A stretch of 54,804 nucleotides of DNA from a virus. The stretch spans positions 1-54,804 of IMG/VR virus record IMGVR_UViG_3300012920_000051, one strand, 5' to 3'. Of the stretch, positions 1 through 54,804 are shown piece after piece. The position numbers were made by a program, and so were the translations under genes. Under the pieces are notes generated by a model. It searched no databases. It was not told the origin of the DNA and saw only the letters and a list, made by a program, of their open reading frames with translations. Each line of letters starts with the position of its first letter. Position 1 is the first letter of the stretch.

Positions 1-1
1 G

Positions 2-217
2 GCTGTCGCCAAGGCTACAGGATATCCTGTGGGCATATTACGTACTGAACATGAGCGCGGGGCTCGCGCTTGGGCAACAGGACGACGACCTGGGGCTTCG
101 CAGGCCGCATGGTCACGAGGTCGTGTGCTCTCATTCGTTCAAGGCGGTAAGACCACTAAGACTGCCGACAAAGATCTATATGCGAAGGCTAACAAGTCTA
201 GAAAGAAGAAACCATAA
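2..217 (+). CDS. 3' end of an unrecognised phage protein (partial)
   Basis: The reading frame is open from the first base and stops at 215-217, so only the last 71 residues are visible. The segment is rich in Arg and Gly, and its C-terminus is strongly basic, ending in KSRKKKP. A GTG at 29 could be an internal start, but the frame is open upstream of it, so I read this as the tail of a longer gene. The stop overlaps the ATG of the next tiny Lys/Gly peptide (TAATG), which suggests translational coupling. The basic tail suggests nucleic-acid contact, but no family is recognisable. Confidence 0.55.
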   Translation, partial: AVAKATGYPVGILRTEHERGARAWATGRRPGASQAAWSRGRVLSFVQGGKTTKTADKDLYAKANKSRKKKP

Positions 218-282
218 TGCCATACGACACTAAGGGTAAGAAGAAGAAGGGCAAGGGCGGCAAAAAAGGCGGGAAGAAATAG
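217..282 (+). CDS. 21-residue Lys/Gly-rich peptide
   Basis: The ATG overlaps the preceding stop (TAATG), and the frame closes at 280-282. After MPYDT the peptide is almost entirely Lys and Gly, with about half Lys. Such a short, highly charged peptide could bind nucleic acid or the capsid interior, but no function is shown by the sequence. It is too short for standard gene callers. It is followed immediately by the first copy of the AAAACTA-N10-TGTA promoter-like motif. Confidence 0.45.
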   Translation: MPYDTKGKKKKGKGGKKGGKK

Positions 283-310
283 TTATATAAAACTACCTCT
301 GAATCTGTAA
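282..310 (+). promoter_or_regulatory. Phage-specific motif AAAACTA-N10-TGTA, copy 1
   Basis: The sequence reads GTTATATAAAACTA, ten bases, then TGTAAT. It is the same module as thirteen other sites in the window and lies about 90 bp upstream of the phoH-like gene. I infer a promoter with an activator or phage-sigma box 10 bp upstream of a -10-like TGTAAT. Confidence 0.6.
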
Positions 311-401
311 TGGACGTATATGCGCCTCGCGTGTCATATATTTATATAGAATGTTGTTGAGCAGACTGCTCATGTAGATACCATCCTATTAGGAGGTGCT
401 C

Positions 402-1298
402 ATGACTAGCATTGATGTTCTTGACCTAATACAGATTCAAACCGATTCAGCCACTATCAATTCTCTCTACAGGAAGAAATCAATCTCTTTAGACAACATC
501 CCGACCTTAGACGATCCGTTCGATAATCAGTACTTCGTGCTATCTGCGGGGCAACAATCCGCGATCTGTAAGGCTGATATTGAGCGAGATGTCGCTGTTG
601 TTGTCTCGTCAAAAGATGTTGAATTCCAAGGCGTAAAACCTCGCGACGCTCGCCAAGTGTGTATGATGGAAGGTCTACGCGAATCTAGTTTGTTCGTCGC
701 GCTTGGAGGCGCAGGAACGGGAAAGACCACCCTCGCGTTGGCCTATGCCGTTCAGCAAAAATTTCGCAATGATAAGAAGATCGTACTATGTAAGCCCACT
801 ACATTTGTTGGCACAAAGAGTAACGCGATAGCAGCGATACCTGGAGATCACCGCGAGAAAATGGCCGGATATATAGACAGCTACCTGTGTGCCATTACAC
901 GCATCTTAGGTGATTATGCAGAGCATCACGTCGCTGAATGGGAACAAGATGGCTCATTAGAGTTTAAACCCCTAGAGCTCATGCGTGGAATGCACTTTGA
1001 AGACTGCGTTGTAATCCTCGATGAGGCACAAAACACATCTCCTCATGAGCTGTTAACGCTCCTTAGCCGTATAGCTGATACTTCAAAACTTATTATACTA
1101 GGTGATAGCTTGCAAATAGACACAGAGGTCTTGTTTGAAGAGACAGGGCTTGGAACACTCGTCCATTCAAATGGATTTCTTGACTCCGATGTCTGTGCGG
1201 GTATAGAGCTAAAATCACAATATAGAGGCGTTCTCGCAAATGTAGCGATAGACGTACTTACTGAAATTAAGGAAAAACGTGAGCACACAAACAATTAA
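402..1298 (+). CDS. phoH: PhoH-like ATPase
   Basis: This 298-aa protein belongs to the PhoH family of P-loop ATPases, widely carried by phages and linked to RNA metabolism or phosphate stress. The Walker A motif GGAGTGKTT is at residues 102-110 and the Walker B motif ILDEAQN is at 205-211. The region around residue 235, ending LGDSLQID, matches the conserved downstream PhoH motif. I chose ATG 402 because AGGAGG at 391-396 is a perfect Shine-Dalgarno sequence five bases upstream; the in-frame GTG at 396 overlaps that site. The 3' end overlaps the next gene by 20 nt. Its exact role in infection is not known. Confidence 0.88.
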   Translation: MTSIDVLDLIQIQTDSATINSLYRKKSISLDNIPTLDDPFDNQYFVLSAGQQSAICKADIERDVAVVVSSKDVEFQGVKPRDARQVCMMEGLRESSLFVALGGAGTGKTTLALAYAVQQKFRNDKKIVLCKPTTFVGTKSNAIAAIPGDHREKMAGYIDSYLCAITRILGDYAEHHVAEWEQDGSLEFKPLELMRGMHFEDCVVILDEAQNTSPHELLTLLSRIADTSKLIILGDSLQIDTEVLFEETGLGTLVHSNGFLDSDVCAGIELKSQYRGVLANVAIDVLTEIKEKREHTNN

Positions 1299-1605
1299 TG
1301 CGATCAGAATGATCGTACTTGGCGTCTTCTTTAGCTATCCAATGCTACTCATGGGTACGTTGCTTGATGCTGTGTTGGTTCTTCCCCCGCTTATTGTGGG
1401 CTATTACATGTTTATTAGTAAAAAGATGACGTTTATGATCGTCGCCCCTAGACACATCATGTCTGCGATTAAGGATTACGCTTCTAGCCCATACATCCAG
1501 GACAACATCGAAAATATAGAGCTCATCGTTTACCACGAATCAGCAGACGAATTTATGAGCCACGTTGATCCTGAAGAGTTTCAAATTGAAGATTACATTG
1601 ATTAG
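1279..1605 (+). CDS. Small membrane protein of unknown function
   Basis: This is a 108-aa protein starting at GTG 1279, preceded by AAGGAA. Two hydrophobic stretches at about residues 9-28 and 30-49 predict two membrane helices, and an acidic soluble tail follows. The start overlaps the end of phoH, suggesting coupled translation. The 3' end overlaps the convergent endolysin gene by 53 nt. Two helices next to an endolysin would fit a holin, but the opposite strand and the long soluble tail make this only a suggestion. Confidence 0.6.
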   Translation: MSTQTINAIRMIVLGVFFSYPMLLMGTLLDAVLVLPPLIVGYYMFISKKMTFMIVAPRHIMSAIKDYASSPYIQDNIENIELIVYHESADEFMSHVDPEEFQIEDYID

Positions 1606-2485
1606 CGATCTCTTCCCACCAAGGCGCGCAATCCCATTTACGACTTGACACATGATGATGCCCTAGCACACCTCTGAACGATTCGGCCTGTTTCTTCGTC
1701 AACGACGCAGACGGCGCTAACGTGACTAAGGGGATATCGAGCGCTATGCACAGATCTTCAATAACAAGACCTACTTGCTCAAGTATGCGCCCATCAAGAC
1801 TTAAGCACTCTACAGGACCCTTAATAGGGTTCTCCATAATAGAGACGTCGTAACCTCGACTTGTGTAATACTTGCCCCACTTAAGTGATGGCTGCTGACA
1901 TATATCAATGCCGATGCTTTGGTTGTTCATGAAGCCTGCGTGCCAAGACTTGTGCTGAAGATCAAGATATTGATACGTCACAGCCTCGTCACCCACAAGA
2001 CCTATTCCTGCGTGAGAAGACACCTTTCTAGCGCCACTGAAGCAGTTATACAGGTGCTCAGGATTAAGACCTCCCCAATGAACCACAAGGCTCTTTGGCT
2101 TCGTCGAGGCGAACCTTCTTGGCGTGTAATGACCTACGGCGTGTATATCAAGACCATTAGGGTCTTTATATTGAATCACGTTCGCTCGACCGCCTAGCGC
2201 GTCTCCGCGATACAAGAAGCCTCCGCGATCCTTCTGATCCGCTAAGATCACGCCCAATGTTCCAGGCCCAAGCTTTCCGTCAATAAAATCTTGATTATCT
2301 TGGCGGTGTTGAAACTCGAAGGTTGCTTGCGTCAACTCGTCGATCTGCCTATGAAGATTTTTCCTGTTTAAATTAAACTCCTCAAAGAACCAATCGGGTA
2401 GTCTGTCTGAGAGGCTCAAACGTCTTAGCGCCCTCGCGTTGTATTTATAAGCGCTCGACTTGCTGCTTGTGGTTTCGATTGACAT
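1553..2485 (-). CDS. N-acetylmuramoyl-L-alanine amidase endolysin
   Basis: This 310-aa protein is transcribed leftwards. Its C-terminal two thirds form an Amidase_2 (T7 lysozyme/PGRP-like) domain that would cut the amide bond between MurNAc and L-Ala in peptidoglycan at lysis. Zinc-ligand positions are visible: HWGG near residue 136, SSHAG near 158, WHAG near 182, and the C-terminal HHHVSSRKWDCAPW, which supplies the last His and Cys. The N-terminal 110 residues carry LGPGTLGVILADQ, which may be a cell-wall-binding or linker region. The start has GAGGTG upstream on the minus strand. No signal peptide is visible, so a holin or SAR-independent route is needed. Confidence 0.88.
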   Translation of the reverse strand: MSIETTSSKSSAYKYNARALRRLSLSDRLPDWFFEEFNLNRKNLHRQIDELTQATFEFQHRQDNQDFIDGKLGPGTLGVILADQKDRGGFLYRGDALGGRANVIQYKDPNGLDIHAVGHYTPRRFASTKPKSLVVHWGGLNPEHLYNCFSGARKVSSHAGIGLVGDEAVTYQYLDLQHKSWHAGFMNNQSIGIDICQQPSLKWGKYYTSRGYDVSIMENPIKGPVECLSLDGRILEQVGLVIEDLCIALDIPLVTLAPSASLTKKQAESFRGVLGHHHVSSRKWDCAPWWEEIANQCNLQFETLQDQRGS

Positions 2486-2501
2486 TACACCTCATTTACA
2501 C

Positions 2502-2530
2502 TTGCTAAGAAAAATAGAATTATTTAACAT
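2502..2530 (+). promoter_or_regulatory. Sigma70-type promoter TTGCTA-N17-TAACAT
   Basis: TTGCTA is at 2502-2507 and TAACAT at 2525-2530, separated by exactly 17 bases. The -35 box sits in the conserved TTGCTAAGAAAAATAGA context shared with six other sites. The predicted transcript would begin near 2537, where an in-frame ATG lies. Confidence 0.6.
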
Positions 2531-2566
2531 ATGTGTATGTTAAACCTTAACCTTATGTGTGATGAC

Positions 2567-2920
2567 ATGACCCGAACAATACAGTACACGCCCGAACAGA
2601 AGGATGCTTTTGACCGCATCATCCAAGCTATCGAAGATAGTCCTGAATTCCAAGAGCTAAAAGACTCGTTCGTCTACGAGGATCAGGGCATTGGTTCTTA
2701 TGAATATTGGGGCTTTAAGGGATTTGACTCTGAGATGGTTGCCGTCCCTAAAGAAGAGAAGAACGTCACGCTTGACTTCGACATTCCAGAGTTTGACTAC
2801 TATATGCACTCGATTGATGTTGAGATGAAGAAGTACGACATGTATGGGGATAAGATTGTCAATGAGACGTATACGCTCTGTATATCGTACTGTGGTAAGA
2901 ATGAGATACACATTGGCTAA
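2567..2920 (+). CDS. Unknown acidic phage protein
   Basis: This is a hypothetical protein of 117 aa from ATG 2567. ATGs at 2537 and 2555 are also in frame and possible. The promoter directly upstream predicts a transcript starting near 2537, which excludes the first ATG at 2531. No good Shine-Dalgarno precedes any candidate, so the 2537 ATG could even be leaderless. The protein is rich in Asp, Glu and Tyr and I recognise no domain. It directly precedes thyX. Confidence 0.6.
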   Translation: MTRTIQYTPEQKDAFDRIIQAIEDSPEFQELKDSFVYEDQGIGSYEYWGFKGFDSEMVAVPKEEKNVTLDFDIPEFDYYMHSIDVEMKKYDMYGDKIVNETYTLCISYCGKNEIHIG

Positions 2921-2936
2921 GATTGGATTAACGCTG

Positions 2937-3665
2937 ATGAGTGACCAAGACGCGATAAAGATTAATTTAACTGATGGTGGGTTTGTGCGCCTTGTAGATT
3001 CTATGGGGAGTGACCTATCTGTGGTTAACTCTGCTCGGGTGTCATACGACACTCAGGTAAGCGAGATGCGACCGGGCAAAGACGATCGTCTTATTAAATA
3101 TCTATGGGAGCACCAACACAGCTCTCCGTTTAGACACGCTACTGTTCAGTTTCACATCAAGGCGCCGATCTTCGTGCTACGCCAATGGATGAAACACCAA
3201 GTGGGATGTTCTTGGAATGAGCGCAGCGGACGATATGTAAAATTTAATACAGAGTGGTGGTATCCCGAGAAGCTCTCATTTGAAGATGACAGCAAGAAAC
3301 AGGGCTCAGGGTACACTCTACCTACGGCGCTCAATGAAAGGGCATTAGGGGCCCTTCAGAAGGCTTATATAAGTGCGTACCAATCTTATGAGCATCTAAT
3401 AGATTTAGGCGTCGCTAAGGAGCAGGCTCGCGCTGTTTTACCTGTAGGTATGATGTCTGAATGTTATTGGACATGCTCTCTTCAGGCGGCGCTTCACTTT
3501 TTAACTTTGAGGCTTGACGCCCATACTCAAAATGAGACAAGATCGTACGCATGCGCGGTGTACCAAATACTACACCGTACCGAGCAATTTAAGAGCGTTC
3601 TTGACATTTGGCGAGCAGACTTTCTGAAAAATAGGCCTGAATGTGTAACGCTCTTTTCTCATTGA
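2937..3665 (+). CDS. thyX: Flavin-dependent thymidylate synthase ThyX
   Basis: This 242-aa protein makes dTMP from dUMP using FAD, NADPH and methylene-tetrahydrofolate. The ThyX signature region is at residues 82-100: RQWMKHQ followed by NERSGRY. The usual RHR triad appears as KHQ, a variant I associate with some phage ThyX proteins. N94, E95, S97 and R99 fit the substrate-binding signature. I chose ATG 2937 because homology-like sequence begins just after it; longer in-frame starts overlap the preceding gene. The gene is followed after 13 nt by the ribonucleotide reductase, so the two form a nucleotide-synthesis pair. Confidence 0.9.
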   Translation: MSDQDAIKINLTDGGFVRLVDSMGSDLSVVNSARVSYDTQVSEMRPGKDDRLIKYLWEHQHSSPFRHATVQFHIKAPIFVLRQWMKHQVGCSWNERSGRYVKFNTEWWYPEKLSFEDDSKKQGSGYTLPTALNERALGALQKAYISAYQSYEHLIDLGVAKEQARAVLPVGMMSECYWTCSLQAALHFLTLRLDAHTQNETRSYACAVYQILHRTEQFKSVLDIWRADFLKNRPECVTLFSH

Positions 3666-3678
3666 TTTAGGACAGAGC

Positions 3679-5637
3679 ATGTTAAAGAAGGTAAGCTTTA
3701 AGCTTAACGATGAATTTGTACTTTCTTACGCAGACAAGAAAGTCCCTTGGGGTCCTTTGGGCTATTTCGTATATAAGCGCACATACGCACGCAAAATCGA
3801 AGGCACAGACCGCACTGAAGAGTGGTTTGAAACTGTACGACGTGTCGTTGAAGGCACATACGCCCTTCAGCAGTCGCACTGCAAGACCATGAATCTCCGA
3901 TGGGATGCTGATAAATCTCTTCGATCTGCAGAGAAGATGTACGATAAGATCTTCAATATGAAATTCCTGCCTCCCGGTCGTGGCTTGTGGGCTATGGGTA
4001 CTGAGATGGTGTGGACAAAGGGTTCAGCAGCGCTGAACAACTGTGCCTTTATTAGCACCGATAACATTGAAGACGACCCTACCGCCCCCTTCACTTTCCT
4101 TATGGACATGAGCATGTTGGGTGTCGGTGTTGGCTCTGATACTCGCGGCAAGAACCGCGTTGTCGTTCAAGAGCCGAACATAACAGATGAGCCTTTTGTT
4201 GTTTCTGATGATCGAGAAGGTTGGGTTAATCTGATCCGTACTGTCATTGGAGCGTATTTTGGGCGAAATGATCTGCCCGCTGAGATCGACTACTCTGAGG
4301 TTCGCGCTTATGGCGAAGACATCAAGGGTTTTGGCGGCGTAGCGAGCGGGCCTGAGCCTTTGTCTCGTCTCGTAGACGACATTAAGCGCGTCCTAAATGA
4401 GCGTGTTGGGGGTGTGTTGAGCGGTGCCGATATTGTAGATATCCACAACTACATTGGTAAATGCGTTGTTGCTGGAAATGTGAGACGAACCGCTGAGATC
4501 ATGTTTGGTGATCCCGATGATACAGAGTTCCTTGATCTTAAGACAGACATTGATGCTCTAGGAGATCGTCGTTGGGCTTCAAATAACAGCGTATTTGCGT
4601 ATGTTGGAATGCCTTATGATGAGATTATTAAACGTGTCGCGAACAACGGCGAGCCTGGGTTTATCTACTTGGACAACGCTAAGCGTTTTGGTCGCCTAAT
4701 AGACGGCCCTAAAGAGAGCGACACTCGTGTCAAGGGTACTAACCCTTGTGGCGAGCAATTTCTTGAGAGCTTTGAGCTTTGTAATCTCGTTGAGACGTTC
4801 CCCGCGAACCACGATTCTCTAGAGGAATATCTTGAGACGCTGAAATACGCCTATCTGTACGGCAAGTCTGTGACCTTGATGCCTACTCATAATCAAGACA
4901 CGAACGCTGTGATGTTGAGGAATCGCCGTATTGGTGTTGGTATGAGTGGCATCGTGCAGGCGATCTCTAAATTTGGTCGTGAGAAATTCTTGTTCTTTGC
5001 GAATGAGGGCTATCGGATCATCCAAGACCTCGACACTAAATATAGTGAATGGTTATGCATTAGCCGATCTGTAAAGACCACGACCGTAAAACCAAGCGGT
5101 ACTGTCTCTCTCTTAGCGGGCGCGACTCCTGGGATTCACTATGACCACAGCGAGTATTACATCCGTAATGTCCGCTTATCCGAGGACTCTAAGCTTGTAC
5201 CGCCTTGTATAGAGGCAGGATATCCTGTTGAGCGTTGTCAATATCAGCCTGGATCTCTTGTCGTGTCTTTCCCTGTAAAGAGCGTCAACTTTGAGAAGTC
5301 TAAGAGTGATGTGACTGCGCTCGATCAGCTCTCGTTGATCCGCGATCTTCAGACGTATTGGTCGGACAACAGCGTCTCGTCTACGGTTACGTTTACTAAA
5401 GACGAGGTAGAATCTTTACCGGAGGCTCTCCGTATGTATGAGGAGTATCTCAAGAGCGTGTCGTTCCTGCCTATTAGCGATCACGGTTATGCACAAGCGC
5501 CGTATATTGAGATCACTAAGGAAGAATATGATGAGCTCTCCTCAAAGATCACTCCTCTTGACGTGCAGGATGGCCATGAGGTCATCGAACGCTTCTGCGA
5601 CGGAGATGGCTGTGATATCCCAATTGAAGGCAATTAA
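3679..5637 (+). CDS. nrdJ: Adenosylcobalamin-dependent (class II) ribonucleotide reductase
   Basis: This 652-aa monomeric class II reductase converts ribonucleotides to deoxyribonucleotides for phage DNA synthesis. C122 (in NNCAF) and C368 would be the redox pair, and C357 in NPCGEQF the thiyl-radical cysteine, with E359 two residues on; the C-x-E-x8-C spacing matches the Lactobacillus-type enzyme. The C-terminal tail CDGDGC (C640/C645) is the reductant-shuttling pair. AGGACAG precedes ATG 3679. No R2-type subunit is encoded nearby, in keeping with a B12-dependent enzyme. This implies that the host makes or imports cobalamin. Confidence 0.92.
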   Translation: MLKKVSFKLNDEFVLSYADKKVPWGPLGYFVYKRTYARKIEGTDRTEEWFETVRRVVEGTYALQQSHCKTMNLRWDADKSLRSAEKMYDKIFNMKFLPPGRGLWAMGTEMVWTKGSAALNNCAFISTDNIEDDPTAPFTFLMDMSMLGVGVGSDTRGKNRVVVQEPNITDEPFVVSDDREGWVNLIRTVIGAYFGRNDLPAEIDYSEVRAYGEDIKGFGGVASGPEPLSRLVDDIKRVLNERVGGVLSGADIVDIHNYIGKCVVAGNVRRTAEIMFGDPDDTEFLDLKTDIDALGDRRWASNNSVFAYVGMPYDEIIKRVANNGEPGFIYLDNAKRFGRLIDGPKESDTRVKGTNPCGEQFLESFELCNLVETFPANHDSLEEYLETLKYAYLYGKSVTLMPTHNQDTNAVMLRNRRIGVGMSGIVQAISKFGREKFLFFANEGYRIIQDLDTKYSEWLCISRSVKTTTVKPSGTVSLLAGATPGIHYDHSEYYIRNVRLSEDSKLVPPCIEAGYPVERCQYQPGSLVVSFPVKSVNFEKSKSDVTALDQLSLIRDLQTYWSDNSVSSTVTFTKDEVESLPEALRMYEEYLKSVSFLPISDHGYAQAPYIEITKEEYDELSSKITPLDVQDGHEVIERFCDGDGCDIPIEGN

Positions 5638-5643
5638 ATAAAT

Positions 5644-5672
5644 TTGCTAAGAATTGTGGATTCGCGTATTAT
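5644..5672 (+). promoter_or_regulatory. Sigma70-type promoter TTGCTA-N17-TATTAT
   Basis: TTGCTA at 5644-5649 is followed by a 17-base spacer and TATTAT at 5667-5672. It lies just after nrdJ and drives the 5752 gene. An AAAACTA-type motif follows at 5690-5720, so the site looks like a tandem of the two promoter classes. GTTCAA (5681) and TTGAAC (5709) form a distant inverted repeat. Confidence 0.7.
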
Positions 5673-5689
5673 ATATACACGTTCAATGT

Positions 5690-5720
5690 GACTTTTCTAT
5701 AACTCGCCTTGAACATGTAT
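5690..5720 (+). promoter_or_regulatory. Phage-specific motif AAAACTA-N10-TGTA, variant copy
   Basis: ATAACTC replaces AAAACTA, then ten bases ending TTGAACA, then TGTA. The spacing is the same as at the other sites. Its upstream part GTGACTTTTCTA is shared with the leaders at 16091 and 18475. Confidence 0.5.
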
Positions 5721-5751
5721 CTATAACCCTACTAACTCATTGGAGTTACTG

Positions 5752-6054
5752 ATGTCTAATACCGATAATCCACGTCGTTACGCCTTCCCTGTGGGGCAAA
5801 CCACTACTGATGGCAGAGATCTTGTCGCTGTTGATGAGCCTTGTGCAACTCAGAAGATGGAGCTTTTGTCTGAGGCGTTTGCTCGAGGTGGTATGGATGC
5901 TTACAACGAGCAGATGATGATTCTTAAGCGATACCCGCCCGTTGAGGTGCATGATCTCGACACAAACTCTCCGGCGTGTCGCGCCGCATACAAGGACTTC
6001 CACAAGATGCTGAACGAGTGTCCGGTCATCCGTCGTGCGATTACGGGTAAATGA
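5752..6054 (+). CDS. Unknown phage protein
   Basis: This 100-aa hypothetical protein starts at ATG 5752, with TGGAG about seven bases upstream; an earlier TTG at 5740 lies inside that ribosome site. No domain is recognised. It is separated by a single base from the following gene, so the two are probably cotranslated. Tandem promoters at 5644 and 5690 drive the pair. Confidence 0.7.
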   Translation: MSNTDNPRRYAFPVGQTTTDGRDLVAVDEPCATQKMELLSEAFARGGMDAYNEQMMILKRYPPVEVHDLDTNSPACRAAYKDFHKMLNECPVIRRAITGK

Positions 6055-6055
6055 T

Positions 6056-6430
6056 ATGAACTACGATCTTAAGAGGATGAACAACGCCGTTGGCGTCATC
6101 AACTTGTCGCAGGGCTACGCAGTAGACCAATATATCGAGGATAATTACTTATTAGACTCAATCATCTTCGCTAAGGGTCTTGCCTTCGCGATTAACGTCT
6201 CGACGCGCGTCCGGCTTGATGACATTGACGTGCCTGTCTACTCACACTTACAGGCGTTTCGATCAAAGGCTATACTTGAGCGCTTGCGAACATCTCAGAT
6301 TGACGCAGAGCTCGTCGATGTCGCGGAGCGCTCGGGGATGTGTGTATTTGACATTAAGCATATATACTCATTCATTAAGCGTAACTACAACGCTAAGAGT
6401 CAAAAATCATTCCTAGCAGGCTTAGCTTAA
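6056..6430 (+). CDS. Unknown phage protein
   Basis: This 124-aa protein begins one base after the previous stop (TGATATG). Its C-terminal half looks helical, with an ELVDVAERSGMCVFDIKHI segment that could form a helix-turn-helix, but this is weak. I do not recognise a family. It ends the short operon begun at 5752; a new promoter follows at 6523. Confidence 0.65.
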   Translation: MNYDLKRMNNAVGVINLSQGYAVDQYIEDNYLLDSIIFAKGLAFAINVSTRVRLDDIDVPVYSHLQAFRSKAILERLRTSQIDAELVDVAERSGMCVFDIKHIYSFIKRNYNAKSQKSFLAGLA

Positions 6431-6522
6431 TTCTTCGAGACATACACACGCAACGTGTAGGCATACTACTAAGACAGTCTCGTATTAGAATTCAAATAAC
6501 GCTTATAAGCGCTATAATAAAT

Positions 6523-6576
6523 TTGCTAAGAAAATAGATTATCTGTAATATACTTACATGATCAATAATGATCATG
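6523..6576 (+). promoter_or_regulatory. Sigma70-type promoter with leader palindrome
   Basis: TTGCTA (6523-6528), a 17-base spacer and TAATAT (6546-6551) make a near-consensus promoter. At the predicted start lies a perfect inverted repeat, CATGATCA-ATAA-TGATCATG (6557-6576). It could be a 5' mRNA stem or an operator. Confidence 0.7.
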
Positions 6577-6609
6577 ACCCTTTAATCTCTTGTTTTAATG
6601 GAAACAACG

Positions 6610-7512
6610 ATGCAAGAACAAAACACCCTTAACCTAAACGAGTTGTACGCCGACGCTAAGAGCGTTCGCGACGCTATTAAACAAAAGGTGGCGCACTCGC
6701 GCAATCCGATGATAGAGGTATTTCACGACCACTTTGAGATCGCACTTCGGACTCCACCAATTCTAGCCGACACTGGCTTTGAAAAACTTGGCGACATCAC
6801 CGCGTTCTCGGACGCGATGCTCGCAATCAAGGATATGTGTCCTGACTATTTCGACGTTGGATTCGCGATTAACTCAATTGGCGAGATCGTACTGTACTAC
6901 CGACCGAATGCCTTTTATGCCGGGAACACGATGGCGCAGATGGTCATAGAGTCATTCACCCCCGAGGACATCGAGATTCACGTCCTGAGAGAGAGTGTCA
7001 ATCGCTTTCAGCGCCACATGCGACGTCGCTTGACAAGCACACAGGTCCGTGTCGTTAACGAGCGTACGACTGCTTCTCGTAAGACTCAACATCTTCGCGT
7101 CACTGAGAAGACTCCCGCAATCTCAGTGCCTTTTGATTGCGGTGCTCGCACGTCACCCTATGGCCGCGATTATGTTGTGTTTAGCATGAACGCCGTATAC
7201 GCAGCTGAGAACTTCGACTTGGGTTACAATCTGTCGGAGCTGATTGACCTAACTCGCCAAGGCGTGATCTCATTCTTGAAGACAACTGATTCGACTTGGA
7301 TGTGGGCGCGCCAAGACGATGACTATCGGATTGCTCCTCTTTGCTACGAGATTGATTGGGATCTCGACGAGGAGGACTACGTTCACGCCAACGCGGGTGA
7401 ACCTCTCCCAAGATTCCTTGAGCGTGACAACCTTGAGACAGCGGATGACTTTGTTAACCGCATCACTGAGGAGTATGGCTACTGCGTCTCAGGCATTCAA
7501 CCTGTCGTATAA
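6610..7512 (+). CDS. Unknown phage protein, 300 aa
   Basis: I chose ATG 6610 because GGAAAC lies directly upstream; the in-frame ATG at 6598 has no ribosome site. The first 130 residues carry mixed alpha/beta sequence, a basic patch (RHMRRRLTSTQVRV) sits near the middle, and the C-terminus is acidic. No family is recognised. It begins an operon under the 6523 promoter that continues through 7522 and 7848. Confidence 0.65.
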   Translation: MQEQNTLNLNELYADAKSVRDAIKQKVAHSRNPMIEVFHDHFEIALRTPPILADTGFEKLGDITAFSDAMLAIKDMCPDYFDVGFAINSIGEIVLYYRPNAFYAGNTMAQMVIESFTPEDIEIHVLRESVNRFQRHMRRRLTSTQVRVVNERTTASRKTQHLRVTEKTPAISVPFDCGARTSPYGRDYVVFSMNAVYAAENFDLGYNLSELIDLTRQGVISFLKTTDSTWMWARQDDDYRIAPLCYEIDWDLDEEDYVHANAGEPLPRFLERDNLETADDFVNRITEEYGYCVSGIQPVV

Positions 7513-7521
7513 GGAGTTATT

Positions 7522-7827
7522 ATGACAGCATCTGCATACTTCCCCCGCGCTGAAGAGATTGCCTCTGAATATAAGGGCGCGAAGATTACCCGAATTGATA
7601 ACTATTGTGGCCGCACAGGGCCTCTTGGCAAGGCGCTGCGTATAACAGTTCCTCGTGTCAATGATGTTAAGTGTCCTATTAAGCGTCTCCAACACCCTCT
7701 GCTCTCAGAGCTCCGCACCGCTTACCCTAGAGATTACCACCATCATGGTTGCCTTCGTGTAAAGATCGATGATGAGAGCATCGTTTATCTGTCTTATAAG
7801 ACTTTTGTCCTCCACTTATCGTCATAG
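7522..7827 (+). CDS. Unknown phage protein
   Basis: This is a 101-aa hypothetical protein with a strong AAGGAG site before ATG 7522. It starts ten bases after the previous stop, in the same operon. It is basic and His-rich near residues 75-77 (HHH). No domain is recognised. Confidence 0.65.
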   Translation: MTASAYFPRAEEIASEYKGAKITRIDNYCGRTGPLGKALRITVPRVNDVKCPIKRLQHPLLSELRTAYPRDYHHHGCLRVKIDDESIVYLSYKTFVLHLSS

Positions 7828-7847
7828 CATTGACAAAGGAAATCGCA

Positions 7848-8108
7848 ATGGATCACGATTTTAGACTACCTGAAGAACATAAAGAGCTCTTGGCGTTAAT
7901 TAAGAAGAACAACAAGGTTCTTGAACTCCAGCAGATTCCTTATGGAGATAACGCTTTCTTGCTTCTTGGGGCGCTACGATTCAACCTAAAAAGGGGCGGA
8001 TGGCCGCGAGAAGACGTAGACAAGGCGGTTGAGCTCTGTATGACTGGAGACTATGAGCGACTCCAACACTTCGTAAGCGTTTGTCTGCTTCATCCCAAGA
8101 AGCACTAG
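7848..8108 (+). CDS. Unknown small phage protein
   Basis: This 86-aa protein starts at ATG 7848, preceded by AAAGGAAA; an upstream in-frame TTG at 7830 has no site. It is mostly helical in appearance (PEEHKELLALIKKNNKV) and contains no known motif. It is followed at once by a copy of the AAAACTA motif that serves the next gene. Confidence 0.65.
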   Translation: MDHDFRLPEEHKELLALIKKNNKVLELQQIPYGDNAFLLLGALRFNLKRGGWPREDVDKAVELCMTGDYERLQHFVSVCLLHPKKH

Positions 8109-8109
8109 A

Positions 8110-8138
8110 CTTATATAAAACTACCTCTGAATCCGTAT
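8110..8138 (+). promoter_or_regulatory. Phage-specific motif AAAACTA-N10-CGTA
   Basis: TTATATAAAACTA, ten bases, CGTAT. It is nearly identical to the 282 copy over 25 bases. It ends ten bases before ATG 8148, leaving no room for a normal leader if it is a promoter. Confidence 0.6.
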
Positions 8139-8147
8139 GGACTAATA

Positions 8148-9131
8148 ATGCGTATACCAAGCAGAATGTTCTCTATCGACACAGAGCGCACGTACTTCTA
8201 TTTCCGTCTAGCCACAGGCACTTTGTCTGTCTCTGATGGAGACATCGTACATAGCGAGCCTGTCGATGACTTCCCTGATTTTCAGATAGCCCTCTCCCAT
8301 TTAGAATACACCCGCATACGAGCCTTGATTAAGGCCCACTCCCTCACACACATGTACCTTCAGCATCTCGACCCTGATAAGATGACCCTCGTTTCAGGTA
8401 CATACGAGATCGTCGTTGAAATATGCGGAGGAATCCGCGAATGGGATGTCACCCTTCCAGGTCTTCGGCGGCTACGAGATGACGCTAAGCCTTTCACGCT
8501 TGTTAACGCCCTAAAAGAGATTAAGCCTTATATATCTAAGGACTCGTCTCGTACACTTTTACAAGGCGTCAAGGTGGCTGATGGCTTTATTTATGCGACA
8601 GACGGCATTAAGCTTATTAGATGCCCTGTTGACGCAGACTACTCTCTGTATTTGACCGCTGATGGGGTCAAAGAGATCCTAAACATGGACCGGGCGCTCA
8701 TCTTAGAGCATGAGGATCTGTTTTTCATCTCAAACTTTAAGACTACTGTGATCGCGCATAAAGACGATGATCGTATTATGGAGTTCCCTCCCGTAGAGTC
8801 TCTCATTAAGATGTTCGACGACGATACTGAGCACCCAATAAAGAGCACAATCCGTAAATCATTTCTCGATTGTAGAGGCTCTGAGGACTCGATGCTCACC
8901 TACACGATAAATGAAGACGTTCATACTTTAACGTGGGGAGACGTTACTCGCCGTTATAAGACTAAGACCTCATCGGTGTTAACGCTTAAGGCCGACATGT
9001 CATTATTACCCAAGGATCACATCTCTAGGATCGTGACAACTCGCGTACATCTAGGTGACAAAGATCAGCCAAGGTTTGTCTTGTTTCAGACAGCCGAAAA
9101 CCGGACGATTGTTCTCGCCTGTTGGTGTTAA
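8148..9131 (+). CDS. Sliding-clamp-like (DNA polymerase III beta-like) protein
   Basis: This is a 327-aa protein. The middle (about residues 115-225) resembles a beta-clamp domain: an ALKEIKPYISKDSSR helix, then LLQGVKVADGFIYATDGIKL, which matches the clamp pattern of a strand followed by ATDGxRL, and later FPPVESLI in the position of the clamp FPDY motif. A processivity clamp would encircle DNA and tether the polymerase. The C-terminus lacks the usual clamp ending. The start may be ATG 8166; neither ATG has a clear ribosome site. The family assignment is by pattern only and moderately uncertain. Confidence 0.5.
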   Translation: MRIPSRMFSIDTERTYFYFRLATGTLSVSDGDIVHSEPVDDFPDFQIALSHLEYTRIRALIKAHSLTHMYLQHLDPDKMTLVSGTYEIVVEICGGIREWDVTLPGLRRLRDDAKPFTLVNALKEIKPYISKDSSRTLLQGVKVADGFIYATDGIKLIRCPVDADYSLYLTADGVKEILNMDRALILEHEDLFFISNFKTTVIAHKDDDRIMEFPPVESLIKMFDDDTEHPIKSTIRKSFLDCRGSEDSMLTYTINEDVHTLTWGDVTRRYKTKTSSVLTLKADMSLLPKDHISRIVTTRVHLGDKDQPRFVLFQTAENRTIVLACWC

Positions 9132-9139
9132 ATATAAAT

Positions 9140-9205
9140 TTGCTAAGAAAAATAGATTTTGTTATTATATATGTATTAAATGATTGTGTGATTAACAAAT
9201 CACAC
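9140..9205 (+). promoter_or_regulatory. Sigma70-type promoter with leader hairpin
   Basis: TTGCTA (9140-9145), 17 bases, TATTAT (9163-9168). The predicted leader then holds a perfect 8-bp hairpin, GTGTGATT-AACA-AATCACAC (9186-9205). The extended -35 region TTTGCTAAGAAAAATAGAT is shared with other copies. Confidence 0.72.
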
Positions 9206-9243
9206 GCCCCCCAATCACCATTAAATCTCAAAGGAGATTGACC

Positions 9244-9780
9244 ATGCGCCATCGCAGAGCACTGCAAATGCACTCTTTCGTTTACCCATCAAGCGGTGTA
9301 TCCGATAACGGCTTGCACATGATTGTTGGATATATGCACCCTGAGCTTGGGTATCTCAACAATCACCTTCATGCGAGGGCTAACACGCCTCTCGTCTTGA
9401 TCTCTACTGTGGTGGTTAACCCACAACCTTTGGTTGTCGCTCCCGACTTGGTGACGTCTGCGCCTTGGCACTCTTTCTCGACCATCATTACAGACCTGTT
9501 CATCAAGAATTTTGGTAATCCGCTCTTGAGCGGTCATACGCAGCGGAATCTTCTTACGCACAACTACAGGGTCACTTGTGAGGCACAGGCTGTCGAGGAC
9601 CACCCATTAGGTGGCGTGATCAACGCCCAATTTATGGGGTTCGTTCCGCAATATCGCGCCGCAGATAACTTTTTAGGTCTTGAGGAGTGTGACGAACCTT
9701 ATAGGCTTTACCGCGTCACGTTCGATGACTTTAGGCAGATCACCCTCGAGGAGCGTTCACTCCTAGACTTCCCATTCTAA
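9244..9780 (+). CDS. Unknown phage protein
   Basis: This 178-aa protein starts at ATG 9244, seven bases after AAGGAG; the in-frame TTG at 9238 is too close to that site. It contains many His and aromatic residues and beta-rich sequence in the middle. No domain is recognised. It is the first gene after the 9140 promoter and hairpin leader. Confidence 0.65.
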   Translation: MRHRRALQMHSFVYPSSGVSDNGLHMIVGYMHPELGYLNNHLHARANTPLVLISTVVVNPQPLVVAPDLVTSAPWHSFSTIITDLFIKNFGNPLLSGHTQRNLLTHNYRVTCEAQAVEDHPLGGVINAQFMGFVPQYRAADNFLGLEECDEPYRLYRVTFDDFRQITLEERSLLDFPF

Positions 9781-9816
9781 TCCCATTATCAGCATATCCA
9801 CACAAAGGCTACAACC

Positions 9817-10164
9817 ATGTTCCCATACAACATTAGAGGTATTGACCTCAACGCAGGCGATAAAATTTCAACACCGGACATCACATCTTCAAAGCCTAAA
9901 GTTGTTCGCGTCACTTATAAGAACATTCCGATTCGCGTTAAGATTAACAAGAATGGCGCAATTGGATGTCGCGACACTAATGAATGTTTTATCAAGGCGT
10001 TCTTCCCTGATTTCTATCAAGAGTATGTTGACGAACAAGAGTCACTTCGTGGCGTCATCTCTGAACTGAGGATTCGAATGGAGCTCCGCTCGTTGTTGAT
10101 TGAGATGGCCTTCAATGAGCCTAGGGCTGTGCTTAAGCATCTCCTTGAGGAGGATGCACGATGA
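9817..10164 (+). CDS. Unknown phage protein
   Basis: This is a 115-aa hypothetical protein with AAAGG upstream of ATG 9817. The first half looks beta-rich and the second half is helical, with many Leu and Glu. It overlaps the next gene by 4 nt (ATGA), indicating coupled translation with the zinc-ribbon/J-domain-like protein. No function is recognised. Confidence 0.65.
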   Translation: MFPYNIRGIDLNAGDKISTPDITSSKPKVVRVTYKNIPIRVKINKNGAIGCRDTNECFIKAFFPDFYQEYVDEQESLRGVISELRIRMELRSLLIEMAFNEPRAVLKHLLEEDAR

Positions 10165-10496
10165 GTGTTCTTAAGACCTGTGTCGATTGCGACCTTCCGT
10201 TCGCGACTTCCAACACAAGGGCGACACAATGTCTTCCTTGTTGGAAGAAGGATCGCGAATATGACATGAGCAAAGCAGATACCGCGCATATCTTGCTTCA
10301 GAATCATATGCGTAGGCTTATGCTGCTCTATGATCACGTTGAGAATACGCGCGCAAGATCTTCTAACTCAGGGTCTTCTCTCTCTGATAAGCAGATTAAG
10401 CGTTTACTGATCCTGTGTCATCCTGACAAGCACGACAACTCTGAGATGGCTACTGAGATGACTCAACTGCTGAATGGGATGCGTACTCCGCGTTAA
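10161..10496 (+). CDS. Zinc-ribbon plus J-domain-like protein
   Basis: This is a 111-aa protein. CVDC at residues 7-10 and CLPC at 24-27 form a probable four-Cys zinc site. The C-terminus contains IKRLLILCHPDKH (79-91), which carries the HPD loop diagnostic of DnaJ J-domains, followed by a helix ending in QLLNGMR. A J-domain would stimulate host DnaK ATPase. The first J-domain helix is short or diverged, so only a partial J-domain is visible. It is coupled to the preceding gene by a 4-nt overlap. I infer a chaperone-recruiting cofactor. Confidence 0.6.
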   Translation: MSVLKTCVDCDLPFATSNTRATQCLPCWKKDREYDMSKADTAHILLQNHMRRLMLLYDHVENTRARSSNSGSSLSDKQIKRLLILCHPDKHDNSEMATEMTQLLNGMRTPR

Positions 10497-10531
10497 CCGT
10501 TTACTGTGCCTTAGAGGGCATTATATGACGT

Positions 10532-10559
10532 AATAGGCCCCTATTTAGAGGTCTATTAT
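10532..10559 (+). terminator. Strong hairpin, possible terminator
   Basis: TAATAGGCCCCT pairs with AGAGGTCTATTA across an ATTT loop: twelve positions with one wobble and one mismatch. It follows the J-domain-like gene by 35 nt. No T-tract follows, so termination is uncertain; it may be a processing or regulatory stem. Confidence 0.4.
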
Positions 10560-10650
10560 GCTAATCAGGCTATTCTTGAAAACTCCTGAAAACTTGCCTG
10601 AAAAGCCCTTCTTCAATTATAGCGTTTGTTTCCTTTTCAATACTCAATGG

Positions 10651-10680
10651 AGTTATATAAAACTATGTCTGAACCTGTAA
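10651..10680 (+). promoter_or_regulatory. Phage-specific motif AAAACTA-N10-TGTA
   Basis: AGTTATATAAAACTA, ten bases, TGTAA. It overlaps the ATG at 10665 of the following gene, so either that gene is read from another promoter or it starts downstream of the motif. Confidence 0.55.
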
Positions 10681-11381
10681 CACACAACGACTTTGAAGGT
10701 GCTTTTTCGCGCTTAGAGTCCATCGTGACCTTTGATGAGATACACAAAATCCTCTATGGAGACTTATCATTCGCGCAAGCGAGAGCATCAATTTTGAATC
10801 CCTATGAAGGTCATGTTATTCAGCTTAGAGGCAAATCTCGCTACCAATTTCACCCCGAGACATTGACGTGGGAGATCAACATTGAGGCCCCCGACGCCAA
10901 GAATCCCCTCACGATTGACGCGCCCCTAGCCCCCATTTCATCGACAAAACAGCCCTCCCCCTCCCACCACACTAGAGGACTATACTACCATAACAAAGTA
11001 GCGATGATCGCCGTCGCCTTACAAGCAACAAGCAAGCACCACAACATCAGAGAGATACACGTCGCCCTGAATGGAGCCCGCTTGAATCGCGCCCAAATAC
11101 CCCCCGGTATACCCAGAGTAATCATAAAGAACTCCCACTCCCCCCTGTACTCATTAAACGAAGCTATGAGACAACAACATAATGGGCAATATATTGATTC
11201 ATATGGCCTGTGTATGGCTTTCATGCTCAAGGCAGATCCCGATATAATAATAGGACTCAACTCCAATGACCAAGAAATTGCTACAAAACGGGCCTTGAAC
11301 CTGTCATGTAGACGGATTTTTGTACGTTCTGGGGCTTTTTTTGCTGATGGATCACCTGTTGCTGTGGCCCCTGAGCACTAG
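10665..11381 (+). CDS. Unknown phage protein
   Basis: This is a protein of about 238 aa. ATG 10665 lies inside the AAAACTA motif. Earlier in-frame starts (ATG 10647, TTG 10626) exist, with no clear ribosome site for any. The middle is Pro/Ser-rich (residues about 85-110), and the C-terminal half resembles an alpha/beta domain ending near RRIFVRSGAFFADG. The coding strand is unusually C-rich in the middle. I recognise no family. It stands apart from the 9.2-10.5 kb operon. Confidence 0.5.
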   Translation: MSEPVTHNDFEGAFSRLESIVTFDEIHKILYGDLSFAQARASILNPYEGHVIQLRGKSRYQFHPETLTWEINIEAPDAKNPLTIDAPLAPISSTKQPSPSHHTRGLYYHNKVAMIAVALQATSKHHNIREIHVALNGARLNRAQIPPGIPRVIIKNSHSPLYSLNEAMRQQHNGQYIDSYGLCMAFMLKADPDIIIGLNSNDQEIATKRALNLSCRRIFVRSGAFFADGSPVAVAPEH

Positions 11382-11383
11382 AG

Positions 11384-11650
11384 TTGTATTTACCCCCTAG
11401 AAAACGGACACCCAACCCTGTAACGCAGGTCATTTGGTGTGTGGCGCAGAGCGGATTCTTCAATGATTATAAGCACTTACGCCACATATTAGACCCAAGC
11501 GAAAGACCCGACCACCCATTGGCTACAGCAAAAGTTTGTATTTCCCCTAGGGGAAAAGCACACCACTGGTATAGATCCTTTATAAGGGTGGACACTACTT
11601 ACAGGCTCTGTGCCTTTTGTGTGGCGCAGAATAAGACCTGCGAACAGTGA
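11384..11650 (+). CDS. Possible small Cys-containing protein with internal duplication
   Basis: The frame opens from a TTG at 11384 with no convincing ribosome site. The DNA contains two diverged copies of a block: GTATTTNCCCCTAG recurs near 11388 and 11537, and GTGTGGCGCAGA near 11439 and 11620. In the protein this gives two segments ending in CVAQ. The duplication may reflect a real small protein or simply duplicated non-coding DNA. Low confidence. Confidence 0.25.
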   Translation: MYLPPRKRTPNPVTQVIWCVAQSGFFNDYKHLRHILDPSERPDHPLATAKVCISPRGKAHHWYRSFIRVDTTYRLCAFCVAQNKTCEQ

Positions 11651-11733
11651 TCGGCCTGAGCGAAAGTTATTCGGCCACTACCCTAGACAAGAATCGACGA
11701 GGCCAAGATACAGTGACTAAGATAAGAAGCACA

Positions 11734-11764
11734 GAGTTTTAGAAAACTATGGTTGAATCTGTAT
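11734..11764 (+). promoter_or_regulatory. Phage-specific motif AAAACTA-N10-TGTA
   Basis: GAGTTTTAGAAAACTA, ten bases ending TTGAATC, TGTAT. It stands in a gene-poor stretch (11651-12002) about 270 bp before the next gene; a second, sigma70-like promoter follows at 11910. Confidence 0.6.
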
Positions 11765-11909
11765 GGAGTATCGGCCTCTCAATACAGTATTTATGGCGTT
11801 GAATCGTGGCAACAAAAGCGCAATTTTGAGGTGCAAAATACAGGTTTTAAGATGCGGTGCATTACGCTTTTGAGCACCAAAAATAAATCGCTGGAGCATG
11901 CAAAGAGGT

Positions 11910-11938
11910 TTGAAAAACGATACGGACTATGCTAATAT
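11910..11938 (+). promoter_or_regulatory. TTGAAA-N17-TAATAT promoter
   Basis: TTGAAA at 11910-11915, a 17-base spacer and TAATAT at 11933-11938. The surrounding CAAAGAGGTTTGAAAAACG and the spacer AACGATACGG are shared with the promoter at 13839, implying coregulation of the two operons. Confidence 0.65.
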
Positions 11939-12002
11939 ACTATTGTGTGCGCCCATGCGCCCACGCCCCGCAACCCCCGAAAACACCAAGAAGGACATGT
12001 TG

Positions 12003-12782
12003 ATGACCTACAGAAGAACCGAACCTGAACATGCCGGGTGCGTCGATAACACGACTCACGGTTATGTTGATCCCGACGTGCTCGGCAAGCGAATGTCTAC
12101 GATCAGACAGCCCGCCGCGACGCTTAGAGCCTCCATCATGGAGATACGCATCGAGAAGCTCAATGAATTGTACGAGGAGTGCATCAAAGAGGGCGACTCC
12201 CCTGCTGAAGCGCATGAATACTGCTCCAAGAAGCTCAAACTGATACCTTCAGTAACGACCTCAATGCCCAACAAGAAGACTCGCGCCCGAAGAGGTATCC
12301 GCGACCCTCAAGAGCTCAACGACATCTTGGATCTACCTGTCCGCTCGATCCAAGTGGATCACCGCCACCATCGTGACGGATTCATCTTCACGGTGCGTTA
12401 TCGCGGTCGTGATCGCCGGTATCATATGACGCACTCGCTCCTAGCGAAACTTAACCACCTCGAAGAACAATTCAACCTCACAGAGATGTCGAACAGAGAG
12501 CTTGATCGTGTGAGATCTACCCCACTCGACCGAAAGTGTCACTACACTGAGGAGAAACGCCGGGTAACATCGAACGACGACGCGCAGAGTCGCATGCGAT
12601 TCAATCGCAGATTGCATACACGGGTCGATCCGAACAGCAATCGACACGCCGTTAATCGTGAGCAGTCATCATATGATGCGCCTAAGAAGCGACGCCCCCT
12701 GACACAAGGCGCGACACCCGCAGACAGCAACTCCCGCGTTCCCGGACCTATCCAACGCAAGAGGCTCCTCAACCGACGTTAA
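12003..12782 (+). CDS. Unknown basic phage protein
   Basis: This is a protein of about 259 aa. I chose ATG 12003 because AAGGA ends seven bases upstream; ATG 11997 and 11955 are also in frame. Residues 35-85 look helical and mildly acidic, 100-150 look like a compact beta-rich domain, and the C-terminal 70 residues are very rich in Arg, Lys, Asn and Ser and look disordered. A basic tail of this kind often contacts nucleic acid. I recognise no family. It is driven by the TTGAAA-type promoter at 11910. Confidence 0.6.
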   Translation: MTYRRTEPEHAGCVDNTTHGYVDPDVLGKRMSTIRQPAATLRASIMEIRIEKLNELYEECIKEGDSPAEAHEYCSKKLKLIPSVTTSMPNKKTRARRGIRDPQELNDILDLPVRSIQVDHRHHRDGFIFTVRYRGRDRRYHMTHSLLAKLNHLEEQFNLTEMSNRELDRVRSTPLDRKCHYTEEKRRVTSNDDAQSRMRFNRRLHTRVDPNSNRHAVNREQSSYDAPKKRRPLTQGATPADSNSRVPGPIQRKRLLNRR

Positions 12783-12819
12783 GCGCAACTACCCGCGCCC
12801 TTAGCCACCCACCATTCTC

Positions 12820-12879
12820 GATCAGCGTCAACCGACGTTGATCAGCAACACGCATGAGCGCTCGTGTTTTAAGCGCTCA
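12820..12879 (+). promoter_or_regulatory. Two tandem leader hairpins
   Basis: GATCA-CGTC-AACC-GACG-TGATC (12820-12843, with one unpaired base on each side) is followed by TGAGCGCT-N9-AGCGCTCA (12855-12879). They sit between the 12003 gene and the ribosome site of the 12900 gene. Their role may be transcript stabilisation, processing or attenuation. Confidence 0.5.
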
Positions 12880-12899
12880 CCCACAACAAGGAGATTACA

Positions 12900-13664
12900 T
12901 TGGTAATCCTACCCAAGACTTCCGCGCATCAGCGCTTTGTTCACGCTCGGTACCCTGATGCCGAGCAATTCACCTGCCCTCTCGGCAACATCACCACTCA
13001 GGCGATGTACGCAGAGTTCGAACGAGCAGCGCTGATCGCAGACGGATTTGAGAAGACCACCGAAGAGATCGACACCGACCGACCAGGTATTATCGCGGCG
13101 ACATGTACGAACTATTGTGAGGACACTGACATGCAGTTCGTACTTCAATCTAAGGACTTTACAGACTATATTGACATGCTTGAGTACCTTCAGGTGCCTC
13201 CCGCCGACGATGGTGAGCGCGCACGACTCAAGATCTTCTATGATTGGGCTCACGCGCTCCACGACTTCAAGATGAACGTCAAATCATTTCAGTCTCGTCG
13301 TGATGAGCACAACCATTGGCGGTCTGTATACAAGCTTGTCCTCGAGGAGCTTAAACGCGACCAAGACGATTACGAACTGTATCTCAAAGATGCTCGTAAC
13401 ATGGTTGCTGTGTACATGGATGTCGTGAGGCTCATGTCACCGATGAACAAGGATCGCTCATGGACCCCTCTCCTTAAGAACTACCTCGACGATCGTTTAG
13501 AGGCGCAGAGGCGTGGGCTCGATCTTGAGTATCAGTGGGAAATTGAGAGCTTCGCGAACCGCAAGGAGCGTATGGAGCACAATAATCTCGCGACACAGCT
13601 TTATCGACGCATCTTCAGCGACTTGATCAAGACCGACCGCTTCCAGGAGTTACATAATGGGTGA
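12900..13664 (+). CDS. Unknown phage protein with TTG start
   Basis: This is a 254-aa protein. The start is a TTG at 12900, six bases after a perfect AAGGAG, so the rare start is well supported. The protein is helical with many charged residues; residues about 120-245 look like coiled coil (ELKRDQDDYELYLKD and similar). It overlaps the following small membrane protein by 8 nt. No family is recognised. Confidence 0.65.
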   Translation: MVILPKTSAHQRFVHARYPDAEQFTCPLGNITTQAMYAEFERAALIADGFEKTTEEIDTDRPGIIAATCTNYCEDTDMQFVLQSKDFTDYIDMLEYLQVPPADDGERARLKIFYDWAHALHDFKMNVKSFQSRRDEHNHWRSVYKLVLEELKRDQDDYELYLKDARNMVAVYMDVVRLMSPMNKDRSWTPLLKNYLDDRLEAQRRGLDLEYQWEIESFANRKERMEHNNLATQLYRRIFSDLIKTDRFQELHNG

Positions 13665-13794
13665 TCACATCGTAGTCATCTTCAAAGGCTTGCTCGCCGC
13701 AGTGCTCTTTGTTCCTTGCCTGATGGTAACTCTGTTCTTGGAGTTCCCATTGTATTCGAGCATCATCCTGTTCTGCATCTACAGCACTAACTGA
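13657..13794 (+). CDS. 45-aa membrane protein
   Basis: This is a short frame with ATG 13657 and CAGGAG nine bases upstream, overlapping the end of the preceding gene. Almost the whole peptide is hydrophobic: residues 5-28 and 31-42 could form one or two membrane helices. Such phage miniproteins often act on host membranes or as holins or antiholins, but nothing specific is visible. It closes the operon before the promoter at 13839. Confidence 0.6.
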   Translation: MGDHIVVIFKGLLAAVLFVPCLMVTLFLEFPLYSSIILFCIYSTN

Positions 13795-13838
13795 TAACCC
13801 TAGACCTTGATATATATCGACAGCGCGCGCAAAGAGAT

Positions 13839-13867
13839 TTGAAAAACGATACGGGATATGATACTGT
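13839..13867 (+). promoter_or_regulatory. TTGAAA-N17-TACTGT promoter
   Basis: TTGAAA (13839-13844), 17 bases, TACTGT (13862-13867). It shares CAAAGAG, TTTGAAAAACGATACGG and the downstream GTGCGCCC with the 11910 promoter. Confidence 0.6.
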
Positions 13868-13939
13868 ATATGTGCGCCCTGCTCGCACCCCGCGCGCACG
13901 TCGCCAACAACCAAGCACATTGACTAAGGAGTCAATCAC

Positions 13940-14776
13940 ATGTCAAACAAGACAACCCCAACCGCTAACGAGACGATCACGCCGTTCAACGTCGAGGATC
14001 TCCAATTCACAGGCACATACGCCACCACCTCTGAGGAGCTCGCGAACGAGAGCTTGTGCATCGACAACGAGCCTGACGCGCCTGCTACTCAGAAGCTCCT
14101 CGCAGTGCTCCCCGATGTTCGTGAGGGCGCTCTCGATGCGCTCAACGGCAACCCGACGTTCAGCAGCCTGAAGAAGCTTTGTGCGTTGGCCACCAACAAG
14201 GAGGCACCCGAGGTCATCGCGACCAACATCGGCAACATCGCTTTCAATCGAGGCACCACTAAAACGCAAGTAAGCTGGAGCCTGACTGACTTCCGCACCA
14301 AGAAGAACCCTTCAGCGACTCGCCTCGAGCAGATCGCAACGCTCAAGCAGATTGCGATTGCAGGTATTGAGAAGGCTTCTCTTCGAGACATGAGCAGTCG
14401 CAACGTCGCCAAGGGTCAAGGCCAATTGATGAGCCACATCACATGTATGGCGATCCTCCGCGCGACCTCGCAGTGGCACAACTTGACGCACGTCGAGCAG
14501 GCTCACTATTCCGCGCGAGCACACCGCCCCGATGCCGACGCAGTGATCGCGTACACCTTCGGTACTTCGCTTGAGGGTGTCGTGCTTGCTACAGCGATCG
14601 CGATCGCAGAGGGTCCCAACTTGTTCGCGGTGGCTATCTACAACGCGGTGGCTACTGCGCTTGATGTCGGACAGATCGCGCTCCCTGAAGGTATGATTGA
14701 CGAGGACGTGACCGCGCCGAACATCAAGGTGACTGTCGTGAAGAACCCAATGTCTCAAATCAACATGGAGTCGTGA
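13940..14776 (+). CDS. Unknown phage protein
   Basis: This is a 278-aa protein with AAGGAG upstream of ATG 13940. The first 45 residues are Thr/Glu-rich and probably disordered. The rest is Ala-rich and helical, with several hydrophobic patches near residues 195-230 (LEGVVLATAIAIAEG and a following helix) that are not long enough to be sure of membrane insertion. The coding region has a higher GC content than its neighbours to the left. No family is recognised. The next gene begins one base after its stop. Confidence 0.65.
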   Translation: MSNKTTPTANETITPFNVEDLQFTGTYATTSEELANESLCIDNEPDAPATQKLLAVLPDVREGALDALNGNPTFSSLKKLCALATNKEAPEVIATNIGNIAFNRGTTKTQVSWSLTDFRTKKNPSATRLEQIATLKQIAIAGIEKASLRDMSSRNVAKGQGQLMSHITCMAILRATSQWHNLTHVEQAHYSARAHRPDADAVIAYTFGTSLEGVVLATAIAIAEGPNLFAVAIYNAVATALDVGQIALPEGMIDEDVTAPNIKVTVVKNPMSQINMES

Positions 14777-14777
14777 C

Positions 14778-15224
14778 ATGGGGCTTAACCTTAAGAGGCT
14801 CAATTCTGATGCACCGGCTGACCCGATCTTGATGTACGGACGCTTCTTGTCGATCCTAGATACGTTGGAGTTGTTCACGTTCGCGTGTAAGAGCTGCCAC
14901 ACCAAGCGGATCAACAACCCGTCCGGCAAGATCTATCCCAACTGCGAGAAGTGTCGAGTGCGTAATCTACGAGAGGGTTTGCCTCCTCTCAAGCACATGT
15001 TCGATCACTTGGGTCGCCCGACTCCTCTACATCAGCAGTTCACGCTTGATAAGGTTCTCCGCATCATCGCGAAGCGGTTCGAGCAGATCTGCGTTACCTA
15101 TCAGGACGATGACATCATGGCCACCACTGCGGACTTGCTCTCCCGCTTCTTGGAGGCCAACGGGCTGTCGATCTGGGATGCTGTTGAAGACACTCCCCCC
15201 GCAGTTGACGCGCCTGTTCTGTAG
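14778..15224 (+). CDS. Zinc-ribbon protein of unknown function
   Basis: This is a 148-aa protein. CKSC near residues 37-40 and CEKC near 56-59 form a four-Cys zinc ribbon separated by about 15 residues. The rest is helical. The ATG follows the preceding stop by one base, so the two are cotranslated. Small zinc ribbons in phages can bind DNA or host RNA polymerase, but nothing here decides this. Confidence 0.6.
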   Translation: MGLNLKRLNSDAPADPILMYGRFLSILDTLELFTFACKSCHTKRINNPSGKIYPNCEKCRVRNLREGLPPLKHMFDHLGRPTPLHQQFTLDKVLRIIAKRFEQICVTYQDDDIMATTADLLSRFLEANGLSIWDAVEDTPPAVDAPVL

Positions 15225-15279
15225 ATCGCTCCCCCTAGTGATCCTCTCCTGTACCATAGGATGCACTCCCCGCACCGAG

Positions 15280-15597
15280 ATGATTTGTTGCCAACGCCTT
15301 CAGGGGCAAACGCAGTTTATCAAATCTCATGTGATCGGGGGGAACATCAAGCCGAGATTCAACCGAATCACCGACTCGGCGGTACGCGCGTACTGCAGAC
15401 GCACCTCCCCGAAGGCAGTCTGCTACACATTGGAGGTCGCGCTACAGCGCTATCCCGAAGGGCGTCCTCGCGAATACGGAGAGCTCGTATTTGGGATCTA
15501 CACACTGAGAAACTGCCTGTACTGCAAGACAGTCACGCTCTGCGAAGGTGATGTCGAACGCTTAGAGTGTCCACCCACAGACGAAATCGTAGAGTGA
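15280..15597 (+). CDS. Small Cys-rich protein, start uncertain
   Basis: The frame is open across 15046-15597 but overlaps the preceding gene in its first part. I place the start at ATG 15280 or GTG 15238; neither has a strong ribosome site. The product of about 105 aa is basic and contains CLYC followed later by two more Cys, a possible metal site. A strong terminator follows seven bases after the stop, marking the end of the transcription unit. Confidence 0.5.
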   Translation: MICCQRLQGQTQFIKSHVIGGNIKPRFNRITDSAVRAYCRRTSPKAVCYTLEVALQRYPEGRPREYGELVFGIYTLRNCLYCKTVTLCEGDVERLECPPTDEIVE

Positions 15598-15603
15598 CTT
15601 AAG

Positions 15604-15639
15604 AGCCTGTCGCGAAAGAGCAATCGCGATGGGCTTTTT
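15604..15639 (+). terminator. Rho-independent terminator
   Basis: AGCCTGTCGCGA pairs with TCGCGATGGGCT over all 12 positions (two wobbles) around an 8-base loop, followed by TTTTT. It ends the 13.9-15.6 kb operon and precedes the first structured non-coding region. Confidence 0.85.
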
Positions 15640-16063
15640 CGTAAGCTGCGCGCGCGTGTAAACTCGGGTCGAGATCTCGGGGCGAGCCTGATTCCTGTGG
15701 CTGTAGACAACAACTACGGCGAAGTGCTATTAGACGAAGCTAATAAGCAACACACAAAGTGACAAGAAAAGCGCAAAGCGACTTGGCTAAACGGTTATCT
15801 ACAAGCGAAAGATCAAAGCGAAAGATCGAAAGCTACAGGTGGCGGACCCTAGCGAAAGTGCTTGGAACGAGAACGAGCGCAAACCGCCATAAGCGAGGTT
15901 TTCGCAAAGACGAGCTCTACAAGCATTTTGAACAGCATATACAGCGCATCTTACGAGCGACCAAAGCGCTTACTACGAGCGACTTGCTTCTTTAAGGCAA
16001 GCGATCCTGCTTCCCTAGCCAAGCTGTGCTTGTGATGAGCCGAGCGTTGCCTGTTATTGGTAT
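15640..16063 (+). ncRNA. Candidate structured RNA 1
   Basis: This stretch has no convincing gene; a basic frame at 15759-15995 is discussed as rejected. It is dense in self-complementary segments readable by eye: CTCG-GGT-CGAG (15663-15673), CTCG-GGG-CGAG (15676-15686), a GTAG/CTAC stem (15700-15720), GC-TATTAG/CTAATA-GC (15726-15748), a long helix TGGCGG/CCGCCA (15840-15889) enclosing CC-AGC/GCT-GG (15848-15865), GCGA/TCGC (15893-15905), CTTGC/GCAAG (15983-16001) and CAAGC-TGT-GCTTG (16020-16032). AGCGAAAG recurs and could supply GNRA loops. I see no clear promoter or terminator, so the boundaries are approximate. I infer a structured RNA by helix density only. Confidence 0.45.
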
Positions 16064-16090
16064 CAGCCGGTTCTGTCGTACTGATTCAAC

Positions 16091-16196
16091 GTGACTTTTC
16101 TAAAACTTTTTTATTGCGCTCGTCTTCTGTGTGTAATACTATTGACACGATGTTGTGATAACATCGCTACACTTGAAACCGTGTCTCTTGTGACAC
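16091..16196 (+). promoter_or_regulatory. Promoter and double-hairpin leader of the 16231 gene
   Basis: GTGACTTTTCTAAAACTTTT matches the upstream half of the AAAACTA motif and is shared with 18475. A weak -35 (TATTGC, 16112) lies 15-16 bases before TAATAC (16133-16138). The leader then has CGATGTT-GTGAT-AACATCG (16148-16166) and GTGTC-N6-GACAC (16181-16196). Confidence 0.5.
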
Positions 16197-16230
16197 ACAT
16201 ACACCGCGCTTATGCGCCCAGGGTAACGCT

Positions 16231-17151
16231 ATGAACGCTTATACTTTCCCTCGTCACTTTGCTGATCCATCACGCGATGAAATCAATGTTCTCTTGACTG
16301 ATGATCATCTACGCGCTGATCTTGATGATAACGCTCGTCTTCGCATGTTGTCTAATGACTTGTCACCGTTCTTTGTTGATAACATCTCTGATCTTTATGA
16401 TGATGTGCCAACCTTTCACACCGGTAACGATACATATACTCCTGATTTCTCTAATCTGCTTAAATATATTGACATGCTTGATGCTGTGATCACTGATTAT
16501 TTCTTTGATGATCCTATGTTGATTGATCTCGCTATTCGTGAATGTAATTACGCATTACCACGACGATCAACAAACTTGATTCATTCTCGCTCTGATCTTT
16601 CGCGCGTCTATGCTCGTCTGTATGCTCACTATGTCACCTTCTCAAATTCAACGATTACTCATGATCGTGTGTTTAAACAAATCAATCACATGATCGAATA
16701 CGCGCGCGACCATATGCCGAACGCTCACTTCATTATCACCGATGATTGCATGCAATCGCTTCAACTTCCATCCTTGATGCATTTGATTAACTATTGCGCT
16801 CTCACACCTTCGCGTATCATCTCGCATCACTTGATCCCGCGATCTGTTAACACTGAATCATTTCTTGATATCGTGCTCTACTGCAACTCACATTTTGATA
16901 TGCCTCGATACCTCTATACACGCTATAATGATCTATATGAACAATCACATCATATTGACTTTGATGATCTCCGCTCAATTAATGTTTATATGACTGCATA
17001 TACTACGCTATCACCGCTTTCTATGCGATACCCTGCCAACAATCATCACGCTCACAATAATGTTGATCTTAACACCGATCATACACACCAATACTACAAC
17101 ACCCTACCTATGCTTGATTCCGCTCCTAATGTCTGTAAATTCACGCGCTGA
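16231..17151 (+). CDS. Unknown protein encoded in AG-free DNA
   Basis: This is a 306-aa protein with no recognisable family. The coding strand contains no AG and only one GG in 921 bp, so the protein has a single Gly, no Trp and only three Lys, and is rich in Asp, His, Asn, Tyr, Leu and Ser. Despite this constraint the frame is long and open, which argues for selection on the protein. It looks soluble and mainly helical. The only purine-rich site before the ATG is CAGGG at 16219-16223. GATC is frequent within the gene. The 18574 gene shares the same composition and leader design, so the two probably belong to one functional module. Confidence 0.7.
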   Translation: MNAYTFPRHFADPSRDEINVLLTDDHLRADLDDNARLRMLSNDLSPFFVDNISDLYDDVPTFHTGNDTYTPDFSNLLKYIDMLDAVITDYFFDDPMLIDLAIRECNYALPRRSTNLIHSRSDLSRVYARLYAHYVTFSNSTITHDRVFKQINHMIEYARDHMPNAHFIITDDCMQSLQLPSLMHLINYCALTPSRIISHHLIPRSVNTESFLDIVLYCNSHFDMPRYLYTRYNDLYEQSHHIDFDDLRSINVYMTAYTTLSPLSMRYPANNHHAHNNVDLNTDHTHQYYNTLPMLDSAPNVCKFTR

Positions 17152-17344
17152 TACTCTCCAGCCGGGTAACGATACGCACTAAAACACTCTCTAACCACGT
17201 TTAACACTCTAACCTATGTGTTGATACACGTCGCGACCGAAACGCACTACACGCGCTAATCTCGCGACGATTTGAACACTCCCCATCTGACCACTTGACC
17301 GCGATTGAACCCACCCGACCCCCAACCGCGCTAAAGCACCCTCT

Positions 17345-18040
17345 CCCCTGAGGATTGCAAGCCAAGCCTCTCCTATGAGGGGCTTAAGTCAAGCGACTAA
17401 TTAAAGATATCAAGGTAGTAGAACAAAGAGGAAGGCGATTGATTAGCGAAGCGATTGCTTTGACCGGTGGGCGTGTGCCGTAAGCGAAGAAAAAATTTTT
17501 ACGAGCGTTAGCTGTATCTCGATTTCGACCGAGATAGATCGCGATTCAAATCTGGATGCCTCGATCATGATCGCGAGGTGTGCTCGGAAGAACCACAAGA
17601 GGTACCTTGATGACCGACAAGTGAAACGAGAAAGACGCTACGGTTGCATCCTGATGTTTCCTAGCACTATCGAGCAAGAACCAAAAGCGACGCGCTAAAC
17701 TCGCCAAAGTGACTCGCGAACCCCGAACAAGTGAAGCGCTTTCGCCTCGCGAACAAGAATCGAGAGCGCCTCTATGAGCGCCCTAGCTAAAAAATGTAGC
17801 GACACAAGCCAAGCCAAAACTTTACTACGGCAAGGCCACATAGCGACAAAATAAGTGGCCCGAGGTGATCAGCGACAATAGTACCTGGGTGGTACTCTTT
17901 GTTGACGTTTCCTAGGATAACCTTAGCGAAAGTTGCGCTTAAGGTGAGGTAACATCGGCTAGGCCGAAAGGCGAGACTCGGGACGAGCGAAAGTTGCGAA
18001 CGCAATCTTTCGTATAAATCGCGATTTTTCGCGATTTTTG
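17345..18040 (+). ncRNA. Candidate large structured RNA 2 with terminator
   Basis: This is a roughly 650-700-nt stretch without a gene and with many clear helices: AAGCCTCTC/GAGGGGCTT (17364-17385), TATCTCG/CGAGATA (17515-17536), a long-range GGATGC/GCATCC helix (17554-17559 with 17646-17651) enclosing CTCG/CGAG, GGCCAC/GTGGCC (17834-17860), CGACAA-AGTACC/GGTACT-TTGTTG (17873-17904), ACCTTAGCG/CGC-TAAGGT (17920-17945), a GCC-GAAA-GGC tetraloop hairpin (17963-17972), CTCG-GGA-CGAG (17977-17987) and an 11-bp stem (17988-18012). It ends with an intrinsic terminator at 18016-18039. AG is common here, in sharp contrast to both flanks. Large phage RNAs such as GOLLD or ROOL are possible relatives, but I cannot assign the family. 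Confidence 0.55.
18016..18039 (+). terminator. Intrinsic terminator of structured RNA 2
   Basis: AAATCGCGA-TTTT-TCGCGATTT is a perfect 9-bp stem followed by more T residues. It fixes the probable 3' end of the structured RNA. Confidence 0.75.
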
Positions 18041-18054
18041 CTGTTCGCCCTGAC

Positions 18055-18079
18055 CGAACGATCACCCCCTCATCGTTCG
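18055..18079 (+). promoter_or_regulatory. CGAACGAT/ATCGTTCG inverted repeat
   Basis: A perfect 8-bp inverted repeat with a 9-base spacer. The same arms recur at 18178-18200 (ATCGTTC/GAACGAT, spacer 9) and 19821-19839 (CGTTCG/CGAACG, spacer 7). It is a likely protein-binding operator. Confidence 0.6.
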
Positions 18080-18149
18080 ATCAAACCGAATTGTCAAATA
18101 ATCGAAATAATGCTTGACATGCGTTCCGGACGTGTAACGCTATGCAACC

Positions 18150-18222
18150 TTGTACAACCTTCCCCGCCTCTCTAAATATCGTTCTGTTTAACCGAACGAT
18201 TAACCTTGTACAACCTTGTACA
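18150..18222 (+). repeat. TTGTACA repeats, cluster 1
   Basis: TTGTACAA at 18150-18157, then TTGTACAACCTTGTACA at 18206-18222 with a 10-bp period (one helical turn). The second CGAACGAT-type inverted repeat lies between them. A matching cluster is at 19780-19889. This is iteron- or operator-like. Confidence 0.65.
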
Positions 18223-18237
18223 CCGTTTTGTCCGCCT

Positions 18238-18306
18238 CGTGAAATTTCGCGTATCGTCTCCATGAAATTTCGTGTGTCGTCTCCATGAAATTTCGTGTGT
18301 CGTCTC
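18238..18306 (+). repeat. 23-bp tandem repeat, three copies
   Basis: The unit CATGAAATTTCGTGTGTCGTC plus TC is present twice exactly and once diverged (first copy CGTGAAATTTCGCGTATCG...). Each unit contains the palindrome GAAATTTC. Confidence 0.8.
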
Positions 18307-18474
18307 CACTCGATTCCACGCGCGCGACATCATCACGCTCTGATCATTCACGGGCTCGTATCGTTACGCTCTTGTGTCGATTCTACGCGCCACCTGTAAA
18401 TTTTTTTCAAACTGAATTATGTAACGATTACGAACACTTACGCTGCGTCATTACACATTCAACGTCACTTTTCT

Positions 18475-18538
18475 AAAACTTTTCTTGACCTCCTCGATCA
18501 ATCTGCTATTGTGCCTCATGTGATCGCTGTTGATCACA
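18475..18538 (+). promoter_or_regulatory. Promoter and hairpin leader of the 18574 gene
   Basis: CACTTTTCTAAAACTTTT, shared with 16091, precedes TTGACC (18485-18490), a 16-base spacer and TATTGT (18507-18512). The leader has TGTGATC-GCTGTT-GATCACA (18519-18538). Confidence 0.6.
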
Positions 18539-18573
18539 CACCAAACCATTTGACTCCACAGGGAGACAACGAT

Positions 18574-19275
18574 ATGACATTCACTCTGAATGATCTTACT
18601 ACCCTCGCAACCGCTAAACGCAACCGCGCCACCTCAATCGCTCCTGACGCTCACACCATCGACGTCACCACGCTACGCTCCGATGCTCCTCTGATCACTG
18701 ATCACCCGCTCGCTACGTTCATCAATGACCTGTCAAACGCTCGTACTGTGCTCGCTAACTGCACGTCATACGATGACCGCATGATTGTCTCTGATCACGC
18801 CTCAATGTACCTCGACAACGACCGTAAATGCTTTGTGCTGTGCCTCGATGCTCACGACGCTAAACGCGCTCCTCGTACCTCTGGACATAACGTTGTGACT
18901 CTCACCGCCGACCGCGCTACGCTCAAACGCTCTGACATGCGCCACGCCGTTAACGCCTTCGTTTCGATCGCTCACGTGTCGATCATGCTTGACCGCTTTG
19001 CATCCTACCTCACGCATCCTGTGACTGCTATCGCCTTCACACGTTCACGCGCTCATGATCTCACCTCTAACGTGATCCGATATGATCACACTCACTACTC
19101 ACCTGTAACTCTCGCTCACGCGACCGCTTGCGCTGTCGTGATCCTCTCTGATCACAACCACGACACATACGCGCCCGCCTTCAACGCATGCCTTGATATG
19201 CTGAACGCATCTGATCACGCGCTCACCATCACCTGTGACGCTTACCCTGACTCTGTGCGCGCTCCTCTCGCTTGA
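18574..19275 (+). CDS. Unknown protein encoded in AG-free DNA
   Basis: This is a 233-aa protein. ATG 18574 follows CAGGGAG, the only AG-containing stretch in the neighbourhood. The coding strand has no AG and one GG, so the protein has one Gly and no Glu, Gln or Trp, and is very rich in Ala, Thr, Asp, His and Ser. The sequence otherwise looks like a folded alpha/beta protein (for example HAVNAFVSIAHVSIML and ACAVVILSDHNHD). TGATCAC recurs many times. I recognise no family. Leader hairpin, promoter layout and composition match the 16231 gene, and a perfect terminator follows at 19353. Confidence 0.7.
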   Translation: MTFTLNDLTTLATAKRNRATSIAPDAHTIDVTTLRSDAPLITDHPLATFINDLSNARTVLANCTSYDDRMIVSDHASMYLDNDRKCFVLCLDAHDAKRAPRTSGHNVVTLTADRATLKRSDMRHAVNAFVSIAHVSIMLDRFASYLTHPVTAIAFTRSRAHDLTSNVIRYDHTHYSPVTLAHATACAVVILSDHNHDTYAPAFNACLDMLNASDHALTITCDAYPDSVRAPLA

Positions 19276-19352
19276 CGCGCTGACTTGACCTGACATGTGA
19301 TTGCGTGACTTGACTCCACATCATCGACCGCGATCACCACGCTCTACGCCTT

Positions 19353-19387
19353 GAAACGCGACGCTCAAAACGTCGCGTTTCTTGTTT
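19353..19387 (+). terminator. Terminator after the 18574 gene
   Basis: GAAACGCGACG-CTCAAAA-CGTCGCGTTTC is a perfect 11-bp stem followed by TTGTTTG. It keeps the AG-free rule, which shows that intrinsic termination is possible under the constraint. Confidence 0.8.
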
Positions 19388-19398
19388 GTGTGCTCTCC

Positions 19399-19424
19399 AG
19401 GAAGACACCGATATGATGCTGTGA
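19399..19424 (+). other. Orphan translation-start-like sequence with three-codon frame
   Basis: CAGGAAGACACCGATATG closely resembles the start region of the 18574 gene (CAGGGAGACAACGATATG). Here the ATG is followed by ATG, CTG and TGA, giving a three-codon frame. It may be the remains of a third gene or a deliberate minimal ORF. Confidence 0.4.
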
Positions 19425-19732
19425 TCTCTGCGCAGCCGGGTATCGTTACGCGCTTGATCCTTTGTTTTGAATCCTCCCCCTACCTCCTATGCTCTTTGTG
19501 TGTGTCTCACCTCTTCGCCTCGTGTCTTGTGATGATGTGTCGTGTGCCTCACGCGCGCTCTAATGCCTCTCTATGCTCGCTTGCGCTCTCTACCTATACC
19601 TACCCCTATGTTGACTTGCTTACGTTCCTCTGTGTGCAATCTCGCGCGTCTTGTGTTTCCACGTTGCGCGCGTGTGTGCTATCCGCCGTGTCTCGTCTCA
19701 CCTTGCTTGACCTCTCGCGTTGGTATCGTTGC

Positions 19733-19772
19733 GCGTGAAATCTCCACGCGCGACCGCGTGAAATCTCCACGC
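19733..19772 (+). repeat. GCGTGAAATCTCCACGC repeat, two copies, 23-bp period
   Basis: Two identical 17-bp units start at 19733 and 19756. Each is an inverted repeat (GCGTG/CACGC). The 23-bp period equals that of the tandem repeat at 18238. Confidence 0.7.
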
Positions 19773-19779
19773 CTCAACC

Positions 19780-19889
19780 TTGTACAACCTTGTACACGCG
19801 CGACCGCCCGACCGCGCGACCGTTCGCTCAAACCGAACGATGAAAAAACCGAAAAAAAATCAAAAAAAACCTGTACAACCTTTGTACAA
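19780..19889 (+). repeat. TTGTACA repeats, cluster 2
   Basis: TTGTACAACCTTGTACA at 19780-19796 and CTGTACAA/TTGTACAA at 19871-19889 (spacing 11) flank the inverted repeat CGTTCG/CGAACG (19821-19839). The element order mirrors cluster 1 at 18150. Confidence 0.65.
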
Positions 19890-20014
19890 CGATACTGTGA
19901 ACGCGCGTTCACACTCGCGAATTCCTGAAAATTTCTGAAAAAAACCCGAAATCACGAACCGCGGAGCCCTGACCGCCTTTACGACGGAGTGAATTTCCCT
20001 AGACTCGGACAAAA

Positions 20015-20045
20015 AGTTTCCGAAAACTACCGTTGAATCCGTATA
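20015..20045 (+). promoter_or_regulatory. Phage-specific motif AAAACTA-N10-CGTA
   Basis: AGTTTCCGAAAACTA, ten bases ending TTGAATC, CGTATAA. It lies just downstream of the AG-free module and about 90 bp before the 20138 gene. Confidence 0.6.
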
Positions 20046-20062
20046 AGAGACAGAAATAACTC

Positions 20063-20091
20063 TTGATAAATGGCGATTTGTTTGGTATTTT
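20063..20091 (+). promoter_or_regulatory. Sigma70-like promoter TTGATA-N17-TATTTT
   Basis: TTGATA (20063-20068), 17 bases, TATTTT (20086-20091). It lies between the AAAACTA motif and the 20138 gene. Confidence 0.5.
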
Positions 20092-20137
20092 ACATATACA
20101 CAAAGATCGCAAATAACTGCAAGACATGGAGCAATAC

Positions 20138-20452
20138 ATGACAAGACTATTCCTGTTAAAAACCAAAGGCAAAGACCACACGGGCAAGCTGTGGGGCCAC
20201 TCTAAGATGCACCTTATTACTTTCGCGACTGATCTTTTACGAGAGGGTCACATATTAGAGGCTACGATCTACGAGGCGATCTTTGAGCATGACTCGTCGT
20301 TGCGTCAACTGTTGGTGTCTGTGTTGAACGGCGAATCAAAACCCACACACAACCAAGTGTGGCGTTCTACGGCCTCTGATCACGAGGCGCAGCTACAAGA
20401 CGTACAAGACATTCAATCCGTACAAGACATTCAATCCGTGGAGCCATCATGA
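20138..20452 (+). CDS. Unknown protein with duplicated C-terminal repeat
   Basis: This 104-aa protein starts at ATG 20138, six bases after GGAG; ATG 20126 contains that site. The C-terminus ends in two VQDIQS repeats encoded by an exact 18-bp tandem duplication (20402-20437), suggesting recent slippage. The rest is helical. It overlaps the RusA-like gene by 4 nt (ATGA), so it may act with it in recombination, but no domain is recognised. Confidence 0.65.
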   Translation: MTRLFLLKTKGKDHTGKLWGHSKMHLITFATDLLREGHILEATIYEAIFEHDSSLRQLLVSVLNGESKPTHNQVWRSTASDHEAQLQDVQDIQSVQDIQSVEPS

Positions 20453-20961
20453 GTGACCTTGATCTTCGATTCTTTGCGTTGGGCGCACCGCGAGGCAAAC
20501 AACGCCCTAGAATGGCGCGTCGTGGGCGCAAGACCATCACATATACGCCTCAAGAAACCCTCGAATATGAGCGTAGAATTCGGGAGGCTTTTCTGTTGGC
20601 TTCTTTACACGATCAACTGCCCTTACGGGGGCCACTGTGGGTAGATGTGATCGCGATCTTCCCGCGGACTAAGGCGCTCTCCTTTCGATATAAGAACGGC
20701 ACATACAAGCACAGCACCTCGCGGATATTGCACGCTGTGAAGCCGGACGAAGACAACATACGGAAGTGCGTCCTAGATGGGATTAATGATTACATCGAGG
20801 GTGGTGATTCTCGCGTTGTGGGCGGTACAACCTTGAAGGTGTATGCGTCAATCGACGAGGAGTGTGGCACGCTTGTTAGAGTCCGCAATGCCGAGAGCCT
20901 TGAGGCGCTTGGCGCGCTCTACGATTTCGGCTGGGGTGCGGGCTCCATTGATGCGCCCTAA
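20449..20961 (+). CDS. rusA: RusA-like Holliday junction resolvase
   Basis: This 170-aa protein matches the RusA family, Mg-dependent endonucleases that cut four-way DNA junctions. The catalytic core is visible as KPDEDNIRKCVLDGIND (98-114) followed by GGDSRVV (118-124) and a Lys at 130; the Asp residues are the metal ligands. The N-terminal region APRGKQRPRMARRG is the usual basic entry of the family. Its role would be to resolve replication or recombination intermediates before packaging. Its last 114 nt overlap a convergent minus-strand gene. Confidence 0.87.
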   Translation: MSDLDLRFFALGAPRGKQRPRMARRGRKTITYTPQETLEYERRIREAFLLASLHDQLPLRGPLWVDVIAIFPRTKALSFRYKNGTYKHSTSRILHAVKPDEDNIRKCVLDGINDYIEGGDSRVVGGTTLKVYASIDEECGTLVRVRNAESLEALGALYDFGWGAGSIDAP

Positions 20962-21261
20962 TTCGCGGGTCATTCTACGCGAGCTATTGTTCATGTGATT
21001 TAGTTGCTTTAAGACCTTCTCTCGTAGAGCCTGTGCCTCGCGTTCACGCTCTAGGACTTCTTGGCGTTCACGATCATTATCTAAAACTAGATGATCACCA
21101 TGATCGTCGGGCATGGACATCATTGGATTATCCATAATAGCCCCATCTTCGCTGTGATGAACCATCCCCTCATTTGTATAAGAGATGGCTTCTGTCTTTG
21201 CGCCCATGAGGGCGAGATATGTGACCGCGCCGAGCGCGATAACCACTAAGAGATATCTCAC
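20848..21261 (-). CDS. Membrane-anchored coiled-coil protein, spanin-like
   Basis: This 137-aa protein is on the minus strand. Residues 2-20 are a hydrophobic anchor, then comes a Met/Asp/His-rich linker and a long charged coiled coil (residues about 60-115). This inner-membrane anchor plus periplasmic coiled coil is the layout of i-spanins (Rz). It overlaps the upstream minus-strand gene by 4 nt and the convergent RusA gene by 114 nt. With the 21258 gene it likely forms the lysis accessory set for the endolysin at 1553. Confidence 0.5.
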   Translation of the reverse strand: MRYLLVVIALGAVTYLALMGAKTEAISYTNEGMVHHSEDGAIMDNPMMSMPDDHGDHLVLDNDRERQEVLEREREAQALREKVLKQLNHMNNSSRRMTRELGRINGARTPAEIVERAKRLKALGIADSNKRATLLVD

Positions 21262-21575
21262 TTTACGCCTCCTGAGAGCAACCGCGTATTAAGGACTCTA
21301 ATATCTGCGCGGGTATCTTCGATACGCTTGTCGATCCGCTCTAGTGTTTTAGAGATGGACGCGAGGGTAGCGGCGTTGGCCGTAGTGGTCTTATTTAGAG
21401 ACTTGATCTCAGCGGCTGCGGAATCGAGGCTGTTTTCTGCGGCCTCTAAGCGTGCCTTAAGTACTGCGAGATCATTACTAAGAGAATTGATCCAAATTAG
21501 GGCTGGGACAAAACATGCGGCGCATGCTTTCCAAATGAGATCAGCCTTTGTACTTGGAGAGAGGGTTGTGGACAT
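21258..21575 (-). CDS. Small membrane/coiled-coil protein, holin- or spanin-like
   Basis: This 105-aa minus-strand protein has a strong GGAGG site before its ATG. A single hydrophobic segment (about residues 14-30, around ACAACFVPALIWI) is followed by a heptad-rich coiled coil. One-helix proteins of this type are found among phage lysis genes. A possible minus-strand promoter (TTGCTT-N16-TATGGT) lies near 21635-21665. The function is inferred from architecture and company only. Confidence 0.5.
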   Translation of the reverse strand: MSTTLSPSTKADLIWKACAACFVPALIWINSLSNDLAVLKARLEAAENSLDSAAAEIKSLNKTTTANAATLASISKTLERIDKRIEDTRADIRVLNTRLLSGGVK

Positions 21576-21673
21576 ACGAGCCTCCGAAGGCGCATCGGAC
21601 AGATGCAGATATACTTTAGGGATAGATAAAAATTACCATATTGATGTATCTCTTAAAAGCAATCAATAATCAT

Positions 21674-21736
21674 TTGCTAAGCCAATCGGGATCATGTATG
21701 ATATTTACGTCATGTGATGTGTTTATCATACATCAC
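21674..21736 (+). promoter_or_regulatory. Sigma70-type promoter with leader hairpin
   Basis: TTGCTA (21674-21679), 17 bases, TATGAT (21697-21702). The leader has GTGATGT-N9-ACATCAC (21714-21736). It drives the ribbon-helix-helix regulator. Confidence 0.68.
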
Positions 21737-21769
21737 TTCATTCAATCGAAACCAAATCAAGGAGCAACG

Positions 21770-21994
21770 ATGGCTAAAGAAGAGAGTCGCTCTACGTCTT
21801 GTAAGAAGACGATCTACTTCCCGAGCGCGATGCTTGATGAGATCCAACAAGAATGCACGCGCCTTGAGCGCAGCTTCTCTTGGGTCATGCAACGCGCGTG
21901 GCGCATCGCGAGAGAGACTGTACAAGAGATGCCGGGTGTTGAATTAGCAGAGACAACCGACCAACGGGAGGCTGAAGATGCTCACATTGGGTAA
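21770..21994 (+). CDS. Ribbon-helix-helix DNA-binding protein
   Basis: This is a 74-aa protein with AAGGAG before ATG 21770. Residues 13-50 fit a ribbon-helix-helix fold: a short strand KKTIYFP, helix MLDEIQQECTRLE and helix SFSWVMQRAWRIARE. Such proteins bind operators as dimers. The pattern, with SxSWxxQRAW in helix two, recalls RHH proteins known mainly from myxobacteria and their elements; this is from memory only. It is a candidate to bind the inverted repeats found at several leaders here, including its own. Confidence 0.7.
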   Translation: MAKEESRSTSCKKTIYFPSAMLDEIQQECTRLERSFSWVMQRAWRIARETVQEMPGVELAETTDQREAEDAHIG

Positions 21995-22520
21995 ATTATG
22001 CACATTTGTTGCGCTACAGACATTCTCGGCGCACACACCGGACCGAACACCCCTCTCAGAGATGTCACCGTCCTATCAGCGTGTATGGAAGAAGCGCTAT
22101 ATGGACTCACGCATTGAAGAGTGTAAGCGTCTTGTGCGCTTCGCGAAAAATCAACCGGGGTTATCTGATAACAGCAGACTGGATGTAAAGCGCCACGAGA
22201 TTCTATGGATCTTATCAACCGCCGTTGTAGAGAGCGGATTAAATAACAGCGTCGTATCCAAACGAGGCGCTAAGAGTTCTATGCAGACGTACCGGAAATA
22301 CGCGCCGTGTAAGACTTGTGATTTACGGGTCGCGGGGATCTATCACGCGATCACATATCAGAGAAAACACGGATCGTGTAGCGCTGCGGCTAAGTATAAC
22401 GCAGGCCCTAGAGGAACATGTATGGGTCTTGGGCGCGGATACGCCTCACTCGTCCTGAGTGTGTACGAAGATGTATGCGCTGAGGACGGCACTGAATGTC
22501 CTATTGATTGGGGGTGTTGA
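21978..22520 (+). CDS. Lytic-transglycosylase-like protein
   Basis: This 180-aa protein overlaps the RHH gene by 17 nt. A short hydrophobic N-terminus (residues 3-18) may act as a signal or anchor. E85 in AVVESGL is in the place of the catalytic Glu of SLT transglycosylases, followed by GAKSSMQTY and AAKYNAG (137-143), which matches the family motif AYNAG. It would cleave peptidoglycan glycan strands at entry or lysis. Cys pairs at the C-terminus could form disulfides. The family call rests on motif order. Confidence 0.62.
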   Translation: MLTLGKLCTFVALQTFSAHTPDRTPLSEMSPSYQRVWKKRYMDSRIEECKRLVRFAKNQPGLSDNSRLDVKRHEILWILSTAVVESGLNNSVVSKRGAKSSMQTYRKYAPCKTCDLRVAGIYHAITYQRKHGSCSAAAKYNAGPRGTCMGLGRGYASLVLSVYEDVCAEDGTECPIDWGC

Positions 22521-22521
22521 G

Positions 22522-22851
22522 ATGGACGCAGGCAAATATCAAGAGTTCACTCGCACGACAGCGATCTACCCAAGAGAGACTGCGTTGTCTTATTTATGTC
22601 TTGGCCTCGCGTCTGAAGCGGGAGAGGTCTGTGACAAACTGAAGAAGCACATTCGTGACAGCACACAAGAGGACTTAACACCTGAGCAGATCACCGCGAT
22701 CTCAAAGGAGCTTGGAGACGTTTTGTGGTATGTCGCTCGACTAGCCGATGAATTAGGGCTTACCTTGCCAGAGGTCATCGAAGCCAATCATACAAAGCTA
22801 TTAAAACGTAAGCAAAACCAGACACTTAAAGGCAGTGGAGATGATCGCTGA
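22522..22851 (+). CDS. mazG: MazG-like nucleotide pyrophosphohydrolase
   Basis: This 109-aa protein starts two bases after the previous stop. SEAGEVCDKLKKH (31-43) and KELGDVLWYVARL (62-74) are the paired ExxE and ExxD metal-binding helices of the all-alpha NTP pyrophosphatase family. It would hydrolyse (d)NTPs or (p)ppGpp-related nucleotides, a common phage function. It lies just before the terminase gene but is separated from it by a new promoter motif. Confidence 0.85.
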   Translation: MDAGKYQEFTRTTAIYPRETALSYLCLGLASEAGEVCDKLKKHIRDSTQEDLTPEQITAISKELGDVLWYVARLADELGLTLPEVIEANHTKLLKRKQNQTLKGSGDDR

Positions 22852-22861
22852 TCACTCCTTA

Positions 22862-22893
22862 GACTTTTAGAAAACTATAGAGATACTTGTATG
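22862..22893 (+). promoter_or_regulatory. Phage-specific motif abutting the terminase start codon
   Basis: GACTTTTAGAAAACTA, ten bases, TTGTATG. The final ATG is the terminase start codon. The motif leaves no leader if it is a promoter. Confidence 0.6.
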
Positions 22894-24561
22894 GCTAATA
22901 ACGACAATAGAATTATATCTCGTAAAGACATGTTGGATTTGGCTGATAAGGCTTTCCAATTCTGTCTTACTGCGAGCGGAATAGATCTCTATCCGTATCA
23001 ACGAGAGTTTGGATTACGTATATGTCAATCTGTCTTATTAGAGGACGGCGATGAGATTACTGCTTTATTCTCTCGACAGAGCGGAAAGACTGAGACCGTT
23101 TCTTGTGTCGTGCCTAGCTTGTGTGTGTTGTTACCGACGCTAGCACAGGTTCCCGATTTAGCTGAAGACTCTCGTATCTCTAAATTTAAAGATGGTTTTT
23201 GGTGTGGCATCTTCGCCCCCAACTATGAGCTTGCGGGGATCATGCACTCTCGTATGGCATCGCGCTTAACTAGCACCTCCATGCAGGAGGTATTACAAGA
23301 CCCCGATATTGACCTCCAACTCAATTCAGGGCGTAAGGTCTTGCAACTCCCTAATGGTAGCCGTGTTGACTCAAATAGCGCAGGACCGCATACCGCGATC
23401 GAGGGTAAGACTTACCACTTGATCATCTGCGAGGAGACTCAAGATATCGCGGACTATAAGATAAGAAAGTCTATTCACCCTATGGGTGCAGCGACCTCCG
23501 CTACAATCATTAAGATTGGCACACCTGCTCCAAGAATCTGCGACTTCTATGAGGCATGTGAACGTAACCGTACACGAACCCTAGAGGCTGGGCAGCGCGC
23601 TCTTAAGACTCACTTTGAATATGACTACACTGTAGCGCAACAATACAATCCCCGCTATGAGCTGTACATCAAGAAAGAGATTGAACGTCTTGGCTATGAG
23701 AGTGATGACTTTCGTATGTCTTATAGGCTCCATTGGATTCTTGAGCGCGGGTTGTTCATCACGCCTGAGATCTTAAAAGAGTGTGGAGTGCGTGATCGTA
23801 AGACCCTTCGATCTGATCAGGGATCTTCTTTTGTTCTGTCATCAGGGCTCTCTAATGTAGACCGTTCTACGGATAACCTAATCGCGTCGATTGATATTGG
23901 ACGCCACAGCGACTCTACCGTCGTGACTGTCGCTAAGGTGTGGTGGGATAACCCGGACACTCAAGCGGGTGAGAACCGCTATCGGACGCACGTACTGAAT
24001 TGGCTTGAGCTTCAAGGCGATGATCATGAACGCCAATACCCTCAGATCTTACAATTCTTGAGTAACTATAATTTGGGCTCAATCGTCGTTGATGCTACGG
24101 GTCGAGGTGATCCTATTTATGATCGTATCAATGCAGATTTGTCTGATATTGAGGTTTGGCCTTTTATCTTTACCCAGAGATCTAAGCATGAGGGCTACAC
24201 TGTTTTGTATCAAGAGATCTTCAATCAGCGCTTGACGTACCCTGCATCTAAGGGCGCGCAAAAGAGCTCTAAATGGCGTAAATTTGTACAGCAGACAACG
24301 ACCCTAGAGAAGAACTGGAAGGGTAAATATATGTCTGTCGAGGCCCCGCAACAGAAGGGCAAAGGCGCGAAGGCTCTTGATAAACCTCACGATGACTATC
24401 CCGACAGCCTCATGATGTTGTGTTGGCTGATACACCGAAAGAGTTGGAGTATTGATTATGGAGACTCACTCACAAGAAAGTCCGACATCCTCTACGACAG
24501 AGTCCGAAATAGAGGATCAGGCATCACGGCGCGTTCGGGAGCTTCCCGGAATAGATGGTGA
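22891..24561 (+). CDS. terL: Terminase large subunit
   Basis: This 556-aa packaging motor pumps DNA into the prohead and cuts it. The ATPase has SRQSGKTE (61-68) as Walker A and LIICEETQ (177-184) as Walker B plus catalytic Glu. The C-terminal RNase H-like nuclease begins near residue 325 with SIDIGRH and continues with IVVDATGRGDP and HDDYPDSLMML, giving the acidic metal ligands. The length is usual for the family. No small terminase is evident next to it; the overlapping 24458 gene has a possible HTH but lies downstream. Confidence 0.93.
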   Translation: MANNDNRIISRKDMLDLADKAFQFCLTASGIDLYPYQREFGLRICQSVLLEDGDEITALFSRQSGKTETVSCVVPSLCVLLPTLAQVPDLAEDSRISKFKDGFWCGIFAPNYELAGIMHSRMASRLTSTSMQEVLQDPDIDLQLNSGRKVLQLPNGSRVDSNSAGPHTAIEGKTYHLIICEETQDIADYKIRKSIHPMGAATSATIIKIGTPAPRICDFYEACERNRTRTLEAGQRALKTHFEYDYTVAQQYNPRYELYIKKEIERLGYESDDFRMSYRLHWILERGLFITPEILKECGVRDRKTLRSDQGSSFVLSSGLSNVDRSTDNLIASIDIGRHSDSTVVTVAKVWWDNPDTQAGENRYRTHVLNWLELQGDDHERQYPQILQFLSNYNLGSIVVDATGRGDPIYDRINADLSDIEVWPFIFTQRSKHEGYTVLYQEIFNQRLTYPASKGAQKSSKWRKFVQQTTTLEKNWKGKYMSVEAPQQKGKGAKALDKPHDDYPDSLMMLCWLIHRKSWSIDYGDSLTRKSDILYDRVRNRGSGITARSGASRNRW

Positions 24562-24760
24562 TCAGGATCTATCTATTGCTGTAATCGCTGATATCTCAGG
24601 CATTGACGCTAAGATGGTGCGTAGATATTTATACATGGGAGTGATAGGCTCAACTAGAGCTTGCGACGTTCGTGATTGGCTCGAACATCATCAACCCAAC
24701 GTAGTGTGTCGCGGAAGTCGTATTGAACGAGGCCGCGTATTTAATAAGTGGAGAGACTAA
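24458..24760 (+). CDS. Small protein overlapping terL, possible HTH
   Basis: This is a 100-aa frame whose first 104 nt overlap the end of terL in another frame; GGAG precedes ATG 24458. Residues 42-80 (VIADISGIDAKMVRRYLYMG, then a helix) look like a MerR- or HTH-type DNA-binding unit. Its stop overlaps the portal ATG (TAATG). Position between terL and portal could fit an unusual small terminase or a regulator; unproven. Confidence 0.55.
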   Translation: METHSQESPTSSTTESEIEDQASRRVRELPGIDGDQDLSIAVIADISGIDAKMVRRYLYMGVIGSTRACDVRDWLEHHQPNVVCRGSRIERGRVFNKWRD

Positions 24761-26319
24761 TGGCAGTTATTGACAGTACCCCGTTTGGTAAGGCCGATTC
24801 CCTTACGCATCAGATGCTTTTGGGTTTTAGAGAGAAACATGCCTATCGCCTTAAGCGCTATGATGAATACACGAAATTCTATAGAGGTGTGCATTGGGGC
24901 CGTACAAGGCATCCTGATGATCATTTCGTAACTATGAACTACTGTAGCCGTATCGTCGATATCCACGCGGACTTCTTGATGAAAGATGGCTTTAAGATCG
25001 TGATCCCTGATGATCCTGAATCTGAGGAGTTTGAGCCTGAGACTCTTGATTTCTTAAGCATGGCGCTTGATCGTATATGGCAGTTAAATGACCGCAACGA
25101 CCTCGCTTTGAACATGGCGCAGATGGCGGGCGTGACGGGTGACTGCTTTGTTCGTGTATCCCTTAAGGAAGATGCTGTGTATGGGTCTTATCCTTGTCTA
25201 GAGGTAATCCCTAGCGCTTATGTGTTTCCTACGTTTCATGGGCCTCACGGACCGTCTCAAAGCAAGCTACATAGTGTCCTGATCTCTTACCCTAAATATA
25301 CGGAGTCTGCGAACACAGATATCTTGTCTGGTCTTGACCGCGCCAATCGCAAATTTGGAGAGCCTGATCAGAGCATTGAATATCATGTTGAGCGGTGGTA
25401 TGAAGACCGCGTTATCTACTACCACGATAACGGCAAAGAAGAGGTCAAGCCCAATCCTTTAGGCAAGATTCCGCTGGTACATATCCCTAACTACCCGATT
25501 GCAGGTGAATTTTATGGACGCTCAGATCTTGCGTTTATCCTACCTTTACAGAGAGAGCTTAACGAGAAAGCGACAGACATCTCGGACGTGATCAACTATC
25601 ACGGCTCTCCTGTTACGGTTGTCAAGGGAATCAAGGTCACACATCTTGAGCGTGGCGCTAACCGTACTTGGAGCATCCCTGAGCATGCGTCTATCGAGAA
25701 CCTTGCGCTTAACGGAGAGTTAGATGCCTCTATGCAATACTTAGAGCGTATCCGTAAGGCGATGTTTGAGATTGCCGGGATACCTGAGCAGGTGTTGTCT
25801 CCTACTCATCAGTATCAAAGTGCTGTTGCGGGCTCACTCGCGTATAACAGCATGATTAATCTCCGCAAGAGCAAGATTACATCTTTCCGTAAGGGCATAC
25901 GCGAGATTAATGGCTTGATTGTCCGCGTTCTTATGTTGATTGAGGATGACTTCGCAAAGAAGGCTAAGGGCCATCCCGCGCGTCACCTCTACAACACGGA
26001 TATTGTGTTTGGCGAACCACTCCCTAGAAATGAAAGTATAGAGCTTGATCGCGCTGAGAGGCGTCTTCGTCTTGGCCTGTCATCTCGTCGTTTTGAGATG
26101 GAAAAGATGGGCTTATCACGCGCTGAGATGGACAAGATCATGGAAGAAGTACAACAAGATCGCGAATCCTCTTTAATGTTTGAGGAGCAGGCAGGCGCTA
26201 TGTTATACGAATCGGCGGGCGAGGGTAATCCGTTCCCTAAGCCAAGCAATCCCGAAATATCAGGCGAGAAAAAGTCTGAGAACTACGCGGACAGCAAGGC
26301 GACTGATCAAGAGTTTTAG
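24760..26319 (+). CDS. Portal protein
   Basis: This 519-aa protein forms the dodecameric ring at the capsid vertex through which DNA passes. The sequence pattern matches SPP1 gp6-like portals: an N-terminal helical region with YTKFYRGVHWG, a central beta region with VEVIPSAYVFPTF-type sequence, IPLVHIPN, a stem-like segment with LNEKATDISDVI, and a helical C-terminus. ATG 24760 overlaps the previous stop and has GGAGAG upstream. It lies directly between terL and the MuF-like gene, the usual order. Confidence 0.88.
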   Translation: MAVIDSTPFGKADSLTHQMLLGFREKHAYRLKRYDEYTKFYRGVHWGRTRHPDDHFVTMNYCSRIVDIHADFLMKDGFKIVIPDDPESEEFEPETLDFLSMALDRIWQLNDRNDLALNMAQMAGVTGDCFVRVSLKEDAVYGSYPCLEVIPSAYVFPTFHGPHGPSQSKLHSVLISYPKYTESANTDILSGLDRANRKFGEPDQSIEYHVERWYEDRVIYYHDNGKEEVKPNPLGKIPLVHIPNYPIAGEFYGRSDLAFILPLQRELNEKATDISDVINYHGSPVTVVKGIKVTHLERGANRTWSIPEHASIENLALNGELDASMQYLERIRKAMFEIAGIPEQVLSPTHQYQSAVAGSLAYNSMINLRKSKITSFRKGIREINGLIVRVLMLIEDDFAKKAKGHPARHLYNTDIVFGEPLPRNESIELDRAERRLRLGLSSRRFEMEKMGLSRAEMDKIMEEVQQDRESSLMFEEQAGAMLYESAGEGNPFPKPSNPEISGEKKSENYADSKATDQEF

Positions 26320-26343
26320 AAAACTATGGAGTAACCTATAATG
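26311..26343 (+). promoter_or_regulatory. Phage-specific motif abutting the MuF-like start codon
   Basis: GAGTTTTAGAAAACTA, ten bases including GGAG, TATAATG. The ATG is the start codon, and GGAG inside the motif is a good ribosome site, so the motif is doubly used. Confidence 0.6.
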
Positions 26344-27186
26344 CCATCTGCGCCTAAAGGGACAGGTCTGCGCGTCAAAGGCGACCAAGCGAGTTACCGA
26401 TCAATGTCGGGTAGAACGGAGTATGTCTCTGTAAACTCTGCGGACTACCGTACTCTGCCTAGAGTAGATAACCCCAATACTGTAGACAATTTAGTGCGCG
26501 CTTCTAAGGTTCGCACACGTATTCGGCGCGAGGTTATTCTTCCTTTATTAAAGGACCTCACTGTGTTGACCGCTTACGCTAAGCTCTCGGAGTCATACAC
26601 CTCTGAGATGCTGTTGTTCCAAGAGGACATCATTAAGGCAGTGTCACGACATCTTAAGCAACAATATCGCTTGCTCCTTAATATAGACAAACAGATAGAC
26701 CGCTCTGATCCCGCACACTCTCGGCGCGTAAATCTAGCGATGGGTCAAATCAAGGCAGAGATTGAGTTTGTAAATGGGAGAGCAAGCGGGCTATATAATC
26801 GCACCCTCCGCGCACTCTCTCAGGAGATATCTAAGGACAAGCCGGACGCTATTCGCATCTCTAGGCTATTAGCGCCCGCTACATATCAGAACGTAAACCA
26901 TCACTCCCTCTCTAGGGGATTGGCTTCTATACAGCGTAGCTCTTTACAACGTGCTAGATTCAACGCACAATATCAGCTTTATGCTGAGGCCAATGTTCAA
27001 TATGTACAATGGCGATTATCAGGCAGCCATAAAGACTATGGCGGATCTGAGATATGTGAGGTCCTCGCAAACACGACAGGAAACCTCGCCTCACGCGCTA
27101 GAAGCGATAGAGGTCTTTACTTGTTATCTGAAGCGCCTCAACCTCCTCATCCAAACTGCATGTGCTCCTTAGTGCCTACAAAATAA
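26341..27186 (+). CDS. MuF-like head morphogenesis protein
   Basis: This is a 281-aa minor capsid protein. The C-terminal 75 residues contain a run from VQYVQWRLSGSH through ICEVLA to APQPPHPNCMC, the signature of phage Mu gpF-like head proteins, with conserved Cys and His. These proteins sit at the portal vertex inside the capsid. The N-terminal part is helical. The ATG touches the AAAACTA motif, which includes its ribosome site GGAG. Confidence 0.82.
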   Translation: MPSAPKGTGLRVKGDQASYRSMSGRTEYVSVNSADYRTLPRVDNPNTVDNLVRASKVRTRIRREVILPLLKDLTVLTAYAKLSESYTSEMLLFQEDIIKAVSRHLKQQYRLLLNIDKQIDRSDPAHSRRVNLAMGQIKAEIEFVNGRASGLYNRTLRALSQEISKDKPDAIRISRLLAPATYQNVNHHSLSRGLASIQRSSLQRARFNAQYQLYAEANVQYVQWRLSGSHKDYGGSEICEVLANTTGNLASRARSDRGLYLLSEAPQPPHPNCMCSLVPTK

Positions 27187-27188
27187 AT

Positions 27189-27254
27189 TTGCTAAGCCTA
27201 TCAGAATCGTGTATTATATGTTTATGAAAAACGTCTAATAACTTAAATAAAGTT
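27189..27254 (+). promoter_or_regulatory. Sigma70-type promoter with short leader hairpin
   Basis: TTGCTA (27189-27194), 17 bases, TATTAT (27212-27217), then AACTT-AAATA-AAGTT (27240-27254). It lies 260 bp upstream of the next gene; an AAAACTA motif at 27335 follows, giving tandem control before scaffold and capsid genes. Confidence 0.65.
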
Positions 27255-27334
27255 AATCGTTGCTCATAAAATGTTTGATAAAGATTTGTCCGATATGGTA
27301 CGTCTGAGGCGTTTCTGTATATGAATACAACGCA

Positions 27335-27365
27335 GAGTTTCCGAAAACTATGCTTGAATCTGTAT
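27335..27365 (+). promoter_or_regulatory. Phage-specific motif AAAACTA-N10-TGTA
   Basis: GAGTTTCCGAAAACTA, ten bases ending TTGAATC, TGTATG. It lies upstream of the small 27448 gene, scaffold and capsid genes. Confidence 0.62.
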
Positions 27366-27447
27366 GTTATGTTTCTAAAAAAATCTTTGACTTTACAGGA
27401 CTCCCTCATATTATAGAAGTAGTCCTATCCACTCAAAGGAGCTTATC

Positions 27448-27672
27448 ATGTCACGAGGACCATCACTTAACGCGCAAAACGCACCGTCCGTAGCACCCGT
27501 CGAAGGAATGAACACTGAGGTTGGGGGCAACCGAGGCAACGACATGGCCATGAGCGTGCCAAACGTCCCGCGCACTCGTACCCAGGCTCAGGTTCCAGGC
27601 GGCGCGCAGATTCTCTCGAACGGCGCAGACGGTATGGAGCGTGCGATGCCACGCATTAGCCAAATCCGCTAA
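27448..27672 (+). CDS. Small disordered head-region protein
   Basis: This 74-aa protein has AAGGAGC before ATG 27448. It is rich in Asn, Gly, Pro and Met, with no Lys and little predicted structure. It is the first gene of the capsid block and could be a decoration or internal head peptide. No family is recognised. Confidence 0.55.
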   Translation: MSRGPSLNAQNAPSVAPVEGMNTEVGGNRGNDMAMSVPNVPRTRTQAQVPGGAQILSNGADGMERAMPRISQIR

Positions 27673-27709
27673 GACCTAATTTATATCCGCTACCCTGTAA
27701 GGAAACAGA

Positions 27710-28438
27710 ATGTCCGACACGCCAAACACTACAGAGCAGACCCCGAACGACAATGCAGAGCAATCTGCACCTGTCACAAACGACACTGATACAATCACTC
27801 GCCAAGACCTCATTGATGCTGTTGAGAAGGCTCGCCAACAAGAAAAAGATAAGCTGTACTCTCGATTAGAAGACCTCGATTCTTCTAGAGAACAACTTAA
27901 CTCTAAGCTTGAAGAGTCGGCCGAAATGCTTCGCGTTCTTATGCAAGAGCGCGATGACGCCAAAAAGCAGCTTGAGGAAAAGGCACTTGAAGAGTTGTCT
28001 GCTGAAGAGAAGGTCGCACAGCGACTTAAAGCCCTTGAAGAAAAAGAGGCTTCTCTCCAATCACAACTTGAGCAAGTTGCTACTGAGGCGGCGATGAGGG
28101 TTCGCGAATCGGAGCTAAAGCTCTACCGCGCTAACAGACTCGCTGAAGTGGGTCTAACGCTAACCGAACTCGTATCAGGCTCTAACGAACAAGAGATTGA
28201 TGAAAGTATACAACGCGCAAAACAACGTGAGGACGCGATCTTCGCCAAGGCAAGAGAGTCTGTTAAGGCAGAATTCGCTAATAACTTGCCCAAGCCGTCC
28301 TCACCTGCGCCTCTTGAGCCCGCTAAGGACTCTGCTCTCGTTGATCCTCGTAAAAAGTTTGAGCTTGCGAATCTTTCTTCACAAGACTTTAACCGACTTA
28401 AAGCAGAGCTCCTCGAGAGGGCTCGCTCTAACTCTTAA
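27710..28438 (+). CDS. Capsid scaffolding protein
   Basis: This 242-aa protein has AAGGAAA before its ATG. Its N-terminus (about 45 residues) is Asn/Thr/Asp-rich, a long highly charged coiled coil spans residues about 45-150, and a conserved-looking basic C-terminus ends in LKAELLERARS. This layout, directly upstream of the major capsid gene, is typical of phage scaffolds that guide prohead assembly and are then lost. Confidence 0.82.
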   Translation: MSDTPNTTEQTPNDNAEQSAPVTNDTDTITRQDLIDAVEKARQQEKDKLYSRLEDLDSSREQLNSKLEESAEMLRVLMQERDDAKKQLEEKALEELSAEEKVAQRLKALEEKEASLQSQLEQVATEAAMRVRESELKLYRANRLAEVGLTLTELVSGSNEQEIDESIQRAKQREDAIFAKARESVKAEFANNLPKPSSPAPLEPAKDSALVDPRKKFELANLSSQDFNRLKAELLERARSNS

Positions 28439-28457
28439 TTCCTTACAGGAGTAAATC

Positions 28458-29534
28458 ATGCCCGTATCAGGCTACGCAGCATCAGGTGCTAATTACGCTA
28501 CTAGCGTTATCCAACAGACCGCTAACGAGCTTCACCCATTCTTAGACGTATACTCGCTACAAGCCCTCCATGAGGCTCGTGGCGTAATGATGTATGAGAA
28601 CTTCGCTACTCGTCGTCTCGACCTTAGCGCAGGACCCGGACAGACCATTAAGTTTGTCACTTACGCAGACATCACTCGAGGAACTGAGCTCACTGAGGGT
28701 ACTAACCTCACTACTAAGAGCATCGCTTCAAGCGTTAAGAGCATTAGCGTCACTGAATGGGGTAACGCGATCTCTGTCTCTGAGAAAGCGCTTCAGTTGT
28801 CTTTCGATGAGCTCATGACTGAGAGCTCAATCCTCCTTGGACGTGATTATGCGATCACCCGCGATCTCTACCTCCGCGATAAGCTCGTCTCAGGCTTCAC
28901 CAACGTCATCTATGGTGGCGAGAAGTCTGCCCAAGCGAACGTCACGTCTGCAGACACTTTTGGTGTTGAAGAGGTCATGAATGGTGTTCTTGAACTTCAG
29001 AGCAAGAACGTCCCTAAGTTCAATAATGACTATTATGTGTGCTTCGTACACCCACGACAGGCGAGCTATCTAAGGCGCGACTCACAGTGGCAGAACGCAA
29101 ACCACTACAAGAACGACGCGCGCGCTCTCTTCAAGGGTGAGATTGGTCGCTTTGAGGACGTGATCTTCATCGCCACTACTCATCAAGGTAACGGCGCGGC
29201 TGGTTCACTCGCGGCACAAGGTGCAAATAACGCTGAGGCAAAGGTTCAGGCGGCTACGCTCCAACAAACTGCACCGGGCTATGAGCTTCTCCTTGATGGC
29301 GACGCTACTCACGGCGCAGGTGACGCCACCGCAGGTGGCGGTGATTCAGGTATTGATCTCTTCCGCGCTACTATGTTTGGTGACCAGGCATTCGCGCTCG
29401 CAGACTCTCTCCCTGTAGAGCTCCGCGACAACGGCGTAGAGGACTTTGGACGTAAGCACAGCCTCGCGTGGTACGCGATCTGGGGATGTGGCGTTCTCAA
29501 TGAGACTCACGGCGTCCACATCATCACTGCCTAA
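28458..29534 (+). CDS. Major capsid protein (HK97 fold, N4 gp56-like)
   Basis: This is a 358-aa protein with AGGAG before ATG 28458. LTEGTNLTTKSIASSVK followed by WGNAISVSEKALQL matches the pattern of N4 gp56-family major capsid proteins, and HPRQASYLRRD fits the later conserved strand. An insertion around residues 245-295 is rich in Ala and Gly. The coding sequence is GC-richer and codon-biased compared with neighbours, consistent with high expression. It follows the scaffold, as expected. Confidence 0.88.
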   Translation: MPVSGYAASGANYATSVIQQTANELHPFLDVYSLQALHEARGVMMYENFATRRLDLSAGPGQTIKFVTYADITRGTELTEGTNLTTKSIASSVKSISVTEWGNAISVSEKALQLSFDELMTESSILLGRDYAITRDLYLRDKLVSGFTNVIYGGEKSAQANVTSADTFGVEEVMNGVLELQSKNVPKFNNDYYVCFVHPRQASYLRRDSQWQNANHYKNDARALFKGEIGRFEDVIFIATTHQGNGAAGSLAAQGANNAEAKVQAATLQQTAPGYELLLDGDATHGAGDATAGGGDSGIDLFRATMFGDQAFALADSLPVELRDNGVEDFGRKHSLAWYAIWGCGVLNETHGVHIITA

Positions 29535-29548
29535 TACGGAGACTACCC

Positions 29549-29899
29549 ATGACCGAAGAGAAAAAAACTCGACGTCGGCGTAAGCCTGTCGCCAAACCAT
29601 CTAAGGTCGTGGATAGTACTGTGATTTTAGAGAAGGGTGATGTCATCGGTTCTCGACAAGAGGAAGAGACATCTGCGCCTTCTGAGCTACCTCCTCCGAG
29701 CGATGCGGTAGACGCTGAAGTAATTAAAACATCAGCGTCTCGCGTGGTAGCTCATAAAGACCGCTACACTAAGATCGTGGCTATCCAAGACTGTGTTGGG
29801 CGCAACGGCGGTATTCGCGTTGACATTAAGGCGGGTCAAACCTACACTTTCCCTACAGCAGTCGCGAATTGGCTCATCTCGATAGGACGCGCTAAATAA
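29549..29899 (+). CDS. Unknown head protein
   Basis: This 116-aa protein has a basic N-terminus (TRRRRKPVAKPSK), a disordered middle, and a folded-looking C-terminus (GIRVDIKAGQTYTFPTAVANWLI). The position between capsid and connector genes suggests head completion or decoration. No firm family assignment. Confidence 0.55.
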   Translation: MTEEKKTRRRRKPVAKPSKVVDSTVILEKGDVIGSRQEEETSAPSELPPPSDAVDAEVIKTSASRVVAHKDRYTKIVAIQDCVGRNGGIRVDIKAGQTYTFPTAVANWLISIGRAK

Positions 29900-29911
29900 G
29901 GGAGTAGCATC

Positions 29912-30691
29912 ATGGCAGACGTAGCATCCGTAATCCTTCGTGTAAGACGCAGAATACACGATGCGACGTTTAACCAAGAAGGACTCCCTCACTACTCTGA
30001 TGAGGTCTACAGGGACGCACTAAACCGCGCCCTAGACCGCGTTAACCTTGCGCTTAGCTCTAACCATACGATAGCCATGTTGCCGACAAGAGCGGAGTAT
30101 CTTGTTGAGTTACGGACTACGATAGAGATGTGCTTTATCCGAGGTGGTGAAGGTACAACAGGTGACGTTACTGATGTGCCTGAACTACCTCCGCAGGCGC
30201 TCACCCTACCGGGTGGATTTACTCAGAGTAATCAACAGATGTCCTATGAAGGGCCTCGTTTTTGGTTACGTCTCGCAGAAAGACTAGAACAAGAGTATCG
30301 CGACATACTTGATGACGTTTTAGAGGCGCTCTCTGCGGGATCTGCGATCACGATGGGTGTCATGCAACGTATGAGTCATCGAACGCGCAGGAGTATGTCA
30401 TATTTCTACGATAAGCCACTCGACGCTCCTGATATTTCTGTAAGCGCTTCGGGTAACAACGTCGTTGTTGGGTGGAATCCGTTACTCACCGAATTCTTAG
30501 AGACGTATCGCGTAGAAAGATCTCAAGACGATTTTGTCACGTTCACTGAGGTGTTCTTGACGCATAATAATCAGGATAAGTTATTCGTTGATACGGCTGT
30601 TCCTGTGGGTAACTACAAATATCGTCTGCGGGTTGTAAACACTAATGACCTTTCGTCATATAGCCCTGTCGCTCAGGTGACTGTACAATGA
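29912..30691 (+). CDS. Head-tail connector with C-terminal fibronectin type III domain
   Basis: This is a 259-aa protein. The first 165 residues are helical, in the style of head-tail adaptor proteins placed next to the portal. Residues about 172-259 form a fibronectin type III-like domain: repeated beta strands with VVVGWNPL, TYRVERSQDD and GNYKYRLRVVN ending in SPVAQVTVQ. Such Ig-like domains on virions often bind surfaces weakly. It overlaps the next gene by 4 nt. Confidence 0.62.
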   Translation: MADVASVILRVRRRIHDATFNQEGLPHYSDEVYRDALNRALDRVNLALSSNHTIAMLPTRAEYLVELRTTIEMCFIRGGEGTTGDVTDVPELPPQALTLPGGFTQSNQQMSYEGPRFWLRLAERLEQEYRDILDDVLEALSAGSAITMGVMQRMSHRTRRSMSYFYDKPLDAPDISVSASGNNVVVGWNPLLTEFLETYRVERSQDDFVTFTEVFLTHNNQDKLFVDTAVPVGNYKYRLRVVNTNDLSSYSPVAQVTVQ

Positions 30692-31143
30692 AGGGCATGT
30701 TAAGAAACCAACTTGAGAAGTCTACCAACGACTTTCTTGAGAGATATGGCCGTAAAATTGATTACTACAGGTACTCATCTGTAGCAGACTATGCGTCTCC
30801 TTATAGACAGCGTAAGAAGCAATACGCCGACGTTCCTATACAGCTCCAATGCACTGTGCAGGAGCTCATCGAGACGGACGCTCACTCTCCGATTGGGAAT
30901 GCAAAGCTTAAGACCTTTAAGCTGTGTACGACGCCTAAGCACATCAAACTTGCTTTCCACCCATTGGACTACGACGATCCTAGATTAGACTTAGATCCAT
31001 CTCTCATTATATCTACTAAAGACAAAATGATTATCAATGGAACAGACTGTCGTATGTATGCAATAGAGCGACATGCCGATGATAACGGCGGTCCTATTTG
31101 GTACATCATTAAGGCGAGAGAGACGGTGGAAAATGGGAATTGA
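30688..31143 (+). CDS. Putative head closure protein
   Basis: This 151-aa protein overlaps the connector gene by 4 nt. A beta-rich core with DVPIQLQCTV and IWYIIKARETVE resembles the small neck or head-closure proteins found at this position in many phages. Sequence alone does not prove the family. Confidence 0.5.
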   Translation: MKGMLRNQLEKSTNDFLERYGRKIDYYRYSSVADYASPYRQRKKQYADVPIQLQCTVQELIETDAHSPIGNAKLKTFKLCTTPKHIKLAFHPLDYDDPRLDLDPSLIISTKDKMIINGTDCRMYAIERHADDNGGPIWYIIKARETVENGN

Positions 31144-31489
31144 ACCATCGCCATCTAGAACCGACATAGCCGGGGCTATGCGGAAAAAGTTATATAAAAC
31201 TATACTAGAACCTATACCGTCGCATATTCGGAAGCTCACCTTGTCGCAGAAGCCTTTTTTTGGCAACACGCCTGAAGGCCAATTTTTGCGTAACAACATG
31301 AAGATTTACCCCAAGAATAACAGCTTTACTGTTGGGTTCAACATGAGCGCTAAATTAGGCGACCGATCCATGTCTCAGGTTATTGGTGATGTTCAATCGA
31401 ATGGTATTAATGTTAGAGACGTCCTTGAGCGGTATACCCGAAATGTCCTGATACCTCAGCTTAAGCGCCGTATAAAGCGAGGACGATAA
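31133..31489 (+). CDS. Putative neck/tail-completion protein
   Basis: This 118-aa protein starts at ATG 31133 after GGTGGA, overlapping the previous gene by 11 nt. It is basic with a helical C-terminus (LERYTRNVLIPQLKRRIKRGR). Position fits HK97 gp10-like tail completion. A full AAAACTA motif (31188-31216) is embedded in its coding sequence and reads LYKTILEPI. The stop overlaps the next ATG (ATAATG). Confidence 0.5.
   Translation: MGIEPSPSRTDIAGAMRKKLYKTILEPIPSHIRKLTLSQKPFFGNTPEGQFLRNNMKIYPKNNSFTVGFNMSAKLGDRSMSQVIGDVQSNGINVRDVLERYTRNVLIPQLKRRIKRGR
31188..31216 (+). promoter_or_regulatory. Phage-specific motif inside a coding sequence
   Basis: AGTTATATAAAACTA, ten bases, TATA. It is intragenic and upstream of the tail terminator-like and sheath genes. 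Confidence 0.5.
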
Positions 31490-32184
31490 TGGCTAAGACT
31501 TTCCCGCAAATCGAAGAAGCATTTATTAATGTATTCTCAGGAATCACAATAGATGACATGGATGGCGCAACTATAGCGCCTTCATTCTTTGTAGATGTTC
31601 CCGACGTAGAAGAGGTATCTAAGCGAAAGTTCCCCGCGATTACGATTGATCTACAGACGGTCACTCATGAGGTTGAGATGGAGACATCGGAATATGAGGA
31701 CATTGTAGAGTATAATATCGTAGACGATACAATCACTACCCGAAGAAAATCGCATTGGTATAGAATTGCCTACAATGTGCATGCTTGGAGTCTTTACGCG
31801 CTCCAAGACCGAGAGCTCTGTCGTAAGATCGAAAACCGACTCGCCCCTAGAGACGGACTTACCGTAGACGATGAGCGCTATTGGGTATTCCGACAAGACT
31901 TTAATGTCGAAGATGACAACTCAATTCCCGATCAGATGCTCTACCATAAAAGGTGGACTTTTGAAATTTTAGCAGATATAGATAATACAGACACAGATGT
32001 GACAACGAAGGCTGTTAAAGAAGTACATCTTGAGAGCTACACTGTGCGAACCAAGCCATTTGGTGATGAGATCGCTCCTGTTGATGATCGAGGTACTCGC
32101 GTAAACGCAGTAGACGCCGTGAGACACTTGCACAGAGAGATAAGATTCAATCATTTAACTTACTGGTTCCAACCGGAGGATTAA
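31489..32184 (+). CDS. Putative tail terminator-region protein
   Basis: This 231-aa protein is directly upstream of the sheath gene, where contractile phages encode the tail terminator/sheath stabiliser. It is acidic with beta-rich sequence (KFPAITIDLQTVTHEVE and WYRIAYNVHAWSLYA). No family can be named with certainty. ATG 31489 overlaps the previous stop. Confidence 0.5.
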   Translation: MAKTFPQIEEAFINVFSGITIDDMDGATIAPSFFVDVPDVEEVSKRKFPAITIDLQTVTHEVEMETSEYEDIVEYNIVDDTITTRRKSHWYRIAYNVHAWSLYALQDRELCRKIENRLAPRDGLTVDDERYWVFRQDFNVEDDNSIPDQMLYHKRWTFEILADIDNTDTDVTTKAVKEVHLESYTVRTKPFGDEIAPVDDRGTRVNAVDAVRHLHREIRFNHLTYWFQPED

Positions 32185-32185
32185 G

Positions 32186-34081
32186 ATGGCTTACAACACT
32201 CCCGGAGTATTTATCAATGAGGAGACTCCTCAACTCACTCCCCTAATTACCGCAGGCACTGGTGTCGCGGGATTCTTGGGCTTCTCTACACGAGGCCCAT
32301 CTCAATTGGCGGTCGCTCTTGATTCCTATGAGGATCTTCTTCGCACTTTTGGCGCGCCTTACACCGACGAGAGCACTTTTAACTCTGTTAAGATGTTCTT
32401 TGAGAACGGTGGTAGCCGGGCGTACTTCGTGCGACTCTCAGACTACGATGTCGCAACAGGCGCTGAGAACGCTGATGCGGCGTCTACTGAGGTCGCGACA
32501 CAACAAGCAGGCGCACTCACCATTAAGGCAGGCTATCGCGGTAACGAGAGCGTCGGTACCGAAGGCAACAGCCTGTATGTACAGCTCACAGAGAACCCGA
32601 TGCACCCAAGTGCTGGACGTGGGCAAGATTTGGTTACAGATTTGACCGCGGGTAATGACGTGGTTGAACTTAGTGGCCTTATTGGTATTCGCGCGGGTAC
32701 GCTACTTAAGTTCTTTACAGATGATTCAAATAACGACAGCACAATAGGCGATGATACTACTGAGTATCACGTCGTTCGTCGTGTAGAGTCTCGCCTTGAA
32801 TCAGGAGTTATTAAGCACTACGCTTACCTTGAGACTACAATCGTCGCTGCAACAGCATTTAAGGCTGCGACTACTACTGTTGAATCTGTAGAGTACGACG
32901 TAGCTGTCTACAACGCGACAAGCGAGCTCCTTGAGAGCTACAGCCAACTCAGCCTCTCTGAGAGCGCGGACAACAACATGCTCGCGATCATCAACGACTC
33001 AGAGCTTGGAAGTCGTTTCATCACCCTTGCCTACGCTCCTAACGCGGCAGACAAGGGCGCGCTTGATGTCACAGAGACCATCTTGACCTCTCAGGTACAG
33101 CTCTCAGGCGGCACCGCTGAGAACGCAGGTGCGACCTCTGCGATGTTCGCGGGCAGTGAGGCTCTTGGTAAGGGTATTCATGCGTTCGACGCAATCACAG
33201 AGCTTAATATCATCTGTGCGCCTCCTACACTGAACCCTACAACGAACACTTGGAGTATTCAGGGTACTGCCGTGTACCACTCACTGCTCCTTCAGTATGC
33301 TGAGGGCCGTATGGACGTATTCGCGATCCTCGATCCTGCGATTGGAAAGACCACTACAGAGATTAAGCAGTATCGCGAGACATCTCTTGGTGTTGATACA
33401 CCTTGGGGTGCGCTCTACTACCCATTCCTTAAGATCCAAGACCCTGAGCGTCCACAGAGCTCGGCAACTATCCTTGTTCCACCAAGCGGTGCTGTCGCTG
33501 GGTGCTATGCTCGCGTTGATGCGCTCCCCGCTCCTGATGGTGGTGTAAGCGCGGCAGCAGCAGGCGTAGGCATCAACGGCGTTGTCCGTAATGTTGTTGG
33601 CCTTGAGATTCCTGTATCTGATAAAGAGCAAGCGCTGTTGAACCCTGTAGGCGTCAACTGTATTCGCCGTTTGGTTCGCGCGAGTGGCTCACAGGGCATC
33701 TTCATCTACGGTGCTCGTACACTGTCTACAGCGGCTCACATGAAGTATATCCCCATGCGCCGTACCATGACTTACATCGAAGAGACTGTACGCCTTAGCT
33801 CACAATTCGCAATCTTCAAGAAGAACGGCCCTGAGATCTGGAGTCGCCTTTCTTTGTTGATTGATACATTCCTTCGCGACTTTTGGGAGGAAGGCAATCT
33901 CAAGGGGGCATCTCCTGCGGAGGCGTTCTTTGTCACGATTGACTCAACAACGACCACTGCGGTAGATATTGAGAACGGTATCATTCGTGGTAAGATTGGT
34001 GTGAGCCTTTTCCGACCAGCAGAATTTATCGTATTCACATTCACTCAGGCACAATCTGGGTCTAGCGTAGAGGAGATTTAA
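32186..34081 (+). CDS. Contractile tail sheath protein
   Basis: This 631-aa protein begins MAYNTPGVFINEE followed by TAGTGVAGFLGFSTRGP, the classic N-terminus of phage and pyocin sheath subunits. The C-terminal domain contains IPMRRTMTYIEETVRLSS and FLRDFWEEGNLKGASP, conserved across sheath proteins, and ends in a beta-strand arm used for subunit linking. It polymerises around the tube and contracts at infection. This gene fixes the myovirus-type tail. Confidence 0.95.
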   Translation: MAYNTPGVFINEETPQLTPLITAGTGVAGFLGFSTRGPSQLAVALDSYEDLLRTFGAPYTDESTFNSVKMFFENGGSRAYFVRLSDYDVATGAENADAASTEVATQQAGALTIKAGYRGNESVGTEGNSLYVQLTENPMHPSAGRGQDLVTDLTAGNDVVELSGLIGIRAGTLLKFFTDDSNNDSTIGDDTTEYHVVRRVESRLESGVIKHYAYLETTIVAATAFKAATTTVESVEYDVAVYNATSELLESYSQLSLSESADNNMLAIINDSELGSRFITLAYAPNAADKGALDVTETILTSQVQLSGGTAENAGATSAMFAGSEALGKGIHAFDAITELNIICAPPTLNPTTNTWSIQGTAVYHSLLLQYAEGRMDVFAILDPAIGKTTTEIKQYRETSLGVDTPWGALYYPFLKIQDPERPQSSATILVPPSGAVAGCYARVDALPAPDGGVSAAAAGVGINGVVRNVVGLEIPVSDKEQALLNPVGVNCIRRLVRASGSQGIFIYGARTLSTAAHMKYIPMRRTMTYIEETVRLSSQFAIFKKNGPEIWSRLSLLIDTFLRDFWEEGNLKGASPAEAFFVTIDSTTTTAVDIENGIIRGKIGVSLFRPAEFIVFTFTQAQSGSSVEEI

Positions 34082-34083
34082 TA

Positions 34084-34548
34084 ATGGCTACAACGCTTCT
34101 TAGAAATTTCAAATTTAAGGTCACTGTTGGTAACTTGGGCGTTATGGGCTTCCAGAAGTGCTCAGGACTTTCTTCATCTGTAGAGGTCATCGAATACCGT
34201 GAGGGCGGCGACGCGATCACTACTCGTAAATTCCCTGGACAGGTGTCGTTTGGTAACATCACGCTCGAGCGCGGAATGCTTTCCGATAATCAGAGCTTGC
34301 GTAATTGGCTTGAAAGTATCCTTGATGTGGAGACTACCCAAGCGAGCACAGCTGCGCCTACTCGTCAATCGCTTACTATCGAGGTTCTCGACAACTCAAA
34401 TCAGGTAGAGCGCACGTTCCGCATCAAGCGTGCCTTTGTAGCGTCTCGCGAGATCACCGATCTTGACGCAACAGGCAACGAGATCCTCATCGAGACTTTA
34501 GAGATTGCTCATGAGGGCCTCAAAGAGGAAAACATCGGCACTCGCTGA
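34084..34548 (+). CDS. Tail tube protein
   Basis: This 154-aa protein follows the sheath by two bases. FKVTVGNLGVMGFQKCSGL and the later GGDAITTRKFPGQVSFGNITLERG match the T4 gp19-like tube family. It would build the rigid inner tube inside the sheath. Confidence 0.92.
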   Translation: MATTLLRNFKFKVTVGNLGVMGFQKCSGLSSSVEVIEYREGGDAITTRKFPGQVSFGNITLERGMLSDNQSLRNWLESILDVETTQASTAAPTRQSLTIEVLDNSNQVERTFRIKRAFVASREITDLDATGNEILIETLEIAHEGLKEENIGTR

Positions 34549-34550
34549 TA

Positions 34551-34580
34551 AGTTATATAAAACTACCCTTGAACATGTAA
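34551..34580 (+). promoter_or_regulatory. Phage-specific motif AAAACTA-N10-TGTA
   Basis: AGTTATATAAAACTA, ten bases ending TTGAACA, TGTAAT. It starts two bases after the tube stop and precedes the chaperone and tape-measure genes. Confidence 0.62.
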
Positions 34581-34590
34581 TAGGATTGTA

Positions 34591-35403
34591 ATGATACCTT
34601 CAAATACAGTAATACTCCCTGTCGGCATTGAGAAAGACGGGAAAATATACCGCAAAGTCACAGTAAGCGAAATGAACGGCTTTGATGAAGAGAACATGTC
34701 TACGCCTGCCGTAAGGAAAAACGGCGCTAAAGCTCAAAGCATCTTACTGCGCCGTTGTATTCAAGAGATTGAGGGTCTTGTGCCTCTTAAGACTCGCCCG
34801 AACCTCCTGATTGACGAGAGCATTGTCCGATCCATGTGTTCATATGATCGAGACTTTTTGTTCTTTAACATCAGGATGATTGGCGGTGTTGAGGATGTTG
34901 AATTTATCGCCGAATGTCCCTCTTGTTCAGCACAATCAAAGTACTCTAAGAACATCAGTGATCTCGCTGTATATGAATGGGATGACTCGGAACCTCGTTC
35001 GATCAGTATTGATCTTTCTAAGGGTATCTTTGTCGAGGGCAAAGAATACACAGAGTTTGAATGGAAATTCCTGAACGGTGAGCAACAAGAGCGAATCGCG
35101 CGACTTGACCAAAACAAGGTCATTAGCGCTTCACTATTTATGGGCTGCCAAGGCTTCCGAGGTCTTGATGATCACGTTGTCACTGAGAATGACTTCCGCA
35201 TGTTGCCTTCTCAGGCACGCATCGACGCCATGACTCAGATCGCTGAGGAGGCCCCAGGTCTTCAGACCGCGATTGAGATCGAATGTCCTCACTGCTCGTA
35301 TGAGTTTGAGCACATGTTAGACGTCTCCCTTTTTTTCGAGCCGAAGGCGAAACCGAAGAAGAAAGATCCAAAGCGTACGAAGAAGCGTCGCTTAAGACGC
35401 TAA
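34591..35403 (+). CDS. Tail assembly chaperone / gp26-like, short form
   Basis: This 270-aa protein lies between the tube and tape measure. Two Cys pairs, CPSC (109-112) and CPHC (232-235), form a probable zinc site, a feature of T4 gp26-like baseplate/chaperone proteins. The zero-frame C-terminus is an unnatural-looking run of Lys, Pro and Arg. A T TTT TTC slippery heptamer at 35331-35337 allows a -1 shift to a longer form (next entry). It probably guides the tape measure during tube assembly. Confidence 0.7.
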   Translation: MIPSNTVILPVGIEKDGKIYRKVTVSEMNGFDEENMSTPAVRKNGAKAQSILLRRCIQEIEGLVPLKTRPNLLIDESIVRSMCSYDRDFLFFNIRMIGGVEDVEFIAECPSCSAQSKYSKNISDLAVYEWDDSEPRSISIDLSKGIFVEGKEYTEFEWKFLNGEQQERIARLDQNKVISASLFMGCQGFRGLDDHVVTENDFRMLPSQARIDAMTQIAEEAPGLQTAIEIECPHCSYEFEHMLDVSLFFEPKAKPKKKDPKRTKKRRLRR

Positions 35404-35558
35404 AGGCACTCACCCGCCTAGTCGTCGCCTTTGCAGAGCGATGGCATTGGACACGAGAAGATACCTTGAGTATTCCTCTGTCTCAGCGTAAGTTGTACTA
35501 TGACCTTTATGAAGAGATAGTAACAAAAGAGCGTCAAGAGATGAGCAGAAAGAGGTGA
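34591..35558 (+). CDS. Frameshifted tail assembly chaperone, long form
   Basis: A -1 shift at T TTT TTC (35331-35337) leaves the zero frame after residue 249 and continues 73 codons to the stop at 35556-35558. The new tail is gene-like: acidic first, then KTLKALTRLVVAFAERW and LPLSQ-type sequence near the end, with aromatic residues and coding-like composition. The stop lies four bases before the tape-measure ATG. The G/GT arrangement upstream of the tape measure is conserved in tailed phages. The slippage itself is inferred. Confidence 0.65.
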
Positions 35559-35562
35559 TGTC

Positions 35563-38500
35563 ATGGCGGCATTCGATCCGTTTAATTACGATGTCGAGGT
35601 AGATACCTCCAAAGCTAAAGAAGCCGTCGATAAGCTCAACGAGAGCATAGATAAGCTCAACGAGCAGCTTGAAAAGAGCGAAAAGGACTTAGCAGCTGAA
35701 GAACAAGCGGTCGCTAACCTCGTTAACGGCATCAACAAGGCCAACAATGTAGTAGAGCAATTCAAATCTGGATTTGACCGACTACATGCGAGCACTTCCG
35801 GTGCATTTAGAGAGTCATCCTCTGCCATGACGAGCGTTAACATCGTCTTGGGTAGAACAGGTATGCTCAACGCTAAACTCGCCTCACAGCAGATGGCTAA
35901 TCTGAGGCAACTAAACGGAACCGTAAAAGGGACAACAAATACCTTTCAAGTGCACGCCACTAATTTAGCAAAAGACTATGAGCTCATCGAGAGTAAAGTG
36001 GCCAAGCTCGCAAAGACCACACAATTCTCGTATGTAGAGATCGCGAACATGTTCGCGCAACTCAAGCAGGCGGGCTTAACGACGAACGCCATCATCAACC
36101 CTTTAGAGAATGCAAAAGCCTCGATATTAGAGGCTACTTTGGCGCTTAGCGCCGCGTCTCGCGGACAGCTGTCTCTCGCCGAATCAGGACGCTTGCTTGT
36201 CCTTAGCGCAAACTCTGTTGGTGGCGGATTAGGCGAGGTTGCGAATAACGCCTCTCGTATGTTGCGCTTGATCAACAACGCAGACATTGGCTTTAAAGAC
36301 CTAAAGATCTCAATGGAGGGTCTTGCAGGTGCCGGGGCTAACTTGTTCCCTTCTAGTAAGCCCTCTGAAATCTTAGGAATCTTAGGCGCACTCACGACCG
36401 CAGGTCGATCTCCTGCGTTTGCAGCACAAGACATCGTTGGCATGGGTCGCGCCATGAACAACTTGATCTCTACCATAATGGTATACGAGGACAAGCAACT
36501 AGGCAGTCGTAGCGCGTTCGCTAAGGTCAATAAAGTAGGTGATCTAAAAGATCGGGTAGGCACCCGTATGAGCATGAAGCTCTTTGCGCTCGAGGAGCTT
36601 GGCCTTCTTAATCAGGCTCACTTTTTGAACTTTATGAGCGACCGCATAGATTTAGGCAACTTAGAGAATTTCACATCAGGTAGAGGACAAAGCAGGAGAC
36701 TCGATCCGCAAAAATTAAAAGCTGCGGCGCCAATCTTAGCAGATCGAAATCCCGGCACCCAAGCAGGCGGTTATAACTTTATGCCTGCTGATGACGGACT
36801 TGGAGGACAACGACTCCTCGCTGTCCGTAAAGATGTTGGTGGTAAGCAGAGACCAATCCGTGACATCTTCAACATGATCACATTGGCTAAGGCGATTAAG
36901 ACCGCTGATATTGCTCGGGTCGGTAAGCTCACTGGAGCCATGCTCGACACTCAGCTTACCGTCAACAAGATTGATGGCGAGCAAATCGAAACTACCTTTG
37001 GCCAAGTAATGAATCTTGGGTTAAACCAAGGCGTCTTAAAGGATGCACAGAGCATTAGTGGGTTCAAAGATGTAGGCGACCTGTTACTCCGCTCTCGTAA
37101 AAATGTAGACCCAAACACAGGGAAAACGCTTGGACCTGATACGGGAGTTTTAGGCCCAAAGCAGTTTGAGGCGCTTCTATATAAGGCATTAGGTACGCAA
37201 CAGGCGGTCAATCTCCTGAAGGGTATTCAATTATACGAGGATCGCCTTAACGAGATGGACGCCGGGGGGAACTTTAATAAATTCTTAGACGATTTGCAGG
37301 ACGTAGCCGACGAAAAGGATGCTCAAGCCGTATTCCGCGCAGAGGCTACCGCGCTACAAGACTTAGAGGGACAAACGAGACTGCTTGAGGCTGCCCAATT
37401 CTCGTTGCGCGAGGGCATTGGACAAGTAACGGGTGGGTTCGACCTGTTTGTGACTAAGACCGCTGTGAACGTCGTAAACGGCATCGACGACGTTATCCGC
37501 TCTAGTGGAGGGCTTAACTTCGCCATTGGCGGGATGACTACTTCGATACGTGGATTCGCTACAGTGGGTCTTGCGCTATCGGGTACGCTCGCGACGCTGT
37601 TTAGCCTCGCGCAGATTCAACGATCATCTGCGCTCTTGTTTGGCGGAGACATGAAAAAAGCCTTTGCTATGATCCAGCCGATGATCGGCATATTGGGTAA
37701 ATTTGCCGTGGTAGCCGGGGCCGCGACTCTTGTGTTCTTTAGCTTAGGCGAGGCTTTTGCATTCATGTCATCAGGAAGCGGGGGATCACTGCTCAAAGGC
37801 ATCGCAGACACGCTCTCTGAGCTGACAAGAGTCTTTGTTGATGGGATCATACCTATCATCGCTTCAGGAGACGCTGAGAGGCACGTACAGGCCATCGCTC
37901 AGGTGACTTCGCATCTTACAAAGGGGCAGGGCGAGTTCTTCCGAATGATCGCTACTGCGCTGATTGATATTAAGCAGTTCTTGGGAGACGTATTTACAGG
38001 CTTCAAATTCGTGTTTGGTTTTGTAGGCACTGTTGTGATTACTGCGTTTACGGCCTTCGCAAAGATTTTGTACATCGCTGTGGGCTTCATTATATCTTTG
38101 GTTAGCCACGCGAGGAGATTCATCGCAGATATCACCAAAAACTTTGTTCCTCAGGTGGACAAAATGGGGTTGTCTCTTTCTTATCTTAACGACGAAGGTT
38201 CTAAAAATAACATAATCATGAGAGGACTCGCTATTATTATTGGTATTGTCGCGGGCTCTTATCTCCTTGTAGCGACTTATACTAAGGCTGCGGCGATTAT
38301 TACTTCTGTTTGGACAGGGGTAACTGAGATCGCCACTGTTGTATCGGCTGCTTATGGCGGTGTTCTTAATTTTCTCACACTGTCATCTAATGCGTTTACT
38401 ATCTCTCTTAAGAGTGGGTTGGTGGCTGGAGCTCTGTTTCTAGTCGCCTTGTACTACTTATGGGAGTATGGAGATAGGGCGGGGAAGGTTATGGCAGTGA

Positions 38501-39036
38501 TCGCAGTGATCACTGCGGCGGCTAGTATTGCTTTCTACGTCTTTGGCGGAGCTGGTTACTTCGCTGGAGCGCCGATACTGCTAATCGTAGGCGCGATTGG
38601 CCTGCTAGTAACGGGTTTGGTGTTGCTCATTGATTATATTGGCCAAGCTACAGGTTGGTTCAACTTGTTTGGAGAATCTGCTGATAACGCAGGAGATAGT
38701 GTAGCGTCTGCTAAAGGAAAAATCGGAGGTGATAAAAAAGTTTCTGCGACCTCTGAGCTTGAAGAGGGTCTTGCTAAGCTTAACGCTCAGGCGATGCCTG
38801 AGATGCCTACTATACCTGAAGATGTGTCTGCGCTCACTGCGCCTACTCAGGGAATGGGCAGTTCAATAGCGAAGACTAGTCGCGTACAGATGGAAAACTA
38901 TTTCACCATCACCGCGAACACAAATGTAGACCAATTAGACCCACAGGTGGCAAGATCTATTGGCGAACAAATCGCCCCCTTCGTCATCAAAGAATTAGAG
39001 AGTATCTACGACTTAGGGCCGACGCGCGTCGGGTAA
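35563..39036 (+). CDS. Tape measure protein
   Basis: This 1157-aa protein sets tail length and is ejected with DNA. The first 60 residues are a strict coiled coil (repeated DKLNES and LEKSEKD), the centre is helical, and the C-terminal 500 residues contain several hydrophobic segments, the longest around residues 940-1030, which could insert into the host membrane. It follows the frameshifting chaperone, the standard order. Confidence 0.9.
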   Translation: MAAFDPFNYDVEVDTSKAKEAVDKLNESIDKLNEQLEKSEKDLAAEEQAVANLVNGINKANNVVEQFKSGFDRLHASTSGAFRESSSAMTSVNIVLGRTGMLNAKLASQQMANLRQLNGTVKGTTNTFQVHATNLAKDYELIESKVAKLAKTTQFSYVEIANMFAQLKQAGLTTNAIINPLENAKASILEATLALSAASRGQLSLAESGRLLVLSANSVGGGLGEVANNASRMLRLINNADIGFKDLKISMEGLAGAGANLFPSSKPSEILGILGALTTAGRSPAFAAQDIVGMGRAMNNLISTIMVYEDKQLGSRSAFAKVNKVGDLKDRVGTRMSMKLFALEELGLLNQAHFLNFMSDRIDLGNLENFTSGRGQSRRLDPQKLKAAAPILADRNPGTQAGGYNFMPADDGLGGQRLLAVRKDVGGKQRPIRDIFNMITLAKAIKTADIARVGKLTGAMLDTQLTVNKIDGEQIETTFGQVMNLGLNQGVLKDAQSISGFKDVGDLLLRSRKNVDPNTGKTLGPDTGVLGPKQFEALLYKALGTQQAVNLLKGIQLYEDRLNEMDAGGNFNKFLDDLQDVADEKDAQAVFRAEATALQDLEGQTRLLEAAQFSLREGIGQVTGGFDLFVTKTAVNVVNGIDDVIRSSGGLNFAIGGMTTSIRGFATVGLALSGTLATLFSLAQIQRSSALLFGGDMKKAFAMIQPMIGILGKFAVVAGAATLVFFSLGEAFAFMSSGSGGSLLKGIADTLSELTRVFVDGIIPIIASGDAERHVQAIAQVTSHLTKGQGEFFRMIATALIDIKQFLGDVFTGFKFVFGFVGTVVITAFTAFAKILYIAVGFIISLVSHARRFIADITKNFVPQVDKMGLSLSYLNDEGSKNNIIMRGLAIIIGIVAGSYLLVATYTKAAAIITSVWTGVTEIATVVSAAYGGVLNFLTLSSNAFTISLKSGLVAGALFLVALYYLWEYGDRAGKVMAVIAVITAAASIAFYVFGGAGYFAGAPILLIVGAIGLLVTGLVLLIDYIGQATGWFNLFGESADNAGDSVASAKGKIGGDKKVSATSELEEGLAKLNAQAMPEMPTIPEDVSALTAPTQGMGSSIAKTSRVQMENYFTITANTNVDQLDPQVARSIGEQIAPFVIKELESIYDLGPTRVG

Positions 39037-39037
39037 A

Positions 39038-39068
39038 AGTTATATAAAACTACCGTTGAATATGTAAT
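39038..39068 (+). promoter_or_regulatory. Phage-specific motif AAAACTA-N10-TGTA
   Basis: AGTTATATAAAACTA, ten bases ending TTGAATA, TGTAAT. It starts two bases after the tape-measure stop and precedes the baseplate genes. Confidence 0.62.
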
Positions 39069-39080
39069 AAGGAAACAGAC

Positions 39081-39584
39081 ATGCCGAACCCGCAACTCGT
39101 AAAAGGCCAACTAATACCTTTCGACCCTGTTACTAGGGAAATCACGGGTCGCGATGTTCGCTTCCTGTATAACCCTAATAAGGTCACGACTGAGCATAAC
39201 CCTGCTTATAGATTTGGTACAGCGATCACAGGCAATCAAGCATTCGCTCAATTTGGTGCTATGTCTCCACAGACCATCTCTTTTAATCTGTTCCTCAGAA
39301 CAGGAGATCACATATCCTCTGATACGTCCGACATCACAGGACTAATGCAGGATCTAAACTATTTGGCCACACCTCTTCGCCCTAATCAGAGTCCTCCTAT
39401 GTGCTATCTACATATGGGACAGCTGATACCTGCTATCGTAACCAACGGCGAGTCAAGCGATATTGACGTCGTGTTGGGTGTTGTCTCTCGGCTATCTTTG
39501 AACGTCACTCAAATGAGCACTAATCTGTATCCGACACAAGCAACGGCGAGTATCAAATTCACCATCTCTAGGAGGCGCATATGA
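39081..39584 (+). CDS. Baseplate protein, contractile-injection tube-adaptor-like
   Basis: This is a 167-aa protein with AAGGAAA before ATG 39081. The N-terminus, VKGQLIPFDPVTREI then VRFLYNPN, resembles the CIS tube-adaptor domain that joins tube and hub in contractile injection systems. It overlaps the following LysM-like gene by 4 nt. Confidence 0.6.
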   Translation: MPNPQLVKGQLIPFDPVTREITGRDVRFLYNPNKVTTEHNPAYRFGTAITGNQAFAQFGAMSPQTISFNLFLRTGDHISSDTSDITGLMQDLNYLATPLRPNQSPPMCYLHMGQLIPAIVTNGESSDIDVVLGVVSRLSLNVTQMSTNLYPTQATASIKFTISRRRI

Positions 39585-39898
39585 GCGTTCAGTTTACCGA
39601 ATCACGCTACATGAGACAAGACTTCGTGACTAACTATGCGGTGGTCTCTGAGAGCCCTATTCGCTTCCGCGCTGATACCGTTCCCGCCTCTAGGGTCACT
39701 ACTCTTAAGGTCGGCGGTGATGTATACATCGCGATCGAAGGCGAGCGATATAGAGACATCGCCGTGTCTGTGTATGGAGAGGATCATTATTGGTGGATTC
39801 TATGCGATGCCAACCCAGGCATTCCTTTAGATAATGGCTTGTTTGGCCTGCAAGCCGGGGCTGCTGTTATCGTACCATCTAAGGAGATCGTCTTGTGA
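39581..39898 (+). CDS. LysM-like / gp53-like baseplate protein
   Basis: This 105-aa protein ends in a LysM-like half: ERYRDIAVSVYGEDHYWWILCDANPG then a glycine-rich turn and VIVPSKE. LysM domains on baseplate wedges such as T4 gp53 or on tail protein X clamp tail components together. Overlaps of 4 nt on each side indicate tight coupling with the hub genes. Confidence 0.65.
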   Translation: MSVQFTESRYMRQDFVTNYAVVSESPIRFRADTVPASRVTTLKVGGDVYIAIEGERYRDIAVSVYGEDHYWWILCDANPGIPLDNGLFGLQAGAAVIVPSKEIVL

Positions 39899-41610
39899 GG
39901 TCAAAACAAACAGAGCTGAAGATATTCTCTCGCGATACCGTCGTTGAGACTAACCCATATATTAATATTGAGGTAGTTAAGGCACAAGGCTCTACAAGTA
40001 CAGGAATGATCTCTCCATTTCTTAGAGAACGCTTGCATAGCTTTAAAATGGTGCTTGACCGCAGGAAGCGCCCGAAGGCTACCGCTGTCTTTCAATTCGA
40101 AGACTTTAAGGTCTTAAACCCGTCTCAGCAGTCTACTATTGTGGTGAACGATGTGTCTTTGGGCAATAATATTGTCCCTCATGAGAAAATCCCTGATTTA
40201 GACGTATACGACGTGGGTGCCGATATCTTAAGCGAGATCATGCCTTTAGACGCATCCGTTAAAATCCATCTAGGGTATGTCAACTCATACAAAGAGTTTG
40301 GCCCTTTTGATGTTGTAGAGCATGATGTGCGTTATCGTCGTGGCGGGTCTGAGGTCACTGTTCAATTCGAGGCTTTTGGCAGATCTAAGAGCTCCACTAA
40401 CCAAGAGGTGTTCTCTAATGGCTCTATCTATGATGTACTCGCGCAATTAGCATCACGAGAAGGTTTATCGCTCGCGTTCACAAAGAGAGAACTAACTGAG
40501 CTTGTCAAACAGGCTGCCCTTAACACAGACGAATATTTTAGCTCCCCTGTTACCGATGACCAACAGATCTTTAACGCCCTAGATCAATTAACCGCGTTGG
40601 AGCTTGAGAAGTATCTTGACGTAAGCCCTGAGAGTCCGATCATCATCCCGGCAGGACACATCGCCATTCAACAACTGCATTCTATATTCGCCAATCTAGG
40701 GCTTACAATTAACGTCGCTCCTGATGGGCGTATTGACGCGCAGAGCATCTTCTCTACGCCTACTAATCCTCTGATACGCCTCGTCTATGGTGAAGAGTTA
40801 ATACACCCACAAACAGGGGATGTGACTCAACCCAATGTGAGCGACATTAACTTTGAGGTGTCTAAGCCTAAGATGTCTTATTTAAAGAAGCTCGTTAATC
40901 GCGCCGTTAACAACGCCGTAGGAGCAAAAGGCAATCGTCAAAAGATGAATGGACGGCAAGTTACTGGACAAATCCCTGTCTCTGGAACTACGGCCTCAAA
41001 TCCTGTTACTAACACTAAGGGCAATACAGGGTCTACTTCGTCGAATGCTTCTGTCCCCAATACGCCTCAGACTAAAATTACAGCAGACAAACAGAGTTAT
41101 CTTAAGACGACTATCGCGCGAAGACGCTTAAAAGGAGAAGTGCTGTCGGCAAAAGTTACGCTCATGACCGGAACGCCTATCCCTTTGCCTTTGTATGCCG
41201 TAGAGGTGCTTTTAGACAGCACTTATTACTCTGGTAAGTACATTATAGATAACGTGACTCACAACTTGTCCAACACAGGATATAAGACCTCACTTAAGCT
41301 TATTAGACCGCCCAAGAAAAAGAAAAAAGGCAAGCCTTCGTCAAACGCCATGCAGACAATGAATGGGCGACAGGTAACTGGGCAGATTCCTGTTGCTTCG
41401 ACAACAGCCCCTAGTCCTGCGCCTACAACGCCCACTCCTACGCCTCCTCAGACGCCTACGCCCGCGCAGAGTGCGCCACCGCCTGCGTCGAAGAACGAAA
41501 AATTAGGCTCTGTGAGAACGCAAGAACTATCAAAAGAAGCAGATAGCGACTATGAGAGATACAAGCGTGAGAGGCAAGCAGCACAAAAGGCAGAGCAAGG
41601 ACAGAACTAA
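39895..41610 (+). CDS. Baseplate hub protein (gp27/gpD-like) with repeat-bearing linker
   Basis: This 571-aa protein has an N-terminal 340 residues that fit the hub fold of gp27 and late-control D proteins, with two beta domains and FGRSKSSTNQ near the middle. The motif MNGRQVTGQIPV occurs at residue 351 and again at about 489, bounding an inserted beta domain. The C-terminus is a Pro/Thr-rich linker then a charged helix. Hubs are trimers that hold the spike. It overlaps the spike gene by one base. Confidence 0.72.
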   Translation: MRSKQTELKIFSRDTVVETNPYINIEVVKAQGSTSTGMISPFLRERLHSFKMVLDRRKRPKATAVFQFEDFKVLNPSQQSTIVVNDVSLGNNIVPHEKIPDLDVYDVGADILSEIMPLDASVKIHLGYVNSYKEFGPFDVVEHDVRYRRGGSEVTVQFEAFGRSKSSTNQEVFSNGSIYDVLAQLASREGLSLAFTKRELTELVKQAALNTDEYFSSPVTDDQQIFNALDQLTALELEKYLDVSPESPIIIPAGHIAIQQLHSIFANLGLTINVAPDGRIDAQSIFSTPTNPLIRLVYGEELIHPQTGDVTQPNVSDINFEVSKPKMSYLKKLVNRAVNNAVGAKGNRQKMNGRQVTGQIPVSGTTASNPVTNTKGNTGSTSSNASVPNTPQTKITADKQSYLKTTIARRRLKGEVLSAKVTLMTGTPIPLPLYAVEVLLDSTYYSGKYIIDNVTHNLSNTGYKTSLKLIRPPKKKKKGKPSSNAMQTMNGRQVTGQIPVASTTAPSPAPTTPTPTPPQTPTPAQSAPPPASKNEKLGSVRTQELSKEADSDYERYKRERQAAQKAEQGQN

Positions 41611-43007
41611 TGTTTGGACCTACACAGATCGCTGAATCTTTAGAAGGGAGGCACTATGGCTTCCACGCAAGCGTCGTTAAAGAGATTGACGATCCAGAGT
41701 TATTGGGCCGCATTCGGGTCTTGTGTCACTCTGCTTACGGCGATAGCTTATCGCCTTGGGTGATGCCCTGTTTCCCTTTTGGCTTAGGCGTAGGAACAGG
41801 ATCTGTGTCTATACCGCCTGTAGACAGCTATGTTTGGATTACGTTTGAAGAGGGATCATTGGAGTCTCCGATTTACATTGGAGGGTTCGCGCTCACTGCC
41901 GATCTAGGGCGTGATTCGGACGGAACGCTCTTAGAGGAATCTGATTCTCATCAGAACAACCAATCGCCTCTTCCTGTCCACGCTCAGGGCTTGCCTAATG
42001 GCTCTGATCTTGAGGGATGCGTCCGAAACTTCCGCAACGTGCCTCCATCTAGTTTTGCGGGTCAATATGGCAAGGTGAGCACGACGCGTACTCAATCGGG
42101 CCATGTAATAGAGCTCGACGACACTGAAGGTAATGAGCGCATCTTTATCCATCACGGCGCTTCGGGTACCTACTACGAGATACGTCCAGATGGGACGATA
42201 TGCGAGGTTACAGAGGCGTCTAAGGTCATCTATAATGGAGGGCAATCATCTGTCCACTCAGGGCCATCTGATGCGTCCTATGATGATGAGATGACTGAGG
42301 TGTTTGGAGGCGCGTACAGCGGAACGTACTTATCGAGATTTGCTGTTCGTTTTGGATTAGATGATGACTCGCCTTCTGTTTCGATAGACTCAGGGATTGT
42401 CCGCGCTGAGGTCAATGACCTTACTATGAACGTCACAGGCTCTGCTTTACTATCTGCGTTCTCTTCTGTGGATATAAACGCGGGGGATGGCGTGACTGTT
42501 ACAAGCGGGGGATCACGGACTGATTTATCTGTTGCGGATCATAAGATCACTGCGCTTAATGGGTATGACCCCACGCAACTTAGCAACGGAATAGAGATTT
42601 CTTCACAGGGTGGTGGGCTATCCGCGACAAGCTCCGACCCTACGGGGTCGATCTCATTAGGGATAGAGGCGTTTCAAATAAGCAACGACGTTGTGTTGGG
42701 TAATCTTTCGTTACCTTCTGCGACTAGGCGTTCTCCTGTGGCTATTCCTCTTCAAAAAGAGGGCGTTGTTATGGGTAGTCAACTACAACTCGCCCTTTCA
42801 GCGCTTATAGGCATCCTTGAGGTGTATGCCGGAACACTGTCATCGGGAGGCTCTACTCCTGGGTTTGGAGGGCCTAATCCTGTTTTGGCTACCGCTAACG
42901 TAGCGCTCGCCACAGAGCTTGGATTATGGGCATCCAAATACGCGACCCCGCTACCTCCTAGAGCTCAACCGTTCTATGCAAGCGATACTGTATTCGTGAG
43001 CAAATGA
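41610..43007 (+). CDS. Baseplate spike/assembly protein V (gp5/VgrG-like OB fold)
   Basis: This is a 465-aa protein. An N-terminal OB-fold is visible as HYGFHASVVKEIDDPELLGRIRV then WVMPCFPFG and VWITFEEGSLESPIYIGG, the gp5/gpV pattern. The middle has GHVIELDDTEGNERIFIHH and GTYYEIRPDG, typical of the beta-helix entry. It likely forms the membrane-piercing spike with the upstream hub. Confidence 0.87.
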   Translation: MFGPTQIAESLEGRHYGFHASVVKEIDDPELLGRIRVLCHSAYGDSLSPWVMPCFPFGLGVGTGSVSIPPVDSYVWITFEEGSLESPIYIGGFALTADLGRDSDGTLLEESDSHQNNQSPLPVHAQGLPNGSDLEGCVRNFRNVPPSSFAGQYGKVSTTRTQSGHVIELDDTEGNERIFIHHGASGTYYEIRPDGTICEVTEASKVIYNGGQSSVHSGPSDASYDDEMTEVFGGAYSGTYLSRFAVRFGLDDDSPSVSIDSGIVRAEVNDLTMNVTGSALLSAFSSVDINAGDGVTVTSGGSRTDLSVADHKITALNGYDPTQLSNGIEISSQGGGLSATSSDPTGSISLGIEAFQISNDVVLGNLSLPSATRRSPVAIPLQKEGVVMGSQLQLALSALIGILEVYAGTLSSGGSTPGFGGPNPVLATANVALATELGLWASKYATPLPPRAQPFYASDTVFVSK

Positions 43008-43038
43008 CTTTTAGAAAACTACGGAGAAACCTGTCATG
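43006..43038 (+). promoter_or_regulatory. Phage-specific motif abutting the fibre start codon
   Basis: GACTTTTAGAAAACTA, ten bases including GGAG, TGTCATG. The ATG is the start codon at 43036. Confidence 0.58.
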
Positions 43039-43980
43039 TCATTAGCAGACAAACTACAACAGGCCGATATAACTAGCGTTGGGCAGGATATTCCCGCTAC
43101 TAGCCCTGCCTTTAAGGTTATACGTAAGCACGCAGAGGACTACGCCGACGCCATTAAGCAAGAGATTATTAAATCCGCGCCACAGGCGATCTCTACTACT
43201 GTGATTCAGCAGGTGCAAGGCGAAAGCTCTATAGATCTATCGGGCGCACAACCGAACGATTTGTTGACCGTCGTTGGTGGAGAGATTGCCTTTATACCGA
43301 GAGGCTCGCTCACTGAGCATCAACACCCGCCGCAAGAGATCCCCACGCCTTCGTTTATAGAAAGTGAGGACTCTGCGACAAGGGTTGATTCGTCCTCCGA
43401 AGAGGTACAGATCATAACGAACTCTCTTACGAGATTCACTGTTACTGATCAGGGTCATCTCCTCCCCATGTTAAACTCCCGATACGACTTGGGCAGCGCT
43501 GAGAGAAAGATTAGAAACCTCTACCTTAGCGACAACTCTCTGTACCTTGGCGACCATCACGTCTTTGCTGATAACAATCGGCCTTATTTTGATGACAAGG
43601 CAATAGACCGCGAGGTCTATACGTGGATGGCGTCTTTTGAGCCGAACTACGGGCAACTCGCATTCTACCCGATGTTTTCAGGACTTGGCAAGTTTGAGAT
43701 CGCGCACAAGAATATTAACCTAGAGTCTATTGCTGTATGGGTAATCACTGATGGGCAAAAGAGCGCCGACGTAACCATTCACATCGCATATGGGGCTACA
43801 GGATCTGAACAAACCTATAGCTTTACTGTGAGTGCCTCCGGCTCTGTCTCTTCGCAGGTATTCACTCCCGATAGCTCTGTGATCTTACTGAAGGGCCAAC
43901 TCGCCTCTATCTCTGCGTACTCTTCTATTCAGATCGACGCGATCGGCATATCTATGCGCTTAGTTGAAATTACAACTTAA
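43036..43980 (+). CDS. Tail fibre/spike-like protein
   Basis: This is a 314-aa protein. The segment LNSRYDLGSAERKIRNLYLSD matches a motif found repeatedly in phage tail fibres just before beta-helical or knob domains. The first 75 residues are helical and may trimerise or attach to the baseplate; the last 110 look like a beta-sandwich. It is followed by a sigma70-type promoter, so it ends this operon. Confidence 0.68.
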   Translation: MSLADKLQQADITSVGQDIPATSPAFKVIRKHAEDYADAIKQEIIKSAPQAISTTVIQQVQGESSIDLSGAQPNDLLTVVGGEIAFIPRGSLTEHQHPPQEIPTPSFIESEDSATRVDSSSEEVQIITNSLTRFTVTDQGHLLPMLNSRYDLGSAERKIRNLYLSDNSLYLGDHHVFADNNRPYFDDKAIDREVYTWMASFEPNYGQLAFYPMFSGLGKFEIAHKNINLESIAVWVITDGQKSADVTIHIAYGATGSEQTYSFTVSASGSVSSQVFTPDSSVILLKGQLASISAYSSIQIDAIGISMRLVEITT

Positions 43981-43988
43981 AAATAAAT

Positions 43989-44055
43989 TTGCTAAGAAAA
44001 ACAGATCTTGTTATTATATATACATCTCATGTGATTAACCTTTAATAATAATCAC
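43989..44055 (+). promoter_or_regulatory. Sigma70-type promoter with leader hairpin
   Basis: TTGCTA (43989-43994), 17 bases, TATTAT (44012-44017), nearly identical to the 9140 copy. The leader has GTGATTA-N11-TAATCAC (44031-44055). It is a second entry point within the late region. Confidence 0.7.
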
Positions 44056-44092
44056 TTACGATGTAACCCTTGTCTCAACGGAGATTAACTCT

Positions 44093-44605
44093 ATGACACA
44101 ATCATTATCTCAGCACATGTTCCCGCTGAGCGACGTTGCCCATAAGGGCCTTAATCCTGCACAGATGCATGCCTTAATCGCAGATAAACTGATCACTGAT
44201 GACTTCTCTTCTAAGGAGCGCTACGCCTTAGCGCCTTTTATTCGCATCATTGGCATTCCTGATAACTACCAAGAGATTTACTCTGCGATGTGGGATGAGA
44301 ATGTTGTTGATCGCGAGACGTTATTGTCTGTGATCTTCCACAGCCGAGAGGGTAGACGGCGCTTTGAGGCAATGACTGAGGAGCAACGTATCGCCACGGC
44401 TACGCCTTGGATCTATCCTATGATGGAGCTTGCTTCCGTTGAGGAGTTTCCGGCGCATGCACTTGCTTCGCTCTATAACGCTACGACTAAGAGGCACCGC
44501 CCCACTTTGGTTGCTAAGATGGAATCTATTCGTTACGCCGTAGGCGCTCCCACTTCTGTATATCGGCACTGTTTCTCGTTACAGGGCTTCGCGCTCCCTC
44601 ACTAA
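44093..44605 (+). CDS. Unknown phage protein
   Basis: This is a 170-aa protein with CGGAG before ATG 44093. It is helical throughout, with no recognised motif. It is unusual in lying in the middle of the baseplate region under a sigma70-type promoter with a leader stem, so it may be expressed at a different time from its neighbours. Confidence 0.6.
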   Translation: MTQSLSQHMFPLSDVAHKGLNPAQMHALIADKLITDDFSSKERYALAPFIRIIGIPDNYQEIYSAMWDENVVDRETLLSVIFHSREGRRRFEAMTEEQRIATATPWIYPMMELASVEEFPAHALASLYNATTKRHRPTLVAKMESIRYAVGAPTSVYRHCFSLQGFALPH

Positions 44606-44615
44606 GGATATAATC

Positions 44616-44789
44616 ATGGCACAGTACATTAAATATGTTGACGGAGATGTTCTCCGAATTGACGTTCAGCGCAACGGCAACGAATGGGTTGTAAGAGTCT
44701 ACAATACAGATGATGAGGTGATTCATTACACTAAGTTTAGCTACAACCCCGACTTGAATGACATCAACAGCTCGTTGTACCTATGGTGA
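44616..44789 (+). CDS. Small unknown protein, 57 aa
   Basis: A short frame with AAGGATA before ATG 44616, closing at 44789. The peptide has alternating beta-like sequence (KYVDGDVLRIDVQ, then WVVRVYNTDDE) and no Cys. It is tightly spaced after the 44093 gene in the same transcript. No function is recognised. Confidence 0.55.
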   Translation: MAQYIKYVDGDVLRIDVQRNGNEWVVRVYNTDDEVIHYTKFSYNPDLNDINSSLYLW

Positions 44790-44851
44790 CTATGTATTGA
44801 ATAACGTGTGTCTTTAAGGTAGCCTGAACTTGCTATCGAAAGGACACTGTT

Positions 44852-45241
44852 ATGACCCGCGACCAGGACTATAAGACGCTCTCTGAGAGACATTCGCCCT
44901 CTGGGTGGGGCGCTGTACAGACTCCTGAAGAGAGAAAAGTTTCCGAAAACTACCCTACAATCTGTAACGCAACGCCTCCTTGGGTCAAAAAGGGGCAGGA
45001 CGCAAAAACGTACCTCGCCCCGATTACTGAAACCTTTACTGAGATCAACCTCGCGTTGCGTGAAGATGAAACCGCTCTAGAGAATCTATCTCCTGAGAAG
45101 CTTGTTAATGCTATAACCCGCCTAACCGAAACGGCGGGTTTTGTTGTATCTGCTAAGGAGCTCGCTAAAGTAAGGGCTCTACTCGCGCTCGCTAACAAGG
45201 AGCAGACAGATGTCTCAAAGAGATTACGACACTCTAAGTGA
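44852..45241 (+). CDS. Unknown protein with embedded promoter motif
   Basis: This is a 129-aa protein with AAAGGAC before ATG 44852. The first 40 residues are polar, and the rest is helical (EDETALENLSPEKLVNAI and similar). The AAAACTA motif is embedded at 44938-44966 in a different reading frame from the 10651 and 31188 copies, which shows the DNA motif rather than a peptide is conserved. It overlaps the next gene by 32 nt. Confidence 0.55.
   Translation: MTRDQDYKTLSERHSPSGWGAVQTPEERKVSENYPTICNATPPWVKKGQDAKTYLAPITETFTEINLALREDETALENLSPEKLVNAITRLTETAGFVVSAKELAKVRALLALANKEQTDVSKRLRHSK
44938..44966 (+). promoter_or_regulatory. Phage-specific motif inside a coding sequence
   Basis: AGTTTCCGAAAACTA, ten bases, TGTAA. 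It would serve the 45210 gene and the baseplate wedge genes. Confidence 0.55.
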
Positions 45242-46496
45242 TGACGAAAAGATTCGCGTCGCTACGCTACGCGCTCAACGCTATGGAGTTGGAAACCGCA
45301 CTGAGCAGCTTAATCGCGTTGGCTTAGACGAGAACGTCAAGACTCCCTCTCAAATATGGGATGATATACTCGCTAATCCCGACCTTTATGGATCTGTCCA
45401 AGCAGATTGGAACTCTTTTGGCCTCCAAGACTTGCCGGAGGCTCTCTTACAAGAGAACATTAGAGACACCCTTGACACCGTGAATGTCGCTATAGATGTC
45501 GTAAGAGAATTCATCTCTATATTGGAGACAATCGTTGATGCTGTTCTCTTATTGGCTATAGATGGTGCTAACCTGATCGCAGAGGCGTTCAACATCGCGA
45601 TCCTCGCTTTACAGGCTTTCGTTGATCTCTTTGGCGCGACACAAGTGTCACTCATCTCGGGAATACCTTCTACGATTAAGAGCGCTAAGACTTTACCACT
45701 CGCGCTCCAAGAGATCTCACAATCTTATTTTGATATGGCTGATCACCGCCGACCCACAAGCAGATCTGAGAGCGACGCACACCTGTTCTTAGGGTTGTTC
45801 GTTACGGCCCCCACGATACACGCGCTCTCTGAAGCTTGGGAGGTGTTTAAGGCTCTGATGCCCCCTAGCCAAAGATTTCAATATAACAACATAGACACGT
45901 ACAACGCCATAACGAGCTATCCGTATGACATGTACCAAACAGGCCAAGCGCAAGCGCCTAATTGGTCATCTGCACAGCTTAAAGATCTTCAACCCTTTAA
46001 GACTACTGTTGATGGCTTAATATCATTGACCAACGCGCTCAAGGTAGGCAAATCTTATACAGAGGCTGTACGCACACAATTGAATATCATAAAGCGACGT
46101 GTAGACTATGTTGAACAGACCATACAAAAAATCTTAACGATGATACAGGGCTTTATCGCTGTAACAGAAAGCCCAATTCAGACGCTCACCGTGTATGGAA
46201 CCGGAAATATAGAAGGCGTCGCTGACACTATTGGGAATGCACATCGCCTCGCGACTTATCCGTTAAACCTAGAGGCGCCTGTTGAGAAGACTGCCTATTT
46301 AGGGTTTCACTTTGTGTTAGGCGTAGGCCGAGCAGCCGATGTTATACGCGCAGCATTTAAGATCACTAACATGGCCCAAAACGCGCAATGGAGCGAAAAC
46401 CTAAAGACGGCAACTAGCGCTACTGATCAAGGTGCTGTTAACATCGCACAGCGCGCTGATGATATTAACTTTATTTGGAATACAAAGGGTGAATGA
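45210..46496 (+). CDS. Large unknown baseplate-region protein
   Basis: This 428-aa protein overlaps the preceding gene by 32 nt. Residues about 90-170 contain long amphipathic to hydrophobic helices (TIVDAVLLLAIDGANLI, then FNIAILALQAFVDLF), unusual for a soluble structural protein. The rest is helical. It may be a membrane-active or chaperone-type tail protein. It is coupled to the gp25 gene by a 4-nt overlap. No family is recognised. Confidence 0.55.
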   Translation: MSQRDYDTLSDDEKIRVATLRAQRYGVGNRTEQLNRVGLDENVKTPSQIWDDILANPDLYGSVQADWNSFGLQDLPEALLQENIRDTLDTVNVAIDVVREFISILETIVDAVLLLAIDGANLIAEAFNIAILALQAFVDLFGATQVSLISGIPSTIKSAKTLPLALQEISQSYFDMADHRRPTSRSESDAHLFLGLFVTAPTIHALSEAWEVFKALMPPSQRFQYNNIDTYNAITSYPYDMYQTGQAQAPNWSSAQLKDLQPFKTTVDGLISLTNALKVGKSYTEAVRTQLNIIKRRVDYVEQTIQKILTMIQGFIAVTESPIQTLTVYGTGNIEGVADTIGNAHRLATYPLNLEAPVEKTAYLGFHFVLGVGRAADVIRAAFKITNMAQNAQWSENLKTATSATDQGAVNIAQRADDINFIWNTKGE

Positions 46497-46873
46497 TGTT
46501 GAACGTCACTAAGGGTCTATCTTATCCGTTATCATTTGGCGCTAACGGCGGGCTTGCGCGCTCATCTGGATCTCAGAAGATTTTAGCGAATATCAAGAAC
46601 ATCGTGACTACGCGCCTTGGAGAGCGCTACATGGCGCGCGACCTTGGCACAAACATAGCGAGTCATCTCTTTAGCAACATTGGCTCTATACCGTTCGCTG
46701 TATTAGCGACAGATGTACGCACCGCAATTCAGAGATATGAGCCTCGCGTACAGGTGATCTCTGTACAGATCAAACAATCTGAGAGCGAAGAGTCTACTCT
46801 AAAGATTAATATCATTTACAAGGTTAAGACACTTGGGTTAAGCCCGGAGGTGTCTTTAGATTTTGAGGTTTAA
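46493..46873 (+). CDS. Baseplate wedge protein gp25-like
   Basis: This 126-aa protein matches the gp25/GPW family: KILANIKNIVTTRLGERYM then LGTNIASHLF and the EPRVQVISVQI strand. These proteins link sheath to baseplate and nucleate sheath assembly. The position before the gpJ-like gene is standard. Confidence 0.9.
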   Translation: MMLNVTKGLSYPLSFGANGGLARSSGSQKILANIKNIVTTRLGERYMARDLGTNIASHLFSNIGSIPFAVLATDVRTAIQRYEPRVQVISVQIKQSESEESTLKINIIYKVKTLGLSPEVSLDFEV

Positions 46874-46875
46874 CG

Positions 46876-48759
46876 ATGCGCGCGATAGAATCCACTACCC
46901 TTAGCGGTTTACCATTTCAGCTTGATGTCTCTGCGAGAGACTATGTGTCTATCCGGGACGCTCTGATTAGATTCATCTCTGATATTACCCCTGAATGGAC
47001 AGACCGCTCTCCGGGCGACTTAGGCATGAATCTCTTAGAGGTCATGTCTTACGTAGCAGACACGCTCAACTACCATATAGATCGCGCGCAAAACGAGAGT
47101 TACCTTACTACCGCGCAAGAGTTGCAAAACGTCAAGGCGTTGTTGTCGCTTATTGGCTATGAGATGTCTACAGGAGCAGGCTCAACTGTGCCTATGTGTA
47201 TCGTGTGTGATCGGCCTGTTAACATCCCTGCGGGAACACGCATCACGGCGCAAGGAGTTTCAGGTGCTTTTGAATTTATTAATCCTATTAATATAGCGGC
47301 TGCGGGTGTATATGCACCATCGAGTGTTGTGGCGATAACCCAAGAGGGTCTTGGGGGAATCCCCGTCACGGCAAATGACGATTTGGTCGCATATTATGGA
47401 AGCACTGTACAAGAGTTGTTGGGTACTTCTAATGGTCGTGCCTATCAGGTTTTCACTCTATCCAATACAGACGTATCATTCTCTTCTGTTGCTCCGCTTT
47501 ATTTGGAATGTGATGGAGAAATTTACGAGCCTGTATCTAACTTTATAGATGCAGAGCCCGACTCTGCGGTGTTTGTTTACTCTATAGACGCGAACGGTGT
47601 TGTGTCTGTGCGCTTTGGTGACGGCGTATCGGGTAAGATACCTACTGTAAATCAAGAGATCGCGGCGTCATACCGGACTGGTACCGGTTCAGTATCTAAC
47701 TCTTTTGGTGTTAATACGATCGTCACGCTATCTAGCTCTATTATAGGGATACAACGTATCTTTAACCCGGTGACGCCTTCGGGCGGTCTTGATGCTGAAT
47801 CTATATTTGACGCTAAGATCAACGGCCCTCTATCGCTTAGAGCGCTCGACCGCGCCGTAACCCTAGAGGATTACGAGACTTTGGCTCGCCTTACTCCATC
47901 AGGAGGCGTCATGAATGCGCGGGCTGATGGCTCTGATCCTTACCGCGTCAAGATTTACATATCTGCACAGGGGGAAAATCCCATACCTTCAGGTCGATGG
48001 TACTCTGAGATAGAAGCTGGTACAGGTCTTCTTGGGGCTGTAGGGCGTTGGCTGATCACTCGTAAGCCTGCTACAGCTCAAATTGAGGTTCTCGCCCCTA
48101 CAGCGGTGCGTTTGTTTATGCGACTGCGCGTGAACGTCAATCGGAATATACTTCGTGAGGAGGTCCGAACGAACGTCTTAGAGAATATACAGACCATGCT
48201 TGACCAGGTTAACGACGTATTTGGAAAGAGCCTTCACTTATCACGATTGATCCAAGTAGTTGAAAACACAAGAGGTGTTGACTTCCTGAATGTATTAGAG
48301 TTTAGGCGCGTACCTGAGCTTTATTATATCAAGGGCTCTGAATACTCGCCTATTGGCGCATCTATTGATGTAGAGCAATTTGACACCACTGTATCTGAGC
48401 GTTATGAGATTGTTTGGCGTAACTCGTATCAATATACTCTAAGGTCTTCAAATTACGGGGATATAAGAGATTCTTACTCTGCGAGAGTCGCTACAGTGTT
48501 TAATGTAAATACTGATTCTAACGTATTTTTCTATAACTTTCAAGAGACTGAAGACATCCCCGCGCGATCAAGGCAGATCACCCTTTCGATCAATCTTGGG
48601 AACAACACTCCATCTCGAGGAGATGTTTGGGGCTTCGCTGTTGATTCTGCTGTTGGCAACATCAATCTCCTCCCTAGCGAAATCGCTGTGCCTTCGCTAA
48701 CCGCAGATCAACTTCTCGATCAGGCTTCATATCAAATTGAGATTCTTGGAGGAATCTGA
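46876..48759 (+). CDS. Baseplate J-like (gp6-like) wedge protein
   Basis: This is a 627-aa protein. RSPGDLGMNLLEVMSYVADTL-type sequence near residue 40 (read as DRSPGDLG then LLEVMSYVAD), and the region LSLRALDRAVTLEDYETLA, are characteristic of the baseplate J family that forms the wedge backbone. It overlaps the next gene by one base. Confidence 0.88.
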   Translation: MRAIESTTLSGLPFQLDVSARDYVSIRDALIRFISDITPEWTDRSPGDLGMNLLEVMSYVADTLNYHIDRAQNESYLTTAQELQNVKALLSLIGYEMSTGAGSTVPMCIVCDRPVNIPAGTRITAQGVSGAFEFINPINIAAAGVYAPSSVVAITQEGLGGIPVTANDDLVAYYGSTVQELLGTSNGRAYQVFTLSNTDVSFSSVAPLYLECDGEIYEPVSNFIDAEPDSAVFVYSIDANGVVSVRFGDGVSGKIPTVNQEIAASYRTGTGSVSNSFGVNTIVTLSSSIIGIQRIFNPVTPSGGLDAESIFDAKINGPLSLRALDRAVTLEDYETLARLTPSGGVMNARADGSDPYRVKIYISAQGENPIPSGRWYSEIEAGTGLLGAVGRWLITRKPATAQIEVLAPTAVRLFMRLRVNVNRNILREEVRTNVLENIQTMLDQVNDVFGKSLHLSRLIQVVENTRGVDFLNVLEFRRVPELYYIKGSEYSPIGASIDVEQFDTTVSERYEIVWRNSYQYTLRSSNYGDIRDSYSARVATVFNVNTDSNVFFYNFQETEDIPARSRQITLSINLGNNTPSRGDVWGFAVDSAVGNINLLPSEIAVPSLTADQLLDQASYQIEILGGI

Positions 48760-50177
48760 TGACGATGGACAACCTTTGGCAATTTAGATTCGTAGATTCT
48801 TTTGGCGATCTTGGCCGAAGGTTAGATACGCTTGGAAAAGAAAACCCCATCGTCGTAGAGAGCTACCCTTATCCCGACAAGACAATCTCTGCATTAGAAG
48901 GTAATGTTTCTCTTGGCGACCCTTGCGCCATTGTAAGATTCAATGTTCCGGCTACCAACGCCGTTACCCTCACCGGCCGGACACGCATACTCTGCTCTAG
49001 CGTCAAATTCGTTCGTGACCCCGAGGAGCTAAACACCTCACTACGAGACATCACTGATAAAGAGTTCAATCTCGATCCCGCAGATACAGACACTCAATAC
49101 ACTACAGTGGTCACTTCGCCTGCGTCTACTATGGTGTATGTCTCTATCTGCTTCGAGGCAGATAGTGGTATTTGGTATTTTAGCCCTCAATACCTCATGG
49201 GTCGCACACTGATTCGTAGACCTATAGGGATGTGGGGAGATCGTCTCTTCGCTTCGATGCCTGTATATCAACAAGCACAAGACGACAATAATGAAGACAC
49301 ACTTCTTCGTATATTTAAGCTGTTTGGATCTTCTCTGGATGATGCCTACTCTAGGATAAGCAGACCTTACTCTGCTTACGACTATGAGCGCATCGACGCA
49401 GCAGTCTTGCCCTTTATAGATCGGCTTATTGGTTGGCCTACCAACTTTGAGCTTCCTGAAGACCTGCGACGAAGAGAAACAGGAAGCGCCGTTGATTTAT
49501 GGAAAGCTAAGGGGTCTTCGCGCGCCCTAGAGCTCGTTATGCAGCGCACGATAGGATGGGATGTAGAAATATTTGAAGGTTGGAGGCATGTTGCTCGCAC
49601 CGCCTACAGAACATTAGAGCGACCCGCTGATTGGATAGAGGGTGAAATTGACTTAGACTCGCAACTACCTGCTGATCAACAACCTACAGGTATATGGGAT
49701 GACTTATCCGCTAATCAATTAATGACATGGAGCGCCCGAGATGGCGTCCCATTTAATAGCGTAAGCAGTACCATTCTTGTCTTGCCCTCTCCCGACAACG
49801 ATTGGAAGAATACAAACGGAGTCCTAATACGCCTCTATCCGTCGCCAACCGCAAAGACCACGCTTACTCGTCTAGCGATTGCTAAGGCTAAGAACCTCAT
49901 TCCCTTGTTCGTCTTACACTCAGCAGACGTGTACTTCGCTATTGTTGACTCCTATCAGGAGACGATGAAAATAGGCTTCTCGTCTGAGTTTGACGATGAC
50001 TTTGGTAGCAGGCACGCCAACGACATTCGCCTTGACATTTTAGACCACATATCCAAGACTAAGAGCGATAAGTGTCTACTCAAGACATGGACATTGCCTG
50101 AACAGAGTACGACCAACGATACGAAATACCGCCTATATCACAGCGAAATAGAATTCACCTGCGATGCAGAAGCCTAA
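48759..50177 (+). CDS. Baseplate gpI-like tail protein
   Basis: This 472-aa protein contains a central region (PFIDRLIGWPTNFELPEDL, then AVDLWKAKGSSRALELVM) typical of phage tail proteins of the gpI/TIGR02242 type, which bridge wedge and fibres. The N-terminal 150 residues are a beta-rich addition. It lies directly after the J-like gene, the usual order. Confidence 0.78.
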   Translation: MTMDNLWQFRFVDSFGDLGRRLDTLGKENPIVVESYPYPDKTISALEGNVSLGDPCAIVRFNVPATNAVTLTGRTRILCSSVKFVRDPEELNTSLRDITDKEFNLDPADTDTQYTTVVTSPASTMVYVSICFEADSGIWYFSPQYLMGRTLIRRPIGMWGDRLFASMPVYQQAQDDNNEDTLLRIFKLFGSSLDDAYSRISRPYSAYDYERIDAAVLPFIDRLIGWPTNFELPEDLRRRETGSAVDLWKAKGSSRALELVMQRTIGWDVEIFEGWRHVARTAYRTLERPADWIEGEIDLDSQLPADQQPTGIWDDLSANQLMTWSARDGVPFNSVSSTILVLPSPDNDWKNTNGVLIRLYPSPTAKTTLTRLAIAKAKNLIPLFVLHSADVYFAIVDSYQETMKIGFSSEFDDDFGSRHANDIRLDILDHISKTKSDKCLLKTWTLPEQSTTNDTKYRLYHSEIEFTCDAEA

Positions 50178-50195
50178 CTCTATAGGAGTAGAGCC

Positions 50196-50789
50196 ATGAT
50201 CCAACAGATGCCTAAAATCTTAAGCGGTAAATGGCGTGATCGCCTCTATCGTGACAATCAGCTTGTGTCCGACACTGGAGAGCGATCTAATCAAATTCAA
50301 AATGGTGCTTATGTAGCGGTTGCCTCGCTCTTAGCTAATCAATTCGATATCGCAAGGGTGCCTGTCGAGACTCCAACGACATACGGCATTAGCTATATTG
50401 ATTATGGCTCTGGAGATCCCTCTTGGGATTTACCCGGCGCTGTAATCAACCAACCTGTGGATGCAACGCAGATCGCCAATGCGACTTATAGGCAAACCAT
50501 CTCACAAAATCAGATCACCTTTGTTCCTGTGGGCGACCCCTTTGGTGGAAACGGCATTAGCTTAGAGCCTACCAATCGCATTCGCATCTCGCTCACTCTT
50601 GAAGAATTAGAGTTTGTAGGACAGCTTAGAGAGTTTGGGCTGTTCTGTCGTTACGGTGACAACGCGGCAGATCAATCACAGGTCAATCAAGGCTTGATCT
50701 TCAATTGGGTTACGCACCCGCTCATTGACAAAGATGATAGCTTGCGTTTAGAGCGCGTTATTGAAATCACTATAGAGAATTGTAACTGA
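50196..50789 (+). CDS. Unknown tail/fibre-attachment protein
   Basis: This 197-aa protein has AGGAG before ATG 50196. It is beta-rich with many Gln and Asn (NRIRISLTLEELEFVGQLREFGLF). Similar small beta-rich proteins between gpI and fibre genes often attach fibres. No family can be named. Confidence 0.5.
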   Translation: MIQQMPKILSGKWRDRLYRDNQLVSDTGERSNQIQNGAYVAVASLLANQFDIARVPVETPTTYGISYIDYGSGDPSWDLPGAVINQPVDATQIANATYRQTISQNQITFVPVGDPFGGNGISLEPTNRIRISLTLEELEFVGQLREFGLFCRYGDNAADQSQVNQGLIFNWVTHPLIDKDDSLRLERVIEITIENCN

Positions 50790-50800
50790 AAGAGGATAAG

Positions 50801-53800
50801 ATGTCTGATACTCCAACGCCCAACCTATCCACTCAAGGCACATTTGATCGGAGAAATCTCTATAAGAATGTCCGATTCCAACAAGGCAAACCTGTTTTAG
50901 ACACAGAGCTAAACGACGCACAAGACATGTCGCTCGAAGAGGTGTTCGCTAAGGCGCGTTTAGATACTCGATTTAGCGGTGTAGAAACCTCTCCCTTTGA
51001 GTTCGCTGTCCTCCCGGCAGATGTAGCGCCTGCCTCTGTCCTCAACGAGGATAACTTTGCTATCACTCTAGGGCGATTGCCTACGCGCGGGGGCATCATT
51101 GATACGGACAGTCTACATCAGATCGCTGAAGATCAATGGACTATCCCCTACGATGGATTCTTGTACACGCAAAACGGAGGCAACTCTCCTGATGCGTTTG
51201 GCAACTACGTCTTCAAGGGCTTCGTATCAGACACTGATCCAACTGCTACTACCACTAAGTTGGTCGATCTATCTAAGAACTACGGCGCTCATCATCTTCT
51301 CGTAGAGTCTACGACGGCATTCACCATTACGGATGGCTTACAACCTAAGACGTTAAATGTTAAAACCGGCGGTTGTCGCGTCATGTTCACGAATGCCGTA
51401 AATCAGGCTAACGTGAATGTGCCTGTTGAGATTACAGGCGTTAGCGGAACTACCTTGGTATTCAATGCACTGCCCGCAGACATCAAGGTAGGCGATGAAT
51501 ACATTATCTTACCGCCCAATATGTTGGCGCAATCTCGCAACTCTTGGGACTCTGCTGATAACTATGAAACGGTTATTGGGGCTGAAGACAACCCGCTACA
51601 GGTGATCTTCATCAATTCTTGGCAAGAAGACATCTCGTCAAATGAAGACAGTAACATCGAGAACCCGAACATTGGCACCGAGACTAGCCATAGGACTCAA
51701 TTGCGCTGGACTGCGCGAATCGCGCACATCTATGGAGATGCAATCACCACGCTCGCTACAGATCTCTCCGATCTAGGGGAGCATAGCTTCGCGTCATCAG
51801 CGCGTGACTTAATTAAGACGCTGATTACCACACAGGAATTTACTCTTGGATCAGACCAAGACTCTTCTTGGAACATTGGCGTTAATGGATTCACACAACA
51901 GACTCTGTTACTGTCATCGGGTGATTCTGTATACGACTCGTCTGAAGACCTAGCGCTACGAGATCGTCCGCGTTCTGTCATGGGTACTCAAAAGGTGTCT
52001 TCCCCTGTCGTTCGCAAGATGGGCGATGATGGGCTGATCAACTTTGATATCCTTAAGGCGCTTGTAGGGTTGCACTCAACACAAGGGAGCGACGTTGCCT
52101 ATGACCGCTTCCTTAGTGATCAGACAATCTTGTCTTTGTTTAGCGCCCCATCAAAGCGCCTACACCAAGAGTACCTATATGGCGGTGCGCGCCTGTCTAC
52201 CCTTCAGGACTACGCTAATAACGCAGCTCCTGCGGGTAAAGATGTGCTGTCTCCTGTGTTTTGGATGTTCAACTACGATCCGAATCACTTAGGTAATCTC
52301 AACGTAGCAGACGGCGCGCAAGCGACCATTCCTCGCTTCTGGAAGAACCCACTAACTAGCGCTAACGCAAATGGATTCTTCACGCAGGTAGCAGGCTCTG
52401 ATCTTTATAGTGTACAGCCTTCCATCTTCATCAACCCTCCAAGGGTCTATCTTAAAGCGAGCGACGCCTCTACAGAGATTCTACGTGCGCGTCAAGCATT
52501 CTATGGCGCTACGCCTCATCGCATGATGGATCAACTTAGGGGTGTATATGCGCCTCTTGTCGAATCTAAGCTGTCTCTGTCTGAAGGCGAGACTCTTCGC
52601 CAAGTACTGTTCAACTCCCTAGATGGACGTTTAGACTCTTACGACAACATGCTCTTGGCAATCATGGGTCAAGCGGGCATTACCCAACTTCGCTCTGCGG
52701 GAGACGCGGGGTCATCTCAATCTTCTGGAGTCTACCGCGTCCTTAGCTGCGGAAACTCTCTGCTAAAAGATACCCACGCCGTAGGCATCGCAAGCTCAGG
52801 GACAACTTATCGACAGGCAGAAAATGCGTCTGCTGATTGGATCTCTGCGACCAACTACGGCGATAGCCGTTTGACATTTGGCACGATTGACTTTGAAGAT
52901 CCTCTCTACGCTGAGAATGGGGCTTGGCCTGTCTCCGGAGAAAATCTTGGCGACACGCGCCCACAGCTGTCTTCTCCGGAATCATCCTACAAGGTAAGAG
53001 AGCTCACGAACGGCTCTTACTCTGTTTCATATAATGACGACGCGCTTGGGTGGAACCGCGTAAAGAGCGCAGACGAACAACGTAAGTGGCACGAGGGTAT
53101 CGCTCAAGCTAAGGCGTTCCGCGATTCCTTCAATCTCCGCAAGCTCGCGATCAAGACAACTGCTCACGCTGAAGGCGATCTCTTCACGATTGATCAGCCT
53201 CTTTGGTTTAAGGCGTTTGACTCTAACGCGGATATCTTGACGTTCATCCGAGATAACATTGTTGTTGGCCCAGGCGACGCAGACATTCTCGACGAAGGCT
53301 TCTTTACTGCGTTATCTAATATTAGCTTTGGCGGGATCACGCCTCTCGCAAGCAGTGTGTCTGCGATCCGTACACAGCTCGCTGATGTAGAGAGTAATGG
53401 CCCTATGGGAATTACCTCTTCTGCGGGTACCTCTTACTCGCCTGAGCTTGGCTCTACTGGGCAATCTCCGCTCACTAAGGCATTAGGTCATGTAGCGACC
53501 AACACTACGCTCTTGCCCTTCTTAGCGAATATTAGTGGCTCGTCTTCAATTAGCCGTATTGATCAGGGCTCGTCGCCTTATTTAGATGACATCTTTAACC
53601 TGTCTAACTATTACACAGACATGGACGCCTCGTCCGCTAAGATGCTTGAACCGCTTAAGGGTGCTTGGGGTCGGAGAAAGATCACATTAGATGATCTCAT
53701 CACGGCAAGCCAAAACGCAGGGAGCAATCCGGGCAAAGAGGGTTTGTATATGCCTTCTACGTCTTTGGACTCAAACCGCGCTACTGCTCTTAGGCTTCGC

Positions 53801-54804
53801 TACCACATCGGTGATTTCTATCCAGGAGAAACTGATGCAAACGGTGTCCCTTCAAATCTCCTTGTAGACAGCCTCAACCTGTTTATACGCATAGAGCCAC
53901 TGAGCTTTGCTCATTGGATGACGATGCCTAAGCACCAACACTCTATCTTAGAGGGCTCTATGGATCTAAGTGAAGCGATTGCGACGCTCTTAGACCTCTC
54001 TAATGGACGTGGTATCCCCGATCACCTGTATACGCTTACAAGCGCCTTTGCTTCGCGCACAGACACTTCTGATTACCTCTTCATCGACGAATCAGAGGGC
54101 AACGTGATTCCGAGGGCAGCGCTCGATCTTAATAGCTTTGCGCTGTCTAAAAATGAGCCTGAGATCATTATCAATGGCACGTATACCCTTCAAGAGGCAC
54201 ACGCTCGCTATTACAACTCTGAGATCGCTCTCGCGTTTAGAGAAATAAACTCAGAGCTATTCTCTGCCCCCGGCAACCAAGATGGTCCTAATGGCACTGA
54301 TATCATATTTGCGGTCATCTTAGGCAATGAGATTGACATCACTTCTGTGTTCCCTGCCGGTGGTGATGCCTTTACAATAGATAACTATTTCCAAGAGATT
54401 GGGGTAGAGGCAAACAACGGTCAATATAACCTATTAGCAAAGTGGATATCAGGAGATCAATGGAAGCCATTGTTTGATCGCTGGGCTTCTGCACGCAACC
54501 GACCGCTCTCAGCGGACGTGCTCGCTGATCCATCTTTGACCGAGACGGCGCTAAAAGACTTCTATCTCGCTGTAGCGTCGCACCTTAAAGATGTACTTAG
54601 CTCGTTTATGTACAACTCCTCGACGATCTCTAAGGCATTAGACGGCCTTATCGACTCAGGAGCTTTGCGCTCTGATAAGCTTTATGATGTGATCGCAGAC
54701 TTAAAGAATCCTAATAATCCTGCGACAAGCGGATTGGCTACCACTACGCCAATCATTAGCCGTTGGCTTTCAAACTTATCACCAACTGCGATTAAGCGGA
54801 TGTA
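50801..54804 (+). CDS. Very large tail/baseplate protein (partial at window end)
   Basis: From ATG 50801 (AGAGGATAAG upstream) the frame stays open for about 1334 codons and leaves the window. The N-terminus, FDRRNLYKNVRFQQGKPV then LDTELNDAQD, resembles the start of large phage baseplate and tail proteins that carry an F-Q-x-G-x-P-x5-ELN pattern. The remainder is a mix of beta-rich and helical segments with many Ser, Asn and Asp, as in host-contact proteins. It is the last visible gene of the baseplate operon. Confidence 0.72.
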   Translation, partial: MSDTPTPNLSTQGTFDRRNLYKNVRFQQGKPVLDTELNDAQDMSLEEVFAKARLDTRFSGVETSPFEFAVLPADVAPASVLNEDNFAITLGRLPTRGGIIDTDSLHQIAEDQWTIPYDGFLYTQNGGNSPDAFGNYVFKGFVSDTDPTATTTKLVDLSKNYGAHHLLVESTTAFTITDGLQPKTLNVKTGGCRVMFTNAVNQANVNVPVEITGVSGTTLVFNALPADIKVGDEYIILPPNMLAQSRNSWDSADNYETVIGAEDNPLQVIFINSWQEDISSNEDSNIENPNIGTETSHRTQLRWTARIAHIYGDAITTLATDLSDLGEHSFASSARDLIKTLITTQEFTLGSDQDSSWNIGVNGFTQQTLLLSSGDSVYDSSEDLALRDRPRSVMGTQKVSSPVVRKMGDDGLINFDILKALVGLHSTQGSDVAYDRFLSDQTILSLFSAPSKRLHQEYLYGGARLSTLQDYANNAAPAGKDVLSPVFWMFNYDPNHLGNLNVADGAQATIPRFWKNPLTSANANGFFTQVAGSDLYSVQPSIFINPPRVYLKASDASTEILRARQAFYGATPHRMMDQLRGVYAPLVESKLSLSEGETLRQVLFNSLDGRLDSYDNMLLAIMGQAGITQLRSAGDAGSSQSSGVYRVLSCGNSLLKDTHAVGIASSGTTYRQAENASADWISATNYGDSRLTFGTIDFEDPLYAENGAWPVSGENLGDTRPQLSSPESSYKVRELTNGSYSVSYNDDALGWNRVKSADEQRKWHEGIAQAKAFRDSFNLRKLAIKTTAHAEGDLFTIDQPLWFKAFDSNADILTFIRDNIVVGPGDADILDEGFFTALSNISFGGITPLASSVSAIRTQLADVESNGPMGITSSAGTSYSPELGSTGQSPLTKALGHVATNTTLLPFLANISGSSSISRIDQGSSPYLDDIFNLSNYYTDMDASSAKMLEPLKGAWGRRKITLDDLITASQNAGSNPGKEGLYMPSTSLDSNRATALRLRYHIGDFYPGETDANGVPSNLLVDSLNLFIRIEPLSFAHWMTMPKHQHSILEGSMDLSEAIATLLDLSNGRGIPDHLYTLTSAFASRTDTSDYLFIDESEGNVIPRAALDLNSFALSKNEPEIIINGTYTLQEAHARYYNSEIALAFREINSELFSAPGNQDGPNGTDIIFAVILGNEIDITSVFPAGGDAFTIDNYFQEIGVEANNGQYNLLAKWISGDQWKPLFDRWASARNRPLSADVLADPSLTETALKDFYLAVASHLKDVLSSFMYNSSTISKALDGLIDSGALRSDKLYDVIADLKNPNNPATSGLATTTPIISRWLSNLSPTAIKRM

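Follow-up and report, generated by a model that had tools for sequence, protein, structure and literature searches.

Near-total clearing of AG and GG from one strand of a phage locus, with residual sites in directional islands

In a viral DNA of 54,804 nucleotides (the window), the dinucleotides AG and GG (together RG) are almost missing from the + strand of two zones of a single 3.9-kb locus (Table 1). Strong purifying selection acts there against AG and GG on the + strand, irrespective of what the DNA does locally. Our recount gave 7 AG and 15 GG for the two zones together, where local composition predicts ∼128 and ∼100; at the window-wide AG frequency ∼195 AG would be expected. An earlier sequence-only reading had claimed exactly seven AG, and the recount returned the same seven sites (16220, 17160, 18560, 18564, 19399, 19403 and 19434). 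Its claim of strand specificity was also borne out, as the complementary dinucleotides are not cleared from the + strand: it carries 309 CT, which is at expectation, and 186 CC (∼0.6, the window-wide value being 0.75). The zones also contain many GA steps. Between them, the spacer has a normal AG count, which the earlier reading had implied by treating the two zones separately. All of the longest RG-free + strand runs lie in the zones (737, 516, 319, 283, 241 and 224 nt), followed there by runs of 207, 201, 170, 151 and 136 nt; the next-longest + strand run measures 84 nt and the − strand maximum is 89 nt. The zone edges are sharp.

Table 1. Features of the RG-poor locus in window coordinates
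Feature	Position	Strand	Remarks
AAG-rich non-coding stretch (up2)	15600..16060	+	upstream of zone 1; CAG, GG depleted
RG-poor zone 1	16071..17334	+	2 AG, 5 GG in 1264 nt
Promoter-upstream element, copy 1	16079..16110	+	conserved; ATTCAACGTGACTTTTCTAAAACTTTT
RG island, ORF1 Shine-Dalgarno (SD) site	16220..16233	+	AGGG + GTAACGCTAT palindrome overlapping start codon
ORF1	16231..17151	+	306 aa; glycine 0.3%, no tryptophan; without known family
RG island inside ORF1	16423..16433	+	GGTAACGATAC
RG island 3' of ORF1	17160..17176	+	AGCCGGG + GTAACGATAC
Non-coding spacer	17335..17993	+	AAG-rich, CAG-poor; normal AG count
RG-poor zone 2	17994..19962	+	5 AG, 10 GG in 1969 nt
RG island	18128..18144	+	GGACGT + GTAACGCTAT; adjoins iteron-like repeats
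Left cluster of iteron-like repeats	18146..18227	+	AACCTTGTACAACC + ACCGAACGAT
RG island	18352..18367	+	GGG + GTATCGTTAC
Promoter-upstream element, copy 2, with promoter 2	18452..18512	+	sigma70-like promoter TTGACC-16-TATTGT
RG island at ORF2 SD site	18560..18575	+	AGGGAG + ACAACGATAT
ORF2	18574..19275	+	233 aa; one Gly, no Trp, Glu or Gln
RG island inside ORF2	18883..18896	+	GG + ATAACGTTGT
Predicted intrinsic terminator	19353..19381	+	stem built without RG
RG island directly 3' of terminator	19399..19414	+	AGGAAG + ACACCGATAT
RG island	19434..19449	+	AGCCGGG + GTATCGTTAC
RG island	19722..19732	+	GG + GTATCGTTGC
Right cluster of iteron-like repeats	19776..19955	+	with AT-rich DNA resembling an unwinding element
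Inverted promoter-upstream element copy	20011..20050	−	outside zones, with AG and GG; paralogous control

The RG rule outlives the sequence that carries it. The relative L004, whose TerL and RusA are 88% and 83% identical to those of the window, has the same two zones (3539-4650 and 5321-7013) and AAG-rich spacers, although its counterparts of ORF1 and ORF2 are only 23% and 30% identical. In a distant relative, G006, a weaker AG depletion affects the same strand at a similar location, and L006/L007 (TerL 64% identical) show no AG avoidance. The sequence-only reading had named homologues with normal AG content as the observation that would count against it; on this point L004 and, more weakly, the distant relative agree with the rule and L006/L007 do not. 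L004 was the only close relative with the locus retrieved by queries with ORF1, ORF2, the promoter element, the SD element, TerL and both the upstream and downstream neighbours, and scans of genome collections for the locus gave no match. Matches in the SD-element scan were chance occurrences inside ordinary genes. Pyrimidine-rich − strand zones in three further genomes (L009, L010 and L021) bore an initial resemblance, which we rejected as their depletion is only mild and their G content low. One of the chance matches of the SD-element scan, L108, has an interval with RG odds of 0.25; it was discarded as a second case because the DNA there is poor in G and follows a repeating pattern (GAACCTG...), in our reading the antisense strand of a repetitive gene.

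As the sequence-only reading had claimed, codon bias does not explain the clearing. When the four zone proteins of the window and L004 were re-encoded 1,000 times with phage codon usage, RG means of 36, 31, 31 and 34 were obtained, with minima of 18-22, against the 1, 1, 2 and 6 seen in the actual ORFs. RG is missing from all three codon phases, and the non-coding parts of the zones are equally cleared. Beyond the predicted terminator we counted 3 AG and 4 GG in the window (24 and 25 expected), 2 and 2 in L004 (17 and 18 expected) and 1 and 3 in G006 (9 and 11 expected); upstream of promoter 2 there is no AG in 491 nt and none in 320 nt. The rule thus holds in genes and non-coding DNA alike, again in agreement with that reading. 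The four proteins contain nearly no glycine and no tryptophan at all. ORF1 and ORF2 found no match in PHROGs and only insignificant ones in Pfam; tblastn returned nothing for either in the phage collection, or for ORF2 in plasmids. AlphaFold, given alignments of two sequences, produced unusable models (mean pLDDT 37 and 33), and Rfam offered nothing credible.

Every residual RG in the window zones belongs to one of ten compound islands, and these have a direction. The palindrome RYANCGNTRY lies 0-9 nt 3' of the RG in 10/10 window islands and 7/9 L004 islands and on the 5' side in 0/19, where the chance of finding it within 9 nt is ∼0.04 per island. The zones hold 12 of the 19 copies in the window and all 10 in L004, and the spacers none. 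Island spacing is regular in L004 zone 2 (CV 0.20, p ∼0.0001), though the joint p for all four zones is 0.005. Four islands are plain SD sites, retained by all four ORFs, and SD islands contain up to four RG. We rejected an RNA-hairpin reading of the palindrome, since its ACA...TAT copies have C and A, unpaired, at positions 2 and 9. From this arrangement we infer an RG-start or RG-cut activity on one strand that is useful, or at least tolerated, at the islands but does harm in the rest of the locus. The locus may accordingly be governed by a two-letter, one-strand grammar, a proposal to which we give an even chance: RG would be forbidden in the two + strand zones except at directional islands of the form RG-N0-7-RYANCGNTRY marking where a strand-specific enzyme (a primase, nickase or RNA endonuclease) may act, a rule conserved after sequence turnover and strict enough to strip the two zone proteins of residues, with glycine almost absent, tryptophan absent and little glutamate, glutamine or lysine.

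As to the enzyme, our tentative choice, which we hold to be possible but short of probable, is an origin-like locus whose − strand must offer no DnaG-type primase starts (CTN/CCN). The locus would be all or part of the phage replication origin region. RG on the + strand corresponds to CTN/CCN on the − strand, the class that holds DnaG-type start trinucleotides, and purging it would mean that no RNA primers are laid down on the − strand of the zones when a fork arrives from the right. Second-strand priming would then begin only at set places, either the islands or the AAG-rich spacers. Among the known starts of bacterial DnaG-type primases, those opening with C are CTG, CTA and CCC, and in C. 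difficile CCC and CTA show strand skew (PMC5204125). The locus is cleared on its − strand of the first two letters of these starts, CT and CC; whereas known DnaG-start biases are mild and chromosome-wide, this clearing is near-total and confined to 3.2 kb.

Two observations incline us weakly towards a primase: RG avoidance past the terminator and on the 5' side of promoter 2 is as strict as within the gene, and the locus looks like an origin. The former favours a DNA-level cause, whether these outer parts are transcribed being a matter of prediction. As to the latter, iteron-like TTGTACAA repeats occur in 4 and 7 copies in zone 2 and nowhere else in the window, and together with the AT-rich DNA at its right end they are no more than suggestive of an origin. 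Direct repeats flanking a gene beside an AT-rich stretch recall iteron-type phage and plasmid origins; unlike in those, no initiator homologue could be recognised. Cumulative GC skew turns at ∼20 kb, but the zones themselves contribute to this turn. The phage lineage carries a DnaG-type primase: in larger contigs from relatives (TerL 38-65% identical), the genes of a DnaB-type helicase and a DnaG-type Toprim protein are near neighbours. The window and the L004 fragments contain no primase gene of their own, which weighs against this explanation, as does the fact that four islands are plain SD sites. Other points also count against a primase. DnaG starts in the cell only about once per kb, which makes a high cost of one stray CTN hard to explain. 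CTT and CTC are also purged from the − strand of the zones, and to our knowledge neither is a good DnaG start. Finally, the clearing affects a single strand, so that priming would still be possible for forks from the left. Should a primase be responsible, its specificity in a living cell could be read directly from the locus.

Selection might instead act on RNA. An RG-cutting endoribonuclease, either phage-made or a host abortive-infection toxin, could leave the two RG-cleared transcripts as sole survivors, an explanation we consider only slightly less likely than a primase; SD sites would be retained as indispensable for translation and protected by ribosomes. Consistent with such an escape, the strand cleared is the one that reads as sense for both ORFs in the two phages and for the AG-depleted G006 genes, zone 1 starts no more than ∼15 nt from the promoter-upstream element in either phage, SD sites are retained by all four ORFs, and the zone ORFs evolve fast, like counter-defence genes. 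Evasion of MazF by ACA-less mRNA is an established, engineered principle (PMC9102682, PMC5408214). In that single-protein-production system, as would hold here, a transcript stripped throughout of a short RNA word survives the enzyme that cuts at this word; there the clearing is engineered or incidental, whereas here it concerns a two-letter word, is natural and conserved, and extends past the predicted terminator and upstream of the promoter. It is this clearing beyond the predicted terminator and over 320-490 nt upstream of promoter 2 that RNA escape explains poorly. Moreover, the SD islands are RG-rich instead of minimal, most other islands are dispensable for translation yet keep RG and palindrome, and a cutter of two nucleotides would destroy all other phage mRNAs.

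We know of no RG-specific RNase, and none was recognised among the window proteins scanned. The T4 endoribonuclease RegB cuts GGAG in ribosome-binding sites and is thus a phage RNase that targets purine-G words in SD sites, but it needs GGAG or GGAC and the locus is also cleared of isolated CAG, TAG and AAG steps. RNase Y, the one general RNase considered, in B. subtilis prefers G before the cut and GA across it (PMC4608709, PMC11780869), and is rejected as the agent given the abundance of GA in the zones. In-frame cutting of the RelE type does not fit an absence of RG from every codon phase and from non-coding DNA. Were an RNase responsible, the locus would be a natural counterpart of ACA-less mRNAs, pointing to a new defence or takeover nuclease.

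It is improbable that the islands are primary, as sites of a DNA-binding protein (core ANCGNT, LacI-family-like) or as partition or segregation parts, with the clearing serving to keep the protein from binding, or a polar motor from loading, at wrong places along the strand. RYANCGNTRY does concentrate in the zones and avoid the spacers, the islands of L004 zone 2 are regularly spaced, and two TGTTTCACGTGAAACG sites in that zone resemble bacterial parS. However, a dimer binding double-stranded DNA gives no reason for 17 islands pointing the same way or for CY being unaffected, a two-letter step is too short for a false binding site, and the ORFs scanned included neither a LacI-type nor a ParB gene. 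As in LacI-family operators, the palindrome has a central ANCGNT; unlike such operators, the islands all share one orientation and have asymmetric flanks, and no regulator was seen among the proteins scanned.

An unusual mutational process, the remaining cause offered by the sequence-only reading beside nuclease escape and primase-start avoidance, is disfavoured and in our view very improbable. RG would have been eroded, for instance by − strand deamination of C within CY or by a local error-prone polymerase, while selection kept SD sites and operators; the very fast divergence of the zone proteins (23-30% identity, against 88% for TerL) and the location of residual RG in plausible functional sites would fit. 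Deamination, however, yields RA, and A is not enriched (0.21-0.27 in the zones, 0.26 overall, 0.29-0.34 in the spacers), the zones having gained pyrimidines. The ATTCAACGTGACTTTTCTAAAACTTTT element also precedes ORF2 and both L004 ORFs, and a transversion separates its four zone copies, which have AC, from the two copies outside, which have AG at that place. Sharp zone edges are likewise unexpected. A splice-site reading (pyrimidines, then YAG) fails because this is a phage with sigma70 and SD signals and no intron, and avoidance of CRISPR PAMs fails because one strand only is cleared.

We know of no natural sequence from which a dinucleotide has been so completely removed on one strand over kilobases, and a limited literature search found no comparable one-strand removal spanning genes, leaders, terminators and non-coding DNA and maintained in a relative whose sequence can hardly be aligned. 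Phages do select against short words in restriction-site and dinucleotide avoidance, but these are usually palindromic and avoided on both strands genome-wide, in contrast to one strand of one locus. The locus shows that selection at the nucleic-acid level can outrank selection on protein, enough to strip amino acids from proteins, and it implies that its DNA or RNA is acted on by an enzyme whose recognition rule is very simple and confined to one strand. New here are the residual RG in directional islands, the iteron-like repeats and AT-rich right end of zone 2, the conservation of the rule in a relative, and spacers rich in AAG, AGT and AGC and poor in CAG. In favour of a primase, GG and CAG (CTG on the − strand) are depleted even in these spacers, with 8 CAG against 31; against it, low CAG was also seen downstream of the locus (20401-21200). 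AG in up2 is preceded mostly by A or G.

The near-absence of AG and GG (together RG) from one strand of zones 1 and 2 is real, strong and conserved, and we know of no precedent for it. The + strand holds two AG and five GG in zone 1 and five AG and ten GG in zone 2, matching the AG count of the sequence-only reading to the digit; composition alone predicts ∼128 AG and ∼100 GG for both zones, and the window-wide rate ∼195 AG. The one-strand bias claimed there was likewise recovered, with CT on the same strand at expectation and CC at ∼0.6 of it, against 0.75 across the whole window. Zone boundaries are sharp. The eleven longest RG-free + strand runs (737 to 136 nt) all lie in the zones. After them come runs of at most 84 nt on this strand, and the - strand has none longer than 89 nt.

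Judged by sequence, ORF1 and ORF2 look like genuine genes: 306 and 233 codons stay open despite frequent TGA in the zones, and both have SD sites and codon-position bias. When the same proteins were re-encoded 1,000 times with the phage's own codon usage, 36 and 31 RG were expected for the window's ORF1 and ORF2, and 31 and 34 for their counterparts in the close relative L004, compared with 1, 1, 2 and 6 observed; no re-encoding fell under 18. Codon bias had thus been rightly discounted, and genes and non-coding DNA do follow one rule, since leaders, 3′ parts and intergenic DNA show a bias of the same strength. The predicted terminator stems of both phages contain only YG steps (AAACGCGACG..CGTCGCGTTT), and therefore the rule holds inside the hairpin too. 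Glycine makes up 0.3–0.9% of the zone proteins versus 7.2% of the phage's other proteins, tryptophan is absent, and window ORF2 has no Glu or Gln. Inverted repeats directly 3′ of the predicted -10 boxes are possibly repressor operators of both genes.

Locus features and other positions
Sequence	Feature	Position	Remark
Window	Inverted repeat	16144-16170	GATGTTGTGATAACATC
Window	Zone 1	16071-17334	ORF1, 16231-17151
Window	Zone 2	17994-19962	ORF2, 18574-19275
Window	Inverted repeat	18519-18537	TGTGATCGCTGTTGATCACA
Window	Predicted terminator	19353-19381	
Window	GTATAAGAGACAG	20043-20055	near right side of zone 2
Window	RusA	20449	
Window	TerL	22891	
Window	Portal	24748	
Window	Tape measure	35563	
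Window	PhoH, thymidylate synthase, ribonucleotide reductase		
L004	RG-poor zone 1	3539-4650	one gene; AAG-rich non-coding DNA before it
L004	RG-poor zone 2	5321-7013	one gene; AAG-rich spacer before it
L004	TGTTTCACGTGAAACG / TATGTTTCACGTGAAACGT	5538-5556, 6870-6888	flank ORF2
L004	Predicted terminator	6516-6535	

Three metagenomic sequences were compared, two of them close to each other and the third distant. A TerL search gave L004 (IMGVR_UViG_3300006752_000200; identity 88% in TerL, 83% in RusA) as the one close relative that has the locus; its layout is that of the window. Blastn found hardly any similarity within the zones, and identity is 23% for the ORF1 pair and 30% for the ORF2 pair, against 60% and 48% for the neighbours, so AG is indeed avoided where the protein varies. 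Nearly unalignable zones under the same rule have thus accepted hundreds of changes, hardly any creating AG or GG. In the distant relative L011/G006 (TerL ∼48%), the same strand has a stretch of ∼2.3 kb, comparably placed 8-10 kb 5′ of TerL, in which AG but not clearly GG is depleted; no other dinucleotide deviation in that 42.9-kb contig is as strong. The ORF there has 8 AG, where 1,000 re-encodings of its protein lead one to expect 29 and never gave fewer than 18. Homologues with normal AG, named earlier as evidence against the rule, were found in part: L004 and L011/G006 are depleted, but the rule was not seen in relatives with 61–65% TerL identity, and it is therefore a trait of part of the lineage, or has been partly lost. 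At the corresponding place one of these, with 64% TerL identity (L006:6420-6660), has a long run of TGTTGCTG/TGTCGCTG units, then the near-complementary ACAGCATGAAA n-fold; downstream lie 1.6 kb of non-coding DNA rich in A and poor in C. The contig of the distant relative starts, within its AG-depleted zone, with the repeat GACGACGACGCCACCAAC (L124:1-160), Asp-rich if translated. An unrelated viral contig (L108:11701-12300; RG odds 0.25 over 600 nt) was set aside as G-poor, repetitive DNA, probably antisense of a repetitive gene.

Leftover RG forms islands of one element: an RG stretch (GG, AGGG, GGGAG, AGCCGGG and others), 0-7 nt, then RYANCGNTRY, as in GGGTAACGATAC, GGTATCGTTAC and AGGGAGACAACGATATG. 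This palindrome accompanies 10 of 10 islands in the zones of the window and, in L004, 7 of 9 (chance ∼0.04 per island). It lies 5′ of RG in 0 of 19 and is scarce in the rest of the window, with 7 copies in 51 kb. A hairpin in RNA is excluded, because copies of the ACA...TAT type form no base pair at their second position. At each of the four ORFs one island coincides with the SD and start codon; the others lie inside ORFs, after ORF1, beside iterons and, in the window and L004 alike, directly 3′ of the predicted terminator. Spacing is regular in L004 zone 2 (183-325 nt, p ∼0.0001) and over all zones jointly (p 0.005). Because all islands point the same way, RG itself seems wanted there; a signal would be required at fixed places and forbidden everywhere else.

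Non-coding, purine-rich DNA makes up the spacer and the upstream region (observed versus expected: AAG 128 versus 66, AGT 54 versus 15, CAG 8 versus 31). The 30-nt element ATTCAAYNNNACTTTTCTAAAACTTT lies upstream of the predicted sigma70-like promoters of both ORFs in the window and L004, and an inverted copy adjoins zone 2 on the right; four copies in the zones lack RG, whereas two outside have AG in place of AC. In zone 2, ORF2 is flanked by TTGTACAA repeats (4 and 7 copies; absent elsewhere in the window); with ACCGAACGAT repeats as well, and AT-rich DNA at its right end, the zone looks like a putative origin or centromere. The two L004 copies of TGTTTCACGTGAAACG / TATGTTTCACGTGAAACGT are identical and resemble bacterial parS; GAAATTTCG-type repeats replace TATGTTTCACGTGAAACGT at ORF2 of the window.

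Both serious models share selection against an RG-recognising, one-strand activity, and the mechanism is testable by experiment. Tentatively, and by a narrow margin, this activity may be a DnaG-type primase, for which RG on the + strand would mean CTN/CCN starts on the - strand. The known C-first starts CTG, CTA and CCC (PMC5204125) are all CTN/CCN, that is, RG on the opposite strand. The DNA-level extent, the origin-like repeats and the DnaG-type primase and DnaB-type helicase of larger contigs in the group also favour a primase; low priming frequency in cells and the purging of CTT and CTC as well speak against it. RNA cutting at RG is only slightly less probable: the cleared strand is the sense strand, SDs are retained and zone genes evolve fast, but clearing extends beyond the predicted terminator and upstream of the ORF2 promoter in both phages, and beyond the predicted terminator in G006, and there are islands with several RG that translation does not require. 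Binding by a protein, or partition, is improbable as the main cause, and the unusual mutational process once suggested is very improbable, because A is not enriched, pyrimidines are gained and ATTCAAYNNNACTTTTCTAAAACTTT copies inside and outside differ by a transversion. What probability remains falls to other causes.

The window spans the entire 54.8-kb virus contig (G000), which probably represents part of the genome of a myovirus-like phage. Near zone 2, GTATAAGAGACAG appears to match the Tn5/Nextera mosaic end over its final 13 nt, probably by chance, as gene order runs on as in L004.
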